From IMG/VR virus record IMGVR_UViG_3300038424_000171, positions 1-58,345 of that record: a stretch of DNA of 58,345 nucleotides; one strand, 5' to 3'. The stretch is from a virus. The stretch's first letter is position 1. Every line of letters starts with the position of its first letter. The translations under genes and the position numbers were made by a program. Shown piece by piece: positions 1 through 58,345 of the stretch. Below the pieces are notes generated by a model. That model was given only the letters and a program-made list of their open reading frames with translations. It was not told the origin of the DNA and ran no database searches.

Positions 1-127
1 CCGCCGTTAGTAGCGGCACGACGGGGACGCTATCGACCACACACGATGCAATCTTGGCGGTTGCAGGGTTTGTAGCTTCGGCGCTTAGCTCAGGGCCCAC
101 CGGTGGGTTTACCGAGTTGTCCAACCC
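1..127. repeat. Terminal direct repeat, left copy
   Basis: Bases 1-127 are identical to 58219-58345. An exact 127-base overlap equals a common largest assembler k-mer, so this most likely marks a circular contig (a circularly permuted or circular genome) rather than a biological terminal repeat. The gene interrupted by the contig ends is in frame across the join, which supports closure at about 58,218 bp. Confidence 0.95.
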
Positions 128-491
128 CTCCGACGACACCGCCTATGGTGCGGTTGCAACACCAGCGGCCACCGCCGGCGTTGTGGCAGGGTGGACTGCC
201 TCTGGCGAGACTAATTACGCCGGGGTCGCGGGACCATTCATATTGGCCACGGCCACGGCAACACCCACGGCGACGGCGACGGCGACGGCGACGGCTACGG
301 CTACGGCAACCGCAACACCCACAGCGACCGCAACGGCGACGGCTACTACTACTGCGACAGCAACGGCGACCGCAACCCCGACCATCAGCGCAACGCCTAC
401 GGCGACGGCATCGGCGGGTGCTTGCAGCGGCGGCATCAGCCTCGGCAAGCGCAACGCAGGGATGTACGGCTGCGAACCGAGCGGATCCTGA
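1..491 (+). CDS. Exported Thr/Ala-repeat protein, C-terminal part (begins at 57750)
   Basis: Continuation of the gene that starts at 57750; the reading frame uses codons beginning at base 3. It ends with a linker of alternating Thr and Ala broken by Pro (about bases 247-411), then a short Cys-containing tail ending CEPSGS. The stop TGA (489-491) overlaps the ATG of the lysozyme gene by one base. A start at 54 (TTG) is only an artefact of the contig break. Confidence 0.85.
   Translation, partial: AVSSGTTGTLSTTHDAILAVAGFVASALSSGPTGGFTELSNPSDDTAYGAVATPAATAGVVAGWTASGETNYAGVAGPFILATATATPTATATATATATATATATPTATATATATTTATATATATPTISATPTATASAGACSGGISLGKRNAGMYGCEPSGS
247..411. repeat. Thr-Ala hexanucleotide microsatellite
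   Basis: About 165 bases of imperfect ACN-GCN repeats encode an alternating Thr-Ala linker with occasional Pro. The unit is 6 bases, so gain or loss of whole units changes linker length without shifting frame. The complementary strand reads as Val-Ala repeats, which explains long antisense open frames here that are not genes. Confidence 0.85.
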
Positions 492-967
492 TGGCTGCAC
501 CTGAAAACATCTACTCGCTGCTGTGGTCAGAAGAGGGCGAACGGCTCATGGTCTACGACGATGCGACGCGCGAGCCGATTAAGCCGGGGACGCACGTGAT
601 TGGGCATCCCACGATCGGAGCCGGGATACGGCTGGACGTTCCGATCCTCCAGAAGGAAAGCGACACGATGCTGGCGAATCGGGTGCAAGCGCTGGTCGCG
701 CGGATGATGCTCCGCGCCTGGTTCCGGGCGCTCGACCCGACACGGCGATGGGCGATTATCTCGATGGCGTACACGATCGGCGTCGAAGGTGTTGAGGCTT
801 TCACGGGCATGATAGCGGGCTTGCAGGCGGCCGATTGGGCGGCGGCGAGCGCCGCGATACTCGACTCGGTATGGGCGAAGGAGCAGGCGCCGGCGCGTGC
901 GGGCCGCGTCGCCGCGATGATTCTTTCGGGCCAGTGGCCGCCAGGCGGGAATGACGGACCGTCGTAG
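491..967 (+). CDS. Endolysin, T4-type lysozyme (GH24 muramidase)
   Basis: A 158-residue protein matching the size and motif order of glycoside hydrolase family 24, which cleaves the MurNAc-GlcNAc bond of peptidoglycan at lysis. The T4 lysozyme catalytic triad maps to Glu15 (in SEEGERL), Asp24 (in YDDA) and Thr41 (in HPTIGAG). An insertion of about 11 residues lies between Asp and Thr compared with T4. There is no signal peptide, so release would need a holin; small membrane-protein genes follow directly. The ATG at 491 overlaps the upstream TGA by one base. An in-frame upstream start at 422 lies inside the previous gene and is unlikely. Confidence 0.93.
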   Translation: MAAPENIYSLLWSEEGERLMVYDDATREPIKPGTHVIGHPTIGAGIRLDVPILQKESDTMLANRVQALVARMMLRAWFRALDPTRRWAIISMAYTIGVEGVEAFTGMIAGLQAADWAAASAAILDSVWAKEQAPARAGRVAAMILSGQWPPGGNDGPS

Positions 968-971
968 TATG

Positions 972-1364
972 ATGGCTGCACCTGAAAACAACGGAGTCAG
1001 CTGGGACGCGCTCTGGCGGATAATGGGCGGGTGCGCCGCTGTCATCGCGGGCGCGTTTGCGTGGCTGTGGGCGATGATTGCTTCTAACGCCAGGGACATT
1101 AAGGAAAGCCAGGAGGCGGTCTACCAGGCGCTCGGCAATGCCGCATCGAAGAGCGAGGTCAAGCTGCTCGTTGACGGCCATCTCAGAGACGACGACCATC
1201 GGTTTGAAGAAATGGGCAAGCATCTGAATCGCGTGCAGGAACAGACGCGCGACGACTTGCGGGAGCTGGGCGATCGCTTCGACAAGAGCCTGCAGAACCA
1301 TGAGGAGCGGGAAATTACATTGCTCAACATGATACTGACGGAGACGAAAAGGAACGGCAAATGA
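972..1364 (+). CDS. Membrane protein with one TM helix and coiled coil (putative lysis protein)
   Basis: A 130-residue protein with one hydrophobic helix near residues 15-35 (core AAVIAGAFAWLWAMI), followed by a long charged helical region of coiled-coil character. This layout fits inner-membrane lysis proteins (spanin-like or XhlA-like), and the gene lies directly after the endolysin, but I cannot name the family. Two ATGs occur at 969 and 972. The second is preferred because the first 19 bases from 972 repeat the first 19 bases of the endolysin gene. Confidence 0.8.
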   Translation: MAAPENNGVSWDALWRIMGGCAAVIAGAFAWLWAMIASNARDIKESQEAVYQALGNAASKSEVKLLVDGHLRDDDHRFEEMGKHLNRVQEQTRDDLRELGDRFDKSLQNHEEREITLLNMILTETKRNGK

Positions 1365-1400
1365 GCGTTACCGATTATCTACCTGCTAAGGAGTACTGAC

Positions 1401-1601
1401 ATGGACCCAGTAGGAATTCTGACAACGATCCTCGTTCTGGCGCTTATCGGATTTGTGGTGTATCTGATCGTCACATACATTCCAATGCCCGACATCTTTA
1501 AGCAAGTCCTGATGGTGGTGGTCGCGGTGCTCCTGATTCTGTGGGTGATCAGTATCGTCGTTGGCGGTGCTCCTTTGCCGCAACTGAGGATCAGGCAGTG
1601 A
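1401..1601 (+). CDS. Small two-TM membrane protein, Thivi_2564-like (possible holin)
   Basis: A 66-residue protein with two hydrophobic helices (about residues 5-27 and 35-55) separated by a short IPMPD turn, preceded by a good ribosome site AAGGAG. The pattern resembles the small Thivi_2564 family membrane proteins and fits a class II holin that would let the lysozyme reach the cell wall. Assignment as holin rests on size, topology and position in the lysis cluster. Confidence 0.75.
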   Translation: MDPVGILTTILVLALIGFVVYLIVTYIPMPDIFKQVLMVVVAVLLILWVISIVVGGAPLPQLRIRQ

Positions 1602-1804
1602 CGACCATCGGCACGTTCTGGGAAGGCGTCATTCTGATCGCGCTCGGCATTGCCATGTCGGTGATCGGCTCCGTATTCAAGGTGGATTTCGGCGAGAATG
1701 CAAAGATGCTTATGACGCTGGGTATCGGGTACATCGGCGGCGGCGCGGCCGGCAAGGTCGAGCAGATAAAGGCGCCCATCGAGCCGGTACCGCCGCATCC
1801 GTGA
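1598..1804 (+). CDS. Small membrane protein of the lysis cluster
   Basis: The GTG start at 1598 overlaps the stop of the previous gene as GTGA, so translation is probably coupled. The 68-residue product has a hydrophobic helix (WEGVILIALGIAMSVIG) followed by a second weaker Gly-rich hydrophobic stretch and a Pro-rich tail. Two adjacent small membrane proteins suggest a holin/antiholin pair, but nothing in the sequence proves this. Confidence 0.7.
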   Translation: MTTIGTFWEGVILIALGIAMSVIGSVFKVDFGENAKMLMTLGIGYIGGGAAGKVEQIKAPIEPVPPHP

Positions 1805-1856
1805 TTGCAGTTCCGGTTGCAACAGCGTACAGTCGGCAAGATAAAGAAACGACGTG

Positions 1857-2381
1857 ATGGATTTAGAACTCCGCGAATACCTGGAACGGCTTTTTGAGTG
1901 GGAGCGCGCGACGTACATACTCGCCGCGCGGATTGCGGCAAAACTCGGAATTGGCGATATAGTGTCTTTAGGCGGCTCGATCAGTAAACCAATTAACCAG
2001 CAAGGAGAAACGGATATGCCAGTCAAATCACTCGGACCCACAGCACTCACTCAGAACATGTTCGACGATCAGAAGGCGACCTACACGCCTTCGCCGACGA
2101 ACGGTGCGGGGGTTGCAGAAGCGTTCCCGACCGGCACTGCGCCTGTGTATGTCGCAGTGCCAGGAACCGCAGTAACGATGGTTCCGGCGACTGATGGTAG
2201 CGGCAGTCTTGCCGTCCTCGGCGTCAAGGGTCAGGCGGGAGTCGAAGTTATTACCGGAACCTACACCAACCCTGACGGGACCACCGCGGTCGTGACACTG
2301 ACTTTCACACAGAGCGTCGATCCGACAGAAGCGGACGTGGCGAGTCTCGGCGGAAGCATCAGCACGCCTGTCGCGCAATAG
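1857..2381 (+). CDS. Hypothetical protein with internal start; possible fused duplicate
   Basis: The open frame gives 174 residues from ATG 1857. A much stronger ribosome site (AAGGAG, 8 bases upstream) precedes an in-frame ATG at 2016 that would give 121 residues of beta-rich, Ig-like sequence; that may be the main product. The first 50 residues are helical and end in SLGGSISKPINQ. The C-terminus ends in SLGGSISTPVAQ. This repeated ending suggests that the upstream part is the tail of a truncated tandem copy now fused in frame. No known family recognised. Confidence 0.6.
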   Translation: MDLELREYLERLFEWERATYILAARIAAKLGIGDIVSLGGSISKPINQQGETDMPVKSLGPTALTQNMFDDQKATYTPSPTNGAGVAEAFPTGTAPVYVAVPGTAVTMVPATDGSGSLAVLGVKGQAGVEVITGTYTNPDGTTAVVTLTFTQSVDPTEADVASLGGSISTPVAQ

Positions 2382-2385
2382 TTCG

Positions 2386-3222
2386 ATGCCTGCATCTACG
2401 TTGCCTAGCGGCCGTAAACTCGGCAACCGGAAGCGCAGCTACGACTCCAAGCGCCTCTTTTTCAATCACTACCTCGATCGCAAGGCGGTAGTTCCGCCGT
2501 CCGTCGCGCTCGACATGAGCGTAGCGCCGCTGATCGTCGCGAATCCGTGGATCATGACTTCGATGCTCTGCAACGGGCCGAGTCCATCGAATCCGCCGCA
2601 GATACCTGACGGCATCGGGTGCTGCTGGTGGGCGGCTGCGGCACGGCGCGCGGCGACTGCTGCTGCGTCCGTGGGCAAACTGCTCTGGACCTCCGAAGCC
2701 GACATGATCAAAGCGGTCTTGCAGGGTTACGCGAGCACCGGCTTCGACATCAATAACGCCACGGCGACTGACCAGGGCACCGACCCGACGGAAGGCGATG
2801 CCTACATGAAGAGTACTGGCTTGCTCTGCTCGGATGGCACTTACGTCAAGGTGGCGACAACGCTGAGCGTCAATCCGCAGGACTGGAACGAGGTCATGCT
2901 GGCGTTCCAAGTGAGCGCTGGCAATCTGAGAATTGGAGTCAACTTCCCACAGGCTTGGGAGACGGCGGCGGTCTGGGATCAGACCTCGTCGCCATCGGCC
3001 GGCGGCCACGAGATCCCGGGGTACTCGAATCTCAAGGTGACGCCGGCGGGGATCTGGATTCGGTCGTGGGGCGAAGGGCGCATCCTCACGTCGGCCGGGC
3101 TCAGTCAGAACGGGCAGGACGTGTCGATTGACGTAACGCTCGACCAGCTCGGACCCGGGGGAATCAATATTGCAGGCTTCGACAACGCGGCAGTGATCGC
3201 GGACATTCAGGTGACGCCATGA
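2386..3222 (+). CDS. Papain-fold-like protein (motif order of C1 peptidases)
   Basis: A 278-residue protein. Three segments occur in the order typical of papain-like peptidases: a Cys in GCCWWAAAARR (Cys79 or Cys80) at a helix start, a His in AGGHEIPGY (about residue 208), and an aromatic-Gly motif IRSWGEG (about 225). Overall similarity to characterised C1 peptidases looks low, so activity is uncertain. It sits between the lysis genes and the lipoprotein array and could be a virion or lysis-associated hydrolase. The start follows the previous stop by four bases. Confidence 0.6.
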   Translation: MPASTLPSGRKLGNRKRSYDSKRLFFNHYLDRKAVVPPSVALDMSVAPLIVANPWIMTSMLCNGPSPSNPPQIPDGIGCCWWAAAARRAATAAASVGKLLWTSEADMIKAVLQGYASTGFDINNATATDQGTDPTEGDAYMKSTGLLCSDGTYVKVATTLSVNPQDWNEVMLAFQVSAGNLRIGVNFPQAWETAAVWDQTSSPSAGGHEIPGYSNLKVTPAGIWIRSWGEGRILTSAGLSQNGQDVSIDVTLDQLGPGGINIAGFDNAAVIADIQVTP

Positions 3223-3464
3223 AGCGATTACTTTTAGCTCTGGTCTTTCTCGCGGCCTGCGGCACCACACCGCCGGCGCCTCCTGCTCCGACCGCCGTAC
3301 AGCCGACCGTCACAGCGTCGCCGACACCATCGCCGACACCTGCCAGCGTGACCTGTCTCCAGACTGCGGCGCAGGACTGCCTGACGGTCTGTCAAGGGAC
3401 AGCGGGAGCGTGCTATGCGAACTGTATCGCGATTCGCAACAATTCCTGCAATGGAGGTTCGTAA
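3219..3464 (+). CDS. Lipoprotein with Pro/Thr-rich stalk and Cys-rich end
   Basis: An 81-residue protein with a type II signal peptide (KRLLLALVFLAAC, lipobox LAAC), a Pro/Ala/Thr/Ser stalk and a C-terminal region with six Cys. The start overlaps the previous stop as ATGA. It would be lipidated and placed at the periplasmic face of the inner or outer membrane. First of four lipoprotein genes in 1.1 kb; one of them may serve as the outer spanin. Confidence 0.8.
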   Translation: MKRLLLALVFLAACGTTPPAPPAPTAVQPTVTASPTPSPTPASVTCLQTAAQDCLTVCQGTAGACYANCIAIRNNSCNGGS

Positions 3465-3474
3465 GGAGGACTCT

Positions 3475-3612
3475 ATGTATCGCAAACTCGCAATCGTTCT
3501 CACTCTCGCGGCGCTCGTGGCGGGATGCTCGACTCTGTGCAGCATCCCCGGCGTGAGTTCCATCCCTGGTGTCTGCACGCAGGCATCCCCAACGGCAAGC
3601 CCAACCCCGTAG
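3475..3612 (+). CDS. Short lipoprotein, spanin-like size
   Basis: A 45-residue protein preceded by a strong AAGGAGG site. Lipobox LVAGC, then a short mature chain ending ASPTASPTP. Size and composition are compatible with Rz1-type outer-membrane spanins. The sequence coding its tail (3571-3585) and the following ribosome site recur near 3803-3859, showing local duplication. Confidence 0.72.
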   Translation: MYRKLAIVLTLAALVAGCSTLCSIPGVSSIPGVCTQASPTASPTP

Positions 3613-3620
3613 GAGGCATT

Positions 3621-3845
3621 ATGAAAATAAACGATTTTGTAACCGAAGATTTGATCATCCCGATCATTGCCCAAAGGGGGCAGTTCTCAGACCCGACGAG
3701 CGTGCGAATCACGATCACAGACACCGATGTAAAGCTCTACGTTGGCCCGCGCGATTGGCAGTGGGACCGTAAGACCGGCAACTTAATCGGCGCGGGCACG
3801 GCGGTCTGCACGCAGGCAACGGCGACACCGATACCCGCTCCGTAG
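3621..3845 (+). CDS. Small chimeric protein of the lipoprotein array
   Basis: A 74-residue protein starting after AGGAGG at 3611. It has no signal peptide; the N-terminal 58 residues are a soluble, beta-type sequence. The tail VCTQATATPIPAP resembles the tail of the previous lipoprotein, and 15 bases coding for it are identical. The simplest reading is a tandem duplicate whose signal-peptide half has been replaced. Function unknown. Confidence 0.65.
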   Translation: MKINDFVTEDLIIPIIAQRGQFSDPTSVRITITDTDVKLYVGPRDWQWDRKTGNLIGAGTAVCTQATATPIPAP

Positions 3846-3853
3846 GAGGCAAT

Positions 3854-4177
3854 ATGAAATTCACAACTCTCATCGCGGCGGTGCTTGCCGTGAGTTTGGC
3901 GGGGTGCAGCACCATCTCTCTCAACTGCCCGTCTGACCATGTGACGACAGCGACCCTCAACGGCCCCAACATCGTGACCATCGCTCAGCAGCTCGTTACG
4001 ATCCTCGGCCCGATGGTTGCCAGTGGCGGCTTGGCGACGAAACAGGGATTGAAGGCGACTGCGCCAGCGACCACCAATGACGGCACGTTGACGGTCAAGA
4101 CGCTCGACATCGTGGGTGTGCAGCAGTACTCGTGTGGTAATGCGGCGGCTGCTCCGACACCAGCACCAGGCGGATGA
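3854..4177 (+). CDS. Lipoprotein
   Basis: A 107-residue protein with a type II signal peptide (lipobox LAGC at residues 15-18), a Thr/Ala/Val-rich mature part containing a likely amphipathic helix, and a Pro/Ala tail PTPAPGG. The ribosome site TAGGAGG and the spacing to ATG copy those of the 3621 gene. Third lipoprotein of the array. Confidence 0.75.
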   Translation: MKFTTLIAAVLAVSLAGCSTISLNCPSDHVTTATLNGPNIVTIAQQLVTILGPMVASGGLATKQGLKATAPATTNDGTLTVKTLDIVGVQQYSCGNAAAAPTPAPGG

Positions 4178-4284
4178 GACTCGCCGCGCTCCTGCTCCTG
4201 GCGCTGCTCTCCGGGTGCTTCCTGGTGCCGGACAACATTATCCCATACATGGCACCAGCGCCGAGCGCCAGCCCAACGCCCTAA
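4174..4284 (+). CDS. Very short lipoprotein (36 residues)
   Basis: ATG overlaps the previous stop as ATGA. Translation gives a 13-residue hydrophobic leader with lipobox LSGC, then a 22-residue mature peptide ending APSASPTP. The length, Pro content and position at the end of the late operon fit an Rz1-like outer spanin subunit. It is the last plus-strand gene before the convergent minus-strand block. Confidence 0.65.
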   Translation: MRLAALLLLALLSGCFLVPDNIIPYMAPAPSASPTP

Positions 4285-4314
4285 CGCTTGCGCGCTCCAT
4301 TTGCCGCCATAGCG

Positions 4315-4569
4315 TCATGGCGCAGCCGTCGCCTTGTCAGGGCATGCATTCGGATGGGGGCAGTTATCTCCCTTCTTGCCGTGGCTCGACCCGCAGAATG
4401 CTTTGCGAGCATACTCGATAGAAACGCGCTCGATGGTCGCGCCCCAGCGCATGAAACTCGCAACGTCTTTAGCGACATCCTTTTTATGCTCAGGATTATC
4501 TACAGTCATGGCCATCACGCACCCGCAGGACGCGATTCCAAGATAGGCATGGGTAGCTTTGTCGCTCAT
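4315..4569 (-). CDS. Hypothetical early-block protein
   Basis: An 84-residue soluble protein with eight scattered Cys/His residues (SCGC near residue 15, CPHPNAC near the C-terminus), preceded by GAGGAG. I recall similar short phage proteins of unknown function with an AYLGIASCGCV-type start, but cannot name a family. It is the last gene of the minus-strand block and faces the late operon tail to tail. Confidence 0.65.
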   Translation of the reverse strand: MSDKATHAYLGIASCGCVMAMTVDNPEHKKDVAKDVASFMRWGATIERVSIEYARKAFCGSSHGKKGDNCPHPNACPDKATAAP

Positions 4570-4625
4570 GGCTTGCTCTCCTCGAACGGCCCGACCTGCC
4601 CGGCTATATTGGTGAGGGTGCTCAT
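4566..4625 (-). CDS. 19-residue coupled mini-ORF
   Basis: ATG preceded by a very good ribosome site (AAAGGAG, 5-6 bases upstream). The peptide MSTLTNIAGQVGPFEESKP ends with TGA overlapping the next ATG as ATGA. The strong site and exact coupling suggest that it is translated, either as a functional microprotein or as a leader that sets translation of the 4315-4569 gene. Confidence 0.45.
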   Translation of the reverse strand: MSTLTNIAGQVGPFEESKP

Positions 4626-4635
4626 GGGTGCTCCT

Positions 4636-5127
4636 TTAGCGCTTGAGGCTCAATAGACCGCCCGCCGACGTGATTGCGCCAGCCGCTTTCAACTTCGCCG
4701 CATGGAATTGGACCGTGTTGTAATGGCGCTTCAATAACTTCGAGAGATTGGTCATCTTCATCTCGCCGTGAATCAGAAGTGCATCAATGATTTCCGCACC
4801 GACGCCGGGAAAACTTTTTTTGAAGCTCTCCCAGCGGGGATCGTTGCTTGACGCCGCAGGTGTCGCTGAACTTACGTCATTGTTTAACTCGTCCCCGATC
4901 GCCAATTCCATCTCACCGAACAGCGCAGCAAGCGCCCGATGAATCGGATTGAGGGTGTGTTGGAGATTTCGGACGGTGCGCGCGAGTTGGTCTTTCTCGG
5001 CGCTCACGTTTCCGAGTTCGTGAATTAGGCGCCGGTTTTCTTCTTCGAGATGTTGAATCTCACGTCGATAGTCGCGAATGTCGGGTTGCTCGCCGAAGCC
5101 TTCAAGCAGTAATGGTTCGTTCGCCAT
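4636..5127 (-). CDS. Coiled-coil protein with C-terminal winged-helix-like domain
   Basis: A 163-residue protein starting at ATG 5127 behind GAGG. Residues about 20-70 are a charged coiled coil (many Glu/Arg/Leu). Residues about 115-160 (DALLIHGEMKMTNLSKLL and following) look like a winged-helix fold. It overlaps the end of the J-domain gene by 26 bases. Probably a dimeric DNA-binding or adaptor protein of the early block; function not known. Confidence 0.65.
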   Translation of the reverse strand: MANEPLLLEGFGEQPDIRDYRREIQHLEEENRRLIHELGNVSAEKDQLARTVRNLQHTLNPIHRALAALFGEMELAIGDELNNDVSSATPAASSNDPRWESFKKSFPGVGAEIIDALLIHGEMKMTNLSKLLKRHYNTVQFHAAKLKAAGAITSAGGLLSLKR

Positions 5128-5725
5128 TGGTTTTATCCTCAATCGCGGTCTTGAATCCCTTGAACGCGCGCTCAAGCATCCCCGGCAGTCCGTACTCGTC
5201 AATCTTCCGCAGAGCCGCGACGCCGAGTTTGAGTGCGTTGATGTTCCAGCGCGGCTCAGTGAATTTGTCGCAGGCCAGCGCGAACTCATGCTCGGCCTTC
5301 TCGTTGTTTATCCATGCCTTCGCGCGGTCCCGATGCGCCACTAGCGCACGATATACCTCGACATCGCCGCCACGGTCCGGGTGATGCAGCAACGCCTTTT
5401 CTTTGAATGCCTTGTCGATCTCGGCCAACGTAGGTGCCGGATTGTCGATGCCAAGAGCCAGTTGCCAACTGGAATCCTCTTCGCGCGGTTTCGAGAAATA
5501 AACTGTCACGCCGGGGTCGCGCCGCGCATCGTCGCCAGTGTTGTAGGTCAGTAAAACTTCGGTCGCGCCAAACTTTCGCAACTGCTCGGTCAACCCGTCT
5601 CGATAGACGGAAAGGGGCTTTTTCCAGATGCGCTTGTGCTCGCGGTCACTGATAGCGGTATGCGGCCAGCCTTTTGCCCATTGGACGGGAGACTTTTCCT
5701 GTACTCGTACTTTCTCAGTTTTCAT
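5102..5725 (-). CDS. J-domain (DnaJ-like) protein
   Basis: A 207-residue protein. Residues about 97-140 form a J-domain-like helix pair with the diagnostic HPD at 115-117 in LLHHPDRGGD, the motif that stimulates Hsp70 ATPase. The N-terminal half (residues 1-90) is not recognised; the C-terminal 60 residues are helical. It likely recruits host DnaK for replication or for remodelling a phage protein. No zinc-finger or client domain of full DnaJ is present. Ribosome site AGGAGA precedes the ATG. Confidence 0.78.
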   Translation of the reverse strand: MKTEKVRVQEKSPVQWAKGWPHTAISDREHKRIWKKPLSVYRDGLTEQLRKFGATEVLLTYNTGDDARRDPGVTVYFSKPREEDSSWQLALGIDNPAPTLAEIDKAFKEKALLHHPDRGGDVEVYRALVAHRDRAKAWINNEKAEHEFALACDKFTEPRWNINALKLGVAALRKIDEYGLPGMLERAFKGFKTAIEDKTNGERTITA

Positions 5726-5750
5726 CTTCTCTCCTGCCGGCAGCGCCGGG

Positions 5751-5900
5751 TTATGCCTCGACGCCCTCGTCTCGGCAACTACACTCGCATTCCTCGTCGC
5801 GGCAGACGCGGTGCCACCTGTTGGCGCACGCCGCGCACGGGTACGGGTGGAGTTCCGCGCCGTCGTCGTCGGAGCCGTTCCAACTATTCAGAATCGCCAT
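5751..5900 (-). CDS. Small zinc-ribbon-like protein
   Basis: A 49-residue acidic protein with CAAC and CECSC clusters plus a His, compatible with one structural zinc. ATG at 5900 overlaps the stop of the exonuclease gene by one base (TGATG), which argues for this start rather than an upstream in-frame ATG at 5966. Confidence 0.55.
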   Translation of the reverse strand: MAILNSWNGSDDDGAELHPYPCAACANRWHRVCRDEECECSCRDEGVEA

Positions 5901-6568
5901 CACGCCTTCCCCGATACGATCTTGTCCTCGTCCCATGCCTGCCGGTACAACTTGAACAGCCGCCACGCCGCTTGAAGCCGTGGATGATCGATGCGAAACG
6001 AGTGCTGCGCGAAGTCCATCCCTTCCTTGCCGAATCGTATAACGTGAAGGAAGCCATCGATCGGCGATTTGGGGTATGCCTCATTCCAAAGATTGATGTA
6101 GGCGGCACCTTGGATCAGATTGTCGGGGTAGAAGTCTTTGGCCGATTTCCAGTCGATTATCGACATCTGATCATCGTGCTCGCAGCCGCTCGCGTCGGGT
6201 GTGCCGCCATAAAGGAACTTTTCGGACACAAGCGCAACCTCGATTGGCGCAATCGCCATGCGTGCGCCGTCGCGCCAGCGGAGGAACGCCTCGAACGCAT
6301 TGGCGCGCGCCCGTTTCACGTTCTCTGGCGGGATGTTCGCAGGCGGCTCCGGTTCGGGCTGCTTGTTCAGATGCGCTTCGATGAGCGCATGAACGTAGGT
6401 GCCGAGGTCGGCTTCGGGTTTCTCGAAGCGCGGCTTGCCGTCGCGTCCTTGATTGTAAGCCCATCCGATGAGCGCGCCTGAATCCTTGAAACGACCGATG
6501 ATTGTGGTCGTGCCAGGGACGGACACTCCGGCGGTGGTGTGATAGCCCTTAACTGGCGTTGGACACAT
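5900..6568 (-). CDS. PD-(D/E)XK exonuclease (RecB/Cas4-like)
   Basis: A 222-residue nuclease of the PD-(D/E)XK superfamily. Motifs in order: His60 in GTYVHALIE, Glu110, Asp125 in GGTPDASG, Asp139-Trp-Lys141 in IIDWKSAK, and Gln153 in QGAAYI. All metal-binding residues appear present. Such phage nucleases resect double-stranded ends to feed single-strand annealing; the RecT-type partner is encoded at 7738 in the divergent operon. Confidence 0.88.
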   Translation of the reverse strand: MCPTPVKGYHTTAGVSVPGTTTIIGRFKDSGALIGWAYNQGRDGKPRFEKPEADLGTYVHALIEAHLNKQPEPEPPANIPPENVKRARANAFEAFLRWRDGARMAIAPIEVALVSEKFLYGGTPDASGCEHDDQMSIIDWKSAKDFYPDNLIQGAAYINLWNEAYPKSPIDGFLHVIRFGKEGMDFAQHSFRIDHPRLQAAWRLFKLYRQAWDEDKIVSGKA

Positions 6569-7052
6569 TGAGATGCCTCCATCTGAGTCCGCGTCGGATG
6601 CGGCTGATTTGCATGGGCCCGACCCCGTAGAGGCGAGCTAATTCAATTCCCTTGAGTGACGAATTGCGGATTGCTTGAGCTTGCGTGGTTGTTAGTTTGT
6701 GGCGTGAGTGTCGTTCGCCGAAAGGGGGGTTCTGGCGTCCCTTGTGAATCATATCTTGAGAATTATCCTTAGACGTTCCTAAAAAAAGGTGCTTTCGATA
6801 ATTCACGCATTTTCGATTGTCGCACGAATGGAGCACCTTCATTCCGTGAGGAATCGGGCCTCGGAAAAGAATCCATGCGGCGCGGCTCGCCTTCATGTTC
6901 TTACCGTCCATCCAAAATTGTCCATATCCTTGCCCGCGCGTGCTCTTGATCCAATTCCAACAATCCGTGAGCGCATCGACGCGATAGCCATCGCCAAACC
7001 GCTGCTTAGCGGTCAGGGATCGTCGATGGAACGTATTGAGCGGATTCGGCAT
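6549..7052 (-). CDS. HNH homing-type endonuclease
   Basis: A 167-residue free-standing HNH nuclease. Visible features are CWNW, the ASRAAW segment, VLHSCDNRKCVN (HNH His and zinc Cys), HLFLGT, the DNSQDM box, and a C-terminal AP2/HTH-like tail. Its base composition is less GC-rich than its neighbours, consistent with later arrival. It overlaps the genes on both sides (1 base at 7052, 20 bases at 6568), so it is inserted without breaking the operon. Confidence 0.88.
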   Translation of the reverse strand: MPNPLNTFHRRSLTAKQRFGDGYRVDALTDCWNWIKSTRGQGYGQFWMDGKNMKASRAAWILFRGPIPHGMKVLHSCDNRKCVNYRKHLFLGTSKDNSQDMIHKGRQNPPFGERHSRHKLTTTQAQAIRNSSLKGIELARLYGVGPMQISRIRRGLRWRHLNVSNAS

Positions 7053-7234
7053 CAGGCATCCGCCATTTCGCGCTTCACCATACCGTAAGACGCAAGCGCA
7101 GCTTCGACTACTTCCGCCATTGAGACGCTATTGACGCCACAGTCGCGAGCGACCGCGATCTTAAGCGCCTTGAAAATCCCGGCGTCGATTCTGACGCGCA
7201 ATTCCGGTTTGGGCTTCTTGCGTGGTTTCTTCAT
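7052..7234 (-). CDS. Ribbon-helix-helix regulator
   Basis: A 60-residue basic protein: KPELRVRIDAGIFKALKIAV then a SMAEVVEAAL helix, the layout of Arc/CopG-type ribbon-helix-helix DNA-binding proteins. No ribosome site precedes the ATG. It lies two bases after the transcription start predicted from the promoter at 7243-7271, so the message may be leaderless. Probably an autoregulator of the divergent promoter region. Confidence 0.72.
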   Translation of the reverse strand: MKKPRKKPKPELRVRIDAGIFKALKIAVARDCGVNSVSMAEVVEAALASYGMVKREMADA

Positions 7235-7242
7235 GCTCGGCA

Positions 7243-7271
7243 GATTTAGCGCGTTTGCGGATATTTGTCAA
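7243..7271 (-). promoter_or_regulatory. Minus-strand promoter of the exonuclease block
   Basis: On the minus strand a perfect -35 TTGACA (7271-7266) is followed after 17 bases by TAAATC (7248-7243). The -10 box is weak, but the geometry matches the other divergent promoters here and places the start of transcription about two bases before the ATG at 7234. Confidence 0.45.
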
Positions 7272-7287
7272 TAGTGGAAGATTCCGC

Positions 7288-7316
7288 TTGACAGTCGCGC
7301 GCAAAAAGTCTAGATT
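7288..7316 (+). promoter_or_regulatory. Plus-strand promoter of the replication block
   Basis: TTGACA (7288-7293), spacer of exactly 17 bases, TAGATT (7311-7316): a strong sigma70-type promoter. The predicted start near 7323 leaves a short leader with the ribosome site CGGAGG before ATG 7341. Confidence 0.75.
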
Positions 7317-7340
7317 CTCCATCCACGGAGGAAACCCAAA

Positions 7341-7745
7341 ATGGATCAAACAACCGAAACGAAGAAGGTCAAGGCGTTCTACGACAAGCTGCGAGCGCAG
7401 ATCGTGAGAGAGAGCGACCAGGCGCTCGCGCGGCTCGACCTCGCCGAAGCCGCCGCGCACAAAATTTTCCAGAAGAGCGTCGCGCCCGCGCCGAACGAGG
7501 CCGCGCCGAAAGCTCCGCGGGTTCGCGGCTCGCGACTCGATCCTGAGATTCAGAAGGCGGTGCTCGCTGCGGTATCAACTCACGCGGGCCGCACGGTGAA
7601 GGAAATCGCGAAGTTATCGAAGGCGGGGCCGTCGCAGGTGCGCGCCGCGCTCGCGATTGCGGAGAAGGCGGGGACGGTCGCGGGCGACGTGAACAGGCGG
7701 AACCGGCGGTACATTTTGACTACGGAGGTCGCGGCCAATGGCTGA
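7341..7745 (+). CDS. Winged-helix DNA-binding protein
   Basis: A 134-residue protein. The N-terminal half is helical and charged. The C-terminal 65 residues (AVSTHAGRTVKEIAKLSKAG, then SQVRAALAIAEKAGTV and a short wing) look like a winged helix. It is the first gene of the replication block behind the strongest promoter seen here, so a regulator or replication-initiation accessory is likely. Confidence 0.65.
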   Translation: MDQTTETKKVKAFYDKLRAQIVRESDQALARLDLAEAAAHKIFQKSVAPAPNEAAPKAPRVRGSRLDPEIQKAVLAAVSTHAGRTVKEIAKLSKAGPSQVRAALAIAEKAGTVAGDVNRRNRRYILTTEVAANG

Positions 7746-8685
7746 AAAATCGGTGACGAACGAAATCCGCCCGTTCAAGGGGCTAACGGAATCGCTCGCT
7801 GAGCGCTTCGAGGTTGCGCCTGAGGAGTTAGTCCGCATCGTCAAGAGCACTTGTTTTCCAGACGGCGCGGCCAGCGATGGGCAACTGATGATGCTGCTCA
7901 GCTTCGCGAAAACCTACGACCTCAATCCGCTCGCGAGCGAGTGCTACGCCTTCATCGACAAGAAAGGAAAAATGCACGTCGGAGTTCAAGTTGATGGCTG
8001 GTCGAAGATCGCGAACCGACAGGAAAACTTCGACGGACAGGAAATCGAGTACGAGAACGACGCTAACGGCAATGTGACCGCGATCACGTCCAAAACCTTC
8101 GTGAAGGGCCGCGCGCATCCGACGATTTACCGCGCCGTGATGAAGGAATGGAAGCGTGCTACTGATGTTTGGAACTCCATGCCGAGCCATCAGCTTTTCG
8201 TCAAGGCGCGCGACGAGGGCATCCGGTTCGCTTTTGGTGTCCCTGCATACGACCCTGACGATGAAGAACGGTTCAAAACGAATCAGCCCGCTATCGAAAC
8301 GACGGCGACTCATGTAGAAGATGGAGCAGGTGTATCCTCCCAAGCCGCTGGCGCCACGACCGGCGAGGCCGTCCCCCCAACGGCTGAACCGGCTGGCGCT
8401 GGCGGCGAATCCGAGAAACCGAAACGCGGGCGCCCGCGCGCCGTCAAACTGACACCGGACGCCGCGCCCGCCGCTCCCGCAAGCGAACCTGCTGCGGCTC
8501 CGGCGACGGCTGGCGCCGACGACTTGGCCGCATTCATCGAGGCGCACAAGGTTCCGCAAGCCAGGGTTAATATGGCAATGACCAAGGCGGGCGTCGAGCG
8601 GATGGATCAACTGACGCCCGAACAGAGCGCCGCGATTCTGGCGCAGTTCACCAAGAGCTACGGAGAGAACAATGCCAAAAGTTAA
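7738..8685 (+). CDS. recT: RecT/Bet-family single-strand annealing protein
   Basis: A 315-residue protein whose first 190 residues follow the Bet/RecT pattern (LSFAKTYDLNPLASECYAFI, then VGVQVDGWSKIANRQENFDG). The C-terminal 120 residues are a Pro/Ala linker plus a small helical domain. RecT-type proteins anneal complementary single strands resected by the partner exonuclease, here probably the enzyme at 5900-6568. ATG overlaps the previous gene by 8 bases. Confidence 0.88.
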   Translation: MAEKSVTNEIRPFKGLTESLAERFEVAPEELVRIVKSTCFPDGAASDGQLMMLLSFAKTYDLNPLASECYAFIDKKGKMHVGVQVDGWSKIANRQENFDGQEIEYENDANGNVTAITSKTFVKGRAHPTIYRAVMKEWKRATDVWNSMPSHQLFVKARDEGIRFAFGVPAYDPDDEERFKTNQPAIETTATHVEDGAGVSSQAAGATTGEAVPPTAEPAGAGGESEKPKRGRPRAVKLTPDAAPAAPASEPAAAPATAGADDLAAFIEAHKVPQARVNMAMTKAGVERMDQLTPEQSAAILAQFTKSYGENNAKS

Positions 8686-9259
8686 TTTCGGCACCATACC
8701 CGACCAGCAAGACTTCACGCCGCTGCCGCTCGGCAAATATCCGTGCCTCTTGCGGGTGACGAACATCGCCAAGGCGTCGGACGGGCAGGTGATGACGGAT
8801 GGCGATGGCAATCCCGCGTTGCTCAGGAGTAACGATGGCTCCGAGAAGTGGGATTTAAACGCCCTCATCCTTGGCGGTGCGCACGTCGGACGCGAGATTC
8901 GGGACAATCTTGTTTTCAGCGAGAAAGGAATCAAGAAGGTCAAGCCGATCTTCGTGCGCGCGGGGATTGTCGAGGGTAACGAAACCTATGACTGCCAGCC
9001 CAACGAATTGAACGAGACCTTTTGGTGGGTGGAAATCGACAAGCATGAGCAGGGGAAAAACAAGGACAACACCCTGAAGGTGACGAAGGACGGCAAGCCG
9101 AAGATGTACCACAAGGTCGCGTTCGCCGGGTACACGCTGATGCAGCCGGCGGAGGCGAAGAAGTACCGCGCGGAATACGATGCGTGGCTGGCGAAGAAGG
9201 GCGGCGGCGCGCGACCTGTGGTTGATGAGGGCGCGGGCGACGACGAAGTGCCGTTCTGA
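8672..9259 (+). CDS. DUF669-like single-stranded DNA-binding protein
   Basis: A 195-residue protein of OB-fold type resembling DUF669 phage proteins found beside recombinases. Its C-terminus ends in an acidic GDDEVPF, close to the tip DDDIPF by which SSB proteins recruit partners. It overlaps the RecT gene by 14 bases, suggesting coupled synthesis and a shared role in recombination and replication. Confidence 0.75.
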   Translation: MPKVNFGTIPDQQDFTPLPLGKYPCLLRVTNIAKASDGQVMTDGDGNPALLRSNDGSEKWDLNALILGGAHVGREIRDNLVFSEKGIKKVKPIFVRAGIVEGNETYDCQPNELNETFWWVEIDKHEQGKNKDNTLKVTKDGKPKMYHKVAFAGYTLMQPAEAKKYRAEYDAWLAKKGGGARPVVDEGAGDDEVPF

Positions 9260-9261
9260 TC

Positions 9262-9336
9262 ATGTGCTGGTCGCCTAATAATCCGTGGCATCGGCAAGCC
9301 GCGCGTGCGCTGATTCGCGCGTTTGGATGGGGTTGA
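9262..9336 (+). CDS. 24-residue coupled mini-ORF
   Basis: ATG three bases after the SSB-like gene; encodes MCWSPNNPWHRQAARALIRA and four more residues, an Arg/Trp-rich peptide. Its TGA overlaps the ATG of the helicase gene by one base. It is translated at least potentially by coupling; it could be a microprotein or only a reinitiation bridge. Confidence 0.35.
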   Translation: MCWSPNNPWHRQAARALIRAFGWG

Positions 9337-10961
9337 TGAATTACGACCTCGCCAAAGTGCCGCAGTTCCCGCGAAACCTAATCGCCCGCGCTGAAACCGA
9401 GTTCGACGACTTTCAAGCGGCTATGGCGGCGGACCCGTATCAGCTTACGAAGGTCCACGGCATCGGGTTCCGCCTCGCCGACCGCGCCGCGATGACGTGG
9501 GGCATGAAGCCGAATGCCATTGAGCGCCAGCGTGCCGCGAGCTACTACGCCTTGCAGGAAGCGGAGCACGACGGCCACACGCGGATTGCGATTACCGAAC
9601 TCGGCAAGCGCGTTTGCGAACTCATGGAAGTCGGGATGGATAGCTGCGAACTGGACGAACGAATCGTCGAGGACGGCGGCTACGTTCAGCGGATGGCAAT
9701 GCAGAGCGCCGAGGTCGAGATTGCTGAGCGGCTGAAAACGCTCGCGGGGCCGCGACTCTGGCCTGGTGACTACAACCTTGAGGGTCTAGAGCAGGACCAA
9801 GAAGAAGCCATCGGGCGCATCGTCGGGCAGGGCTGCTTCTGTCTGCTTGGCTCGCCCGGCACCGGCAAGACATTCGCGGTCAGGGGCCTTGCGGAAGGAT
9901 TCAAAGGAAAGTACGCGCTGTGCGCTCCGACCGGCAAGGCGGCGAAGCGCATCGAGCAATCATCGGGATTGCCCGCGAAGACGATTCACCGGCTGCTCGG
10001 CGTGGTAGGGAGAGAAAATGGACGTTTCGTCTTTAAACACAACGATAAGAAACCGCTGGAAGTCGATCTGGTTATCTGCGACGAGGCGTCGATGGTCGAT
10101 ACCTGGCTGCTACGCGATCTACTGCGCGCGTTGCGAGAAGATGCTCGGCTACTTTTTGTCGGCGACCCGCACCAACTTCCAAGTGTCGGTCCGGGAAGCA
10201 TACTGCGCGACCTGCGAAAAAGTCACGTCCCTTACGTCGAACTCTCTACCCTCAAACGCCAAGATCCGAAGCTATTAATCGCCAAGAACTGCGCGCGAGT
10301 GCGCGACGGGCTAGACATCCTTGTAGAGAACGCGACGGCGCAGGATTTCTTTTTCGTGCCGGCGGCGACCGAGGCCGAAGCCGCGCAGTCCGTGGTGGAC
10401 CTGTTCTGCGAGCGGTTGCCGAAAAAATACGGACTCGATCCAGCCTCCGACATGGTGGTGTTGACGGCGCTCAAAACGCGCGGGCTGCTCGCCACGGAAA
10501 ACTTGAACACGATGATCCGCAAGCGGCTGAACCCGCAGCCGGGGCCGGAGTTCGCGCCCGGCGACCGCGTGATCCAGAAATCGAACAACTACGACCTTGG
10601 GCTGATGAACGGCGAGTGTGGGACCATCACGGCGACGAAGGGACGCGAGCTGACGCTCGAAACCGACGACGGCGAGATAATCAAGGACGACCGCAGCGAG
10701 TTCGACCTGATGTTCGCGTGGGCGCTAACGGTCCACAAGGCGCAGGGCAGCGAGTGGCCGTGGGTGATCGTGCCGGTCCACAGGTCGATGGGCGCGATGG
10801 TCCCGCGCAAACAATGGTTCTATACTGCAATTTCGCGCGGGAAGGCGGGCGTGGTGCTTGTCGGCTCGCGCGAGGACGTGCGGGCGACGATCTCGAGGAC
10901 GCAGGAAATCAATCGCTGCACAGGGTTGGCGGGGCTGCTCAATGGCAAAGCGAGCGCCTGA
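9336..10961 (+). CDS. RecD2-like SF1B DNA helicase
   Basis: A 541-residue protein. Residues about 25-60 contain a helix-hairpin-helix segment (LTKVHGIGFRLADRAA) as in RecD2. Walker A GSPGTGKT lies near residue 171, Walker B CDEAS near 247, GDPHQLPSV near 280, and the C-terminal helicase motif ALTVHKAQGSEW with YTAISRG near the end. The fold is that of 5'-3' SF1B helicases. It probably unwinds DNA in replication or recombination alongside the ERCC4 nuclease that follows. Start at 9336 chosen for the TGATG overlap. Confidence 0.9.
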   Translation: MNYDLAKVPQFPRNLIARAETEFDDFQAAMAADPYQLTKVHGIGFRLADRAAMTWGMKPNAIERQRAASYYALQEAEHDGHTRIAITELGKRVCELMEVGMDSCELDERIVEDGGYVQRMAMQSAEVEIAERLKTLAGPRLWPGDYNLEGLEQDQEEAIGRIVGQGCFCLLGSPGTGKTFAVRGLAEGFKGKYALCAPTGKAAKRIEQSSGLPAKTIHRLLGVVGRENGRFVFKHNDKKPLEVDLVICDEASMVDTWLLRDLLRALREDARLLFVGDPHQLPSVGPGSILRDLRKSHVPYVELSTLKRQDPKLLIAKNCARVRDGLDILVENATAQDFFFVPAATEAEAAQSVVDLFCERLPKKYGLDPASDMVVLTALKTRGLLATENLNTMIRKRLNPQPGPEFAPGDRVIQKSNNYDLGLMNGECGTITATKGRELTLETDDGEIIKDDRSEFDLMFAWALTVHKAQGSEWPWVIVPVHRSMGAMVPRKQWFYTAISRGKAGVVLVGSREDVRATISRTQEINRCTGLAGLLNGKASA

Positions 10962-11409
10962 GTTCGTCGTCTTGCAGGACACGCGGGAGCAACACCCGCT
11001 CCGCTTCCCGCACTGCGAGGTCGAGGTCGCGACGCTGCCGACCGGCGACTACTCCGCCAAGGTGGGCGGGCGCTCGCTGCACGATGTTGTCGCGATCGAG
11101 CGCAAGTCGGTCGCGGACCTGCTCGGCTCTCTCGGCAACGGGCGCGAGCGGTTCGAGCGCGAGCTGGCGCGGCTGGCCGATTTGCGTTTCAAGGCGCTTG
11201 TGATAGAAGGCGACATGGCGGCTGTGACGGCGGGCACCCGCTACTCCACGCTCACCCCACGGCAGACAATCTCGCCGGTACTCGCATGGACTTTCAAATA
11301 CGGAGTCGCGCCGATTTTCGCGCCCAATCGGGCGTGGGCGGCGCGCGTGGTGTGGCTGATGCTGAGCCACGCCGTTCGTTATCACTTGGGGGATCTGGAT
11401 GCCAAATGA
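10942..11409 (+). CDS. ERCC4-domain (XPF-type) nuclease
   Basis: A 155-residue single-domain nuclease: QDTREQHPLRF, TGDYS, IERKSVADLLGSL and RERFERELARL, the order of conserved blocks in ERCC4 nucleases (metal-binding Asp, Glu-Arg-Lys). It should cut branched DNA such as flaps or replication intermediates. It overlaps the helicase gene by 20 bases and the primase gene by 11. The start at ATG 10942 is used rather than the upstream GTG at 10858 that lies within the helicase gene. Confidence 0.85.
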   Translation: MAKRAPEFVVLQDTREQHPLRFPHCEVEVATLPTGDYSAKVGGRSLHDVVAIERKSVADLLGSLGNGRERFERELARLADLRFKALVIEGDMAAVTAGTRYSTLTPRQTISPVLAWTFKYGVAPIFAPNRAWAARVVWLMLSHAVRYHLGDLDAK

Positions 11410-13852
11410 TTTCTTTGCGACAGTCAACGGCGCGGCGCTCTCAAAACTACCATCGCTACTTTCCGAGTGGTTCCCCGCCGGCCATCTAGCCGGTCGCGAG
11501 TTCGAGTGCGGCGACGTTAACGGCACGCCCGGTCGCTCATTCAAAGTAAATACGCAAACCGGCGCGTGGGCCGACTTCGCGGGCGTCGAGAAGGGCGGCG
11601 ACCCCGTGAGTCTCTACGCCGCGCGTCACGGGCTGAAGCAGGGCGAGGCGGCGTTGCGGCTCGGCCGCGAGCTCGGGCTGGAACCGCCGAAGCTGCGCGC
11701 GACGAAGCAAAGCTGGCAGGCGCTCACGCCCGTCCCGCCTGACGCGCCCGACCCGACCGCCAAGTTCCCGCGCTGGAACGATACCTGGGGGCGCCCTGTG
11801 GCTGCGTGGCTGTATTTGGACGCCGAGGGGCGGCGCGTCAACTACCGCGTGCGCTTCGAGACGTCCAACGGCGACAAGGACGTAATTCCGCTGTCATGGT
11901 GCCGAAACCGCGAGACGGGCGAAACGGCGTGGCGCTGGATGGACATTCCCGCGTCGCGCTCGCTGTACGGCATCGAGAAGCTGGCCGCGCGCCCCGACGC
12001 GCCCATTCTCATCGTGCAGGGCGAGAAAAAGGTCGATACCGCCGAGGCGCTGTTGCCGGGCTGGGTATCGCTATCGTATGCGGGCGGCGACAAGCGAGCT
12101 TCCAGCGAGTACACGGACTGGAAACCCTTACTTTCATTGACCGGCCCGGCGCGCGCGCAAACGAAAATAAGGATATGGCCTGATAACGACGACAGCGGCA
12201 AGCACGCGGCGCTCGCGATCGCCATGATGTTCCCCGCCAGCGCCGACGTGAAAATCGTCGCGCCCGATCCGACATGGCCCGCGACCTACGACATCGCCGA
12301 CCTCGCGGCCGATGGCTGGGACTGTGCACGCCTCGAGCGCTGGATTGAGGAACACTCCGTCTCGTCCGACGCGCCGCCAAATCTCGAACGCCCGCGCGTC
12401 CTCATCGGCACGCAAGACCACGGCGTTTTACAAGATTTGGCGTGGCAGGGGATCAAGGAATTGAACGCGCGGCCGGAAGGTCCGCGCTATTTTTTCGTCG
12501 AAAACGGACTGTCCGGCGAGCTTCGACTGGTTCAAAAGTTCGGGTCAGATAGTGCGCTTGTGGGGCTGGACGCTGCGGGGCTGCGCGCCTATCTGACCCG
12601 ACATCTTTACTTCTACGTCGTCAACCAGAAATGGGGCGAGCGCGGCGAGACCCCGCCGACCGAACTGCTCATGTCGCTGACCCGCGCGCCGTCGCACGAG
12701 CTTCCGCGGCTCCGGCGCTTCGTCCGCATCCCGATATTCGTGCCAGACGGTCGGCTCATCGCGACACCGGGCTTCGACGCGCGCTCGGGCATCTACTACG
12801 CGCCGTCACCAGGCCTTGAGAATCTGACCATCTCCGACGACCCGACGACCGATGACCTCGAAAACGCCAAAATCTACATCAACGACCTGCTCCACGACTT
12901 CCCGTTCGCCGCGCCGGCCGACCGTGCGCACGCCTGGGCGCTGATGCTGCTGCCGGTTGTGCGCGAGCTAATCGACGGCCCGACGCCGCTGCATCGCGTC
13001 GAGGCTCCTGACTTCGGCACTGGTAAGACGCTCCTGATGAATGTTCTGCTCAAGCCAGGCGTCACGAATCCGATTACCCTGCCGGAAACCGACGATGAGG
13101 AAGAGTGGCGCAAGGTGATGGTGTCGGCGCTCCGTGACGGCGCCGAGGCCATCCTGATCGACAACTGTAGAAACTTAAACTCTGGCGTGTTGGCGTCGAT
13201 TCTGACGGCGCGCGTTTGGGGGGCCCGCATCCTCGGCGCCAACGAAATCCCGCGCTATCCGGTCAACTGCATCTTCGCCTGCACCGTCAACAACCCTGAG
13301 TGGTCGCGCGAGATGAACCGCCGCATGGTGCGAATCCGGCTCGACGCCAAGGTTGAAGACCCGTTCAAGCGCCAAAATTTCAAACACGCCGAGTTGCTCA
13401 CATATGCCGAGCGCCGCCGCCCGGAGCTGCTCAGGGCGCTCCTGACGGTCGCCGCCTACGGTTTGCGCCATCCGGGGGCGCGCGGGCCGCTGAAGGGGTC
13501 TTTCGAGGCGTGGTCGCGGGTGATGGGCGGGATACTGTCGGGCGTCGGAATAGAGGGGTTTGGGGACGTTCACGACGACATGGACATCCAAGATATTCGG
13601 CAACAGGCGATGCGTGGGTTCGTTAAAAAATGGTGGGAAACTTATGGAACGCAAGAGATGACATCAGCGCAGCTTTATGAAATTGCCAGAGAAATGGAGA
13701 GTTTGGAGTTGCGCGGCGAGAAAGAAAAGGGGCTGAAAATTAGCTTCGGACGCCGCTTGAGGGAATATCGGGACCGAATTATTGATGGGAAAATGATTAT
13801 TTTCGGGGGCGTAAAAGACGGATACCCCCTTTTTCGGCTCCGGGAGATTTAA
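11399..13852 (+). CDS. Replicative primase-helicase
   Basis: An 817-residue protein. The N-terminal 110 residues form a primase-type DNA-binding region. A TOPRIM-like segment follows (ILIVQGEKKVDTAE near residue 202, IWPDNDDSGKHAAL near 259). The C-terminal half is a AAA+ helicase with Walker A DFGTGKTLLM near 540 and a LIDNC Walker B-like strand near 585. It most resembles phage D5-like primase-helicases. No DNA polymerase is encoded, so host polymerase is probably recruited. Confidence 0.85.
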   Translation: MPNDFFATVNGAALSKLPSLLSEWFPAGHLAGREFECGDVNGTPGRSFKVNTQTGAWADFAGVEKGGDPVSLYAARHGLKQGEAALRLGRELGLEPPKLRATKQSWQALTPVPPDAPDPTAKFPRWNDTWGRPVAAWLYLDAEGRRVNYRVRFETSNGDKDVIPLSWCRNRETGETAWRWMDIPASRSLYGIEKLAARPDAPILIVQGEKKVDTAEALLPGWVSLSYAGGDKRASSEYTDWKPLLSLTGPARAQTKIRIWPDNDDSGKHAALAIAMMFPASADVKIVAPDPTWPATYDIADLAADGWDCARLERWIEEHSVSSDAPPNLERPRVLIGTQDHGVLQDLAWQGIKELNARPEGPRYFFVENGLSGELRLVQKFGSDSALVGLDAAGLRAYLTRHLYFYVVNQKWGERGETPPTELLMSLTRAPSHELPRLRRFVRIPIFVPDGRLIATPGFDARSGIYYAPSPGLENLTISDDPTTDDLENAKIYINDLLHDFPFAAPADRAHAWALMLLPVVRELIDGPTPLHRVEAPDFGTGKTLLMNVLLKPGVTNPITLPETDDEEEWRKVMVSALRDGAEAILIDNCRNLNSGVLASILTARVWGARILGANEIPRYPVNCIFACTVNNPEWSREMNRRMVRIRLDAKVEDPFKRQNFKHAELLTYAERRRPELLRALLTVAAYGLRHPGARGPLKGSFEAWSRVMGGILSGVGIEGFGDVHDDMDIQDIRQQAMRGFVKKWWETYGTQEMTSAQLYEIAREMESLELRGEKEKGLKISFGRRLREYRDRIIDGKMIIFGGVKDGYPLFRLREI

Positions 13853-13972
13853 TTTCAGTGAGAAAAGTGGCAAAAGTGGGAACTCGCCCTAAAGGGAATA
13901 TAGGTTTTTTAGGCTCACTCTTGTCTAGTTTTCTCACTTAATCTCACTTTTCTCACTTATAAGGGAAAAACG
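13853..13972. promoter_or_regulatory. Intergenic region with inverted and direct repeats
   Basis: A 120-base gap. AGTGAGAAAAGTG (13857-13869) is the perfect inverted copy of CACTTTTCTCACT (13945-13957). TCTCACTT is also present three times at 13932, 13942 and 13951, about one helical turn apart. It is AT-rich between two GC-rich genes. It could be an operator array, an origin with iterons, or a terminator/leader for the 13973 gene; the phased direct copies favour a protein-binding site. Confidence 0.55.
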
Positions 13973-14446
13973 ATGAAATTCACCCATCCAACCCCTGTGG
14001 CAATGGATAACACGCTCGAAGCGCTCGGCTCGCTCGTCGGCAGCGGCCCCGAGTGCGTGACGCCGTCTCAGTACGCGGACTCGCGCGGCAGGGACGACCC
14101 GTATCGCGCGGAGCGGCAGCTGTGGCTGGCTGTGTTCGAGGACGCGCTCAAGGACGCCCGCAACCTCTGCTCCTGCCCCAAGCACACGCGCCTGCGGCTG
14201 AACGCCTTGGAATGGGTGGCGGACACGTCAGGCGTGATTCTCTCGTTCGACTGGTACTGTGACGCGCTCGGCTTCGACGCGGGGGCGTTTCGGGCGCGCC
14301 TGCTCAATCCAGCCCCATCCCTGCCGCGCGAGCCTGTCGGCGTGCCGGTGAGCGACTGGAACAGCTACATGAGGGCGTACCGCAAGGCGCGGCCGGAGGT
14401 CAGGGAGTACAACCGTCGATGGATGAGAAGGGCGAGGTCAGTGTGA
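13973..14446 (+). CDS. Hypothetical protein with Cys/His motif
   Basis: A 157-residue protein with a central CSCPKH cluster and a helical, Arg-rich C-terminus (NSYMRAYRKARPEVREYNRR). The last part resembles the basic tails of small phage DNA-binding proteins, but I do not recognise a family. Ribosome site AAGGGA precedes the ATG. Confidence 0.65.
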   Translation: MKFTHPTPVAMDNTLEALGSLVGSGPECVTPSQYADSRGRDDPYRAERQLWLAVFEDALKDARNLCSCPKHTRLRLNALEWVADTSGVILSFDWYCDALGFDAGAFRARLLNPAPSLPREPVGVPVSDWNSYMRAYRKARPEVREYNRRWMRRARSV

Positions 14447-14781
14447 CAGTCGCCCAGCGCGTGAACGAAGTGATCGGCGAGTCCGCGATGCGCCGCCTAG
14501 TCGAGCGGTACGGCGGCACGCGGCTCTACATCCCAGTCGAGATTCCCGAGGATAGCGAGTTGGGCCGGTGCCTCGGTGACGCGTTGCCGAAAGTCCTGCC
14601 CAAGTTCGCCGGCGCGTGCCTGTACCTTCCCGCCCACAAGATGCGCGAGGACATCTTGCGGCTGGCGGCTCAGGGCGTGCCGTTGCTGGAGGTGGTGCGG
14701 CGGGTGGGCTGCACGGAGCGGTATGCGTACATGGTGATGGGGCGGAGTGAGCGGAATGGTCGCAAAACGCCAAGGACGTGA
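14419..14781 (+). CDS. Mor/C-type transcription activator-like protein
   Basis: A 120-residue protein. The centre has a beta segment GGTRLYIPVEIP, repeated later as FAGACLYLP. The C-terminus is a helix-turn-helix (QGVPLLEVVRRVGCTERYAY). This is the layout of Mu Mor/C family activators, which dimerise by a beta strand and activate middle or late promoters. An alternative GTG start at 14443 overlaps the previous stop as GTGA. Likely activator of the late block; target sites were not identified. Confidence 0.65.
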   Translation: MDEKGEVSVTVAQRVNEVIGESAMRRLVERYGGTRLYIPVEIPEDSELGRCLGDALPKVLPKFAGACLYLPAHKMREDILRLAAQGVPLLEVVRRVGCTERYAYMVMGRSERNGRKTPRT

Positions 14782-14840
14782 TGGACAACTCTCGCTTAGT
14801 ATTTCTTGATTTGTGCTCCGGTCTTGGCGGTGCCAAATTA
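14781..14840 (+). pseudogene. 5' remnant of a cytosine-C5 DNA methyltransferase gene
   Basis: ATG 14781 overlaps the previous stop as TGATG, the usual coupling in this genome. The first 18 residues read as a methyltransferase start with motif I (VFLDLCSGLGGA). Right after it the frame runs into unrelated sequence and the upstream copy of a direct repeat. The rest of the gene is missing, so this looks like the stump left by a deletion or by arrival of the 14866-15611 segment. Confidence 0.55.
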
Positions 14841-14865
14841 CGCGGAGGTATAACGTATAAAATTC

Positions 14866-14926
14866 GCGGAGCGCGAGGATTTGCTACTCACGTCAAGCAT
14901 TGCAAGGGGAAAAGGAAGATGAGCGA
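14866..14926. repeat. Leader direct repeat, copy 1
   Basis: About 60 bases ending at the ATG region of the 14919 gene match 15101-15156 with few differences. Shared blocks include GCGGAGCGCGAGGA, GCTACTCACGTC and AGCATTGCAAGG. Both copies place a ribosome site immediately before ATGAGCGA. Confidence 0.8.
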
Positions 14927-15074
14927 CGATATAGAAACCGAAAGTGAATGCGGCCATCCGTGCGCGTCCGACGAAGCCTGCGATGAATGCGCCGGTTATT
15001 GGGAGCGTATGCGCGCCGAAGGACTTTGGAAAAATGGGCGCTGGACGGATAAAGATTGGCGCGACATTCTCTAG
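14919..15074 (+). CDS. Small zinc-binding-type protein
   Basis: A 51-residue acidic protein with CGHPC at residues 11-15 and CDEC at 21-24, probably one zinc site, then a Trp-rich helical end. ATG 14919 is preceded by a purine-rich site within the direct repeat. The longer in-frame reading from 14778 joins it to the methyltransferase stump and is not likely to be the real gene. Confidence 0.6.
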   Translation: MSDDIETESECGHPCASDEACDECAGYWERMRAEGLWKNGRWTDKDWRDIL

Positions 15075-15100
15075 AGCGTTCACCCGTCTTATCACGACTA

Positions 15101-15156
15101 GCGGAGCGCGAGGAATCGCTACTCACGTCCAGCATTGCAAGGAGAAGAGATGAGCG
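15101..15156. repeat. Leader direct repeat, copy 2
   Basis: Second copy of the repeat at 14866-14926, here leading into the HNH gene at 15150. The two copies bracket the 51-residue gene, so the unit could have arisen by tandem duplication, or the repeat may carry a promoter or leader shared by both genes. Confidence 0.8.
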
Positions 15157-15611
15157 AGAGTTACGGTAAGGGCGTTCTTGGGCGATATAAGCGTCGCAAA
15201 CGGGATGCTGAGGACGCGAAGTGCGAACATTGCGGCTCGAAAGAAAAGCTGACCGTGGATCATATCGTGCCCAAAGGTCGGGGCGGACGATCCGGCAGTG
15301 TCCATAATTTTCAAGTGCTATGCGAACCGTGTAATACCAAGAAGGGCGACAAGCTCGACAAGGTAAAGGGAATCCCGCCAAAGGCTCTTCGAGAAGGTTT
15401 AAAAAAGCCGTTGCCTCCGCGATTGGGAAAATTATTTATCAACAAGGCGCATGGAGTTCCGCTGCGGGATTTAGAGCCGATGGAATTAGGATCGATTCTT
15501 CACCGGCTTTCCCTAATCGGAAAGCGTGGCAGAAATTTCACATCGGCGCTTTCGCGAGCTAAGGCGCTCGCTGAGGTTGCGGCTGAACTTCAACGGCGTA
15601 TTCGAGCCTAG
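15150..15611 (+). CDS. HNH endonuclease
   Basis: A 153-residue protein with a compact HNH core: CEHCGSKEKLTVDHIVPKGR then an Asn-Phe-Gln strand and LCEPCNTKKG. The two CxxC pairs bind zinc and the DHI His is catalytic. The C-terminal 80 residues are an unrecognised helical domain. It ends the plus-strand replication block and its stop overlaps the stop of the minus-strand gene at 15608. Moderate GC suggests later acquisition. Confidence 0.85.
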   Translation: MSESYGKGVLGRYKRRKRDAEDAKCEHCGSKEKLTVDHIVPKGRGGRSGSVHNFQVLCEPCNTKKGDKLDKVKGIPPKALREGLKKPLPPRLGKLFINKAHGVPLRDLEPMELGSILHRLSLIGKRGRNFTSALSRAKALAEVAAELQRRIRA

Positions 15612-15715
15612 CGCAGCGCAGCGGCCGCCAGCAGGCCCGCGATGACGATGGCGCGGGCTAACCAGACCAGCGCGCCGGGCGGACGGGAGAGGCCGGGGTT
15701 GCGCTTCATGGCCAT
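15608..15715 (-). CDS. 35-residue membrane peptide
   Basis: ATG 15715 overlaps the end of the 15706-15909 gene. The product has a basic N-terminus and a single hydrophobic helix (ALVWLARAIVIAGLLAAAAL) to the C-terminus. Last gene of the minus-strand accessory block; its stop codon interlocks with the HNH stop on the other strand. Short, but the TM helix and overlap support it. Confidence 0.5.
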   Translation of the reverse strand: MAMKRNPGLSRPPGALVWLARAIVIAGLLAAAALR

Positions 15716-15909
15716 CGCAATCTCACGCTTCTGAGTTCCATCAGTTTATGACTACTTTCGCGCATTGTGTACCAGAGATGATAAAGGCACCAATGCCATC
15801 CCGCCCAGTCACAGAAATAGGCGCTACGCTTACAGCCAGTCCACCAACAGCGTCGATGATTTTCGCGAATCTCACCAGGACTTGCCTGGCACGCGCCGTT
15901 ATCGTTCAC
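15706..15909 (-). CDS. Small Cys/His/Trp-rich protein
   Basis: A 67-residue protein with CWWTGCKRSAYFC, then WHWCLYH: a likely zinc-binding module. It overlaps the next gene upstream by 4 bases (ATGA type). No family recognised. Confidence 0.6.
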   Translation of the reverse strand: MNDNGACQASPGEIRENHRRCWWTGCKRSAYFCDWAGWHWCLYHLWYTMRESSHKLMELRSVRLRWP

Positions 15910-16112
15910 AGCCGCACCGTCGCGATGACGATCGCTCGCGGGAGCGGCGTGGGACTCTGGCCGAGGTCGCGGCGCCGGTCCAGGTCGCGGGCGATGGATG
16001 CCTCGACGATGTTGACCTTGCGCGCGAGTCTGCGGAGCTGGCCGACTTCGTTGATGCGCCGGGCGTAGTCGGCGGCCTGCGGAGTGACGGTGATTTCAGC
16101 GATGCGTGCCAT
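15906..16112 (-). CDS. Hypothetical small basic protein
   Basis: A 68-residue protein starting at ATG 16112 behind AAGGAGG, which excludes the longer reading to 16301. It has a helical, Arg-rich centre (RLARKVNIVEASIARDLDRR), suggestive of nucleic-acid binding. Function unknown. Confidence 0.62.
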   Translation of the reverse strand: MARIAEITVTPQAADYARRINEVGQLRRLARKVNIVEASIARDLDRRRDLGQSPTPLPRAIVIATVRL

Positions 16113-16164
16113 CGGAGCCTCCTTGTTTGGCGTCTCGGAAGAGAATCGTGAACTCCTCGTGCGG

Positions 16165-16326
16165 CTAGTGGCGAGCCATGAGCGCCCAAGCCGCCGCTGT
16201 GAGAGCCCAAGCCATGAGAACCAGCGAGTCGCGTTGGGGACGCAGCCCGTAGTACCACTCTGCGCCAATACAAGCAGCGTAAAATATGCCACAAAACGCA
16301 ACTATGTAATTTGGTATATTACCCAT
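16165..16326 (-). CDS. 53-residue two-TM membrane protein
   Basis: ATG 16326 overlaps the stop of the 16319-16591 gene. The product has two hydrophobic helices (residues about 6-22 and 34-51) joined by a polar turn WYYGLRPQRDS. Topology is that of a small holin or a membrane-located exclusion protein. The same bases read in other frames give less plausible Arg-rich sequences. Confidence 0.58.
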   Translation of the reverse strand: MGNIPNYIVAFCGIFYAACIGAEWYYGLRPQRDSLVLMAWALTAAAWALMARH

Positions 16327-16591
16327 GTTCATTGCCGCTCAGGTCGGTCAACTCGGCGAGTTTTAGAAGACGTTTGTAATCATAGTCGCTGGTGGTCGAT
16401 CTGCCGCTCGCTGCTATATCGTGCGGATGCGCGATGATCTGCTTGAGCATCACGCGGATCGCCCGCCAGTTACTCATGATCATGGGGAACAAGCTCAGCA
16501 GCTCGCGCGCGATCGCGTTGCGATCGACTTCGCGATTCTTGGCTTTTGCTTCAAGCTCGGTCAGACGACGATGTAAGCTCGATTGTTTCAT
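16319..16591 (-). CDS. Hypothetical helical protein
   Basis: A 90-residue, mostly helical protein beginning with a coiled-coil-like segment (SSLHRRLTELEAKAKNREVD). It overlaps both neighbours by a few bases. No known domain seen. Confidence 0.62.
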   Translation of the reverse strand: MKQSSLHRRLTELEAKAKNREVDRNAIARELLSLFPMIMSNWRAIRVMLKQIIAHPHDIAASGRSTTSDYDYKRLLKLAELTDLSGNEHG

Positions 16592-17013
16592 ATTGGATTC
16601 TCCACGAGTAGCTTGTAGGTGGCGTCTAGTTGCGCACGTTTCCAGTCAGGGTGAACAGCGACCCGGAATTGTTCGCGATTTTCAGGCAACAACGCTTCGT
16701 CCAAAGTCGATGGCAATTTACTCTCCCTTAGGATACTAAAGTGAACGCCAGCGGGTGCTTCCCATTGGTCGAGTTTGTAGCCTGCCTTAAGTAGCGCCGT
16801 CTTGAGCATATCTGCGCCTTCGGGTGTGGTGAGGTCGGGGGGTGGGGTGTAGTGATTTACGCGAGTAGGGAAGAAGAGCTTCTTTGGGCGCTCATGCTTG
16901 GCGGCCTCGTGATGGCAGTTTAGGTCGAGGCACCACTGACCTATTTTCCACAGTCCCAGCTTCTCGGCCACGCGGCGGGATTTCTCGTCATTTGTCGGGT
17001 TCAGCAGGTTCAT
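16588..17013 (-). CDS. Hypothetical protein of the accessory block
   Basis: A 141-residue soluble protein with several Trp and Pro residues and a CLDLNCHHE segment. Overlaps neighbouring genes by 4 and 1 bases. I recognise no family. Confidence 0.62.
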   Translation of the reverse strand: MNLLNPTNDEKSRRVAEKLGLWKIGQWCLDLNCHHEAAKHERPKKLFFPTRVNHYTPPPDLTTPEGADMLKTALLKAGYKLDQWEAPAGVHFSILRESKLPSTLDEALLPENREQFRVAVHPDWKRAQLDATYKLLVENPI

Positions 17014-17240
17014 TATAGGCTCCTTCTAGGATCGCCGACGAGCATTAGGACGCGCTTCACGCACGCATCACAGATAAACTTGTCAGGTTCAGCAACATCT
17101 TCGCCACCTTCGTACATCGCTGGGTTATCTGACAACATGACGCCAAGCCCTTGTATCTGAGGGTCTAGGTTATCTGGAATACGAACGCCGCACACACAGC
17201 AGTATACTTTAAGAACCTCATGGTCGTTGTCTGTGGTCAT
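17013..17240 (-). CDS. Zinc-ribbon protein
   Basis: A 75-residue acidic protein with CCVCG near residue 14 and CDAC near 57, the spacing of a treble-clef or zinc-ribbon fold. It overlaps the 17237 gene by 4 bases. Function unknown. Confidence 0.65.
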   Translation of the reverse strand: MTTDNDHEVLKVYCCVCGVRIPDNLDPQIQGLGVMLSDNPAMYEGGEDVAEPDKFICDACVKRVLMLVGDPRRSL

Positions 17241-17860
17241 CCGAAGATACCGCCGAACATCTGCTCAAAGTGTTTACGCTGCCATTTGACTTCTGCATCC
17301 TGCGCCGCATCCCGCGCCGCATCCCGCGCCGCTCCCCGCGCCGCTCCCCGCGCCGCAGCCCATGCCGCTCCCTGCGCCGCAGCCCATGCCGCTCCCTGCG
17401 CCGCAGCCCATGCCGCTCCCTGCGCCGCAGCTAATTCTTCTTGCGTTGCCTTCCCGTCGACGAATCGACGGGACACGTCGATTGCTTGATGTGGGCGTTT
17501 GTCGTCTGGATGTTCACGTTCGTAAATGGGCAGAACATGCTCCGCACAATCGCAGGCAAATAGCCGTAGTTCACGATTGTTATTCACGGCCTTGATCAGC
17601 TTCCGAGTGGCGCTGACAGCCTTACATTGATTGACGGTGTTATCGGTGAACAACGGCTGGCTGATTTCAACCAGGCACGCTATCGGACCGGATGCGTATT
17701 GCAGCGCATCCCAGAGCGACGGCGACGAATGGTATCCGTACTCGCAGAGCGCGATCTTGGAAGGGTCGGCAATCGTGCGAGTCTCGCCGATTTCCCAAGG
17801 CTTTTCGTTGCCGGAACCAGCGGTCATGTTGTCTCTAAGGAAATGGTACGCTCTGGTCAT
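17237..17860 (-). CDS. DUF7666-like protein with immunity-type Ala-repeat tail
   Basis: A 207-residue protein. The N-terminal 75 residues (GSGNEKPWEIGETRTI, CEYGYHSSPSLWDALQYA) match a module I know from phage and bacterial proteins of unknown role. Residues about 95-135 (ACDCAEHVLPIYE) resemble Imm5-type immunity proteins. Next come Ala-rich tandem repeats (AAAQGAAW units), coded by an imperfect repeat at about 17297-17430. Such tails vary in copy number between homologues. A role in interference with host or rival phage toxins is possible but unproven. Confidence 0.65.
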   Translation of the reverse strand: MTRAYHFLRDNMTAGSGNEKPWEIGETRTIADPSKIALCEYGYHSSPSLWDALQYASGPIACLVEISQPLFTDNTVNQCKAVSATRKLIKAVNNNRELRLFACDCAEHVLPIYEREHPDDKRPHQAIDVSRRFVDGKATQEELAAAQGAAWAAAQGAAWAAAQGAAWAAARGAARGAARDAARDAAQDAEVKWQRKHFEQMFGGIFG

Positions 17861-17895
17861 CGTCTAAACTCCTGATACTCGTAGTAAATCCACTG

Positions 17896-18042
17896 TCATT
17901 TCATCAGCTCCATTCTTAGCATTTCAGATACTTGGTCGAGCCAATGGATATTCTCGGCGGCGAAATGGCCCATCCAGATCGCCACGCCAAGCAGTAGGAG
18001 CAACGCGCTTAGGAACATGGCGGCGTCACAGAAGCGGATCAT
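17896..18042 (-). CDS. 48-residue single-TM membrane protein
   Basis: ATG 18042 overlaps the stop of the 18039 gene as ATGA. Product: short basic start, one hydrophobic helix (FLSALLLLLGVAIWMGHF), then a polar amphipathic tail. The overlap and clear TM helix support a real gene. Confidence 0.6.
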   Translation of the reverse strand: MIRFCDAAMFLSALLLLLGVAIWMGHFAAENIHWLDQVSEMLRMELMK

Positions 18043-18335
18043 CGGGGATCCTTTGCCGGACATGTCCCATCAGCGCGTGGAACCGGCTCATAGGTTGCGG
18101 CAAATATATCAGGCTTGCAGAGATAGGGTTCGCCCTTCACGCCCTGAACGATCCAGTCACCGCCTTTGGCTTCTATCGTGCCGATCCAATTCTTAATCCA
18201 CAGCCCGCGCAGATAGCCTTCGGGAGAATACGCCTTACCGATCGTTGGCCAGCGTTTGATAATCACTTCGGCTGATCGATGTGAGCCATCGAACTGAATA
18301 GCCTCGACAACAAGGGGTTTCTGTCGGTACTTCAT
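18039..18335 (-). CDS. Conserved phage protein (MKYRKKP-type)
   Basis: A 98-residue member of a very common small phage protein family: it starts KYRQKPLVVEAIQFDG, contains GGDWIVQGVKGEPYLCKPDIF and TYEPV. The family is widespread in tailed phages and has no assigned function that I know. Ribosome site GAGGAT precedes the ATG. Confidence 0.8.
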   Translation of the reverse strand: MKYRQKPLVVEAIQFDGSHRSAEVIIKRWPTIGKAYSPEGYLRGLWIKNWIGTIEAKGGDWIVQGVKGEPYLCKPDIFAATYEPVPRADGTCPAKDPR

Positions 18336-18395
18336 CGTTCTATATCCTCATAGTAAATCCACTGCACAATTACGTTGGCTTTTTGGTTATCCCCA

Positions 18396-18581
18396 TCATC
18401 GCGTCACCTCCTTTCGCGCGTGCCGTTTGCGCAGGGTCGCGTTGCGCAGCGTCGCGGCGATTTCGTTCAGCGTGTCGCGAATGTCCATCGCCACCTGAAG
18501 CATCGCGCGGCCGTGGAAGTTCGAATGAGTACTACAGGTGCATTCCCATGTCTTGTTTCGTAGCCGAGTTGGTGGAGGCAT
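18396..18581 (-). CDS. Small protein, first gene of the accessory block
   Basis: A 61-residue protein starting at ATG 18581 behind GAGGAG, about 19 bases after the predicted transcription start of the promoter at 18607-18635. It has a CTCSTHS segment and a long basic helix. No family recognised. Confidence 0.6.
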   Translation of the reverse strand: MPPPTRLRNKTWECTCSTHSNFHGRAMLQVAMDIRDTLNEIAATLRNATLRKRHARKEVTR

Positions 18582-18606
18582 TGCTGTAACTCCTCGTATG
18601 GCGCGA

Positions 18607-18635
18607 ACGATAGCGGAATGTGCGTACAATGTCAA
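18607..18635 (-). promoter_or_regulatory. Minus-strand promoter of the accessory block
   Basis: TTGACA (18635-18630), 17-base spacer, TATCGT (18612-18607). Drives the 18581 to 15608 gene series. The predicted start near 18600 leaves a leader holding GAGGAG. Confidence 0.65.
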
Positions 18636-18661
18636 GCGGCGCGAAAGTGTGTGTGCGCATA

Positions 18662-18690
18662 TTGACGCGGCCAAGGAAAAATAATAGATT
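18662..18690 (+). promoter_or_regulatory. Plus-strand promoter, leaderless type
   Basis: TTGACG (18662-18667), 17-base spacer, TAGATT (18685-18690). The -10 hexamer is the same as in the 7288 promoter. The predicted transcription start is about two bases before ATG 18699, which lacks a ribosome site. Confidence 0.65.
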
Positions 18691-18698
18691 GCGTGCCG

Positions 18699-18890
18699 AT
18701 GGCTCGGACGCTGAAAAAAGCAGGCAACGCGGCGGCGCAGATGGCGCGGCTCAGGTGGTCGCGGCTCGACGGCGAGGAGCGCAAGCGCGCGCTCCAACCG
18801 GCGCATCGCGCTCGCAAGCGCGCCTCGGCACGGCGGCGTCGATTGAAAGAAGCGCAAGCGGCGGCGGCTGGGCGGGGGAGCGATGAGTGA
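18699..18890 (+). CDS. Small Arg/Ala-rich basic protein, probably leaderless
   Basis: A 63-residue highly basic helical protein (AQMARLRWSRLDGEERKRAL). It resembles the product of 22697 in composition and in an AR-W core. Both genes start 7-8 bases after a -10 box without a ribosome site. Probably a small DNA-binding regulator for the divergent promoter region; the family is not known to me. Confidence 0.6.
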   Translation: MARTLKKAGNAAAQMARLRWSRLDGEERKRALQPAHRARKRASARRRRLKEAQAAAAGRGSDE

Positions 18891-19239
18891 GAGAATCGAG
18901 CGGCCAACTGAGCAGCCGCGCTGGCAGCGCGCTCGAATCGTCGTGGCCAAGGCGGACTGTGAGGAAGCCTGGCGCGAGTTCGTTGGAGCGGAGTTTTGGG
19001 TCTCAACGGGGGCGCCGAATGGTGGCGGGCCCGCGATTGACTGCCTGACTGGCAAGCTGGGGTCGATGTCGATGGGGGGAACCTACGCAAGCAATATCAT
19101 CCAAGGGGGCGTATCCTGCAAAGTCGCGGCGGAGTTCGCCGAGCTGCTTGGCGAATTCGCCGACGAAGTCGAGATAGTCGAGTTGGAGTCGCTGCGCGCG
19201 ACAGCGGGATGTAGTGCCCACGCGGGGGCGCAGGAGTAG
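18883..19239 (+). CDS. Hypothetical protein
   Basis: A 118-residue soluble acidic protein overlapping the previous gene by 8 bases. Its centre is Gly-rich (SMSMGGTYASNIIQGG) and its C-terminal half helical. No known domain. Confidence 0.6.
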   Translation: MSERIERPTEQPRWQRARIVVAKADCEEAWREFVGAEFWVSTGAPNGGGPAIDCLTGKLGSMSMGGTYASNIIQGGVSCKVAAEFAELLGEFADEVEIVELESLRATAGCSAHAGAQE

Positions 19240-19246
19240 GATCGCT

Positions 19247-19597
19247 ATGGCGGACAAATACACAAGCAGCAGATTTGGCTTTGGCCTAAATCCAACTCGC
19301 CGACGACAGGTGGCGGAAGAAGCGCGGAAAGGCGAGCGGGTACTTATAGATTACCCTGAACGCATCATTGCCCTGCTCGACGAGATCTCTGCGCTGGAAA
19401 AACTGATATCGGACCTGGTGGCTGCGCTTAAGGAATGTTCGCGTTACGATGGGCCATCCTACAGCAAATCTATCCAAGCCCTCGCCGCCGCCGAGGCCGC
19501 GGGTTTCAAGCCGAGGAGCGGGCATTATTGCTGCTTAGAGGCGCGAGTCGCTGCGGCGATGAACAAGGCGAAGCGGGTTGATAATTCGGGCGGATAG
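19247..19597 (+). CDS. Hypothetical helical protein
   Basis: A 116-residue protein starting at ATG 19247 after a GGAG-type site. The central region (RIIALLDEISALEKLISDLV) is amphipathic and coiled-coil-like, and a SGHYCCLEAR segment follows. Function unknown. Confidence 0.6.
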   Translation: MADKYTSSRFGFGLNPTRRRQVAEEARKGERVLIDYPERIIALLDEISALEKLISDLVAALKECSRYDGPSYSKSIQALAAAEAAGFKPRSGHYCCLEARVAAAMNKAKRVDNSGG

Positions 19598-19629
19598 CCG
19601 GGCGATACCCTGCTGGAAAAATTAAGCAG

Positions 19630-19671
19630 ATGAGACCCTACTACGACGAAGGCGGGGATAAAATATGCTGA
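19630..19671 (+). pseudogene. 5' stump resembling the adjacent methyltransferase gene
   Basis: A 13-codon reading MRPYYDEGGDKIC lies just upstream of the HNH gene. The intact methyltransferase gene after the HNH begins MKPYYEDTTSGITIYHGDC. The two starts agree at the codon level in M-x-P-Y-Y-(D/E). This fits an HNH gene placed inside or beside the start of a methyltransferase gene, leaving the old start behind. Confidence 0.45.
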
Positions 19672-20090
19672 CTAATCGCGGATGGTTTAAGCCTGGACAC
19701 TCGCAGCCTAAATCCGAGGCGCACAGGAAGGCCATTGGAGAGGGGCAACGCCGCGCGTGGAGCACAAAAAGGCAACGGCTTCCGATTGGTTCAACTTGGA
19801 TCGACAACGATGGCTATGTTCGGGTCAAGACGAGCGAGCCTTGCGATTACTGGCGACCGGAGCACCTGATTGTAGCAGAAAAGAAACTCGGTCGCAGTCT
19901 CCTGCCTGGCGAGATTGTTCACCATATCAACGTAATCCCGAACGATAATCTGCCCGACAATTTGCACGTCTTCCCGAGCATATTGGAGCACAACGCTGCC
20001 CACCGGTCATTTCTTGATTTGGTCAAAGGACTGCTCGATGACCGGATTATTCGATTCAACACCAAAACAGGGAAATACGAGCGTTGCTGA
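19665..20090 (+). CDS. HNH homing-type endonuclease
   Basis: A 141-residue free-standing HNH_3-type nuclease: IGSTWIDNDGYVRVK, then EHLIVAEKKLGRSL, EIVHHINVIPNDNLPDNL and EHNAAH, the usual order of this family. It also has a short N-terminal basic region that could contact DNA. Its stop overlaps the methyltransferase ATG by one base (TGATG). Confidence 0.86.
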   Translation: MLTNRGWFKPGHSQPKSEAHRKAIGEGQRRAWSTKRQRLPIGSTWIDNDGYVRVKTSEPCDYWRPEHLIVAEKKLGRSLLPGEIVHHINVIPNDNLPDNLHVFPSILEHNAAHRSFLDLVKGLLDDRIIRFNTKTGKYERC

Positions 20091-20794
20091 TGAAGCCTTA
20101 TTACGAAGACACTACAAGCGGCATCACGATTTACCACGGCGACTGCCGCGAGATTCTGTGGATGTTCAAGGCCGACCTCGTGCTGACCGACCCGCCCTAT
20201 GGTTCAGATACTTGCGTTGATAATGCTCGATTCTCAGGCGGAGCACTCTGGAATCGTCAGGTAATGCGATCTGCAGTGCAGGAACGCCGGAAAGTTGAGG
20301 GTGACTGTAAGCCGTTTGATCCAACGCCGCTTCTTGAATTTAAGCGACTCGCGCTCTTTGGAGCCAATTGGTATGCCTCGCGACTTCCTGATTCTGGTGG
20401 CTGGATCGTTTGGGATAAGCGAGGTAACGGACTCGAGGATATGAAGGGCTGGCCGATGGGCGAGTGTGAATTGATCTGGACGAATCTCGCTGATGCTGTG
20501 CACGTCTTTCGGAATCGCTGGATGGGCTTGGTGCGGGATTCCGAGCATGGCGAACATTACCATCCTACACAGAAGCCAGTCGCGCTGATGCGATGGCTTA
20601 TTGAGCGATTTACAAAGACAGGCGAGCGAATCCTTGATCCATATATGGGGAGCGGTTCGACCTTGGTAGCAGCCAAGAGCGTCGATCGTCGCGCCATCGG
20701 TATTGAGATCGAGGAGCGCTACTGCGAGATCGCGGCGAAGCGGTTGGCGCAGAGCGTGATGCAATTTGGGAGGCACTGTGACGAAACCGGTTAA
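20090..20794 (+). CDS. DNA amino-methyltransferase (N6-adenine or N4-cytosine)
   Basis: A 234-residue S-adenosylmethionine-dependent DNA methyltransferase. Catalytic motif IV LTDPPYGSD comes before the SAM-binding motif I ILDPYMGSGSTLVAAK, the motif order of the beta class. RRAIGIEIEERYCEIAAKRL closes the fold. It probably protects phage DNA from host restriction; no cognate endonuclease gene is next to it. Start at ATG 20090 is supported by the overlap with the HNH stop. Confidence 0.9.
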   Translation: MKPYYEDTTSGITIYHGDCREILWMFKADLVLTDPPYGSDTCVDNARFSGGALWNRQVMRSAVQERRKVEGDCKPFDPTPLLEFKRLALFGANWYASRLPDSGGWIVWDKRGNGLEDMKGWPMGECELIWTNLADAVHVFRNRWMGLVRDSEHGEHYHPTQKPVALMRWLIERFTKTGERILDPYMGSGSTLVAAKSVDRRAIGIEIEERYCEIAAKRLAQSVMQFGRHCDETG

Positions 20795-20912
20795 GAAATT
20801 CAAGTCGCTTTTTGATGAGCAGGAGTGGGTAGAGGCAGAAATCAAGAGACTCAAGAAGCGTTGGTTGAGTCTGGATATGAGATTGGCGAAGGAAGCAAGG
20901 AAACGGTCGTGA
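20778..20912 (+). CDS. 44-residue charged helical protein
   Basis: GTG 20778 preceded by GGGAGGC, overlapping the methyltransferase by 17 bases. The product is a Lys/Glu-rich helix (EWVEAEIKRLKKRWLSLDMR). The good ribosome site supports translation. Last plus-strand gene before the convergent minus-strand block. Confidence 0.5.
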   Translation: MTKPVKKFKSLFDEQEWVEAEIKRLKKRWLSLDMRLAKEARKRS

Positions 20913-20971
20913 GGTTGCGGAGTTACCAAGCGTAGAATTAGTGGGCGCGGTGCTCGACGATCTTTATCCCG

Positions 20972-21247
20972 TTATAGATTCCCTCGACCGCTCCGATCAC
21001 CCTTCGCGCTCGATGCGAGATCGCATGCTGCGACGCGGTATCCGTTGGCCTGGATCTCCGCGATCATCTCGGTTCGCGTACCCTCAATGAGCCACGTCTC
21101 GCCTCTTCCGTCGTCGAGACCGACTGAAGTGAAAGTCTTGGGCAATTTCACCAGGTGTCCGGTTCGGCGCATGTCGAAACCCACGTCGATCGCCGACAAC
21201 CGCAGGTCGCCGACGACCGTGTAGCCTGTCATGTTTGTCTTTTTCAT
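20972..21247 (-). CDS. Hypothetical protein
   Basis: A 91-residue protein; ATG 21247 has a good site GGAGAGG. It begins with a beta-rich region (TGYTVVGDLRLSAIDVGFD) and contains GETWLIEGTRTEMIAEI. No family recognised. Confidence 0.6.
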   Translation of the reverse strand: MKKTNMTGYTVVGDLRLSAIDVGFDMRRTGHLVKLPKTFTSVGLDDGRGETWLIEGTRTEMIAEIQANGYRVAACDLASSAKGDRSGRGNL

Positions 21248-21397
21248 TTGCTTCACCTCTCCTTCTCTCCGTTGGTGTTTCTCAATCACAATCTATGAGA
21301 AAGTAAAAGCTGCGGTCGCCGCAGGTCGCCGAAATACAAAGCTGCATTTTCATCAACTAAGCTCCTGATGCGGGTTTATCGGCTTGCGGCGCGCATA

Positions 21398-21415
21398 CCG
21401 CAAACCAGTTTGCGG
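21398..21415. promoter_or_regulatory. Perfect 7-bp hairpin in a 201-base gap
   Basis: CCGCAAA, loop CCAG, TTTGCGG. It lies in the gap 21248-21448 between two minus-strand genes, 30 bases downstream of the 21449 gene. There is no T-tract, so it is either a weak terminator, an RNA-processing stem or an operator. I see nothing else in this gap. Confidence 0.4.
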
Positions 21416-21448
21416 CCATCCGATGCGCCGGTCTGAGGCTGACTGCAA

Positions 21449-22057
21449 TCATGCGGTGGCCTCGGTCGATACTACCGGCTCTATCGTATAGCCGCGCTCG
21501 ACGAAGCGTTTTTGCATATCAGCGGGAATGTAATCCCACAATTCAGACCAATCGCAGCGCCACGCCGTCCGGCAATGACGGCATTTGATTACCGGAAACA
21601 AGCCCTCGGCGGTGGTTTTGACGCTACTCAATTCGTAGCTGTGCCCTTTGCCGTTCCAGAACGCTTGCATCGGTTTGGTGACTTCCGGCAAGCGCTCACC
21701 GTGGAAGCATGGCACATTGAGCATCAGCCCGGATGCTTCGTGCCTTAACTGAATGATGCCCGGATTCTCGGCTAGAGCGGGATCGCTGTAGTCTGTGGGC
21801 CAGCGGTCCATTGGTGGCTTTGATGGATCGCCCGGCTTGTAGAGGCGCAATCCGCGCGCGTGATTTTCGTATCCGCCCGGCCCGATTGCATCCTCATCGG
21901 GGAATGGCAACCGAAAGTAAAGCCCCAGCATATCGCGCGGGTCCAAGCTATTTGAAATCTTCTCCACCTTGCCGCGATCTTCCCAGCGAAGATAAAACAT
22001 TTCTTCGCAGGTTCCAATCTTGATTTCGTGACCGTTGTATTTTGCGTATTCGCCCAT
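21449..22057 (-). CDS. Hypothetical protein with zinc motif
   Basis: A 202-residue protein. The N-terminal half contains an LYFRLPFPDED segment, and the C-terminal part has CRHCRTAWRC, likely a zinc site. I have the impression of similar uncharacterised phage proteins, but no function. Confidence 0.65.
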   Translation of the reverse strand: MGEYAKYNGHEIKIGTCEEMFYLRWEDRGKVEKISNSLDPRDMLGLYFRLPFPDEDAIGPGGYENHARGLRLYKPGDPSKPPMDRWPTDYSDPALAENPGIIQLRHEASGLMLNVPCFHGERLPEVTKPMQAFWNGKGHSYELSSVKTTAEGLFPVIKCRHCRTAWRCDWSELWDYIPADMQKRFVERGYTIEPVVSTEATA

Positions 22058-22120
22058 TGTTGTACACCTCAGTTTGCACGGTTGCGGGAGTTAATCGGCC
22101 ATAAAATATACGATGGCTGG

Positions 22121-22513
22121 TCAGCTCACGTGTTCGACGTTCTCAAACGCTTTGCTGATTGCGCGCGTGCTGAATCCGATGGCGCGAAGCTGATCGCGGA
22201 GCTCAGAAAGCTGCTCGTCCTGAATCTCTTTCAGATAGCTCGCGTCTGAATCGTTCTCAATGCCCCATAATCCGCCTGAATTGATAGTCTGGATTGGCGC
22301 TGCTGCGTCAAGCATGACGTGGCGCGATTCATTGACTGGATGCAGCAGGATTACAGCTTCAGCCGCGATGCCGACGAAGTTGAATTGACCATCACGATAT
22401 TGGCGCATCCGATCCTCAAAGCCTTCCTGCTCCAAATACGATGAATCGGCGTCTTCGTCGGCCATGCACTTAACGACCACTTTCAGGATGCGTTTGCTGC
22501 TCGTCTTTCCCAT
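22121..22513 (-). CDS. Hypothetical protein, first gene of a divergent block
   Basis: A 130-residue acidic protein starting at ATG 22513 behind GAGAGGATAAGG. The predicted promoter at 22560-22588 lies just upstream. The C-terminal part is helical (LSELRDQLRAIGFSTRAISK). It faces the basic 22697 product across an operator-like region; one of the two may be the regulator. Confidence 0.62.
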   Translation of the reverse strand: MGKTSSKRILKVVVKCMADEDADSSYLEQEGFEDRMRQYRDGQFNFVGIAAEAVILLHPVNESRHVMLDAAAPIQTINSGGLWGIENDSDASYLKEIQDEQLSELRDQLRAIGFSTRAISKAFENVEHVS

Positions 22514-22559
22514 TGCCTTATCCTCTCTTGGTTGTCGATCGGTTGATTCCGATACGCTC

Positions 22560-22588
22560 AATATACGATGCAAGCGCACGCATGTCAA
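22560..22588 (-). promoter_or_regulatory. Minus-strand promoter of the 22513 block
   Basis: TTGACA (22588-22583), 17-base spacer, TATATT (22565-22560): near-consensus. One copy of the CAAGCGCACGCAT repeat (22571-22583) occupies the spacer, where a bound protein would block RNA polymerase. Confidence 0.75.
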
Positions 22589-22659
22589 TAGCCAATGCAA
22601 TGCAAGCGCATGAATAAAACTAATCTCATTCCTGAGCTATCTAATACAAGCGCACGCAT
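22571..22659. repeat. Operator-like repeats CAAGCGCACGCAT
   Basis: Two identical 13-base copies at 22571-22583 and 22647-22659, and a shorter related copy CAAGCGCAT at 22603-22611. The first lies between the -35 and -10 boxes of the minus promoter and the last abuts the -35 box of the plus promoter, the placing expected of repressor or activator sites of a divergent switch. Confidence 0.65.
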
Positions 22660-22660
22660 C

Positions 22661-22689
22661 TTGACAAGGCTACTTAGATGTTAGATAAT
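22661..22689 (+). promoter_or_regulatory. Plus-strand promoter, leaderless type
   Basis: TTGACA (22661-22666), 17-base spacer, GATAAT (22684-22689): near-consensus. The predicted transcription start falls one base before ATG 22697. Confidence 0.75.
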
Positions 22690-22696
22690 GTCGTGC

Positions 22697-22858
22697 ATGA
22701 CTGCTGAAGAAATGGCTGCGCGACGCTGGGCTAAAGTACCGCCTGGCCCCGAGCGCACCAAACTAGCGCGCAAGGCCGCCCTGACTCGCTGGGCCGGCCA
22801 CGTCAAACAGGCCAAACCCAAGCCGCGCAAATCCAAGCCCTCAGATGTGCCGGCGTGA
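22697..22858 (+). CDS. Small basic protein, probably leaderless
   Basis: A 53-residue basic protein (EEMAARRWAKVPPGPERTKL, then ARKAALTRWAG and a Lys/Pro tail). It resembles 18699 in layout and in the lack of a ribosome site directly after a strong promoter. Its stop overlaps the GTG of the HNH gene as GTGA. Confidence 0.6.
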   Translation: MTAEEMAARRWAKVPPGPERTKLARKAALTRWAGHVKQAKPKPRKSKPSDVPA

Positions 22859-23385
22859 GACGGCCCGACATCGATGATAGCCAAGTCGTTGCTCTTTACA
22901 CCATCGAGCATCTAACGGTCAGGCAAATTGGCGCGCGTCTGGGAGTGAGTGGCACGGCCGTCTGGAAGCGCCTCAAACGCGCTGGTGTATCTGCTTATGC
23001 CGGCGAGCACGTCCAGGCCGTCTGTGTCCAGTGCGGCAACCCAATAGACCGGACTCGTGCACGCTTCCGAATCACTGAACGGTCATTCTGCTCAAAGCCT
23101 TGCTATTATCTCGCTCGTGAAAGCCCTAATCTGGTTATCTCGCGCTGGGGCGGTATACAGGCGCGTCAACTGGTGAATCAGCATTTCCCCTTACAGACTG
23201 GCTATATCGTTCACCATGAGGATCGAGACGAGTGCAATAACGCCCTCGGCAACCTCCGCGTATTTGCCTCCCAGTCCGACCACGGCCGCTATCATCATGG
23301 TAAATTTGTCATTCCTCTGTGGGATGGAAGGAATTGTCGATGTGAGGGTTGTTTAACCTTTCTTTCTGTGGCGCTGACCGAGTAA
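22855..23385 (+). CDS. HNH endonuclease with N-terminal helix-turn-helix
   Basis: A 176-residue protein starting at GTG 22855. Residues 1-45 form a helix-turn-helix (LTVRQIGARLGVSGTAVWKR). Residues about 55-85 are a Cys-rich zinc module (CVQCGNPIDRTR and CSKPCYY). Residues about 115-150 hold the HNH nuclease (GYIVHHEDRDECNNALGNLR). The HTH probably guides target recognition. It is an unusual three-part layout among the four HNH genes here. Confidence 0.82.
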   Translation: MRRPDIDDSQVVALYTIEHLTVRQIGARLGVSGTAVWKRLKRAGVSAYAGEHVQAVCVQCGNPIDRTRARFRITERSFCSKPCYYLARESPNLVISRWGGIQARQLVNQHFPLQTGYIVHHEDRDECNNALGNLRVFASQSDHGRYHHGKFVIPLWDGRNCRCEGCLTFLSVALTE

Positions 23386-23426
23386 CCCAAATGGGGTATT
23401 ACACCAAATGGGTAACCCAAATGGGT
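23385..23426. repeat. Three ACCCAAATGGGT-type inverted repeats
   Basis: ACCCAAATGGGG (23385-23396), ACCAAATGGGT (23403-23413) and ACCCAAATGGGT (23415-23426) lie in tandem right after the HNH stop. Each is a short inverted repeat (ACCCA, two A, TGGGT) of operator size. Together with 23427-23543, which holds nothing else I recognise, this is the start of a gene-poor stretch. Confidence 0.6.
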
Positions 23427-23543
23427 TTCGCATAAGAAGTATTCTGTCTCCTACGATCAACGCAGATGCTCAGGTATTTCCCGCGCCTCGTGATTATGTC
23501 CACTTCGAGCGCTTCGCCATTTATCCAAGGCTAACCCCTGCTC

Positions 23544-23780
23544 GTGCCTAACAATCGTAGCCAGCTTACAACGGTCAGCGGCCCGCGTGCGGCGTTGCTC
23601 GAGACCTGGCGTCGGCATCGCGGCCGCTGCGTCCAGTGTCAGGCGGCCGAGCATCCGCGATCGATGTGCCGATGCGCATGGAGTCTGTTCGCGTTGCAGC
23701 GCGATACCGAGGTTCAGGGCCGGGGGTACCCTAGGCGTCAGGGCTGCCAAGGGACTCCAACGAAGAACCCTAGTGTTTAA
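23544..23780 (+). CDS. Possible small zinc-finger protein
   Basis: Open frame of 78 codons from GTG. It contains LETWRRHRGRCVQCQ and CRCAW, compatible with a zinc ribbon, but the C-terminal half (RDTEVQGRGYPRRQGCQGTP) is low in character and there is no clear ribosome site. If not real, 23427-23842 is a non-coding stretch of about 400 bases. Confidence 0.35.
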   Translation: MPNNRSQLTTVSGPRAALLETWRRHRGRCVQCQAAEHPRSMCRCAWSLFALQRDTEVQGRGYPRRQGCQGTPTKNPSV

Positions 23781-23842
23781 CAGACTCCGTGGCTTAGGTC
23801 AGACCCTTGACAGTCTCTGGGGTCTCAGGGTATAGGGAGTGT

Positions 23843-24115
23843 ATGGGGTATCCGATACGGCGATGTAAGTGCGGGGCGGCACACGAGTGTCCGCTGATGG
23901 ACCCTGTGGAGAACGGGCGGCGGGCGCAGGCGGCGTTACGGCGGTTGCCGAGGATAACGGGAGGGAAGATAGACGTGCGCCGTGAGGTAGCCGAGCCGTC
24001 TCAGGCTGACACAAGCCAGATACAGGGTGCGAATCCCGACATAGCTCCAAACACCGAGACGGCATGGGAACCGCGGCCGCGGCGGTACATCGAGAGCAGG
24101 GAGCGAAAGCCATGA
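23843..24115 (+). CDS. Hypothetical small protein
   Basis: A 90-residue protein from ATG 23843 (GGGAG ten bases upstream). It begins with a CKCGAAHEC zinc-like motif, then a Pro/Arg/Glu-rich disordered tail. The stop overlaps the next ATG as ATGA. Confidence 0.5.
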   Translation: MGYPIRRCKCGAAHECPLMDPVENGRRAQAALRRLPRITGGKIDVRREVAEPSQADTSQIQGANPDIAPNTETAWEPRPRRYIESRERKP

Positions 24116-24210
24116 ACTTTGAGCGAGAATTGCAAATCGCGGCCTTTCTTCACATCATCAAGAATCTGATTCAGGGCGCTAATCGGGTAGTAACAAAAGG
24201 GAATTATTGA
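24112..24210 (+). pseudogene. Small gene whose end lies in the cassette repeat
   Basis: ATG overlaps the previous stop as ATGA. The 32-residue product (FERELQIAAFLHIIKNLIQG and a short tail) ends KGNY-stop, with the GNY and stop codons supplied by the left inverted repeat of the methyltransferase cassette. The 26483 gene ends in the same KGNY at the second cassette. The original 3' end is probably lost or displaced. Confidence 0.5.
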
Positions 24211-24222
24211 TTTGAGTCCCTT
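24199..24222 (+). repeat. Cassette 1 left terminal inverted repeat
   Basis: Starts GGGAATTATTGATTTGAG and continues TCCCTT. Identical to the left repeat of cassette 2 over 26 bases (including a following GG), after which both cassettes share GACAA just before the first start codon. Confidence 0.85.
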
Positions 24223-24230
24223 GGGCGACA

Positions 24231-25274
24231 ATGTCTGCTTACTACAATGAAAATGAACCCTACGCGGCGCAGTGGCTCCGAAACCTCATCGCCGCGAAAC
24301 TCATCGCGGACGGAGATGTTGACGAACGAAGCATCGTCGATGTCAAGGCAGGCGACATTGCTGGATACACCCAATGTCATTTCTTCGCCGGAATCGGCGG
24401 ATGGTCCTATGCACTCCGGCTCGCCGGATGGCCCGACGAGCGCGCCGTCTGGACCGGCTCCTGTCCGTGCCCGCCCTTCAGCGCGGCGGGAAGGAAACGA
24501 TGCCCAAATTGCACTCATCGGGGTCTGGGATTCCTTGCAGGCGAGCATTCAGTCATCGAAGAGTTTGGCTGTCCATCGTGCGGATGGCGCGACGAGCGAA
24601 ATTTATGGCCTGAGTTCCGCAGGCTCATCGAAGGCGCACTCCCTGAGCGAATCTTTGGCGAGCAGGTTGCGAGCCCGCTTGGACGTGAATGGTTCGCCGG
24701 AATACGCGCTGATCTGGAAGCTCTGGGATATGCCTGCGCAGCCGTCGATTTGTGCGCTGCGAGCGTCGGCGCGCCCCATATCCGACAGCGGCTCTACTGG
24801 GTGGCCGACAGCGACAAGACAGGACGCGGGTGGAAGCCGCTCGCTGGGCTATGGCGGCCAGCGCTTTATGACGCTGACCGATGCGGCGCGAATGACGGGC
24901 TGGCCGAGTCCGAACACGCCGAGCGGCGGCCCGAACTCAAGGAAAACAGCCAGCCATCGGGGCGGCATGGATTTAGAGGGTGCGGCGAAGTTCGCGGGAT
25001 GGGCGACGCCTACTGGGCGGGATCACAAGGACGGCGAGAGCACCTTGGAGAACACGCCGATCAACTCTCTGCTTGGGCGGCTGGTCAGTCTCTCCGTTGC
25101 CTCGACGGAAAATCGCGGCGCATTGAACCCGGCGTTCAGCCGCTGGCTCATGGGGTTCCCGCCCGAGTGGGACGATTGCGCGGCTACGGCAACGCGATCG
25201 TCCCGCAAGTCGCGGCGGAATTTATCAAAGCCTGTAGGGAGTGCCGGCCATGCGTAAGGGACTCAAGTCAATAA
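24231..25274 (+). CDS. Cytosine-C5 DNA methyltransferase
   Basis: A 347-residue protein. Motif I is HFFAGIGGWSYAL (residues 50-62). The catalytic loop is SCPCPPFS with Cys80. A zinc-like CPNC and CPSC pair sits at about residues 91-117. Motif VIII is QRLYWVADS, and motif X is RGYGNAIVPQVAAEFI near the C-terminus. The classical ENV motif is replaced by a variant near GEQV. It transfers a methyl group to cytosine C5, probably shielding phage DNA from restriction. It is the cargo of an inverted-repeat cassette and is completely overlapped by another frame. Confidence 0.88.
   Translation: MSAYYNENEPYAAQWLRNLIAAKLIADGDVDERSIVDVKAGDIAGYTQCHFFAGIGGWSYALRLAGWPDERAVWTGSCPCPPFSAAGRKRCPNCTHRGLGFLAGEHSVIEEFGCPSCGWRDERNLWPEFRRLIEGALPERIFGEQVASPLGREWFAGIRADLEALGYACAAVDLCAASVGAPHIRQRLYWVADSDKTGRGWKPLAGLWRPALYDADRCGANDGLAESEHAERRPELKENSQPSGRHGFRGCGEVRGMGDAYWAGSQGRREHLGEHADQLSAWAAGQSLRCLDGKSRRIEPGVQPLAHGVPARVGRLRGYGNAIVPQVAAEFIKACRECRPCVRDSSQ
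24247..25257 (+). CDS. Overlapping alternate-frame protein within the methyltransferase gene
   Basis: A 336-codon open frame, +1 relative to the methyltransferase, starting 16 bases later and ending 17 bases earlier. The C-terminal 150 residues have real protein character: GWPTATRQDAGGSRSLGYGG, then a GWPSPNTPSGGPNSR block, GWATPTGRDHKDGES, and RWLMGFPPEWDDCA. These GW-P-T-P-type repeats belong to a phage/bacterial sequence family I recall, often annotated near methyltransferases. Its TAA lies at the inner edge of the right repeat, exactly as in cassette 2. Function unknown; the N-terminal third may be only incidental. Confidence 0.55.
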   Translation: MKMNPTRRSGSETSSPRNSSRTEMLTNEASSMSRQATLLDTPNVISSPESADGPMHSGSPDGPTSAPSGPAPVRARPSARREGNDAQIALIGVWDSLQASIQSSKSLAVHRADGATSEIYGLSSAGSSKAHSLSESLASRLRARLDVNGSPEYALIWKLWDMPAQPSICALRASARPISDSGSTGWPTATRQDAGGSRSLGYGGQRFMTLTDAARMTGWPSPNTPSGGPNSRKTASHRGGMDLEGAAKFAGWATPTGRDHKDGESTLENTPINSLLGRLVSLSVASTENRGALNPAFSRWLMGFPPEWDDCAATATRSSRKSRRNLSKPVGSAGHA

Positions 25275-25279
25275 TTCCC
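25256..25279 (-). repeat. Cassette 1 right terminal inverted repeat
   Basis: Inverted copy with one difference (C in place of T at position 13 of the repeat, read from the outer edge). The TAA stop of the 24247 frame (25255-25257) sits at its inner edge. Confidence 0.85.
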
Positions 25280-25317
25280 CATGTTTAACTGACTGAGCGT
25301 TCGTGGTATTAGGTTTC

Positions 25318-25533
25318 ATGCCCATCTACACCGCGCGCATCGAGGACAACAAGCGCAAGCCGCATTTGAGGAAGGTGATGATTGTGGGGGTGCGGGACGA
25401 GCGGGAGGCGCGACGGCTGTTGTGGGAGCGGCGGTATCAGGTCGTGAGCTTCGGGATGGTGGAGGGGGTGGAGGTTTTGATTGGGGACTGGGTGGAGGAA
25501 GTGAAGCAGGAGCCGGTGGATGAGCCAGCCTGA
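25318..25533 (+). CDS. Hypothetical small protein
   Basis: A 71-residue protein from ATG 25318 (an upstream GTG at 25303 is possible). Alternating beta and helix (TARIEDNKRKPHLRKVMIVG, then DEREARRLLWERRY). It resembles small phage proteins of an alpha-beta fold but no family is named. Overlaps the 25520 gene by 14 bases. Confidence 0.55.
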   Translation: MPIYTARIEDNKRKPHLRKVMIVGVRDEREARRLLWERRYQVVSFGMVEGVEVLIGDWVEEVKQEPVDEPA

Positions 25534-26113
25534 GACTGCGAAGCGCGCACGCCGACGGGCGTACGAGAAGCTGCCGTTCGAGCCGCTGAATCCAGAAGCA
25601 GCACGAGCGTTGGCGGACAAGGCAACTGAATTGCTTCACGAGCGTCCGCAACCTCCGACACCATGCGCCATCTGCGTTCACCCCGAAATGGCCGACATTA
25701 ACTTCCGACTCCTAGTCGGGGAGGACTGTCGGCAGATCGGGGAAGACTACGGGTTACATTCGGTCGGCTATGCGAGGACCATCCGTGTGCATCGGGACAC
25801 CCATTTGGTGCCGCTGATTCACGACGGCGCCCTGACCGGAATACTCGCTCTTCAGTTGCAACTTTATCCGCCTGATGGCAACGAGTCGCAGCGCCGCCAC
25901 TGGTACATCATGCAGGCGTATGGGATAAGGGCGCAGGCTATCAAGGAAAAGAATTGGTATCTCGCGCTCAAGGCGTTGCATGAAATGCGCGAGTCCGAAA
26001 CCGCATCGTTGACTCCCACCATCGCACTCTTCAAACAACTCAACGAAGAACCGCGCGGCGTCGAGCAGTTCCTGCCGCCCGCGAAACCGAAAGAGGTAAC
26101 TTACGATGAGTGA
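25520..26113 (+). CDS. Putative terminase small subunit-like DNA-binding protein
   Basis: A 197-residue protein. Residues about 49-90 have a CAICVHPEMADIN motif followed by an HTH-like helix pair (GEDCRQIGEDYGLHSVGYAR). The remainder is helical. Position two genes before the large terminase and size suggest the small subunit that recognises the packaging site. Sequence identity to known small terminases is not evident, so the call rests on context. Confidence 0.5.
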   Translation: MSQPETAKRARRRAYEKLPFEPLNPEAARALADKATELLHERPQPPTPCAICVHPEMADINFRLLVGEDCRQIGEDYGLHSVGYARTIRVHRDTHLVPLIHDGALTGILALQLQLYPPDGNESQRRHWYIMQAYGIRAQAIKEKNWYLALKALHEMRESETASLTPTIALFKQLNEEPRGVEQFLPPAKPKEVTYDE

Positions 26114-26486
26114 CGAAGCCCCGAATCTCGACCTCGGCGACGGCGTGGTGCTCGAAACCCCCGCGTCCGACCCGAACAAGATTTTTAACTCGAACGACCT
26201 GACTCCAAAACACAAGGGTTGGCCCAAGGGCAAGTCGCGCAAGCCGCAACCGCAGATCGCGCCGCGTCAACTGCTCAACAAGCCGCAGGAAGGGGAGAGC
26301 GTCGAGCACTCGCTCATCCGGCGCTTGCTGAATGCCGCGAAGGCGCGCACTCAACTCGCGACGATCATCCCCGACCAGTGCACCGGCTGCGTCAATCAGC
26401 ACAAGATGGGGATTCGGCGCATGCCGGTCTGCGATTGCGTCTGCCATCAGGCGCGGGCATGGCTCGCGGATCCGAAGAACAAATGA
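26106..26486 (+). CDS. Hypothetical protein with Cys cluster
   Basis: A 126-residue protein: a basic, Pro-rich region with the patch KGWPKGKSRKPQP, a helical centre, and a CTGCVNQH plus CDCVCH zinc-like cluster near the C-terminus. It overlaps the 25520 gene by 8 bases. The KGWPKGKSR patch is common in phage packaging-region proteins, but no function is known. Confidence 0.6.
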   Translation: MSDEAPNLDLGDGVVLETPASDPNKIFNSNDLTPKHKGWPKGKSRKPQPQIAPRQLLNKPQEGESVEHSLIRRLLNAAKARTQLATIIPDQCTGCVNQHKMGIRRMPVCDCVCHQARAWLADPKNK

Positions 26487-26590
26487 ACAACTCTTGGCCT
26501 AAATATCCTGGACAACACATTCCAACGACACCGAATGCTTGCAACGCTCGGGTGATTTTTGATTCAGAAGATTTGAAGGGGAATTATTGA
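26483..26590 (+). pseudogene. Small gene interrupted by cassette 2, 5' part
   Basis: ATG overlaps the previous stop as ATGA. The reading MNNSWPKYPGQHIPTTPNAC and following is native up to codon AAG at 26576-26578, then enters the inserted repeat and stops as KGNY. Removing 26579-27058 (element plus one target copy) joins this frame to 27059-27157, giving a 64-residue protein whose stop overlaps the terminase start by 8 bases. Confidence 0.75.
26571..26578. repeat. Target site duplication, left
   Basis: ATTTGAAG directly before the left inverted repeat of cassette 2; an identical copy follows the right repeat at 27051-27058. Confidence 0.85.
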
Positions 26591-26602
26591 TTTGAGTCCC
26601 TT
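26579..26602 (+). repeat. Cassette 2 left terminal inverted repeat
   Basis: Begins GGGAATTATTGATTTGAG and ends TCCCTT. The TGA within it (26588-26590) terminates the interrupted upstream gene. Confidence 0.88.
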
Positions 26603-26616
26603 GGAGGACAACTAAC

Positions 26617-27027
26617 ATGCCTGAAACGCCAAGGATGTTCTATTTCGGACCTTGGGATGAGGCTGGACACTACTTTTTTGATGAGCGCGGTAGTTACCAA
26701 AGCACAGACAGTATTCCGCGCTTTCCATTCGGTCACGAGGCCGGGAAGGTTTACGTTGATGGTGCGTTACAGCCCGGCTGCCCCGATTCTGGTGATCGAC
26801 TTTGCCGCCAAACGCGCCCGGAGATAGAAGGGGAAGCCGCGTTGCACCACATTCAGGGATGGACTGCGCTCTGTTTCTGGGATCGTTCCGTGGATGAACG
26901 AGGAGCCTGCAACAGCAATTACTTCGCGGAGGGAACCTTCACGTTCGATCAGATGGTTGAGATGGCAAAAACTCGTTTCGCGCATCGGTGGGACAAGATG
27001 AATTTCACGGTGCATCTTGCAGCTTAA
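26617..27027 (+). CDS. Cassette cargo: conserved phage protein of unknown function
   Basis: A 136-residue protein. It starts MPETPRMFYFGPWDEAGHYF and contains GWTALCFWDRSVDERGACNS and EGTFTFDQMVEMAKTRF, blocks I recognise from small uncharacterised phage proteins in unrelated tailed phages. GGAGGA precedes the ATG. It is the only gene of cassette 2, so it may spread among phages by this element. Function unknown. Confidence 0.8.
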   Translation: MPETPRMFYFGPWDEAGHYFFDERGSYQSTDSIPRFPFGHEAGKVYVDGALQPGCPDSGDRLCRQTRPEIEGEAALHHIQGWTALCFWDRSVDERGACNSNYFAEGTFTFDQMVEMAKTRFAHRWDKMNFTVHLAA

Positions 27028-27050
27028 AGGGACTCAAATCAATAATTCCC
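27027..27050 (-). repeat. Cassette 2 right terminal inverted repeat
   Basis: Exact inverted copy of the left repeat over 24 bases. Its inner base is the last base of the cargo gene stop codon. Confidence 0.88.
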
Positions 27051-27058
27051 ATTTGAAG
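27051..27058. repeat. Target site duplication, right
   Basis: ATTTGAAG, identical to 26571-26578, directly after the right inverted repeat. Confidence 0.85.
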
Positions 27059-27157
27059 CATCATGCCTATATTTTCTGCGACTTGAAGTTGCACCATTGG
27101 GGCAGGCACAAATGGCGGGGACCATTCTGCACGGTGACGTGGCGCGGCAATGTCTGA
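27059..27157 (+). pseudogene. Small gene interrupted by cassette 2, 3' part
   Basis: Downstream half of the gene begun at 26483. In frame after excision it reads HHAYIFCDLKLHHWGRHKWR and ends TWRGNV-stop (27155-27157), overlapping the terminase ATG by 8 bases as is usual here. Within the present sequence it has no start codon and is presumably silent. Confidence 0.7.
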
Positions 27158-28736
27158 ACCTAACCTCGCCGCCGCGCTGCAACCGCCCGACTTAAAATCG
27201 GTGCTGCGCGCCGACCTGCATAAGTACTTTCTCGCGCAGACCGGCGGACTCGACGCCTCTGGCGCGGTCACGGAAGAAGGCAAGATTTTCGACGTGGCGT
27301 TCATCCGCGACGTGATGGCTCCGGCAGTCACCGCGGCGGTCAACCACGAAATCGAAGCGCTCGCGCTGCTGTTGCCCGTGAGGCATACAAAGACCTGGTT
27401 TGTGAGCAAGCACACGATTCCGTGGGCGTTCGGTCGGTTTCCACAGCGCTCGAACATGCTGCTCTCCTACAGCGACGTATTCGCCAAGCGGTTCGGTCGC
27501 AACATCCTCGATCGCATGCAGACGATGGTGCACCGCTCCCTGTTTCCGGCCAATCAGATTTCCAAGTACGCGCATGGCGGCAATTATTTCGAGATAACCA
27601 ATGGCGCTTTTTTCGCTTCGGCGGGTTTCGACGGCCAAATTTCCGGGCTCGGTATAGGGGGAATTTTTGTCATCGACGACCCAATCAAAAATATCGAAGA
27701 GGCGCGTTCGCAGGCGCATGAGCAGACGTTGATGGACGTGTACCTTTCAACGGTCAAGACCCGACTCGAAAACGCATCGACCATCATGGCGACCACCCGC
27801 TGGTGCCGTGGCGACTTTTTCGAGCGCGTGATCGACGAAGAGGGATTGGCCGAGGACGGCGGCAAGTGGACCGTCATCACGCTGCCCGCGGAGGCGCGCG
27901 ACAACGATCCGGTTGGACGAGTACCGGGTGAATATTTGTGGCCGGAGCGTTGGTCGGAGAAGTGGTATCAGAACGCGAAAAAGAACAAGCGGTTCTGGCC
28001 TGCGCTCTATCAGCAAGACCCTCAGAGCGCGAGCGGCAAGAAGTTCGAGCGCTCTTGGCTGAATTTCTACCGAGAAGCGATTCGCCCCGGCAAGTTCAAA
28101 ACCTACATGATCTGCGACCCGGCCAAAGGCGGTAAGGACAAGTCGAGCAACCGGACTTCGATTCCGGTGTTCGCCGCCGCTCCGGGCAAAAAGCTGATGC
28201 TGGTCGATTGGGCGCTCGGCAGATTCGATCCCGACGAGCGCGCTGACCATTGGCTGCGCCTGTACCGCAAGTGGAAGCCGGTGCGCGCTGTGTACGAGGA
28301 ATACGGGCTGGTCAACGACAGTTGGTACTTGAATAAGCGCATGAAAGATCTCGGCTTCAACGCTCGCGCGATTCCAGTTGGGCGCAAGGGGCGCGCGTTC
28401 CGTCACTCGAAGGGCGACCGCATCGACTCGCTGATTCCCGACTTCCGCGAGGGGATGCTCTGGTTGCCCGATGAACAGTCACCCAACCGCGCCGCAATGC
28501 TCGGCAAGGAAGACGGAGAGCCGTTTGATCCCGTTCAATACCTGATCGAACAGGAGTACGTCGAATGGGCGGGCGAGGACTCGATACCCAACGACGACGC
28601 GCTGGATTCTTTTGCGTGGTTGCACTGCGACGAGTTGGGGATTACATATCCGAGAGACGACACACCGCGAGAGCCTGACTATATGAACATTTACAAGAAA
28701 ACGAGTGCGCGACCTCGAAGTTGGGAGCTTTGGTAA
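27150..28736 (+). CDS. terL: Terminase large subunit
   Basis: A 528-residue packaging motor. The ATPase half has LLPVRHTKTW near residue 76 in place of the usual PRHGKS Walker A, an unusual loss of the Gly, and Walker B IFVIDDP near 171, with ATTRWCRGD as the coupling motif. The C-terminal RNase H-like nuclease begins MICDPAKGG near 320, and further acidic residues occur in YEEYG and in the NDDALDSFAW segment. It cuts and pumps DNA into the procapsid through the portal encoded at 28977. Confidence 0.93.
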   Translation: MSEPNLAAALQPPDLKSVLRADLHKYFLAQTGGLDASGAVTEEGKIFDVAFIRDVMAPAVTAAVNHEIEALALLLPVRHTKTWFVSKHTIPWAFGRFPQRSNMLLSYSDVFAKRFGRNILDRMQTMVHRSLFPANQISKYAHGGNYFEITNGAFFASAGFDGQISGLGIGGIFVIDDPIKNIEEARSQAHEQTLMDVYLSTVKTRLENASTIMATTRWCRGDFFERVIDEEGLAEDGGKWTVITLPAEARDNDPVGRVPGEYLWPERWSEKWYQNAKKNKRFWPALYQQDPQSASGKKFERSWLNFYREAIRPGKFKTYMICDPAKGGKDKSSNRTSIPVFAAAPGKKLMLVDWALGRFDPDERADHWLRLYRKWKPVRAVYEEYGLVNDSWYLNKRMKDLGFNARAIPVGRKGRAFRHSKGDRIDSLIPDFREGMLWLPDEQSPNRAAMLGKEDGEPFDPVQYLIEQEYVEWAGEDSIPNDDALDSFAWLHCDELGITYPRDDTPREPDYMNIYKKTSARPRSWELW

Positions 28737-28990
28737 TGCACTGTCCCGCCTGCTATCACTCGGGTCACGCCGAGGAATCCTGCCGCACCTACGTTGCGGG
28801 ACAGGGTTGGTGCAAGTGCGACGGCGCGATGCCGGGGAGCATCCCGCATGGCGTGACGACCATAGTGCCGGGCAACGCGCTCAAGCGTATGCACTACACC
28901 GAGACAAAGGCGTTCGTCGAGAAGGCGCTAAAAGGCGCAGGCAAGCCGCCAGAGAGGGTGCGGAGGGCGATGCAAAATGTCGGAAACTGA
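28736..28990 (+). CDS. Small zinc-finger protein
   Basis: An 84-residue protein whose ATG overlaps the terminase stop by one base. It begins MHCPACYHSGHAEESC and contains WCKC, a likely zinc site, followed by a helical C-terminus. Lies between terminase and portal; role unknown. Confidence 0.65.
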   Translation: MHCPACYHSGHAEESCRTYVAGQGWCKCDGAMPGSIPHGVTTIVPGNALKRMHYTETKAFVEKALKGAGKPPERVRRAMQNVGN

Positions 28991-31088
28991 TCTCACGCAG
29001 GGTCCGAATCAAGTAGGTTCCGGCGCTGACGGCATACAGCCCGGTCCTCAAGCCAGCGGCGACTACGTTCCCGACCCGTTGCTGCGCTGGATACTCCAGC
29101 AAGTCGGACGCGCGGAGCCGAAAATCAAGGATTGGCGCAAGAACACCGCGATGCCGGGCTTCCGGTTTCTCGCGGGGAGCCAGCTCTCCGACGAAGACGA
29201 AGCCATCCTGAAATCCGAGAACCGCCCGACTACCGCGTTCAACACGGCGCAAAAATATATCCGCTACATCTCCGGTGTGGAACGCGACTCTCCCGCCGGC
29301 CTGATGGTACAGGCCATCAATCTCGACTCGACACCCGCCGCCGCCGCCAGCGATTACCTGACGAAGTTCTACAACTGGGCCAATCGGCAGACCAAGGGCG
29401 ACAGCGAGCGCTCGCGCGCATATGAAGACTTCCTGACATGCGGGATGGCGTTCACGCAATCCTGCATTGACCGCTCCCGCGATCCGCGCGGACTCATTTC
29501 CGTAAGGCGTTTCTCCCCATTCGAGGCTCTATTCCCTGATAACTGCGATCGCATGAACCTGGAGGGCGCACGCTGGCTCGGCCGCGAATCGTGGGTGGAG
29601 GCCGAAGAAGCAAAAAGCTGGTTCGATGATGCGCACTCCTACTTTCTCATCGACCAGTGCGCTCGCAACAAGGAAGACGGCGGCGGCGGTCCAAGTCAGA
29701 ACCAACTCTGGCAGTGGCCGGAGCCTCCGCGCGTTCCCTATAAGATTCCCTACGTCCAATCGTATCCTCTGAGTTCTCTGGAAACCGAAGCGCCGAAAGC
29801 CGGACAAGTCAAACTGATGGAGTTCCAGTGGTGGCAGAACGCGCCGAAAATCATCTACATGGACCCGCTCACCCAGAAGGTTGAGACGAAAGACGAAGCC
29901 GACTTCAAGAAGTACGAGCGCCGCCTGCAACTGATCAACATTCCGATTCTGGATCACGAACGCGAAATCTCCCGTTCGTATCGCAAGGCGTTCGTTCTGG
30001 ACCGCCGCTTCATTCTCGGGGAGCCGACACCGCTTCCCGGCCCGCGCTTCACGATCAACGCTCTGTGTTGTCACTTCGCCGAGCATCTGCGGACCTGGTA
30101 CGGATTCATGTCGCTGCTGATCGATCCACAACGCTACAAAAACAAGGCATGGAATCAGGCGCTCGAAGCGCTGGCGCACGCGACCAAGGGCGGCTACATC
30201 GCGGAATTGAGCGCCATCGGCGATAAGGGCGACGTTGATCAGTTCAAGAAGGACGCCGCGGTGCCCGGAAGCATCAGCATCGTCACGGACGGGGCGCTGA
30301 AAAACGGCGCTATCAAGGAAAAGTCCAACGAGAAAGTGCCGGAAGCCGCACTCGCAATTATGAGCCACGTCGATTCTGAGATGGACGTGGTGACGGGCAT
30401 CTCCGCGGAATCGCTCGGCCTTGGCGCATCGACTACGGCTGGCGTGACGATCAAGCGCCGCCAGAGAGCGGGCATCGTTTTGCTTGCGGCCGAGTTCGAC
30501 GCGCTGCGCGACTTCCGCATCAACGAAGCGCACATCATTTTCGACCACGCGGAATTTATCACCGACGACCGCATGATGATGGTCGGCGAAGACCCTTACG
30601 ACCAGCAGGTCATGCAGTTGGTACGCGACCCGTTCACGTTGGAATACCTCGTGCAACTCGACGAAGCAGAGACCAACCCCGACGTGAAGATGATGTACAT
30701 GGAGTATCTGCTCGGCCCGCTCGGACAGACGATGCTCCGCATGAATATATTTACGCCCGACATGCTTAACGCGCTCCCGTTCCCGCGCAAGTGGATCGAG
30801 GCGATCAAGCAGAGCATCGAGCAGAAGACGAAGAAGGAGCAGGAGATGCGGGCGCAGGGCTTGCCGATACCGGGGCAACGCGGGCCTCAGAAGACGCCCG
30901 ACGAACGCGCATCGGAGATTCTCTATCGCCGTGCGCAATCGGTGCAGAAACTCGCACAGGCAGAAAGCCTCACCAAGAAGACGGGGCTGGAAGCGGTGCG
31001 GATGCTTTTGGAGTCCCTCACGCCGCAGCCGCAGATGCCGGGCGGGAACGGCGGGCCTCCGCAACCGCAGAATCGCGGGATTGCGTAA
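28977..31088 (+). CDS. Portal protein, P22-like
   Basis: A 703-residue protein with the features of the P22-type portal family: a long N-terminal wing region (NRPTTAFNTAQKYIRYISGV, ERDSPAGLMVQAIN), a central stem region around AESLGLGASTTAGVTIKRRQ, and a C-terminal helical barrel or tail rich in Gln/Lys. It forms the dodecameric ring at the capsid vertex for DNA passage. Size and class suggest a podovirus. Confidence 0.88.
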   Translation: MSETDLTQGPNQVGSGADGIQPGPQASGDYVPDPLLRWILQQVGRAEPKIKDWRKNTAMPGFRFLAGSQLSDEDEAILKSENRPTTAFNTAQKYIRYISGVERDSPAGLMVQAINLDSTPAAAASDYLTKFYNWANRQTKGDSERSRAYEDFLTCGMAFTQSCIDRSRDPRGLISVRRFSPFEALFPDNCDRMNLEGARWLGRESWVEAEEAKSWFDDAHSYFLIDQCARNKEDGGGGPSQNQLWQWPEPPRVPYKIPYVQSYPLSSLETEAPKAGQVKLMEFQWWQNAPKIIYMDPLTQKVETKDEADFKKYERRLQLINIPILDHEREISRSYRKAFVLDRRFILGEPTPLPGPRFTINALCCHFAEHLRTWYGFMSLLIDPQRYKNKAWNQALEALAHATKGGYIAELSAIGDKGDVDQFKKDAAVPGSISIVTDGALKNGAIKEKSNEKVPEAALAIMSHVDSEMDVVTGISAESLGLGASTTAGVTIKRRQRAGIVLLAAEFDALRDFRINEAHIIFDHAEFITDDRMMMVGEDPYDQQVMQLVRDPFTLEYLVQLDEAETNPDVKMMYMEYLLGPLGQTMLRMNIFTPDMLNALPFPRKWIEAIKQSIEQKTKKEQEMRAQGLPIPGQRGPQKTPDERASEILYRRAQSVQKLAQAESLTKKTGLEAVRMLLESLTPQPQMPGGNGGPPQPQNRGIA

Positions 31089-31252
31089 TGGAAGTCTCCG
31101 ACGTGGATCGCGCCAATGCAGCCGTGCGCCGCGCCGAGATTGGGCACGATGAAGGACTCCGCGACATCCGCCACCTGCGCGACATCATCAAGAAGCAGGC
31201 GGAGACGATTCTGGACCTCGAACGCAAAGTGAAGGACGTTGGTGTGCCGTGA
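31088..31252 (+). CDS. Short coiled-coil protein
   Basis: A 54-residue helix-forming protein (heptad pattern in IRHLRDIIKKQAETILDLER). ATG overlaps the portal stop by one base. Could be a small head or scaffold accessory. Confidence 0.55.
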   Translation: MEVSDVDRANAAVRRAEIGHDEGLRDIRHLRDIIKKQAETILDLERKVKDVGVP

Positions 31253-31265
31253 AGCGGATGGTCGA

Positions 31266-31754
31266 ATGTGGAGATTCATCGTGAACTCAGGAAACTTAAT
31301 CGAAGTAAAACTAATTCCCCACGAACAGGAAAGGTATTCATCATGGGCGGATTGGACATTCCATCCTGACGGCTCAATAACGATCTACGTCTCAAATGAA
31401 TCAAAGCTCGCGAGCATCAAGGATCGTCGCTACCTGTTCCTCGCCGCAATCCACGAATTGGTGGAGGCGTTTGTCTTGAGCCATCAACTCGGCAGCGACC
31501 AGAAAGCGCAGGTGGAATGCGACGACTTCGATTTCGATTACGAAGCGCGCCGTATGGAAGGTCAGATTCATGCCGCGTGCGGCTGCGAAATTACGGACGA
31601 TCCTGGTGCTGACAAGCACGCTCCCTACAAAAGCGCCCATCACGCTGCGGAAGTGGTGGAGTACGGACTGGCGAGACTGCTTGGCGTGGACCCGAAGGAA
31701 TACGACGCGGCGTTCATCGCGCTCGATGGCGGAGTGGCGGGAAATCGGAAATGA
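31266..31754 (+). CDS. Hypothetical protein with HExxE-like motif
   Basis: A 162-residue protein from ATG 31266; a TTG at 31239 would extend it by 9 residues. It contains FLAAIHELVEAFVLSH, a helix with His-Glu and a second Glu as in some metal-binding proteins, followed by CDDFDFDYEARRMEG. I recall similar phage proteins of unknown function. Catalysis is not established. Confidence 0.6.
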   Translation: MWRFIVNSGNLIEVKLIPHEQERYSSWADWTFHPDGSITIYVSNESKLASIKDRRYLFLAAIHELVEAFVLSHQLGSDQKAQVECDDFDFDYEARRMEGQIHAACGCEITDDPGADKHAPYKSAHHAAEVVEYGLARLLGVDPKEYDAAFIALDGGVAGNRK

Positions 31755-33067
31755 AACCCGTTGAAGATGTCATCGCGTGCGTGATCGACCAGGGCACGTT
31801 CATCTCGATAGCAGAAAAGCTCGGCGAGACATGCGCGAAAGTTTTTTACCATTCCCCTTATGAAACTGAATACCAGGACATTCGCGCGTGCGTGCAGGGG
31901 CACGGACTCGACAACGTAGAGCGCCTTGACGATCTGTTCGACCGCATCAATGAGATCGATCTGTTCGTATTCCCCGACATCGGTTTTAGTTCCCTCCAGC
32001 GCCATCTCCGCAGTCTCGGCAAGGCGGTGTGGGGGCATATGGGCGCAACTGACCTTGAGTTGTACCGCGACTTCTTTCTCGACATATTGCGCGAGCACGG
32101 CCTGCCGACGATTCACTCCGAAACGCTGGTCGGCGTGACCAAGCTCGCCGCATACCTGAAAGAGCACAAAAACCAGTGGGTGAAGATTAACCGCTTTCGC
32201 GGGAACATGGAAACATTCAGATCGTTCGACTACAACCACAGTATTCGTAAGCTAGACGAGCTCGCGGTGATCTTCGGCGGCGCGAAAGAGCATGTGGTCT
32301 TTGTCGTGCAGGACGACCTCGAAACAGTTGGTGAAATCGGCTACGACGGCTGGTGCATCGACGGTCGATACCCGTCAGCGTCGTTTCAGGGCTACGAAAA
32401 AAAGAACGAACTATATCTCGGCTCATTGCTTGCGGCTGAAGACCTCCCCGAAGAAATCATCATCGTCAACGAAGCGATGGCGCCGATTCTCGAAAACTAC
32501 GGATACCGCGACTGGTGGGCGACGGAGATTCGCAAAGGGAAAGATGGACTACCCTATTTCATCGACCCTACTCCGCGTATGCCGGGGCAGACGGGAGAGC
32601 ATCAACTTGAGACTCTGACCAACTTTGCCGATGTGATCTGGCAGGGCGCGAACGGGTTTTTGATCGAGCCGGAGTTCCAGTGGCACTTCGCCGCAGAAGC
32701 CACCCTTCACTACGACCTGAAACCGCGCGACCCGACCGTTACCGACGAATGGAAGACGCTGCACCTGCCGGAAGATTCCCGCTGGTTCAAGTTCTATCAC
32801 TACTGCAAAATGAACGGCATCTATCACTTCACCGCGAAAGACACCGACGAAATCGGTGTCGTGCTCGGCGTCGGCGATTCGGTCGAGGAAGCGATCAAGC
32901 ATCTTCAGGCGAATCTCGATACGGTCAAGGACTTGCCGGTGTCGGCCAACCTCGCGGGATTTGCGAGTCTGCTGGATTCAATCAAAAAGGCTGAGAAACA
33001 AGGGGTCAAGTTTGGCGGGCGCATTCCGAAGCCCGCAGAAATTTTCAAAGACGGAGCGAGTTTATGA
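31751..33067 (+). CDS. ATP-grasp-like ligase
   Basis: A 438-residue protein. The N-terminal 110 residues look like a Rossmann-type pre-ATP-grasp domain (IDLFVFPDIGFSSLQRHLRS). Residues about 130-310 follow an ATP-grasp layout, with VKINRFRGNMETF as a possible ATP-binding strand and EIRKGKDGLPYFIDPTPRMP then GQTGEHQL as the metal and ATP end. Such enzymes join carboxylates to amines. Here it lies between portal and capsid, followed by two glycosyl/phosphotransferase-type genes, so modification of virion proteins or glycans is a reasonable guess. Confidence 0.65.
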   Translation: MKPVEDVIACVIDQGTFISIAEKLGETCAKVFYHSPYETEYQDIRACVQGHGLDNVERLDDLFDRINEIDLFVFPDIGFSSLQRHLRSLGKAVWGHMGATDLELYRDFFLDILREHGLPTIHSETLVGVTKLAAYLKEHKNQWVKINRFRGNMETFRSFDYNHSIRKLDELAVIFGGAKEHVVFVVQDDLETVGEIGYDGWCIDGRYPSASFQGYEKKNELYLGSLLAAEDLPEEIIIVNEAMAPILENYGYRDWWATEIRKGKDGLPYFIDPTPRMPGQTGEHQLETLTNFADVIWQGANGFLIEPEFQWHFAAEATLHYDLKPRDPTVTDEWKTLHLPEDSRWFKFYHYCKMNGIYHFTAKDTDEIGVVLGVGDSVEEAIKHLQANLDTVKDLPVSANLAGFASLLDSIKKAEKQGVKFGGRIPKPAEIFKDGASL

Positions 33068-33327
33068 AGGCAGAATTTAAACGATTGAATTGTATCGAAC
33101 TCACGGCGGAAAATTCCGCCGAACAAGTGCTAATGGCGGAGTTTGCGCGCTCTTCTCTTCCGACACTTTCCGATGACCATGTGGAATTGGTAGTGAACAA
33201 TCCAAATGTCGGACAAGTTTTGCAGAATCTTGCTGTTGGATCACCGATGGAAATTATGATTCATCGCGAGCCAAAGAAAGCGCAAAACTTGGTAATACCA
33301 GCGGTCAAAATTGGCAGGGGTCTTTAA
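33064..33327 (+). CDS. Hypothetical small protein
   Basis: An 87-residue mixed alpha/beta protein, overlapping the ATP-grasp gene by 4 bases. No domain recognised. Lower GC than neighbours. Confidence 0.58.
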   Translation: MKAEFKRLNCIELTAENSAEQVLMAEFARSSLPTLSDDHVELVVNNPNVGQVLQNLAVGSPMEIMIHREPKKAQNLVIPAVKIGRGL

Positions 33328-33328
33328 C

Positions 33329-34540
33329 ATGGCAAACGCAGGACGGCTACGAACCAAAACAATCGACAATCCGCTCGAAACGATGCTGCTGGAGCAGGAG
33401 ACGCAGGTGCTCGCGGGCGTGCCGAAAGAAACGCGGGAAGCGTTGGGTCTGGAGAGTCCCGAAATAGCGCCGCCGCCCGCGCCACCCGAGAAGGAACCCG
33501 TAGTCGAGCCGCCTGCGCCGCCGGAAACACCTGTTGCGGAACCGCCACCTGCGCCCGCTCCTGTTGCCACACCGCCGTCACCAGAACCGCCGCCCGCCGC
33601 TGCGCCACCTGAGCCAGCGCCCGCTACTGCCCCGCCTGCTGCGGCAGCCGCACCCCCAGCGGCTCCACAGCCTCCAGTTGCGCCAGTGGCCGAACCGCCA
33701 GGCGGGTTTCCGTGGCGTGAACTCAAGAAACTGCGCAAGGAGATGGACGCTCTCAAGAGTCGAGCGCCGGCGCTTCCAACGCCCGAAACTCCACTGGTCC
33801 CAAGCGAGCAGCCGCCCGCCGACGCTGACGATCCGTTGGGTATTGACGCGCGAGCGCGAGCGATCATCCAGCCTGAAATCGATCGCCTTGCTCAGCAGCA
33901 AGAGCAATTCCGAGTTCAGCAGGAGCAGGAACGCCAGCGCGTCGAACTGCAATCGCAAGAAGCGACATTTCGCGCCAAGGAACCCGCTTACGACGAAGCC
34001 GCGGTGTTTCTCATCAAGAGCGCCCGCGACGAGTACGAGGACAGCGGTGCTGACAAATGGCGCGGCTCGATGATTCTCAAGGGTGCAGAGACAAATCCGC
34101 AAGTGCGTGCCGCCGTCGATCAGGTTGCCGACCAGTTCAACATCTCCGACGAGGAAGCCGCCCGCCGAATCGCCGTCGATCTGTACGTCACCGAGCAGTA
34201 CAACAACATCCGCAATGGTGCCGCAGCCGCAAGACAGCCGCTTCCCGAAGTTGTCTGGAGACGCGCGGTTGCCCGCGGATTCACGAAAGCGGCACCCGCT
34301 CCAGCGCCCGCGCCAGCCGCGCCCCCCATGTCGCCCATCGAACGGGCGCGTCGGTTGAATGCGGCCGGCCCAAGTCTGGGGAACATGCAGAGCGGCGGAG
34401 CGCCCGCGCCGAGACAAGGGGCAGCGCCGCCGAAAACGAAGGCGGAATACGAACAGATTGTCCGTGATGGTCTGTTCACCGATCAACTGTCGGCGGCATG
34501 GGACCGCATGGACCCGAAATGGGATGAGAAACTAGCATGA
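33329..34540 (+). CDS. Putative scaffolding protein
   Basis: A 403-residue protein with a long Pro/Ala/Glu-rich disordered region (residues about 45-130), a charged coiled coil (about 175-215, Gln/Glu-rich), and a helical C-terminus that includes Pro/Ala linkers. No catalytic motif. Location between portal and major capsid genes and this composition are those of scaffolding proteins, which guide procapsid assembly and leave afterwards. Start at ATG 33329. Confidence 0.65.
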   Translation: MANAGRLRTKTIDNPLETMLLEQETQVLAGVPKETREALGLESPEIAPPPAPPEKEPVVEPPAPPETPVAEPPPAPAPVATPPSPEPPPAAAPPEPAPATAPPAAAAAPPAAPQPPVAPVAEPPGGFPWRELKKLRKEMDALKSRAPALPTPETPLVPSEQPPADADDPLGIDARARAIIQPEIDRLAQQQEQFRVQQEQERQRVELQSQEATFRAKEPAYDEAAVFLIKSARDEYEDSGADKWRGSMILKGAETNPQVRAAVDQVADQFNISDEEAARRIAVDLYVTEQYNNIRNGAAAARQPLPEVVWRRAVARGFTKAAPAPAPAPAAPPMSPIERARRLNAAGPSLGNMQSGGAPAPRQGAAPPKTKAEYEQIVRDGLFTDQLSAAWDRMDPKWDEKLA

Positions 34541-34797
34541 GCAAAAGAATAGTTGGTTTCACTTCGTTGGTTGGCAAGGACAAAGTGTACGTCGATGCTG
34601 ACAAAGTAGAAGCGCTGGCTTACGGCACTTTTGCGCGGCCGAGTCCCATCAACGGAGCCACAGTGAGCACGGCGATTGTGCAGCTTCTCGGTGCGGGCTG
34701 GCAACTTGTCACGCCCGAGAAGATGGACGAAGTGCGCCGCAAACTCGGATGGACGATTGCCGCCGACGTGGAAAAATCTGCTGAGAAGGTTGCGTGA
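34537..34797 (+). CDS. Hypothetical small protein
   Basis: An 86-residue protein with ATG overlapping the scaffold stop. It begins with a beta-type KRIVGFTSLVGKDKVYVDAD segment and has a helical end. Function unknown. Confidence 0.6.
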   Translation: MSKRIVGFTSLVGKDKVYVDADKVEALAYGTFARPSPINGATVSTAIVQLLGAGWQLVTPEKMDEVRRKLGWTIAADVEKSAEKVA

Positions 34798-35513
34798 GTC
34801 AGCCGACAATCGTTCTGGGCTACGTCCACGGCGACATGCTGGACGCTGCGTTCAAGCAGAGCATCGACAACTTCAAGGCATTCGACGAGCGCAGCCGCCG
34901 CGTGGCGATCGCTCAAGGATTCGAGAGGGGCAACTTCGTTGACGACAACCGCAACGCGATGGTCCACGACTTTCTCGACACGCCCGCTGACTACTTGCTC
35001 TTTCTCGATACCGACATCGAGTTCGAGCCGCATCATCCATACGTCCTGCTCGACGAAGCAGTAACGAATGACCGCGCGATCATGAGCGGCATCTACTACT
35101 CGTTCATCATCGACGGCAAGCTGCGGCCGGTCTGGTTCACCGATCCGCTCAAAGCTGATGGCCCCGTCTGCGCGTTCGGCAACTTCGATCCTGCTGAAGT
35201 TGTCGTGCCGCTCGCCGCCGCTGGCATGGGCTTCTGCCTGATTCGCCGCGACGTATTCGAGAAGATGTGGGGGGTGCCGGAGTGGGCGGCTGATTACTGG
35301 ACGTGGTTCGGCCGCGACCGCTATCGCATCCCCGACGGCACCTTCAAGCATCATGGCGAGGACATTTGCTTTTGTCTGCGCGCGAAAAAAATCGGCATCC
35401 AGACGTGGGGCCACAAGGGCGTAGCGGTCAAGCACTGGAAGAAGATTCCGCTCGACGAAGAGTTGTTCCGCGTGCTGGTGGAAGATGCGCAGCGGCGTGG
35501 AGTTGAATATTGA
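34794..35513 (+). CDS. GT-A fold glycosyltransferase
   Basis: A 239-residue protein starting at GTG that overlaps the previous stop (GTGA). It has a GT-A pattern: VDDNRNAMVHDFL, then LLFLDTDIEFEP with the metal-binding D-T-D at residues 72-74, an AAAGMGFCLIRRDVFE acceptor-side segment, and HHGEDICFCLRAKKIG with the catalytic-base region near the end. It likely transfers a sugar from a nucleotide sugar. The acceptor could be a virion protein or a host surface glycan. Confidence 0.8.
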   Translation: MSQPTIVLGYVHGDMLDAAFKQSIDNFKAFDERSRRVAIAQGFERGNFVDDNRNAMVHDFLDTPADYLLFLDTDIEFEPHHPYVLLDEAVTNDRAIMSGIYYSFIIDGKLRPVWFTDPLKADGPVCAFGNFDPAEVVVPLAAAGMGFCLIRRDVFEKMWGVPEWAADYWTWFGRDRYRIPDGTFKHHGEDICFCLRAKKIGIQTWGHKGVAVKHWKKIPLDEELFRVLVEDAQRRGVEY

Positions 35514-35530
35514 CCCATTGAGGTTGCGCG

Positions 35531-36625
35531 ATGCGCGTTGAAGTTTATCTCACAACGGCGATGGAAGTATCCCATTTTGCGCCGGTCGTGCGGGCGTTAA
35601 GGTCGCTCGAAGTGGACGCGGTATTTATCTCTCCGCAGCAGCATCCCAAAGCGAAGGCGCGCGGATGGGACGATGCCGACCGCACTGAATTGCTGCTCAA
35701 GCGGCTCGATCTGCCATTCGAGAAATATTCCGACATCTACGCGGACGCGGTGCTCACGATCCAGCCGGAGGGATTCGTCGATCACTACCGCAAGCTCAAG
35801 ATTCGGATGACGTATGGAGTCGGGCTGATTCCGCCGACCAATTCATCGTCGCCCGGTAAGCCGTTCGATTTTCACTTGGTACACGGCCCCTTCAACCAAC
35901 GAGTGCAGTTCCAGTACCACGCGCTGCCATCGCCGAGCCTGCCGCCCGAACGGGTGAAGGTGATCGGCTATCCGAGATTCGATGATTGGTGGAATGGAAA
36001 GAAAGATTGCACCTGCAATCCGAAGTGGATAATGCACTGGCCCGACTGTCCGAAGTACATTCAGCCGGACTATGGCGTGGGCATAAAGAAACCGCCCGTT
36101 CTGCTTTGGCTGCCGACTTGGGGTGCGGCCTCATCCATCGCCCGCTTTGCCGACGCCATCTTTGCCCTCTCCGACAAGTACGATATTTGGGTGAAGCCGC
36201 ATCACGGCACGGTGACGTGGGAGCGCGAGCGCATGGCGCGGCTAGCGGACGGCCCATGCCGCATCGTGGACTTCGATGAGCAGCCGGAGCCGTCATTCGC
36301 AGCGGCAAGTATTGTGCTCGCAGACTTGGCGAGCGGAGCGTTTAGCGAGGCGGTGTTCCTTAGGAAGAGACTGATCGGGCTGTCGAGTTTTAGCGAGATA
36401 GCGAATCTGCTAGTACCGATTAACCATTCGATACCGATTGCTTGTACGCCAGATCATATCGGCTCCGCGATAGGGACGAGCGAACTCACGGCATCGCGAC
36501 GAACGGAGATACGAAGCGAACTCGTCGATTCCACCGAAGGCGCAGACGGTATGCGGGCGGCGAAGATTATCGTGGAGTGCGTCGAGGGGACTATTGACAA
36601 TCGCGCGAAAAACGCGCATGGATGA
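35531..36625 (+). CDS. CDP-glycerol glycerophosphotransferase-like (TagB/TagF) enzyme
   Basis: A 364-residue protein with a GT-B-type layout. The N-terminal domain senses acceptor (YLTTAMEVSHFAPVVRALRS). The C-terminal domain carries LLWLPTWGAASSIARF, DIWVKPHHGTVTWERERMA and ADLASGAFSEAVFLRKRLIG, resembling nucleotide-diphospho-alditol transferases of the TagB/TagF family. It follows the GT-A gene in the same direction, which suggests a shared pathway for adding a sugar/alditol-phosphate type decoration. Substrate cannot be read from sequence. Confidence 0.65.
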   Translation: MRVEVYLTTAMEVSHFAPVVRALRSLEVDAVFISPQQHPKAKARGWDDADRTELLLKRLDLPFEKYSDIYADAVLTIQPEGFVDHYRKLKIRMTYGVGLIPPTNSSSPGKPFDFHLVHGPFNQRVQFQYHALPSPSLPPERVKVIGYPRFDDWWNGKKDCTCNPKWIMHWPDCPKYIQPDYGVGIKKPPVLLWLPTWGAASSIARFADAIFALSDKYDIWVKPHHGTVTWERERMARLADGPCRIVDFDEQPEPSFAAASIVLADLASGAFSEAVFLRKRLIGLSSFSEIANLLVPINHSIPIACTPDHIGSAIGTSELTASRRTEIRSELVDSTEGADGMRAAKIIVECVEGTIDNRAKNAHG

Positions 36626-36805
36626 TTTTAGTGACCTTTGATGTTTCGGGTCTGATCTGAGAAGCATCCGCAGCGGCCCTGCGTTACCAAGGCTTCGACC
36701 CATAGTTGGCGGGTCTCTTCTATAACCAAGCCAGCGCGTGCGCAAACCGTCCGGCGACATAAAGGACGGGGAAACTTTAGGTGCAAAACTTGAAGGCTCA
36801 CGCAA
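36626..36805. promoter_or_regulatory. Leader region of the major capsid gene with hairpin
   Basis: A 180-base gap. CCGTCC (36747-36752) and GGACGG (36764-36769) form a 6-bp stem with an 11-base loop 37 bases before the capsid ATG. Further up, GCGCG and CGCGC around an A-run (36603-36617) form another stem at the end of the previous gene. A TTGACA at 36594 lacks a good -10. Probably an RNA-level control or processing site for strong capsid expression. Confidence 0.45.
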
Positions 36806-37996
36806 ATGGCAGAAACGAGCGTTCCCGCAAACGACCCGACTGCGGTAGTCGTTTATTCTAGCAGGACTCTCCGACAGGCAATCTGGAAAACGACCGCATC
36901 GAAGCTGATGTCGGTCGGCCTCTCGGCAGACGATCCTTCCAACTTCGTTCAATACTTTCAGGAAACCGCGCAAGGCCCCGGCGGTGAGATCAAGTACGAT
37001 CTGATCTACAACCCGTTCGGACCCGGCGTTGCTGGCGACAATGTGATCGCGGGCAACGAGGTTCCGTTCGATTGGGATCAGGACGTAATCTTCATCGACC
37101 AGCTCCGGCAGGCGATTCTGATCGGCGGGCGCATGTCGCAGCAGCGCGTGCCGTACAGCCTGCGCGTCAAGGCCAAGAACGGACTCGCGAACTGGTGGGC
37201 GCAGATGTTCAACTGGGGCTTGATGAACCAGTTGGCCGGCAACACCTACGCGCTGAACGTGCCGTACCTCGGCATCACGACCGGAGAAGGTGCGTACAAC
37301 TACACCGGCATGAACAACCCGTTGGCGCCGACTACGGACGGCCACTGGCTGTTTCCGCAGGGCGCGACCACGGAATCCACAGTCGGCACCGACCCGAAGT
37401 ATGCGTTCGCAGCCGAGGCGATTCCGACTATCGAAGCGCAGGCAACCGGCGCGCTCATCAACCCGATCAAGCCGATCGTCATCGGCAGCCTCGAAATTAC
37501 CGGCGTGATATTCCTGACTCCGCTTCAGGTCAAGTCGCTCAAGACGAACTACTCCGAAGGCGAGTGGGGCGCGATCATGGGACTGGCGGCCCAGGGCGGC
37601 CAAGTCACCGGCAATCCGATATTCACCGGAGCCTTGGGAATCATCGACAACATCGTTCTCCATCGCGATGCGTACCTGCCGTGGGGGGACGGAGTGAACA
37701 CCAACACGCTGTCCGTGCTCGGGCAGACCATCGCGAATCCGTCATCGCTCTATGGCGCGGCTTACGCGACCAAGAACATCGGACGCGCCATCTTCGTCGG
37801 AGCGCAGGCGGGAGCGTTCGCGACCGGCGCGGTCGAGGGTCCGCTAGGCCAGCCGCTCAAGCTGACTTGGGTGGAGGAACCGCTGGACGGCGCGAATCAG
37901 TTGCGCATCATCTCCGGCATGATCACCGGCACCAAGAAGACGCAGTTCGGCCAGAGCGATTACGGCGTCATAACCTATTCAACTTACGTCGGCTAA
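36806..37996 (+). CDS. Major capsid protein, N4 gp56-like (DUF4043 type)
   Basis: A 396-residue protein. GVAGDNVIAGNEVPFDWDQD and IFIDQLRQAILIGGRMSQQR followed by a segment that ends NWWAQMFNWG match the N4-gp56/DUF4043 capsid family pattern, with a HK97-type fold expected. A single major structural gene after the scaffold and before a decoration-type protein is typical. It forms the icosahedral shell. Confidence 0.82.
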   Translation: MAETSVPANDPTAVVVYSSRTLRQAIWKTTASKLMSVGLSADDPSNFVQYFQETAQGPGGEIKYDLIYNPFGPGVAGDNVIAGNEVPFDWDQDVIFIDQLRQAILIGGRMSQQRVPYSLRVKAKNGLANWWAQMFNWGLMNQLAGNTYALNVPYLGITTGEGAYNYTGMNNPLAPTTDGHWLFPQGATTESTVGTDPKYAFAAEAIPTIEAQATGALINPIKPIVIGSLEITGVIFLTPLQVKSLKTNYSEGEWGAIMGLAAQGGQVTGNPIFTGALGIIDNIVLHRDAYLPWGDGVNTNTLSVLGQTIANPSSLYGAAYATKNIGRAIFVGAQAGAFATGAVEGPLGQPLKLTWVEEPLDGANQLRIISGMITGTKKTQFGQSDYGVITYSTYVG

Positions 37997-38011
37997 GGCG
38001 GGTGAACTAAA

Positions 38012-38623
38012 ATGGCAGTAAACAACACATATTATGCCGATGATTTTGCCCAGCCGGGGCCGGCGTGGGTATCGCCTTCGGTATCGATCACCCGGTCCTT
38101 CCGCTTCACCATCGCCAATCAGCCGTTGCTCGTAACAAACGTCGGGTTCAGCGTCAACGACATTATCAAGCTGTGCCCGCTTTCGCAGGGGCAGTTGATC
38201 GAGTTGGAGGAATACTTCATCTACGTTCCCGAACTCGACACCGGCTCGGCGGTCGTGGAATCGCTCGGCGACGATGGCGGAGCATCGGCGGGAACTACCA
38301 ACGCGGCGATTTATCAGACGGGCGCGGTTGCCGGGCGCGGAGCAGCTAGTTATCTGACGCCGCTCGGTCAATTCACTACCGCGACTTGGGCCAGTTCCGC
38401 CGTTGGTGGTTCGATTCCGGCCGTCTATCAGGGTGCGCCGCCGAAACAAGTGTACGTCACAGATACCGGAGGCGGAGCGCCAGTCGGTGCGGGCGGCTAC
38501 GTCGGAAATGCGCCACTCAACCTGATTCTCAAAATCACCACGGCGCCGACCACCGGAACGACAACCGGAGTGCTCAAGGGCTGGGTCCGATTCCATGCCT
38601 GTGGGCCGTATCCTCTGGTCTGA
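38012..38623 (+). CDS. Head decoration or head-tail structural protein
   Basis: A 203-residue beta-rich, Gly/Thr-rich protein with no signal peptide and no catalytic motif, directly after the capsid gene. Composition (GDDGGASAGTTNAAIYQTG and similar) fits a capsid decoration or stabilising protein. No family named. Confidence 0.6.
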   Translation: MAVNNTYYADDFAQPGPAWVSPSVSITRSFRFTIANQPLLVTNVGFSVNDIIKLCPLSQGQLIELEEYFIYVPELDTGSAVVESLGDDGGASAGTTNAAIYQTGAVAGRGAASYLTPLGQFTTATWASSAVGGSIPAVYQGAPPKQVYVTDTGGGAPVGAGGYVGNAPLNLILKITTAPTTGTTTGVLKGWVRFHACGPYPLV

Positions 38624-38633
38624 CGAGGACGCG

Positions 38634-38945
38634 ATGACGAATCCGCTGAAACTAAAACAGGTGCTACCGGTGGTGCAAGTCACCGGTAGCTTCCCTGACC
38701 GGATGGCCTTTCCGCATGGGCCGTGGCCGTCAGACGAGGGCGTACCGGGCGGCGGCGTCTCGTTCCCTATCGACTGCGAGATGGCGGATTCGCGGATACC
38801 GACCAAGTTGAGTGCGGACGAGCGCGCGGCAGGAACCGAGGCTCGCGCACGCAAAGAGGCGAAGCAGAGGACGTTCCGATTAACCGAAGCACAGGTGCTC
38901 GCCGGACAGGGCACTAATGACGGAGAAGAACATGGCGAAAAGTAA
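38634..38945 (+). CDS. Hypothetical structural-region protein
   Basis: A 103-residue protein from ATG 38634; an in-frame upstream ATG at 38595 lies in the previous gene. The N-terminal half is Pro-rich, the C-terminal half charged and helical. Overlaps the 38932 gene by 14 bases. Confidence 0.55.
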   Translation: MTNPLKLKQVLPVVQVTGSFPDRMAFPHGPWPSDEGVPGGGVSFPIDCEMADSRIPTKLSADERAAGTEARARKEAKQRTFRLTEAQVLAGQGTNDGEEHGEK

Positions 38946-39261
38946 AGGCTCATCCTTTCTGAGTGAAGACGAACTCGATCCCGCGTCCAATGCGGAGCAG
39001 GACCAGGCGCACGCTGATCGCGTGACGTTCGCGCCGCACAGCATGGAAATGCTGCTCGGCGGCGAGATGCACGATTTCGGCAAGGGCGTCGGACCGGTGG
39101 TCGGCACCCCCTACGACGACGACCTGATGGGCGAGGAGCGCACGATGGTCACGTACAAGGGCAGCCGCAAGAGCAGCCGCGGCGACGGCGCGTCGAACGA
39201 CGAAGGCCCGATCAAGACCGGCAAAGACAAGGGCATGATCAACGGCGGCGTCAAGAAGTAG
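38932..39261 (+). CDS. Hypothetical charged protein
   Basis: A 109-residue acidic and Gly/Lys-rich protein from ATG 38932 behind CGGAGA. It looks largely disordered; its tail (DKGMINGGVKK) is of a kind found in small phage structural proteins. Function unknown. Confidence 0.55.
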   Translation: MAKSKGSSFLSEDELDPASNAEQDQAHADRVTFAPHSMEMLLGGEMHDFGKGVGPVVGTPYDDDLMGEERTMVTYKGSRKSSRGDGASNDEGPIKTGKDKGMINGGVKK

Positions 39262-39265
39262 CGCA

Positions 39266-39517
39266 ATGCCGAGCGTCAGCCGCAAGCAGCGTAAGACGGC
39301 TGGTATGGCACGAGCCATCCAGAAGGGCGAGATGAAGGCGAAGCCCGGTACGCCGTCCGCTGAGATGGCGAAGATGAAGCCGAGCGCGCTGCGCGATTTC
39401 GCCAAAACCAAAGAGAAGGGTCTGCCGGAGAAGAAGGGCAAAAAGAAGGGCAAGGACAAGATGAGTCTTAAGACGGACTCGATGCGGTTCCAGCCCAAGA
39501 GCAAGAGGTACGAGTGA
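39266..39517 (+). CDS. DUF3008-like small basic protein
   Basis: An 83-residue Lys-rich protein: MPSVSRKQRKTAGMARAIQK, then a GLPEKKGKKKGK stretch. This closely follows DUF3008 proteins found in phages and bacteria. Likely nucleic-acid or virion associated; exact role unknown. Confidence 0.7.
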   Translation: MPSVSRKQRKTAGMARAIQKGEMKAKPGTPSAEMAKMKPSALRDFAKTKEKGLPEKKGKKKGKDKMSLKTDSMRFQPKSKRYE

Positions 39518-39849
39518 TGGCTGGCGATGATTATTCGGGCGGCCCGACAACTCGCGGTATCGAGAAATCGTATCAGCGTGCAGCCAAGAAGGGCAGTGCA
39601 GTTCCAGCGGATGAGAGGTCGGGCAGTGTGCTCGGTGGTGAGGTGTACTCGACGAAAAAGGAGTACTCCAAACAGGGGGCCGCAGCTCGTGGTATGCGAA
39701 AAGGGTTTGCGCAGAGTAAGCAGGCTGACGCGAAAGATATGAAGATAGGGGCCGATGCTTTGGCAAAGCGAGACGAAGGGCTCGTGAAGGATATGAAGAA
39801 GCGCGGCGCGGATCGCTTAACCGTGGGTGGATTCAAGAATAGTTGGTAA
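39517..39849 (+). CDS. Small basic phage protein
   Basis: A 110-residue Lys/Gly/Ala-rich protein whose ATG at 39517 overlaps the previous stop by one base. Helical C-terminus with repeated Lys-Asp pairs. No family recognised. Confidence 0.55.
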   Translation: MAGDDYSGGPTTRGIEKSYQRAAKKGSAVPADERSGSVLGGEVYSTKKEYSKQGAAARGMRKGFAQSKQADAKDMKIGADALAKRDEGLVKDMKKRGADRLTVGGFKNSW

Positions 39850-39853
39850 CCAT

Positions 39854-40000
39854 GTGGACAGCCTCAAGACCAAGTACCGAATACCGAGCCGTCGCGAGAA
39901 AATGAAGGTCAAACCGTTCACGACGCCGAAAGTCCGAAAGATTGACGACAGCAGGTTCATAGGGATCGCGACAAAGTTCTTACCGAGAGGAAACCAATGA
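39854..40000 (+). CDS. 48-residue basic protein
   Basis: GTG start; the product (KTKYRIPSRREKMKVKPFTT and following) is strongly basic. Its TGA overlaps the next ATG as ATGA, the usual spacing in this operon. No ribosome site is evident, so the start is uncertain. Confidence 0.45.
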   Translation: MDSLKTKYRIPSRREKMKVKPFTTPKVRKIDDSRFIGIATKFLPRGNQ

Positions 40001-40431
40001 AACGACGAATTTTTCCACTCTTTTACGTTCTCGCATTCATGGCGCTGTACGCGGGAGCCGCATACGCATTTGCGCCGCCGTGCGCCGGTTCCTATGTCTC
40101 GACGACGAAGCCGATCATCGTGCCGTCGGCGGCTGCGACAGTGGCGATCTCCAATCATTCCAGCACCGCTGGCGTGATTTACGTCTGTGGTTGGCACTTG
40201 TTAAGTACGGGCGGAACGTCGCTATTGTCGTATGGCACTGGCACGACCTGCGGCACTGGCGGAGTGAATCTGACTGGTGCGCTCGCTGCGGCTGATACGG
40301 TCACTCAGCATTCAGACGGTTCAGAACTCTTCAAAATCCCGCCTGGTAACGACCTCTGCGTAACTGGTGGCACATCGGCGGCAGGAACCGGCTGGGTCAC
40401 TTACGTTTCACCGACCAATCTGAATCCGTAG
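39997..40431 (+). CDS. Exported small protein
   Basis: A 144-residue protein with a clear signal peptide (KRRIFPLFYVLAFMALYAGA ending AYA) and a beta-rich Thr/Gly-rich mature domain with four Cys. GAGAGGAAACC precedes the ATG. Sec export is unusual for a virion protein in the capsid region. The mature domain resembles a decoration fold. Role uncertain. Confidence 0.7.
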   Translation: MKRRIFPLFYVLAFMALYAGAAYAFAPPCAGSYVSTTKPIIVPSAAATVAISNHSSTAGVIYVCGWHLLSTGGTSLLSYGTGTTCGTGGVNLTGALAAADTVTQHSDGSELFKIPPGNDLCVTGGTSAAGTGWVTYVSPTNLNP

Positions 40432-40435
40432 GCCA

Positions 40436-40627
40436 ATGAAAAAGGGCAAGAAGACCGTCAAACTAAACGCGGGCAATACTCAGTTCGACCGGGGCAACAC
40501 CAAGTTCGATTCGGGCAATACGAAGTTGAACAGTGGCGACACGGAGTTCATCGCGCAGAAACCGGGCGGGACTCAGAAGCATCCGGCGAAACCGAGTCAG
40601 CCCAAAGAAATGAAGTTCATCGAGTAG
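40436..40627 (+). CDS. Small protein with heptapeptide repeats
   Basis: A 63-residue basic protein. Residues about 10-38 are four consecutive 7-residue units of the form (D/N)xGNTxF: NAGNTQF, DRGNTKF, DSGNTKL, NSGDTEF, coded by 21-base repeats. The Lys/Pro tail looks disordered. The repeat pattern suggests a beta-strand stack or a binding peptide array. No family recognised. Confidence 0.55.
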   Translation: MKKGKKTVKLNAGNTQFDRGNTKFDSGNTKLNSGDTEFIAQKPGGTQKHPAKPSQPKEMKFIE

Positions 40628-40648
40628 CCGAGGGATAGGGAAACGTGA

Positions 40649-41785
40649 GTGAACTACGCCGCTCTGCGCCAGCAAATTGCTCAGAGGTTGTATAATCGTA
40701 CCGACCTCGATCAAGTAATAGTCGACTATTCAGGTCAGGTCTGTCAGTCCTACCTCGACTCGATTTTCTATCCGTCTGACGTTCAAGACACTTCGATCAC
40801 GACCAATCCGGGGCAGTTTCTCTACAATTTTCCGCAGAACATCCGGCAAGTAAATCGCGTTCGGATTCTGCTGTCGTCGGTCAACGCGGCCGGCGCGTCG
40901 GTCTCCGGCTCCGGACTATTCGGAGCACCGCAGACCATTCTGAGTGCTCCGGTTACGTTACCAAGCGCGGCGATTCCAGTCGTCAATGCGAGCGGGTTTC
41001 TTTCGGTCGGCACTCTGGTAATCGGCGGGAACCAGATAGTCAACTACACCGGCATCAGCGGCAACACATTCACGGGTGCGGCGGGCGGCGTCGGGACTTT
41101 CGGGTCAGGCGCAATCGTGACTCAGGTTGCGTCTGCTACCACGCTGACTGCGGATACATCGGTTCCGGCTTCTAACTCCCTGCCTGTCGTTTCAACTACT
41201 GGATTTCCGCAATCAGGCACGCTGTTTTGCCAAGGGTTGATCGTTACCTATGCGGGCATCACGGCGACGAGTTTCACCGGCATTTCGATTCAGCAGGGCG
41301 GTGGCGGTTCGCTCTTTCCGCTCAACATGCCGATTCAAACGGTGCTTGCCAACGGCGCAATCGTGCAACTCGCAAGCGGCGTCTGGATCACTATGAGGAA
41401 AATGAGCTATCGGGACTTACTCCTTATTGACGACTTGCAGCCGCCGGTAACGACTATCCCGTCAAGATGGGCGCCGTTCAACAACCAATTTCGGCTGTAT
41501 CCCGCACCTGGCGCTCCGTTCACCGTGGAGATCACTGGTAACGGCGCTCCGCCGGTTCCGTTCGCCGATACCGACGACAACTTCTGGACCGAGGACGCGG
41601 CGTTGCTGATCATCGCGGGAACGACTGCGGAGATTATGGAGAATTATCTGGGTGGCGAGATGGTGCAGGACGCGCAGTCGCATCGCAAGCGCGAGGACCG
41701 CGAGTACAAGCGGCTGCTCAAGGTCAGTCTCAGGCTTGGCGGCCCTCATGTCGTAGAACCGCACGGGTGGTATTTGCATCGATGA
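40649..41785 (+). CDS. Head-tail adaptor-like protein with inserted beta domains
   Basis: A 378-residue protein from GTG 40649. The first 70 and last 120 residues look like a podoviral adaptor (NYAALRQQIAQRLYNRTDL, and a helical end WTEDAALLIIAGTTAEIMEN). Between them lie two related beta modules: GFLSVGTLVIGGNQIVNYTG and GFPQSGTLFCQGLIVTYAGI, each followed by TxxSFTG-type strands. They look like a duplicated surface domain. Probably part of the tail neck. Confidence 0.62.
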   Translation: MNYAALRQQIAQRLYNRTDLDQVIVDYSGQVCQSYLDSIFYPSDVQDTSITTNPGQFLYNFPQNIRQVNRVRILLSSVNAAGASVSGSGLFGAPQTILSAPVTLPSAAIPVVNASGFLSVGTLVIGGNQIVNYTGISGNTFTGAAGGVGTFGSGAIVTQVASATTLTADTSVPASNSLPVVSTTGFPQSGTLFCQGLIVTYAGITATSFTGISIQQGGGGSLFPLNMPIQTVLANGAIVQLASGVWITMRKMSYRDLLLIDDLQPPVTTIPSRWAPFNNQFRLYPAPGAPFTVEITGNGAPPVPFADTDDNFWTEDAALLIIAGTTAEIMENYLGGEMVQDAQSHRKREDREYKRLLKVSLRLGGPHVVEPHGWYLHR

Positions 41786-43200
41786 AAATACCGCTTCAAG
41801 ATTTTGAGCCCGATAGCGACCCGACCAAGAAGGGAATCATTCTCGATGCCAACTGGGTCTGGAGAAGCCCCGCCGGATGGCGCGGCCTCGAAGTGCCCAC
41901 GCCGAGCTCGCCCGTGCTGCCTAACGGTCCTGCGCTCGGCGGTTTCATGGCGAATTTCGGCACTGCCGGGGTGCTCGTGTTCATCGCTAACGCCAACCAG
42001 ATTTACCAATGGACTATGCTCGGGCCATTGGCGCTGGTTTCTCCCACTTACAACAACCTCAATAATTCGTGGGTCTTCGATACCTACGGCAACGACATCA
42101 TTGCGGTAAACGGAACGGATCCGCCGCAGGTGTTTACGCAGGGCAGTTCCATCGCATTCGCACCTTTGGCGGGCAATCCGCCGGTGTCTTCGATTGTCGC
42201 GGCGACCGACTACGGCGTGTTTCTCATTACCGGCAACGCATGGCTCTTTTCCGCCAACGATACGCTGTGGACACCGGGCATCGAGAACGAAGTAGTCGGC
42301 GATGTGATTACCGCGACTCCGGGCAGCATCACGGCGGCAAAGGGGCTTCGCGGCGGCATCGCGATGTATAAGCAAACCGCCGTCCATTACGGGCTGTTCA
42401 CCGGGCCGCCGAATTTCTGGCAGATCAACAACTACTCGGAAGTCGTCGGGACGCCCAGCGCGCACAGCGTCATTCCCTACCGCGACGTTCACTACTTCGT
42501 CGGCCCCGATGACTTCTATACTTTCGATGGATGGTCGGTGCAGCCGATTCCGAATAATCTGCGCACCTGGTTTTTCCACACGAATCTCGACCGCCTCTAT
42601 GCTGCAAACATTCGGGGGGCGGCCAATCCAAGCCGGAACCAGCTCGTCTGGTTCTACCCGAGCATCAACGCCAATCCGCGCGGCTCGCTGGATTCGGCCA
42701 TCTCGCTTTCGACTGTCACCGGGTTGTGGGCGCCATCGTCGGTAAAGGCCGACTTGCCGCTTGAGGGATACGAGCCGCTGGACGGCCCATCTCCCTTGGT
42801 CGGACAGATGGGGCTTGCCTACGTTGACTCAAATCATATCCTTCAACTCCTGCTTGAGCCGACGGGAGAAGCGCCGATACCGGGGCGCCCGATCAGTTAC
42901 ATCACGAGCGGCGATCTAGGGGACAAGGTAAACCTCTATAAGATCACGCGCGTCTGCCCGGGCTTTCTCAATATGCCGTCAACCATGCCGATGAGCGGCC
43001 TTTCGACGTTGCAGGTCTGGAGCCAGTATGTGCTCGGTCAAGCGGCAGGACTTCAACAAGGGCCGAAATCGGTGTTTTCGGTGTCGGGGTTTTTCGACTT
43101 GGTGACGGCAAATCGGCTCCAGAGGTTGCAGATTACTTTGCTGCCGAGAATGACGATTACCGATATGGACGTAGAAATGGCCTTCGCGGGGCGCCAATGA
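41782..43200 (+). CDS. Tail nozzle/stabilisation-type protein
   Basis: A 472-residue beta-rich protein starting at ATGA overlap with the adaptor gene. It contains propeller-like strands (VFDTYGNDIIAVNGTDPPQV, GIENEVVGDVITATPG, YFVGPDDFYTFDGWSV), a pattern I associate with podoviral tail stabilisation/nozzle proteins such as P22 gp10. Position after the adaptor supports this. Confidence 0.6.
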   Translation: MKIPLQDFEPDSDPTKKGIILDANWVWRSPAGWRGLEVPTPSSPVLPNGPALGGFMANFGTAGVLVFIANANQIYQWTMLGPLALVSPTYNNLNNSWVFDTYGNDIIAVNGTDPPQVFTQGSSIAFAPLAGNPPVSSIVAATDYGVFLITGNAWLFSANDTLWTPGIENEVVGDVITATPGSITAAKGLRGGIAMYKQTAVHYGLFTGPPNFWQINNYSEVVGTPSAHSVIPYRDVHYFVGPDDFYTFDGWSVQPIPNNLRTWFFHTNLDRLYAANIRGAANPSRNQLVWFYPSINANPRGSLDSAISLSTVTGLWAPSSVKADLPLEGYEPLDGPSPLVGQMGLAYVDSNHILQLLLEPTGEAPIPGRPISYITSGDLGDKVNLYKITRVCPGFLNMPSTMPMSGLSTLQVWSQYVLGQAAGLQQGPKSVFSVSGFFDLVTANRLQRLQITLLPRMTITDMDVEMAFAGRQ

Positions 43201-43634
43201 ACTCGCCTATCCAACAGTTTCAGCTTCCCGATTCTCCAGGCGCCTTGTCGCCTGCGCGCTCACCGGCCTATCACGAGGTCGTCAGTAAATTGAACGAACA
43301 CGCGACGTGGGCGAAGCGGACGACGGTGAATCTGGCGAATTGGCTGAGTCAGGTCCGCACGCAACTCAATACTCAGGTGCAGGGGGAAGGCGCCGTGCTT
43401 GCGTCGGCGGCGACGATCTCTCCAACCAACGCGATTCATCATGTGAGCGGCAACGCCGCCATCAAGACTATCAACACACCAAAAGGATTCAGCGGCCCGG
43501 TCTGGCTGCTGATGCAGGGAGCGCCGAGTTTCGCGGCTGGTGGAAACATTGCATTGGCGCGCGGGCCGTTTACTCCGGGACAGGCGGTGAGAATCGTGTA
43601 CTCGCAAAATACTCAGATGTGGTATCCAGAATGA
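43197..43634 (+). CDS. Tail or fibre-associated protein
   Basis: A 145-residue protein, ATGA overlap with previous gene. Helical N-terminal half then a beta domain (NAIHHVSGNAAIKTINTP, PVWLLMQGAPSFAAGGNIAL) of a type common in phage fibre or tail proteins. Function inferred from context. Confidence 0.55.
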   Translation: MNSPIQQFQLPDSPGALSPARSPAYHEVVSKLNEHATWAKRTTVNLANWLSQVRTQLNTQVQGEGAVLASAATISPTNAIHHVSGNAAIKTINTPKGFSGPVWLLMQGAPSFAAGGNIALARGPFTPGQAVRIVYSQNTQMWYPE

Positions 43635-44143
43635 AAACTACTATGAAGCGACTTATCGGATGCGCCGTGCTGACGGCGGCTTTGCTATTGGTCTTCGCCG
43701 GAGTGTCGGCTGCGCAAACTGCCACTGCTACAGCGACCGCGACGGCAACAGCAACTGCCACGCCTACCAGCATTCCATGTTCATTCTCGACGCCTACCGT
43801 TGATAATCCGACCCGATGCTGCTCGACTACTGTTGGCAGCACCTCGGTGCCGGTATCGGTTGTGCCGGCTTGGGGGAAGACGACGTATTGCATCGCGTTG
43901 CGTTCCAGCCCCTCGGAGAATGTTCTCATCTATCCCTATAGTCCGTTGACTGGACTGCCAGCCACCGTCCCTACCGCCAATTCGCATGAGCTATCCACGT
44001 TGAATCCCATGTATTGCGACGGGCAAGGACTCGCGAAGCCGGGTAGTTTGAATCTGCTCTCGGATGGCTGGGGAGCATCGCTCGAAACCGGGACGACGGG
44101 GGTGCCAGTCGATGCCTGCATCCGAAGGGAGATCAGTCCATGA
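43631..44143 (+). CDS. Exported Thr/Ala-linker protein
   Basis: A 170-residue protein, ATGA overlap with the previous gene. Signal peptide KRLIGCAVLTAALLLVFAGV ending SAAQ, then a Thr-Ala linker (TATATATATATATATPT) and a Cys-containing domain of about 120 residues. Same plan as the cluster at 52020-491. It would be exported by Sec into the periplasm or to the cell surface. No catalytic motif. Confidence 0.75.
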   Translation: MKTTMKRLIGCAVLTAALLLVFAGVSAAQTATATATATATATATPTSIPCSFSTPTVDNPTRCCSTTVGSTSVPVSVVPAWGKTTYCIALRSSPSENVLIYPYSPLTGLPATVPTANSHELSTLNPMYCDGQGLAKPGSLNLLSDGWGASLETGTTGVPVDACIRREISP

Positions 44144-44652
44144 ATAACGGCGGCACTCCGACAACGACTCCGGCAAGCGTCCCCCAGATCGTGCGATGCG
44201 ACGGTGCGATGCTCGCGCGGTACTGGCCGTTTCTCGAAGAGAAGCTGCTGATCATAAAGCACAAGACCGACGTGGCGCAGCGCAAGGCGGGCCTGACGCA
44301 ATCGCAGGTGACTTGGACGCCGCAGCAGATTCGGTTCGCTGTGCTCAAGGGACTTATCGGTCAGAACACCGTCGAGTTGTACTTAGTGATGGAAGGTGCG
44401 GAAGTCCTTGGATTCTTCGTTACATCCTGTCCGCCTGACGAATTTTTGCAGGTGCCGTTGGTGCTTCATCTCTGGATTGCGTGGTCGGGCAAGCCGCGGC
44501 TGCTGGAGCAATGCGAGCCATTTTTGAAAGAACTCAAGCGGCAGCGGCATTGCATGGTGATTCAACATACGTCGGGACGGCAGGGATGGCTCCGGCGCAA
44601 CACGCCCGGCTGGAAACTGTCGCAACTGATTTATCGATGTGAGGTTGATTAA
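44140..44652 (+). CDS. GNAT-like protein of the virion operon
   Basis: A 170-residue protein with beta-alpha features (ELYLVMEGAEVLGFFVTS, VPLVLHLWIAWSGKP, QHTSGRQGWLRR) resembling GNAT-like folds that occur between tail and internal virion genes of podoviruses. The acetyl-CoA binding loop is not clear, so it may be structural only. Confidence 0.55.
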   Translation: MNNGGTPTTTPASVPQIVRCDGAMLARYWPFLEEKLLIIKHKTDVAQRKAGLTQSQVTWTPQQIRFAVLKGLIGQNTVELYLVMEGAEVLGFFVTSCPPDEFLQVPLVLHLWIAWSGKPRLLEQCEPFLKELKRQRHCMVIQHTSGRQGWLRRNTPGWKLSQLIYRCEVD

Positions 44653-44654
44653 CC

Positions 44655-45434
44655 ATGTCGGGCGGACCAAGCCAAACCACGACTACCACCAGCGCGCCGG
44701 CATGGGCGAGTCAGTTGGACAGGTGGCTTTCCGAGCAGGGAATCGGCACGCTGACCGGCGGACCTACGAATATCGCGCAGATGCCTCCAGGGGCGCTCTC
44801 GTCGGTTGCCGGACTCACGCCGGACCAGCTCGCGGCGATTTCGAACATCGAAAATGTCAGCGGACAGGCTGGGCAGGTCGGCAGCGCCGGCGCAAACATG
44901 CTGACCAATCAACTGCAAGGGGACTACCTCAATCCGGCGACTAACCCGTACTTGGCCGCGACTTACGCGGAGGCAGCGGCACCGATGGTGCAGCAATACG
45001 AAACCGCAACCGCGCCTTCGACGATGGCGGCGGAGCAGACTGCGGCCGGCGGAGGCCCGGGCGCGTTGTCGGGATCGACTGCGTTTGGAGAAGAGACGGC
45101 GCTGAATCAGTACGGACTCGGCCAGAATCTCGCCAACCTCGGAACGAATATTTATGGCGGCGCCTACGAACAGGGCGTGCAGAATCAACTGACGGCGGCG
45201 GGTCTCGAAGGCGCGGTGCAATCGGGGCTGTACGCTCCAGCCAACGCGCTCTTGGGCGCCGGCACGATCCAGCAACAGCAGCAGCAGAACGTACTCGACA
45301 CGAATACGCAGAACGCGCTCGCACAAGCGAATTGGCCGATTTCAAGACTGAGCGATATAGCGTCGATTGTGCAGGCGTTGCAGTCGGGGCAAGGATCGGT
45401 GCTCGGGCCGAATCCAGCCGCATCGAAGCTGTGA
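44655..45434 (+). CDS. Internal virion protein candidate
   Basis: A 259-residue protein rich in Ala, Gln, Gly and Asn: NPYLAATYAEAAAPMVQQYE, GALSGSTAFGEETALNQYG, ALLGAGTIQQQQQQNVLD. It has the low-complexity helical sequence typical of internal or ejection proteins encoded downstream of the tail genes in podoviruses. Function inferred. Confidence 0.6.
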   Translation: MSGGPSQTTTTTSAPAWASQLDRWLSEQGIGTLTGGPTNIAQMPPGALSSVAGLTPDQLAAISNIENVSGQAGQVGSAGANMLTNQLQGDYLNPATNPYLAATYAEAAAPMVQQYETATAPSTMAAEQTAAGGGPGALSGSTAFGEETALNQYGLGQNLANLGTNIYGGAYEQGVQNQLTAAGLEGAVQSGLYAPANALLGAGTIQQQQQQNVLDTNTQNALAQANWPISRLSDIASIVQALQSGQGSVLGPNPAASKL

Positions 45435-45445
45435 GGATGTGACTT

Positions 45446-46003
45446 ATGAGTGACGCGATTCAGAAATATGTGGTGCCGGGAATCGAAACTGTGGGCGGTG
45501 CGGCGAGTGAGTTGTTTGCTCCGGGCAATCCGGCGGGCATTGCGGCAATGACGAGCGGAGCTACGGGGCTTGTAGGCGGCGCTGCTGGTGGCGGCGCGAC
45601 TGGCAGTACGGCACCAAACGCCTCGAACGCCAATAACCCTTGGAATACGAGCTTCAATCCGACAGCGAATCCTTATGGTATCAGTTCGGGAACCGATCCT
45701 GCCGGTGGTGGCATTATGGGTGCGGTTGCATCTCTCGCGCCACTGGCCGGTCAGGGAATCGGGATGCTTGGCAAAGCCGCACAGCCGCAGGGTCAAACAT
45801 CGAACAACGCGATACCACGGCCCGCGACGCCTGCTCAAGCGATGTCACCTCCTGTGGCTCCGCCACGCACGCCGGTTGCTGGCAACGTGGGAAGTCCCGG
45901 CGTAGCGACACCGGCAGCAATGGCGAAACCGGCTGCGGCGACTCCGCAACTTAACGCTCTACAGGTCTATCAGAACTTCTTGAGGCAGATTGGAGCAGCC
46001 TGA
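45446..46003 (+). CDS. Internal virion protein candidate
   Basis: A 185-residue Ala/Gly/Pro-rich protein with hydrophobic glycine runs (GATGLVGGAAGGGATG) and a short helical C-terminus. It could insert into membrane during DNA ejection. No family recognised. Confidence 0.55.
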   Translation: MSDAIQKYVVPGIETVGGAASELFAPGNPAGIAAMTSGATGLVGGAAGGGATGSTAPNASNANNPWNTSFNPTANPYGISSGTDPAGGGIMGAVASLAPLAGQGIGMLGKAAQPQGQTSNNAIPRPATPAQAMSPPVAPPRTPVAGNVGSPGVATPAAMAKPAAATPQLNALQVYQNFLRQIGAA

Positions 46004-47226
46004 TGGCCGATGGAATCAGCGGCGCGCTCGACAGCGTGCTCAATAGCCCCCTGATAACGACGCTGGCGCCGATCGCTCTCGGTGTGCTCGGCGGTCTCGG
46101 ACAGCCGGGAACGAAATGGGGCGGCGGACTCGGCAAGGCGCTCGAAGGTGCGGCGACTGGGCTACAGCAGGGCGCACAGACCCGCGCGTTGCTGGCAGAG
46201 GCGCAGCGCAATCAGCAGGATCTCGCGCTCAAGACTCAGCAACTCAACCAGCAGAAGCAACTGAACGACATCACGCTGGGCAATCAACAGATATTGCAAA
46301 AACGAATCGCGGGACTGCCACCAGATGAACAGGCGCTCGCGATTGCTGATCCGAAAGCCTACTTCGATATGGATTTGATGAAGAAGGCCGCACCGGCCAG
46401 TATCGCGGCGCTCCAAGCGACGGGGAAATTTTCGCCAGAAGCGATCAAGGCATTCAAGGATCTCGATCCGGCAACTCTTCACGACCTAACCAGCAAGACT
46501 CTCGATGCGTATTCGGCGGGTAAGGAAACCGATCTTCAGAAAGTTCACGATGCCATTCTAAAAGCAGATACGCGCCCCGTCCCTCAAGCACAGAAAGAGA
46601 AAGATGCTTGGACGGGGGCGGCGTATCAGTTGAAGGCCGCGCCGCAGATTGCGGTCACGGAAGCGCGGGGCGAAGAAGCGCGAGAAACCAAACAGACGGA
46701 GGGAACGGCGTCCGGCACAACGGCAGCGCGCACTATCGCGAAACTTGGCCCTGACGGAAAGCTACACATATTCGGTTTCAATCCTGCGACGACAAATTAT
46801 GACCGCGACCAAGGACTCGCGGCAGAGAAGGGCGGGAAGATTGATGTCGATGCTGCGACGGGGAAATTGATCATTGTCAATGCAGACGGCTCGGTTGTGC
46901 AGACGGGCGTGGATGCGGGTACGAAATCGGGTGTGGAGCTGAATCGACTCTTGAACTCTGGCGGAACAGGCGCGCCGACAGACGGCTCTACTCCTGCGGC
47001 GGCGCCATCTGCAACGGCAACTCCTGCTGCTCCACCGCCGCGCACTGCATCGGCTTCAGCGACACCGGGTCCAGCCGCTCGCAAAGCTGGGGAGGCTGTA
47101 CCCCCGCCGAGTCGAAACACACCGCTAGGCATGGGGAAATATAATCCAGATAAATCAAAGCTGGCGGGGATGGCGGTTTATGATCTGCCAAACGGTAAGA
47201 TTTGGGGATTCCCATCTGGGGAATGA
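46003..47226 (+). CDS. Internal virion/ejection protein candidate
   Basis: A 407-residue protein. The N-terminus has a hydrophobic Gly-rich segment (TLAPIALGVLGGLGQPG), followed by a long Gln/Lys/Leu coiled coil (about residues 60-105) and an Ala/Pro/Thr-rich tail. Situated just before the 1582-residue protein. Overlaps the previous stop by one base. Confidence 0.58.
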   Translation: MADGISGALDSVLNSPLITTLAPIALGVLGGLGQPGTKWGGGLGKALEGAATGLQQGAQTRALLAEAQRNQQDLALKTQQLNQQKQLNDITLGNQQILQKRIAGLPPDEQALAIADPKAYFDMDLMKKAAPASIAALQATGKFSPEAIKAFKDLDPATLHDLTSKTLDAYSAGKETDLQKVHDAILKADTRPVPQAQKEKDAWTGAAYQLKAAPQIAVTEARGEEARETKQTEGTASGTTAARTIAKLGPDGKLHIFGFNPATTNYDRDQGLAAEKGGKIDVDAATGKLIIVNADGSVVQTGVDAGTKSGVELNRLLNSGGTGAPTDGSTPAAAPSATATPAAPPPRTASASATPGPAARKAGEAVPPPSRNTPLGMGKYNPDKSKLAGMAVYDLPNGKIWGFPSGE

Positions 47227-47274
47227 CGAGCGTATTAGCGGCGAACAGGAATGCTAGGACGAGATTCATAGTGT

Positions 47275-50200
47275 ATGCCCGAACTTGACCCTACAACTCT
47301 CGCGCCCGTAGGGCAAACCGCACCCGCCGGGGGCGGCATGGAGCTTGACCCCGACACCTTGCAGCCCAAGCAGGGTGCGTTGCGCCGCACCGCGGGCTAC
47401 GTCGGGCAGGAACTAAGCGACATCGCACATCATCCCATCAGGTCGGCACTCGGACTAATACCAGGCGAGCCGGAAGCCGCCGAAGCGTACAAGAGCGGGC
47501 TGACGCCCGACGCACAGTCCGAACTCGCCGCACCGACCAGTCTCGGCATGGAAGCGCGGTTCGGACTACTCACGCCAGAGAACACCAAAGAGAAAGTCGC
47601 CGAAGCGGAGAAGGAATCGTCGGAGCGCGCGAAAGAGATTGAAGCGAGTCCGACTCAGCGCGCGATCGTCGGCGGACTTCGCGGAGCACCCAAGACTCTC
47701 GCCGAGTACGAGCTGGCGGGCAAAGCGTTCGGACCAGTATCCAGCGTAACTGGCAAAACGGGTGCGGCGGCAACTATCGGAGCGGCGTTCGGTGCGGAGC
47801 AAGCCGCGAAAGAAGAAGCACCGAAGGGTGAACAGGTCGATGCCGCGAAGCAGGCGGCGGACATCATCACTGGCGGGGTGGTCGGCGGTGGACTCGGTTA
47901 TGGCGGCTCGTTGCTTGAACACGCTCATCTGGCCGAACCGTACCTTCGCGCGCAAGGGATGACGCCGCAGGTCGGGCCGGAAGCTAGCGTCGAGGCGCAA
48001 GAAGCTGCGGCAGAACCCTCCCGGCCGGAAGCACCGAAAGAAGAAGCAAAACCAGCAGCGGAAGAAGGGAGGAAGCCTAGCGAGGCGGAGACACCCAAAG
48101 AAGTCAAGGCGCCCGTCGCTACGGAAGTCGCCCCTTCTCCTGCGGCTGACGTACCGCCAGCCGTCGCCGACCAACTAACGGCACTCAGCGCCCATCCTCA
48201 CGGCTCCATCGAGGAAATCAAAGTCGGCGACCTACGGAAGAATTCCGACCTGTTGAAAGTCGACCCCGACCGTTTTCAGTTTAAGCAGAACGTGAACGAC
48301 AAGGGCGTCGGCAAAGACCTCGGCGACATCAACGAATATAAAACTGGACTCTCTGACGTACTCACGGCGTACCATGCGCCCGACGGTAATTTCATAATCG
48401 ACGGGCATCACCGTCTCGACGCGGCGCTCAGGCTCGCGGACGACAACGACGTGATCCGTTATCAGTGGCTCGACTCTGGCAATTCCATCCCGGGTGCGAT
48501 CGAACATAACGTCACTGATGCGGCGGCGCGGGCATTCGGCGCTCTCAAGAACATGGCGAATCAGCGCGGCACCGCCTACGACATGGCGAAGTTCATGCGC
48601 GAGTCTGACATGGGCGCGGCTGACCTCGCGAAGATGGGCATCAGTCTGACCGAAGCGAAAACGTCCGACGCGCTCGCGATGAAGAATCTGTCGCCGTTTC
48701 TCTGGCAGCAATTCCGTACCGGCAACCTTCGCGATTCTCTGGCCGTGACGCTCGGCCGTGAACTACCTGACGACCAAATCGCGCAAGACGATCTCTACAA
48801 GCTCATCTCCGGCAAGGAAGTCAAAGGTGAGATGCGGCCGCAGCAACTCACCAATCTGATTCGACTATCGAAGGGCGTCGAGACCGTGCCCGAAGAAGGC
48901 GGTTCTCTATTCGGAAAAGATTTCTTCAAAAAGACGACGCTCCCGCAGCAGGCGCTCATTCTCGACCAGGTGCAGACGGAACTCGAGCGCGATGCCCGTC
49001 GGATGTCGGGAACCGCCAAAGAGCAGGAACTCCTCGAAAGCGCGGGACAGACCAAAATCGACAAACCCGAACTCGAGGCGAAGGCGCGCGAAGCGAAGAC
49101 GGTCGCGGAACTGCTGCCAAAGTTTGCGTACAACGCGGACACCGACACGAACGCCGCGATCAAGGAAATGGCGTATCGGCTTGCCGGCGACTCGAAGCTA
49201 AAAGGAAAGATTCTCGGCGAAGCACGAGCTGCGATCTCCCAAGCGGTGATGCGGGATGCGCGGCAGGCGGGATTGTCTGGAGAACAATTTAGCGAGCCTG
49301 CCCCAGAAGAACCTTCACTGTTCGGCGGCAAAGGCACTGAACTATCAGGCGGCATCGTGCCGGTACAAGCGGCGAAGCACCTCCAGGGTCTTGGCGCTTG
49401 GGTGATGGAGAAGCTGTCGAGCGGCAAGGTATCGACAACGCTCAAAGCGGCGATGGCGCCTGAAATGGTTGATACGTTCTCGAAGCGCGAATCGACGATG
49501 GTCGAGGAGAAAGCGGCAGAACTTCGCGCCCGCGTCGGGTCCGCGCGGCATCTATGGGCGCCGCTGCATTCGTTCTATCAGAACGTAATTGGCGCGGGCG
49601 ACGACTGGAAACAGGCGTTTCAGATTTACTCCAAGCTAGAACACGGCAACCTCGATGCGCTCCCGAAAGAACTCCAGCCGTTTCAAAAGATGGCGCGCGA
49701 GGCGTTCGATACCGTCCACGAGCGCATCCAGAAAATCAAAGGCGGCGATGCGGGCTATCGGGACGACTATCTACCGCATATGTACGCGGAGCCACCGGAC
49801 AGAGTGAAGGAAGTATTTGGCTCACTCAAGAACGCAACAGGGCGTGCATTGACTGGACCGAAGGGGTTTCTTCAATCGCGCACCTATCGCGACATGATGG
49901 AAGCGATTACGGAGGGCGGACTCACGCCCAAATTTAAGAACCCCGTCGATATGATGCTCGCGGGACTTCAGAACGAATGGCGCTACGTCACCGGGCAGGA
50001 ACTCTTCAACAACATGAAGGATGCCGGTCTCGCGCGATTCTTCAAGTTCGGCGAGAACCCGAAAGGATGGGCGCCCATCGACGACAAGATCGCCAAGGTG
50101 CGGACGTATTCTCCGACAGAGCACGGCTACATCGAGCGCGGGCACTACATGGCACCGGAAGCAGCGGCGCGTGTTCTCAACAACCATCTTGGTCCGGGGC

Positions 50201-52023
50201 TCGGATCGCGAGACGGCATCTTCGGTCCGCTGTCGTCGGCAAGCGCCATCGGCAATCAGATCCGCGTCGGACTATCGGCATTCCACATTATGCTCGAAGC
50301 GAACTCGGCCGCGGACATCGAAGCCGGCGGCGTTATCGGCGAGGGATTGGGGAGGATCGCGCATGGCGACCTGAAGGGCGGACTATCGGCGTTGTCGCGC
50401 GTGCCGCGCACTTGGATGACGCCGGTAGAACTCTACAAGACGATCGCGAAGGGACGTGAAGTTCAGGGCGCAGCTCACGCGGGAATGTTTGAAGACCCCG
50501 CAGTGAAGTCGGTTCTGCTCGGGGGCGGGTCATTTGATTACGGCGATTCGATTATGACCGAGGCGCTGACGCGAGCCTTTCAAGATAAGTTCGGCACCAA
50601 ACTCGGGCGGGCAGGTCGGGTCGCGCACGGCATCGCGGATTCGGTGCTCGGCTTCACGATGAAGAAGGTCGTCACGCCGGCAAAGCTCGGCAGTTTCCTA
50701 AGCCTCTATGACACGGAACTAAAGCGCGCCTACGCCGCGAATGGTGGCGAAGACATCCCGTTCGTTCAGCGGCGCGAGATTGCGAGCAACGTGCGGCGTC
50801 ACCTCGACGATACGATGGGGCAGATTGCCCGCGACAATCTTCATTTCGGCAACAAGATGAAGGACGCCCTGAGCCTCATTATCGGGTTTCCGGGCTGGAA
50901 TATCGGCACCGTGCGCCTATTCGGTGGCATCGTCCGCGGCGCCGGAGAACTGATGACGGGTCGCGAACTAGACCCACAGGCTCGCCTCGCACTGCAATTT
51001 GCGGCGGGGAAAGCGATTCGAGCAGGGATCACCGGTACGGTAATCAACCGTCTCGTCACTGGACACATGCCTCAATCCATCGTCGAGATGTACACATGGC
51101 CGACCGGACAGAAAGACAAGAACGGCAACTACATTCGCGTGTCTCCACCTGAATATCTTATTCGCGACCTGCTGTCGTACATGGGGCATGAAAAGACCGG
51201 CATCGGGCCGGGGCACGCGCTGGTCGAGACGGCGATGGGGAAACTCAACTGGCCGCTTGCGGCTGGGTACGAGATTTATCGCAATGCCGATTTCTTCAAC
51301 CGCCCCATCACCTTTCGAGATTCAAGCGTGCCGGCTAATGCGATGCGGATCGTGAAGCATATCGCAGAGGCGGGGGGCGTCCCTTTTGCCCTGACCAACA
51401 TCAAGGAACAAGCAGAGGAAAAAGGCACCGATGTAGGAAGCGAACTTAAGGCGGGGCAATTCGGCGCGTTGGCGAAACAGGGCGCGGTCGGCGTTCTTGG
51501 CCTGACACCGGCACCGTCGTCGCTACGTCAGACGCCCATGCAGAACTTCGTATTCGGGCTTCTCAATCAGCAGGGACGCCAAGCGCCCCAGGCATCGTCG
51601 CCGGAACAGATGGAGACCGACAACCAGGTGCGTCGATTCAAAGGCGAGATGCGGGACTATCTGGCGGGTCGGACCAAGCAGCGTCCTGATATAAAGCCGC
51701 TGATCGATGCGCGCATGACGCAGAAGCAAATTGCGCACACTCTTAAGGGTGCGAAGATATCTCCGATCGAAGCGGCACTCGAACAGGTAGGGGCAATGCC
51801 GCACGGGCAGGGTATTATTAGCCTCGCGCAGGCTTGGCAAGTTGCGAATAAAGACGGGAACGAGAACGACATGAAGATAGTCCGTAACGTCGCGATCCGC
51901 CGTCTGAAAACAGAGTGGCCGCAACTGACGCCGGAACAGCGGAAACAAATCGGGCCGATTATCAACAAGATGCTGAGTCCGAAGACCGAGCGCGAGGCGG
52001 CAATCGAAGGAGGCGGAGTATGA
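47275..52023 (+). CDS. Giant ejection/polyvalent-type protein with ParB-like domain
   Basis: A 1582-residue protein. Residues about 300-480 hold a ParB/Srx-like region (HGSIEEIKVGDLRKNSDLLK and FIIDGHHRLDAALRL). Residues 100-300 are Ala/Glu/Lys-rich. The C-terminal 900 residues are helical, with segments such as RREIASNVRRHLDDTMGQIA and FPGWNIGTVRLFGGIVRGAG that recall domains of large phage polyvalent proteins. Such proteins are packaged and injected with DNA. Last residues form a lysine-rich helix. Catalytic function is not shown. Confidence 0.7.
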   Translation: MPELDPTTLAPVGQTAPAGGGMELDPDTLQPKQGALRRTAGYVGQELSDIAHHPIRSALGLIPGEPEAAEAYKSGLTPDAQSELAAPTSLGMEARFGLLTPENTKEKVAEAEKESSERAKEIEASPTQRAIVGGLRGAPKTLAEYELAGKAFGPVSSVTGKTGAAATIGAAFGAEQAAKEEAPKGEQVDAAKQAADIITGGVVGGGLGYGGSLLEHAHLAEPYLRAQGMTPQVGPEASVEAQEAAAEPSRPEAPKEEAKPAAEEGRKPSEAETPKEVKAPVATEVAPSPAADVPPAVADQLTALSAHPHGSIEEIKVGDLRKNSDLLKVDPDRFQFKQNVNDKGVGKDLGDINEYKTGLSDVLTAYHAPDGNFIIDGHHRLDAALRLADDNDVIRYQWLDSGNSIPGAIEHNVTDAAARAFGALKNMANQRGTAYDMAKFMRESDMGAADLAKMGISLTEAKTSDALAMKNLSPFLWQQFRTGNLRDSLAVTLGRELPDDQIAQDDLYKLISGKEVKGEMRPQQLTNLIRLSKGVETVPEEGGSLFGKDFFKKTTLPQQALILDQVQTELERDARRMSGTAKEQELLESAGQTKIDKPELEAKAREAKTVAELLPKFAYNADTDTNAAIKEMAYRLAGDSKLKGKILGEARAAISQAVMRDARQAGLSGEQFSEPAPEEPSLFGGKGTELSGGIVPVQAAKHLQGLGAWVMEKLSSGKVSTTLKAAMAPEMVDTFSKRESTMVEEKAAELRARVGSARHLWAPLHSFYQNVIGAGDDWKQAFQIYSKLEHGNLDALPKELQPFQKMAREAFDTVHERIQKIKGGDAGYRDDYLPHMYAEPPDRVKEVFGSLKNATGRALTGPKGFLQSRTYRDMMEAITEGGLTPKFKNPVDMMLAGLQNEWRYVTGQELFNNMKDAGLARFFKFGENPKGWAPIDDKIAKVRTYSPTEHGYIERGHYMAPEAAARVLNNHLGPGLGSRDGIFGPLSSASAIGNQIRVGLSAFHIMLEANSAADIEAGGVIGEGLGRIAHGDLKGGLSALSRVPRTWMTPVELYKTIAKGREVQGAAHAGMFEDPAVKSVLLGGGSFDYGDSIMTEALTRAFQDKFGTKLGRAGRVAHGIADSVLGFTMKKVVTPAKLGSFLSLYDTELKRAYAANGGEDIPFVQRREIASNVRRHLDDTMGQIARDNLHFGNKMKDALSLIIGFPGWNIGTVRLFGGIVRGAGELMTGRELDPQARLALQFAAGKAIRAGITGTVINRLVTGHMPQSIVEMYTWPTGQKDKNGNYIRVSPPEYLIRDLLSYMGHEKTGIGPGHALVETAMGKLNWPLAAGYEIYRNADFFNRPITFRDSSVPANAMRIVKHIAEAGGVPFALTNIKEQAEEKGTDVGSELKAGQFGALAKQGAVGVLGLTPAPSSLRQTPMQNFVFGLLNQQGRQAPQASSPEQMETDNQVRRFKGEMRDYLAGRTKQRPDIKPLIDARMTQKQIAHTLKGAKISPIEAALEQVGAMPHGQGIISLAQAWQVANKDGNENDMKIVRNVAIRRLKTEWPQLTPEQRKQIGPIINKMLSPKTEREAAIEGGGV

Positions 52024-55000
52024 AGATTCGGCTGGCGATTATCTGTCTCCTTGCAACTCTAGTACTGCCGCATCTAGCGGTTGCGCAGACGGCTACACCG
52101 ACAGTGACCGCCACAGCGACGGCAACTGCCACGGCAACGCCTACTGCCACGCCGACGCCATGCGGCACGCTGCGTCAAATTGTCAGCGGTGCGTCCAACT
52201 CATGTACCGCGAGTTTCCCGTCGCTCTTGACTCCAACTCTAGGCGACCTGATGGTGGTTAATCTCAATACGATAGGAAGCGGCAACACGCCTGCTTCGTT
52301 GACCGTCACAGACACTCAAGGAAATAGCTGGATTCCTCATCCTCAGAACGGCAACAGCAACGTGTGTTCGTCCACGACGAAAGTGTGCTCCGCTCAATTC
52401 GCGACGATTGCGAACGCTAGTACATCCGATATTGTTACCGTGCACATCGGGTCGCCCGGCTCGGGTACTTGCCGGGCTATTAGTTCCGTTGCCGATTTCT
52501 TCGGTAATGCGAACTCGGCGGTTTATGACGGGTCGAATTGGGGCAGCAGCGGCTACAGCACCACGCAGGTTACGGGGCTGACCGCGACGACAATTCAGAA
52601 CGCCGAGATAGCGGTCGGTGAAATCGGGATCAGCCTCGGCACCGGCCCGACGAGCGGGCCGACCGAGTACGGCACGGCAAACGGCTCCGCTGCGAGTATT
52701 GCGAATTATGTGGGGCCAGGCATCGGACAGTTTATCGGATGGGTGAATCAAAATCTCGCCGGGACCGAAGGACTTGACTGGACGACTGGCGCGAATGTTT
52801 ACAATACCGGGCTGATCGGCACCTTCTTTTGCTCCGGTGCGGCAACCCCGACGCCGACTGCTACCGCCACATCAACCGCCACCGCAACCGCCACGACCAC
52901 ATCAACCGCGACCAAAACCGCCACCGCCACGGCGACGCCTACGATCAGCGCAACGCCTACGATCAGCGCAACGCCGACTGCGAGCGCATCATCTACCGCG
53001 ACGACTACAGCGACTCCGACTGCGACTCCGACTGCACAACCATCAGGTCCGCCTGTGGCCTGTCTGACTGGAAATCTCCAGCACCTCTACGGCATCGGTG
53101 CAGTCAAGGCGCGCGTGAATTACAAGACGCCGGCGTTCCCGCAGGTGCCTCCATTCGGCGGGTCGGTTATCCCCGGCGTTGACCTCTGCTCATCGATCAC
53201 TGACGCCAGCGGCAACCTGCCTACGAGTGGTCAATGCACCTGCTTCATCCAGGGGGAATGCCTGCTCGTACAAGTCGGCACGGGGCAGCCTGTGCAAATC
53301 CAGATTCCGATGATGACTGGCGCCGATTTGAGCACACTGATTCTGGCGAATACGGATCCCGATTCCATAGTGACCGACATCGATCTCGCCGGCCCCGACT
53401 TCTCGGGGTACACCGTGGCAAATCCGTCCGATGGCGCGATCGGAACGGCGACGATTACCAGTCCGTCCGCCTACTCAGTACAGGCCAATGGCAGTTTGAA
53501 CCTCAACATCAGCGTGAACGGAAACCTTCAAGTTGTCACGTTGAATGGCAGCTCGACGTTGACGCTTACGAATTTCGCCAGCGGCGGCAAGTTTGTCATC
53601 GACACCTTGGAGAACTCGACAGGCGGATACACGCCGACATTCGCGGTTCCTGTTGGCTACTCGCTGGTCTGGGCGGGCGGCGGCATTCAACCGCCGTCTT
53701 CGCTGACTGCGGATACTTACTCGGAGTGGCAGTTCGCAGTGTCCAACACTACGGTTGTCGGCGTGTTGCTCCAGTCTCCCAACGGCGGCAACAGCTTCAG
53801 TTCCTTGAGCGTCGCATCCGGCATTACCGACACGGGCCAAGTGGACGTATTGCCGATCATCGCAGAGAGTCCGACCGTGACGGTCCAAGGTACGGAAGGC
53901 TCGACTACCTACACTTACGCGCTGATGTGTAATGATAGCACTACCGGGCAGACGACGGCATCTCCATTCGTCCCTGTGACTGATGGGAACGCCGTTCTGA
54001 GCGGATCGAATTATAATCAGATTTGCGCGGCAAACGAGGCGGGATGCGTGTCGTGGACGGTGCTCAAGACCAACACCTCAACGACTTTGGGAACCATCGC
54101 GGCTCCGAGCGGGTGCCTGAACGACACGGGGCAGGCGACGACAGCCTGTACGCAGACGATCAACGGCGCGAGTTTTCCTTGCTCGACGGCCAATACGACT
54201 GGAGCGATTGATGCGAGTCTGTGGGTTGGAAATTGGGCGCTGCTCACGGCAACGGGGCAGATTCCCTACGCCGCCAGCCCATTCGTCGATGCGGCTCTCA
54301 ACGGTTTCACAGGGCAACTCTCCGCCCCGACTGCTCCGGTCATCACGCAAGGCGGAACGACCGGCTCGACCACCTACACCTACTATCTCGTCTGTCACGA
54401 CTCGCACGGTGGCTCGACGGTGCCATCAGGGGCCGGATCGACGGGCACCGGCAACGCGACGCTTTCAGGAAGCAACTATAATATCGTGACCTTTCCCGGC
54501 GAACTGGGATGCGTCACTTGGGACGTGCTCTCGCCGGACACGGCGCATGTGGTGTCACTGACGCCACAGCCGGGGCCGACATTCAACGATACGAGTAATT
54601 GTCAGAACACATCACCCGTTACTTGCAGTCCGTACACGACACCGGCGACGAATACGACCTCGGCTGACGCTTATCTCTACAGCGCGCCGAACGGTCAAGC
54701 GACGCCTGTGGGCGCGAGCGCTCCAGCGTGGCAACCGATTCTCGCGTCAGACGTGCCGGGCTTCGACAATGTAACCGTCAACGGGATTCCCGCCAAGGGC
54801 TACCTTCCCATCGCCACGGGACCAAACTCCGGCACCTGGCAATCGGGAACGAGCATCACGCAACTAATCACGCATGGGCAGCAGCTCGTCACCGTAAGCC
54901 AGGCCTTCACCGTGCCTGCAAACGTCTTTTCCATCACGGCTGAGTGTTGGGGTGGAGGAGGCGGAGGAGGAGGATACGGCGCTGGCCCTGTTTCCGGCAC

Positions 55001-55463
55001 GGCTGGAACCACGACATCGTTTGGAAGCGGCAGCGGCGTGATATGCAGCGCTGGCGGGGGGCAAGGCGGACAGTCGGTAACGTCAGGCAATGCTGGCGCG
55101 GGCGGCGTCGGCGGGATACCAGCCACAGGCACGTTGACGATTTCCGGCCAGAACGGACAAACTGGCGCCAAGTATGTCAGCGTTAGCGGATTTGTCGCAG
55201 GTGGCGGCTCCCCGCGTGGAGCACTGGGCACCGAGAGCAGCAACGCGGGAACGCCAGGTGCCGGCGGCGCGGGCGCCACGCCTACAGGGGTCGGTGCAGA
55301 AGGCGGCGGCGGGGGCGGCGGCGGTGCTTATGCCGAGGGCCAGACGCAGACCTCGCCGAATGCGGTATTCACCGTGACGATTGGCGCCGCGGGTGCCGCT
55401 GGTACGGCCGCAACCGTCGATGGGATCGCGGGGGCTCCGGGCGAAGTGCTGATCACCTGGTAG
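52020..55463 (+). CDS. Large exported fibre-like protein with Thr/Ala linkers and Gly-rich tip
   Basis: A 1147-residue protein, ATGA overlap with the giant gene. It has a signal peptide (KIRLAIICLLATLVLPHLAVAQ region), then a short Thr-Ala linker and a beta domain with PTLGDLMVVNLNTIGSGN. A second long Thr-Ala-Pro linker follows (about residues 275-340). Several beta domains come next, with two related segments GSTTYTYALMCND and GSTTYTYYLVCHD. The C-terminus is a Gly-rich domain (CWGGGGGGGGYGAGPVSG onward) like receptor-binding tips. Tail fibre or host surface adhesin; the signal peptide makes a simple virion role odd. Confidence 0.75.
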   Translation: MKIRLAIICLLATLVLPHLAVAQTATPTVTATATATATATPTATPTPCGTLRQIVSGASNSCTASFPSLLTPTLGDLMVVNLNTIGSGNTPASLTVTDTQGNSWIPHPQNGNSNVCSSTTKVCSAQFATIANASTSDIVTVHIGSPGSGTCRAISSVADFFGNANSAVYDGSNWGSSGYSTTQVTGLTATTIQNAEIAVGEIGISLGTGPTSGPTEYGTANGSAASIANYVGPGIGQFIGWVNQNLAGTEGLDWTTGANVYNTGLIGTFFCSGAATPTPTATATSTATATATTTSTATKTATATATPTISATPTISATPTASASSTATTTATPTATPTAQPSGPPVACLTGNLQHLYGIGAVKARVNYKTPAFPQVPPFGGSVIPGVDLCSSITDASGNLPTSGQCTCFIQGECLLVQVGTGQPVQIQIPMMTGADLSTLILANTDPDSIVTDIDLAGPDFSGYTVANPSDGAIGTATITSPSAYSVQANGSLNLNISVNGNLQVVTLNGSSTLTLTNFASGGKFVIDTLENSTGGYTPTFAVPVGYSLVWAGGGIQPPSSLTADTYSEWQFAVSNTTVVGVLLQSPNGGNSFSSLSVASGITDTGQVDVLPIIAESPTVTVQGTEGSTTYTYALMCNDSTTGQTTASPFVPVTDGNAVLSGSNYNQICAANEAGCVSWTVLKTNTSTTLGTIAAPSGCLNDTGQATTACTQTINGASFPCSTANTTGAIDASLWVGNWALLTATGQIPYAASPFVDAALNGFTGQLSAPTAPVITQGGTTGSTTYTYYLVCHDSHGGSTVPSGAGSTGTGNATLSGSNYNIVTFPGELGCVTWDVLSPDTAHVVSLTPQPGPTFNDTSNCQNTSPVTCSPYTTPATNTTSADAYLYSAPNGQATPVGASAPAWQPILASDVPGFDNVTVNGIPAKGYLPIATGPNSGTWQSGTSITQLITHGQQLVTVSQAFTVPANVFSITAECWGGGGGGGGYGAGPVSGTAGTTTSFGSGSGVICSAGGGQGGQSVTSGNAGAGGVGGIPATGTLTISGQNGQTGAKYVSVSGFVAGGGSPRGALGTESSNAGTPGAGGAGATPTGVGAEGGGGGGGGAYAEGQTQTSPNAVFTVTIGAAGAAGTAATVDGIAGAPGEVLITW
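52090..52165. repeat. Thr-Ala microsatellite, first linker of the large fibre
   Basis: Imperfect ACN-GCN repeats right after the signal-peptide region of the 52020 gene. Confidence 0.75.
52845..53045. repeat. Thr-Ala-Pro microsatellite, second linker of the large fibre
   Basis: About 200 bases of ACN-GCN repeats with interspersed Pro, Ser and Lys codons. Includes the tandem block ACGCCTACGATCAGCGCA, present twice in a row near 52940-52970. Confidence 0.8.
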
Positions 55464-55471
55464 GAGTATCA

Positions 55472-56029
55472 ATGAAGATTATTAAAATTCTACCGCTGCT
55501 GATGCTCCTGCTTGCGCCATCTCTTCACGCAGCCTGCACGAATGGATGTCCGAATAACAGCGGCATCGGAGCAAACGTTGTAGGCGGACCGCCATCGGGA
55601 GCCGGCGAGTGCATCGAGTCGATTAGCCCGACTACCGCGCAATGGGTGTCATGCCCGTTCGCGTTGCCCTATCCGCTGGCGTTCTATTTCGCGGGGCCGT
55701 TGCCACTTGTGAATAGCGAATCTGATTGCGCGTTCGTGCCGAATGCGGCGACGATACCTCTCAATCTCGCGCGGTCGGGATGCTCTGCAACTACCACGGC
55801 GTTCGGTTCGGCAGTCTTCACTGTGACTGATACCCCATACGGCGGACTGCCGTCCACGGTTGCCACGTTCACTTTTACGGGCGGCTCGAAACTTTGCACG
55901 CCTTCGCTTCAAGCTGCGATTCCGATAGCGGCCAGAGACACGGTTTGCGTAGTCGGGCCAGCGAGTGCAGACGCGATCTTGGAAGGCGTTGTCGTCACGG
56001 TTTACGCCACGACGACGGATTATCCGTGA
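55472..56029 (+). CDS. Exported beta-rich protein
   Basis: A 185-residue protein with a signal peptide (KIIKILPLLMLLLAPSLHA), then CTNGCPNNSG and a beta-rich domain with seven Cys. It belongs to the exported cluster but lacks the Thr-Ala linker. No family recognised. Confidence 0.7.
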   Translation: MKIIKILPLLMLLLAPSLHAACTNGCPNNSGIGANVVGGPPSGAGECIESISPTTAQWVSCPFALPYPLAFYFAGPLPLVNSESDCAFVPNAATIPLNLARSGCSATTTAFGSAVFTVTDTPYGGLPSTVATFTFTGGSKLCTPSLQAAIPIAARDTVCVVGPASADAILEGVVVTVYATTTDYP

Positions 56030-57045
56030 ACTGGAGGCTGACATTCACAGGAGTTTTGATGTGCTTGTTGTATGCAACGTCGGGAGAGGCGCAAATCGCA
56101 GTCGTGGGTGTGCCGTCGGCGGCTTCGACTGTTACCAACGGGTTCACCGGCGGGCATGGATGTACGGCAGTGGAGTGCCCCGACATTCTAAGTCTGACGC
56201 TGAATAAGCCTACGGGCACGACGAGCGGAGATGTCGAATTGATCGGCCTGTATTTCGGTGACAGCTCCACATCGCCGTACCTGACACCTCCGGCTGGATG
56301 GACTCCCCTGGTATCCGAGATTGGCAGCAGCGCTTTTCTGGCGCTCTATTGCCTGAATGCAGGGGCCAGCGAACCCGCAAGCTATACCTTCCAGTTCAAC
56401 GGGAGTTATTGGGGCTACCTTTTTGCTTCGGGCGGTATCATTACTTATTCGGGTACGCAACCATGCGCGAGTCTTCTGGACACGAATACCGCCAAGGCGG
56501 GCGACGGCACAGTGCCGGTTGCTGGCGGTGTCACGACCACTATTCCGAACGACTGGATTGCGACGTTGTGGGGGTTCTCGTCCACCGATGCCGGCGGTAA
56601 CGAGGTATCGTCCACTCTCACGATCCCAAGCCCCTTGAATTTGGAATACGGGGTTTCATCGGTGGCGGGAATTCCGCCGGCAGGGGCGCTCGGAATTACC
56701 TGGGGAGATGAGGGGCCGGTCTCGCCTGGGCCGACGGGCAACTTTACGGGCAGCCTTACGAACAGCATCTTTTGGGATGTTTATACGCTTGCGCTCGCAC
56801 CTGCGAGTCCCACGGCGACTGCGACGCCGACTGCCACTGCAACGTCAACAGCCACTGCAACGTCAACAGCCACGGCAACCTCGACAGCAACGGCTACGGC
56901 GACTGCTACCGCTACCGGCGTTGCGACGGCGACTGCTACCGCTACCGCTACCGGCGTTGCGACGGCTACCCCAACTGCCACAGTTAGCGCGACACCAACA
57001 GCGTCACCAACGCCTGCGGGTAGGGTAACGGTGAGGATTCTGTGA
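56026..57045 (+). CDS. Exported lectin-like protein with C-terminal Thr/Ala tail
   Basis: A 339-residue protein starting at GTG 56026, overlapping the previous stop (GTGA). A better ribosome site precedes ATG 56059 but would remove half of the signal peptide (WRLTFTGVLMCLLYATSGEA). A beta domain with TTSGDVELIGLYFGDSS and ITYSGTQPC resembles the GDLMVVN domain of the 52020 protein. The C-terminal 75 residues are Thr-Ala-Pro repeats. Possibly exposed on the cell surface or virion. Confidence 0.72.
   Translation: MNWRLTFTGVLMCLLYATSGEAQIAVVGVPSAASTVTNGFTGGHGCTAVECPDILSLTLNKPTGTTSGDVELIGLYFGDSSTSPYLTPPAGWTPLVSEIGSSAFLALYCLNAGASEPASYTFQFNGSYWGYLFASGGIITYSGTQPCASLLDTNTAKAGDGTVPVAGGVTTTIPNDWIATLWGFSSTDAGGNEVSSTLTIPSPLNLEYGVSSVAGIPPAGALGITWGDEGPVSPGPTGNFTGSLTNSIFWDVYTLALAPASPTATATPTATATSTATATSTATATSTATATATATATGVATATATATATGVATATPTATVSATPTASPTPAGRVTVRIL
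56810..57015. repeat. Thr-Ala microsatellite in the 56026 gene
   Basis: Over 200 bases of ACN-GCN repeats, including two adjacent copies of GCGACTGCTACCGCTACC at 56901-56918 and 56930-56947, evidence of recent slippage or unequal exchange. Confidence 0.8.
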
Positions 57046-57070
57046 CCACTGAGTGGCAAGGGCGTTGGGT

Positions 57071-57328
57071 ATGCGGAAACTAGCTCTACTCATCGCCGTG
57101 GTGCTGATGCTCGCGGGCACGGCGCGGGCGCAGATAGCGATTCCGATGCCGACCGCGACGCCGTGGCGTCCGCCGCCTATGCCACCGACCCCAAGCTGCA
57201 AAGGCTGCGGAACGCCGACTGCGAGTCCGACTCCTACGGAGATGTGGTGCGGGTCGTTCCTGCCGTCCTGCGAGTGGTGGAAGTGCGGCGTGCAGGTGCC
57301 TACACCATGTGCGATAGGGACGCCATGA
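57071..57328 (+). CDS. Small exported Cys/Pro-rich protein
   Basis: An 85-residue protein from ATG 57071: signal peptide LIAVVLMLAGTARA, then a Pro/Thr-rich segment with six Cys (CKGC, CGSFLPSCEWWKC, PC). Cys spacing suggests disulfides. The DNA for the signal peptide (57087-57130) is repeated exactly in the next gene. Confidence 0.68.
   Translation: MRKLALLIAVVLMLAGTARAQIAIPMPTATPWRPPPMPPTPSCKGCGTPTASPTPTEMWCGSFLPSCEWWKCGVQVPTPCAIGTP
57087..57130. repeat. Signal-peptide coding repeat, copy 1
   Basis: 44 bases identical to 57350-57393, coding most of the signal peptide up to the cleavage region GTARA. Confidence 0.9.
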
Positions 57329-57753
57329 AGCAGAACTTAGTATCAACTTTACTCATCGCCGTGGTGCTGATGCTCGCGGGCACGGCGCGGGCGGCGACGC
57401 CAACCGCAACCGCGACTGCAACCTACACGGCCACGGCGACTCCAACGGCAACACCAACCTATGTTCCTTTTAGCGCTGCTGCACCGACCACCGCATTGAT
57501 TCAGCAGGGCGCTGGCGTTCCGCCGACGCTTGTCGATGGCGAGATAGCTGTTCTTTCAGGGCCGTCATCGGTGACGTACAACTGTTGCGCGAGCGGCGGC
57601 TGCTCAATTAGTTGCACCCCTTGCTGTGCAGCAACTTCAAAGATCGCGCTGTACGACTCGTCGAGTGGTTGCGTATGCGCCGCCGCCACGATGACAATTT
57701 GCGTGACAACCACCGGCACCAACGCGACCGGCATGACCTTATCGACGCCATGA
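57325..57753 (+). CDS. Exported protein with Thr/Ala linker and Cys-rich domain
   Basis: A 142-residue protein, ATGA overlap with the previous gene. Signal peptide with the repeated LIAVVLMLAGTARA core, a Thr-Ala-Pro linker (TPTATATATYTATATPTATP), then a domain with eight Cys (YNCCASGGCSISCTPCC and CVCAAATMTIC). Same build as its neighbours. Its stop overlaps the start of the gene crossing the contig ends. Confidence 0.72.
   Translation: MKQNLVSTLLIAVVLMLAGTARAATPTATATATYTATATPTATPTYVPFSAAAPTTALIQQGAGVPPTLVDGEIAVLSGPSSVTYNCCASGGCSISCTPCCAATSKIALYDSSSGCVCAAATMTICVTTTGTNATGMTLSTP
57350..57393. repeat. Signal-peptide coding repeat, copy 2
   Basis: Exact second copy of 57087-57130. A shorter and diverged version of the same segment also opens the 57750 gene. 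Confidence 0.9.
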
Positions 57754-58345
57754 AGAACTTAGCAGCAACAGCAGCAACTCTATTCATCGCCGTGCTGATG
57801 CTGTGCGTGGCAAGCGCCGATGCCCTAGCCGTGATTCAGTGCGTAAACTCGGGATCCACTTGCGGCACTACGAGTGTGACCTGCTCGTCTTTCAGCGGCG
57901 GCACAATCCAGCTTGGCGACGCTCTTTTCATAGGGACGGGCACGGTAACCTCAACAACGTCCAAACAGACCGTGAGCTCCATCAGCGAGGGTGGAGACAG
58001 CCCTACAGCTAACTATTGCTCTAAGAGCCAAGGCGCGGCAGCCGGTCAGAATGCTGCAATCGGGTACGTTCTCAACATCACCACCACCAGCCCGTCTGTC
58101 GTGGTCAATTTCACTGGCGGTCTAGTTATATGTACGCAGAATGTTTATGTAGTCGATCTCGGGCCGGCCGCCATAGATTCGAGCTCGGCCTGCGGGACAG
58201 CATCGGCTTCCAACACAACCGCCGTTAGTAGCGGCACGACGGGGACGCTATCGACCACACACGATGCAATCTTGGCGGTTGCAGGGTTTGTAGCTTCGGC
58301 GCTTAGCTCAGGGCCCACCGGTGGGTTTACCGAGTTGTCCAACCC
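57750..58345 (+). CDS. Exported Thr/Ala-repeat protein, N-terminal part (continues at base 1)
   Basis: The ATG overlaps the stop of the preceding gene as ATGA. The frame stays open to the contig end and, after removing the 127-base overlap, continues in the same frame from base 3 to the stop at 489-491, giving 319 residues in all. The N-terminus is a clear Sec signal peptide (Lys near the start, then a hydrophobic core ending ASADALA). The mature part is Ser/Thr/Cys-rich and predicted to be beta-rich, with no family I recognise. It is the last member of a run of exported proteins (52020, 55472, 56026, 57071, 57325, 57750). Its role could be tail fibre, surface decoration or host-envelope protein; sequence alone does not decide. 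Confidence 0.85.
   Translation, partial: MKNLAATAATLFIAVLMLCVASADALAVIQCVNSGSTCGTTSVTCSSFSGGTIQLGDALFIGTGTVTSTTSKQTVSSISEGGDSPTANYCSKSQGAAAGQNAAIGYVLNITTTSPSVVVNFTGGLVICTQNVYVVDLGPAAIDSSSACGTASASNTTAVSSGTTGTLSTTHDAILAVAGFVASALSSGPTGGFTELSN
58219..58345. repeat. Terminal direct repeat, right copy
   Basis: Second copy of the exact 127-base end overlap (see 1-127). It lies inside the coding sequence that begins at 57750. It should be counted once when the genome is circularised. Confidence 0.95.

Follow-up and report, generated by a model that had tools for sequence, protein, structure and literature searches.

Two probable IS1595-type mobile insertion cassettes in a phage genome and their relatives in uncultured phages

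The stretch of viral DNA analyzed here, referred to as the window, is 58,345 nucleotides long and starts with a direct terminal repeat of 127 bp (positions 1-127, plus strand) that is identical to its last 127 bases (58219-58345); because of this terminal redundancy, the genome is probably complete. Before the terminase gene lies element A (26579-27050), which is bounded by 24-bp terminal inverted repeats that are perfect over their full length, the left one (GGGAATTATTGATTTGAGTCCCTT) at 26579-26602 on the plus strand and the right one at 27027-27050 on the minus strand. The octamer ATTTGAAG, read directly from the sequence, is found on both sides (26571-26578 and 27051-27058, plus strand) as an AT-rich 8-bp target duplication that fits the motif NWWNNWWN. 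The repeats enclose a single open reading frame of 136 aa (26617-27027, plus strand), with a Shine-Dalgarno sequence, GGAGG, at 26603-26607. A search for the IS1595 transposase domain (PF12762) gave no match in the phage genome, and element A thus contains cargo without a transposase. The coordinates, repeats, duplication and single gene reported in a first-pass annotation of this DNA all hold on re-reading, as does the absence of a transposase. That annotation counted one cassette, while the genome actually contains two, the overlooked one being element B (24199-25279).

Element B has the same ends as element A with one mismatch. Its left terminal inverted repeat (24199-24222, plus strand) is identical to the repeat of element A, while the right one (25256-25279, minus strand) carries the mismatch. 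The cargo is a C5 cytosine DNA methyltransferase of 347 aa (24231-25274, plus strand; Pfam DNA_methylase, 2.4e-8; PHROG 363, 7e-69), the stop codon of which is located inside the right repeat. The left flank, TAACAAAA (24191-24198, plus strand), and the right flank, CATGTTTA (25280-25287, plus strand), both fit the target motif and differ from each other; since there is no matching 8-bp duplication, element B was classed as a cassette by its ends alone. A long overlapping frame of 336 aa inside the methyltransferase gene (24247-25257, plus strand), for which tblastn gave matches in 109 phage records, may represent true dual coding or the shadow of a conserved methyltransferase gene. Further upstream, an N6/N4 methyltransferase gene at 20084-20794 is not surrounded by family-type ends with a duplication, and the open reading frames at 19665-20090 and 22855-23385 resemble HNH homing endonucleases by eye.

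As the window is a metagenome assembly, a chance inverted repeat or an assembly artefact was considered as an explanation for element A. Against this, perfect 24-bp inverted copies less than 5 kb apart would arise by chance about 1e-6 times, or about 1.6e-11 times if the 8-bp duplication is included (both uniform-base estimates), and dinucleotide shuffles of the sequence produced no comparable inverted pair. A sister contig with 99.99% identity over 8450 bases shows the identical arrangement, and identical ends are present in other phages. The second contig and the existence of a family of such elements refute this explanation, the probability of which we regard as negligible.

Excision of element A together with one copy of the duplication (480 bp) opens a frame of 64 codons from the ATG at 26483 to the TGA at 27155-27157, which corresponds to a putative interrupted gene on the plus strand (26483-27157, in the two parts 26483-26578 and 27059-27157). 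Together with the target duplication, this restoration had been presented as strong evidence of transposition. The frame does open, but 53% of the sampled 32-codon stretches in the phage genome are also open, and frame restoration alone is therefore weak evidence. The gene joints, with ATGA at 26483-26486 and with ATG and TGA overlapping the start of the terminase, modestly favour a genuine small gene in this position. The sole relative of this gene that was found belongs to the near-identical phage, and a search for the empty site of element A, using the 64-aa gene and the terminase, recovered only the near-identical contig.

The protein encoded by element A had no match in Pfam or PHROG, nor in cultured phages and plasmids. 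Relatives with 45-60% identity are encoded on seven further viral contigs (L016-L022), where their neighbours mostly lack known functions. No matching ends were located around these genes, likewise when L016-L021 were scanned again. The predicted structure had a pLDDT of 81, and a fold search with this model against PDB and BFVD gave nothing at E <= 0.001.

We searched for the same ends elsewhere. Among viral contigs, L005 and the sister contig had the exact 22-bp end, whereas a slightly relaxed pattern identified one contig only in a genome collection, PMOH01000316.1 (C444). This contig was binned with a deltaproteobacterial metagenome-assembled genome (MAG), yet it has tail sheath, baseplate, terminase and head genes and is phage-like. 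Three cassettes of one gene each are located on it, flanked by perfect 8-bp duplications (TTTCGAAA, AAAGTAAG and CAAGAAAG); their cargo is an N6/N4 methyltransferase, Mom and a C5 methyltransferase. The repeat thus flanks further genes, as the transposition reading of element A had led one to look for. In a comparison of the sequences, the left end of element A was the end common to L005, C444 and element B, and single matches similar to the terminal inverted repeat were obtained at L007-L011 at the level of the end sequence. The L005 element encodes a protein that matches DDE_Tnp_IS1595 at 2e-43; its left end is exact over 22 bp, its right end has diverged, and no matching duplication was found at its flanks. 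A transposase with a matching end, which the first-pass annotation proposed to seek in host genomes, accordingly exists, but it was found in phages and not in a host genome. Among the elements found, none joins the exact ends of the window with both a transposase and a perfect duplication. The unmatched flanks of element B and the L005 element most likely result from recombination between cassettes.

The wider family was assembled from a transposase search, in which the best 80 of 254 viral loci were taken, and from two end-pattern scans. The first scan of these 80 loci gave 49 elements with an inverted pair and an exact 8-bp duplication, of which 47 have family-type ends. In total, 112 distinct elements were recovered, mostly from uncultured phages; 69 contain a transposase and 43 do not (65 and 27, respectively, in the first 92). 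A perfect 8-bp duplication is present in 109 of the 112, which is not an unbiased rate because no element with more than one mismatch in the duplication was admitted to the set. The consensus end is GGGAATTATATACTTGACTCCC, with which the window end GGGAATTATTGATTTGAGTCCC agrees, and the target site is AT-rich and symmetrical. The motif NWWNNWWN was found in 226 of 274 paired flanks (82%) and at 156 of 220 unpaired ends (71%), as compared to a background of 3.8%.

In the transposase, residues D143, D212, E248 and K255 are conserved, and the catalytic residues (D, D, E and K) hardly vary. Phylogenetic analysis placed 29 viral transposases and one from the phage-like MAG contig in a single well-supported clade, outside of which fall the bacterial and plasmid relatives, with at most 46% identity. 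Within this sample, in which the viral rows were picked by similarity or by ends and the bacterial rows represent one phylum, plus five plasmids, the clade of the matching transposase has so far been seen on viral contigs only. No transposase was found in 21 of the 23 viral records with transposase-free cassettes, most of which are fragments.

The cargo differed between the two kinds of elements. Methyltransferase or Mom genes were found in 15 of the first 27 transposase-free elements versus 4 of 65 elements with a transposase (Fisher 5e-7; family-match counts assigned to elements by reading the sequences). Among open reading frames near cassettes, about 4 of 90 matched methyltransferase families. 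The share was lower in 16 further transposase-free elements obtained with a different end pattern, which included two N6/N4 methyltransferases and two Dam proteins (Pfam). The distance from one cassette end to the start codon is mostly 13-46 bp, and that from the stop codon to the other end is mostly 5-29 bp, with some exceptions. A phage-type cargo gene, described at first as unusual, is common in this IS1595-type cassette family of phages.

Evidence of movement was obtained for members of the family. When the L193 cassette was removed along with one duplication copy, the joined flanks aligned without a gap to a methyltransferase gene in L035 that is uninterrupted, and excision of the transposase-bearing element in L101 likewise gave an ungapped join, in this case against window positions 24239-24473. 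The cassettes in L189 and L198 share 91% identity and occupy unrelated sites, each with its own duplication. Insertion sequence copies that are 99.7% identical occur at different sites in L162 and L214. That cassettes of this family move is shown by the empty-site homologs and by the occurrence of one cassette in two unrelated places. The empty sites called for by the first-pass annotation were consequently found for cassettes of the same family, but not for element A itself. The L193 cassette (2249-2959) is a C5 methyltransferase cassette that sits inside another C5 methyltransferase gene. In L272 (477-1956), two cassettes are arranged head to tail with exactly one copy of the octamer CTATATTG between them, and the same octamer is also found on both outer sides of the pair.

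Taken together, the anatomy, the duplications, an element with a matching transposase and the insertions at unrelated sites, along with the empty-site homologs of relatives, support an origin by transposition. The description of element A as a cassette inserted by transposition is likewise supported by the repeat around other genes, the matching transposase and the empty sites of the family. We consider it very probable that both element A and element B belong to the mobile insertion cassettes of the IS1595 family. A DDE transposase of the IS1595 type, provided by a co-infecting phage, a prophage or the host, would mobilize them in trans. Such an enzyme would act on the GGGAATTAT... ends and transfer the cassette into an AT-rich octamer, which would be duplicated as the 8-bp repeat. 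Element A would have entered ATTTGAAG, inside or near the small gene before the terminase. Element B would be a similar cassette that most likely lost its matching flanks by recombination with another cassette. The cargo would probably be read by transcription running through the phage operon, and modification genes would be retained for their protection against restriction.

Homologous recombination between short conserved boundary sequences could also shuffle segments among phages, without any transposition. It would account for the different cargo genes between the same ends, and for the unmatched flanks of element B and of the element in L005. Five cassettes, including those in L151, L189, L198 and L209, have a 41-bp end and leader in common but differ in their genes, as if cargo were exchanged between conserved ends. 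However, homologous recombination makes no duplications, whereas perfect 8-bp duplications of varied sequence surround 109 of the 112 selected elements; this largely refutes it. Insertions at unrelated sites, the empty-site joins and the 69 elements that contain a transposase between the same kind of ends also argue against recombination, which we consider most unlikely as the sole process.

Alternatively, the cassettes could be decayed insertion sequences that have lost the transposase gene, kept a passenger by chance and are now immobile. In favour of this, one transposase-free element, in L208, contains a transposase remnant, and the transposase gene is retained by 65 of the initial 92 elements. 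Yet most cassettes consist of one intact open reading frame that fills the element, with start and stop codons near the ends, and their cargo is strongly unlike that of the transposase-bearing elements. Moreover, the cassettes in L189 and L198 represent the same unit at unrelated sites. Decay is thus very unlikely, and we retain trans-mobilized IS1595-type cassettes as the explanation for elements A and B.

Mobile insertion cassettes consist of cargo between IS-type inverted repeats without a transposase (PMC3129680, citing De Palmenaer 2004). Element A resembles them in these respects, and element B does so by its ends, although the duplication is absent. Those that we found in the literature mostly relate to resistance genes of plasmids, for example qnrD and qnrS2. 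In contrast, the phage cassettes belong to the IS1595 family, reside in phages, usually contain one gene, are near-minimal and often have DNA-modification cargo. ISApl4, a member of the IS1595 family, generates an 8-bp AT-rich duplication (PMC12561309), and the phage elements share with insertion sequences of this family the order of the DDE transposase motifs, the GGG-type ends and the 8-bp AT-rich duplications. They differ from IS1595 relatives by their virus-only clade in our sample, by the low identity to bacterial and plasmid proteins noted above and by mostly having passenger open reading frames. Integron gene cassettes have been reported in phages (PMC9892861) and are similar in that single small cargo genes can move between genomes, but the inverted ends and 8-bp duplications indicate transposition rather than integrase recombination at attC.

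The broader proposal is that of a transposon-based system of phage gene cassettes, in which a virus-resident IS1595 clade has captured single phage genes, often for DNA modification, that would move in trans between phages, with a role for anti-restriction genes resembling that of integrons for resistance genes; we give this about even chances of being correct. A limited search of the open-access literature found no description of a virus-resident IS1595 clade with single-gene phage cargo. In one survey of phages, orphan DNA methyltransferases were the commonest known genes in variable islands, the exchange of which was ascribed to recombination (PMC7468147), and in another survey transposases were very rare in phages (PMC10879196). 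Because the transposase-free cassettes often carry methyltransferase or Mom genes, the likely benefit would be a swapped genome modification that evades restriction. The phage cassettes suggest a concrete and testable route by which protection against bacterial restriction could be exchanged.

Two further arrangements were observed in the family. The phage with the L198 cassette also has a transposase-bearing element (L254:997-3120) with the duplication CTCCAAAG, the ends of which diverge from those of the L198 cassette beyond the first dozen bases. Finally, a cassette with an 8-bp duplication in L300 (2001-3178) contains a TnpB-like open reading frame of 382 aa, and in the cassette set to which it belongs, the Pfam families OrfB_IS605 and Cas12f1-like_TNB had one matching member each.
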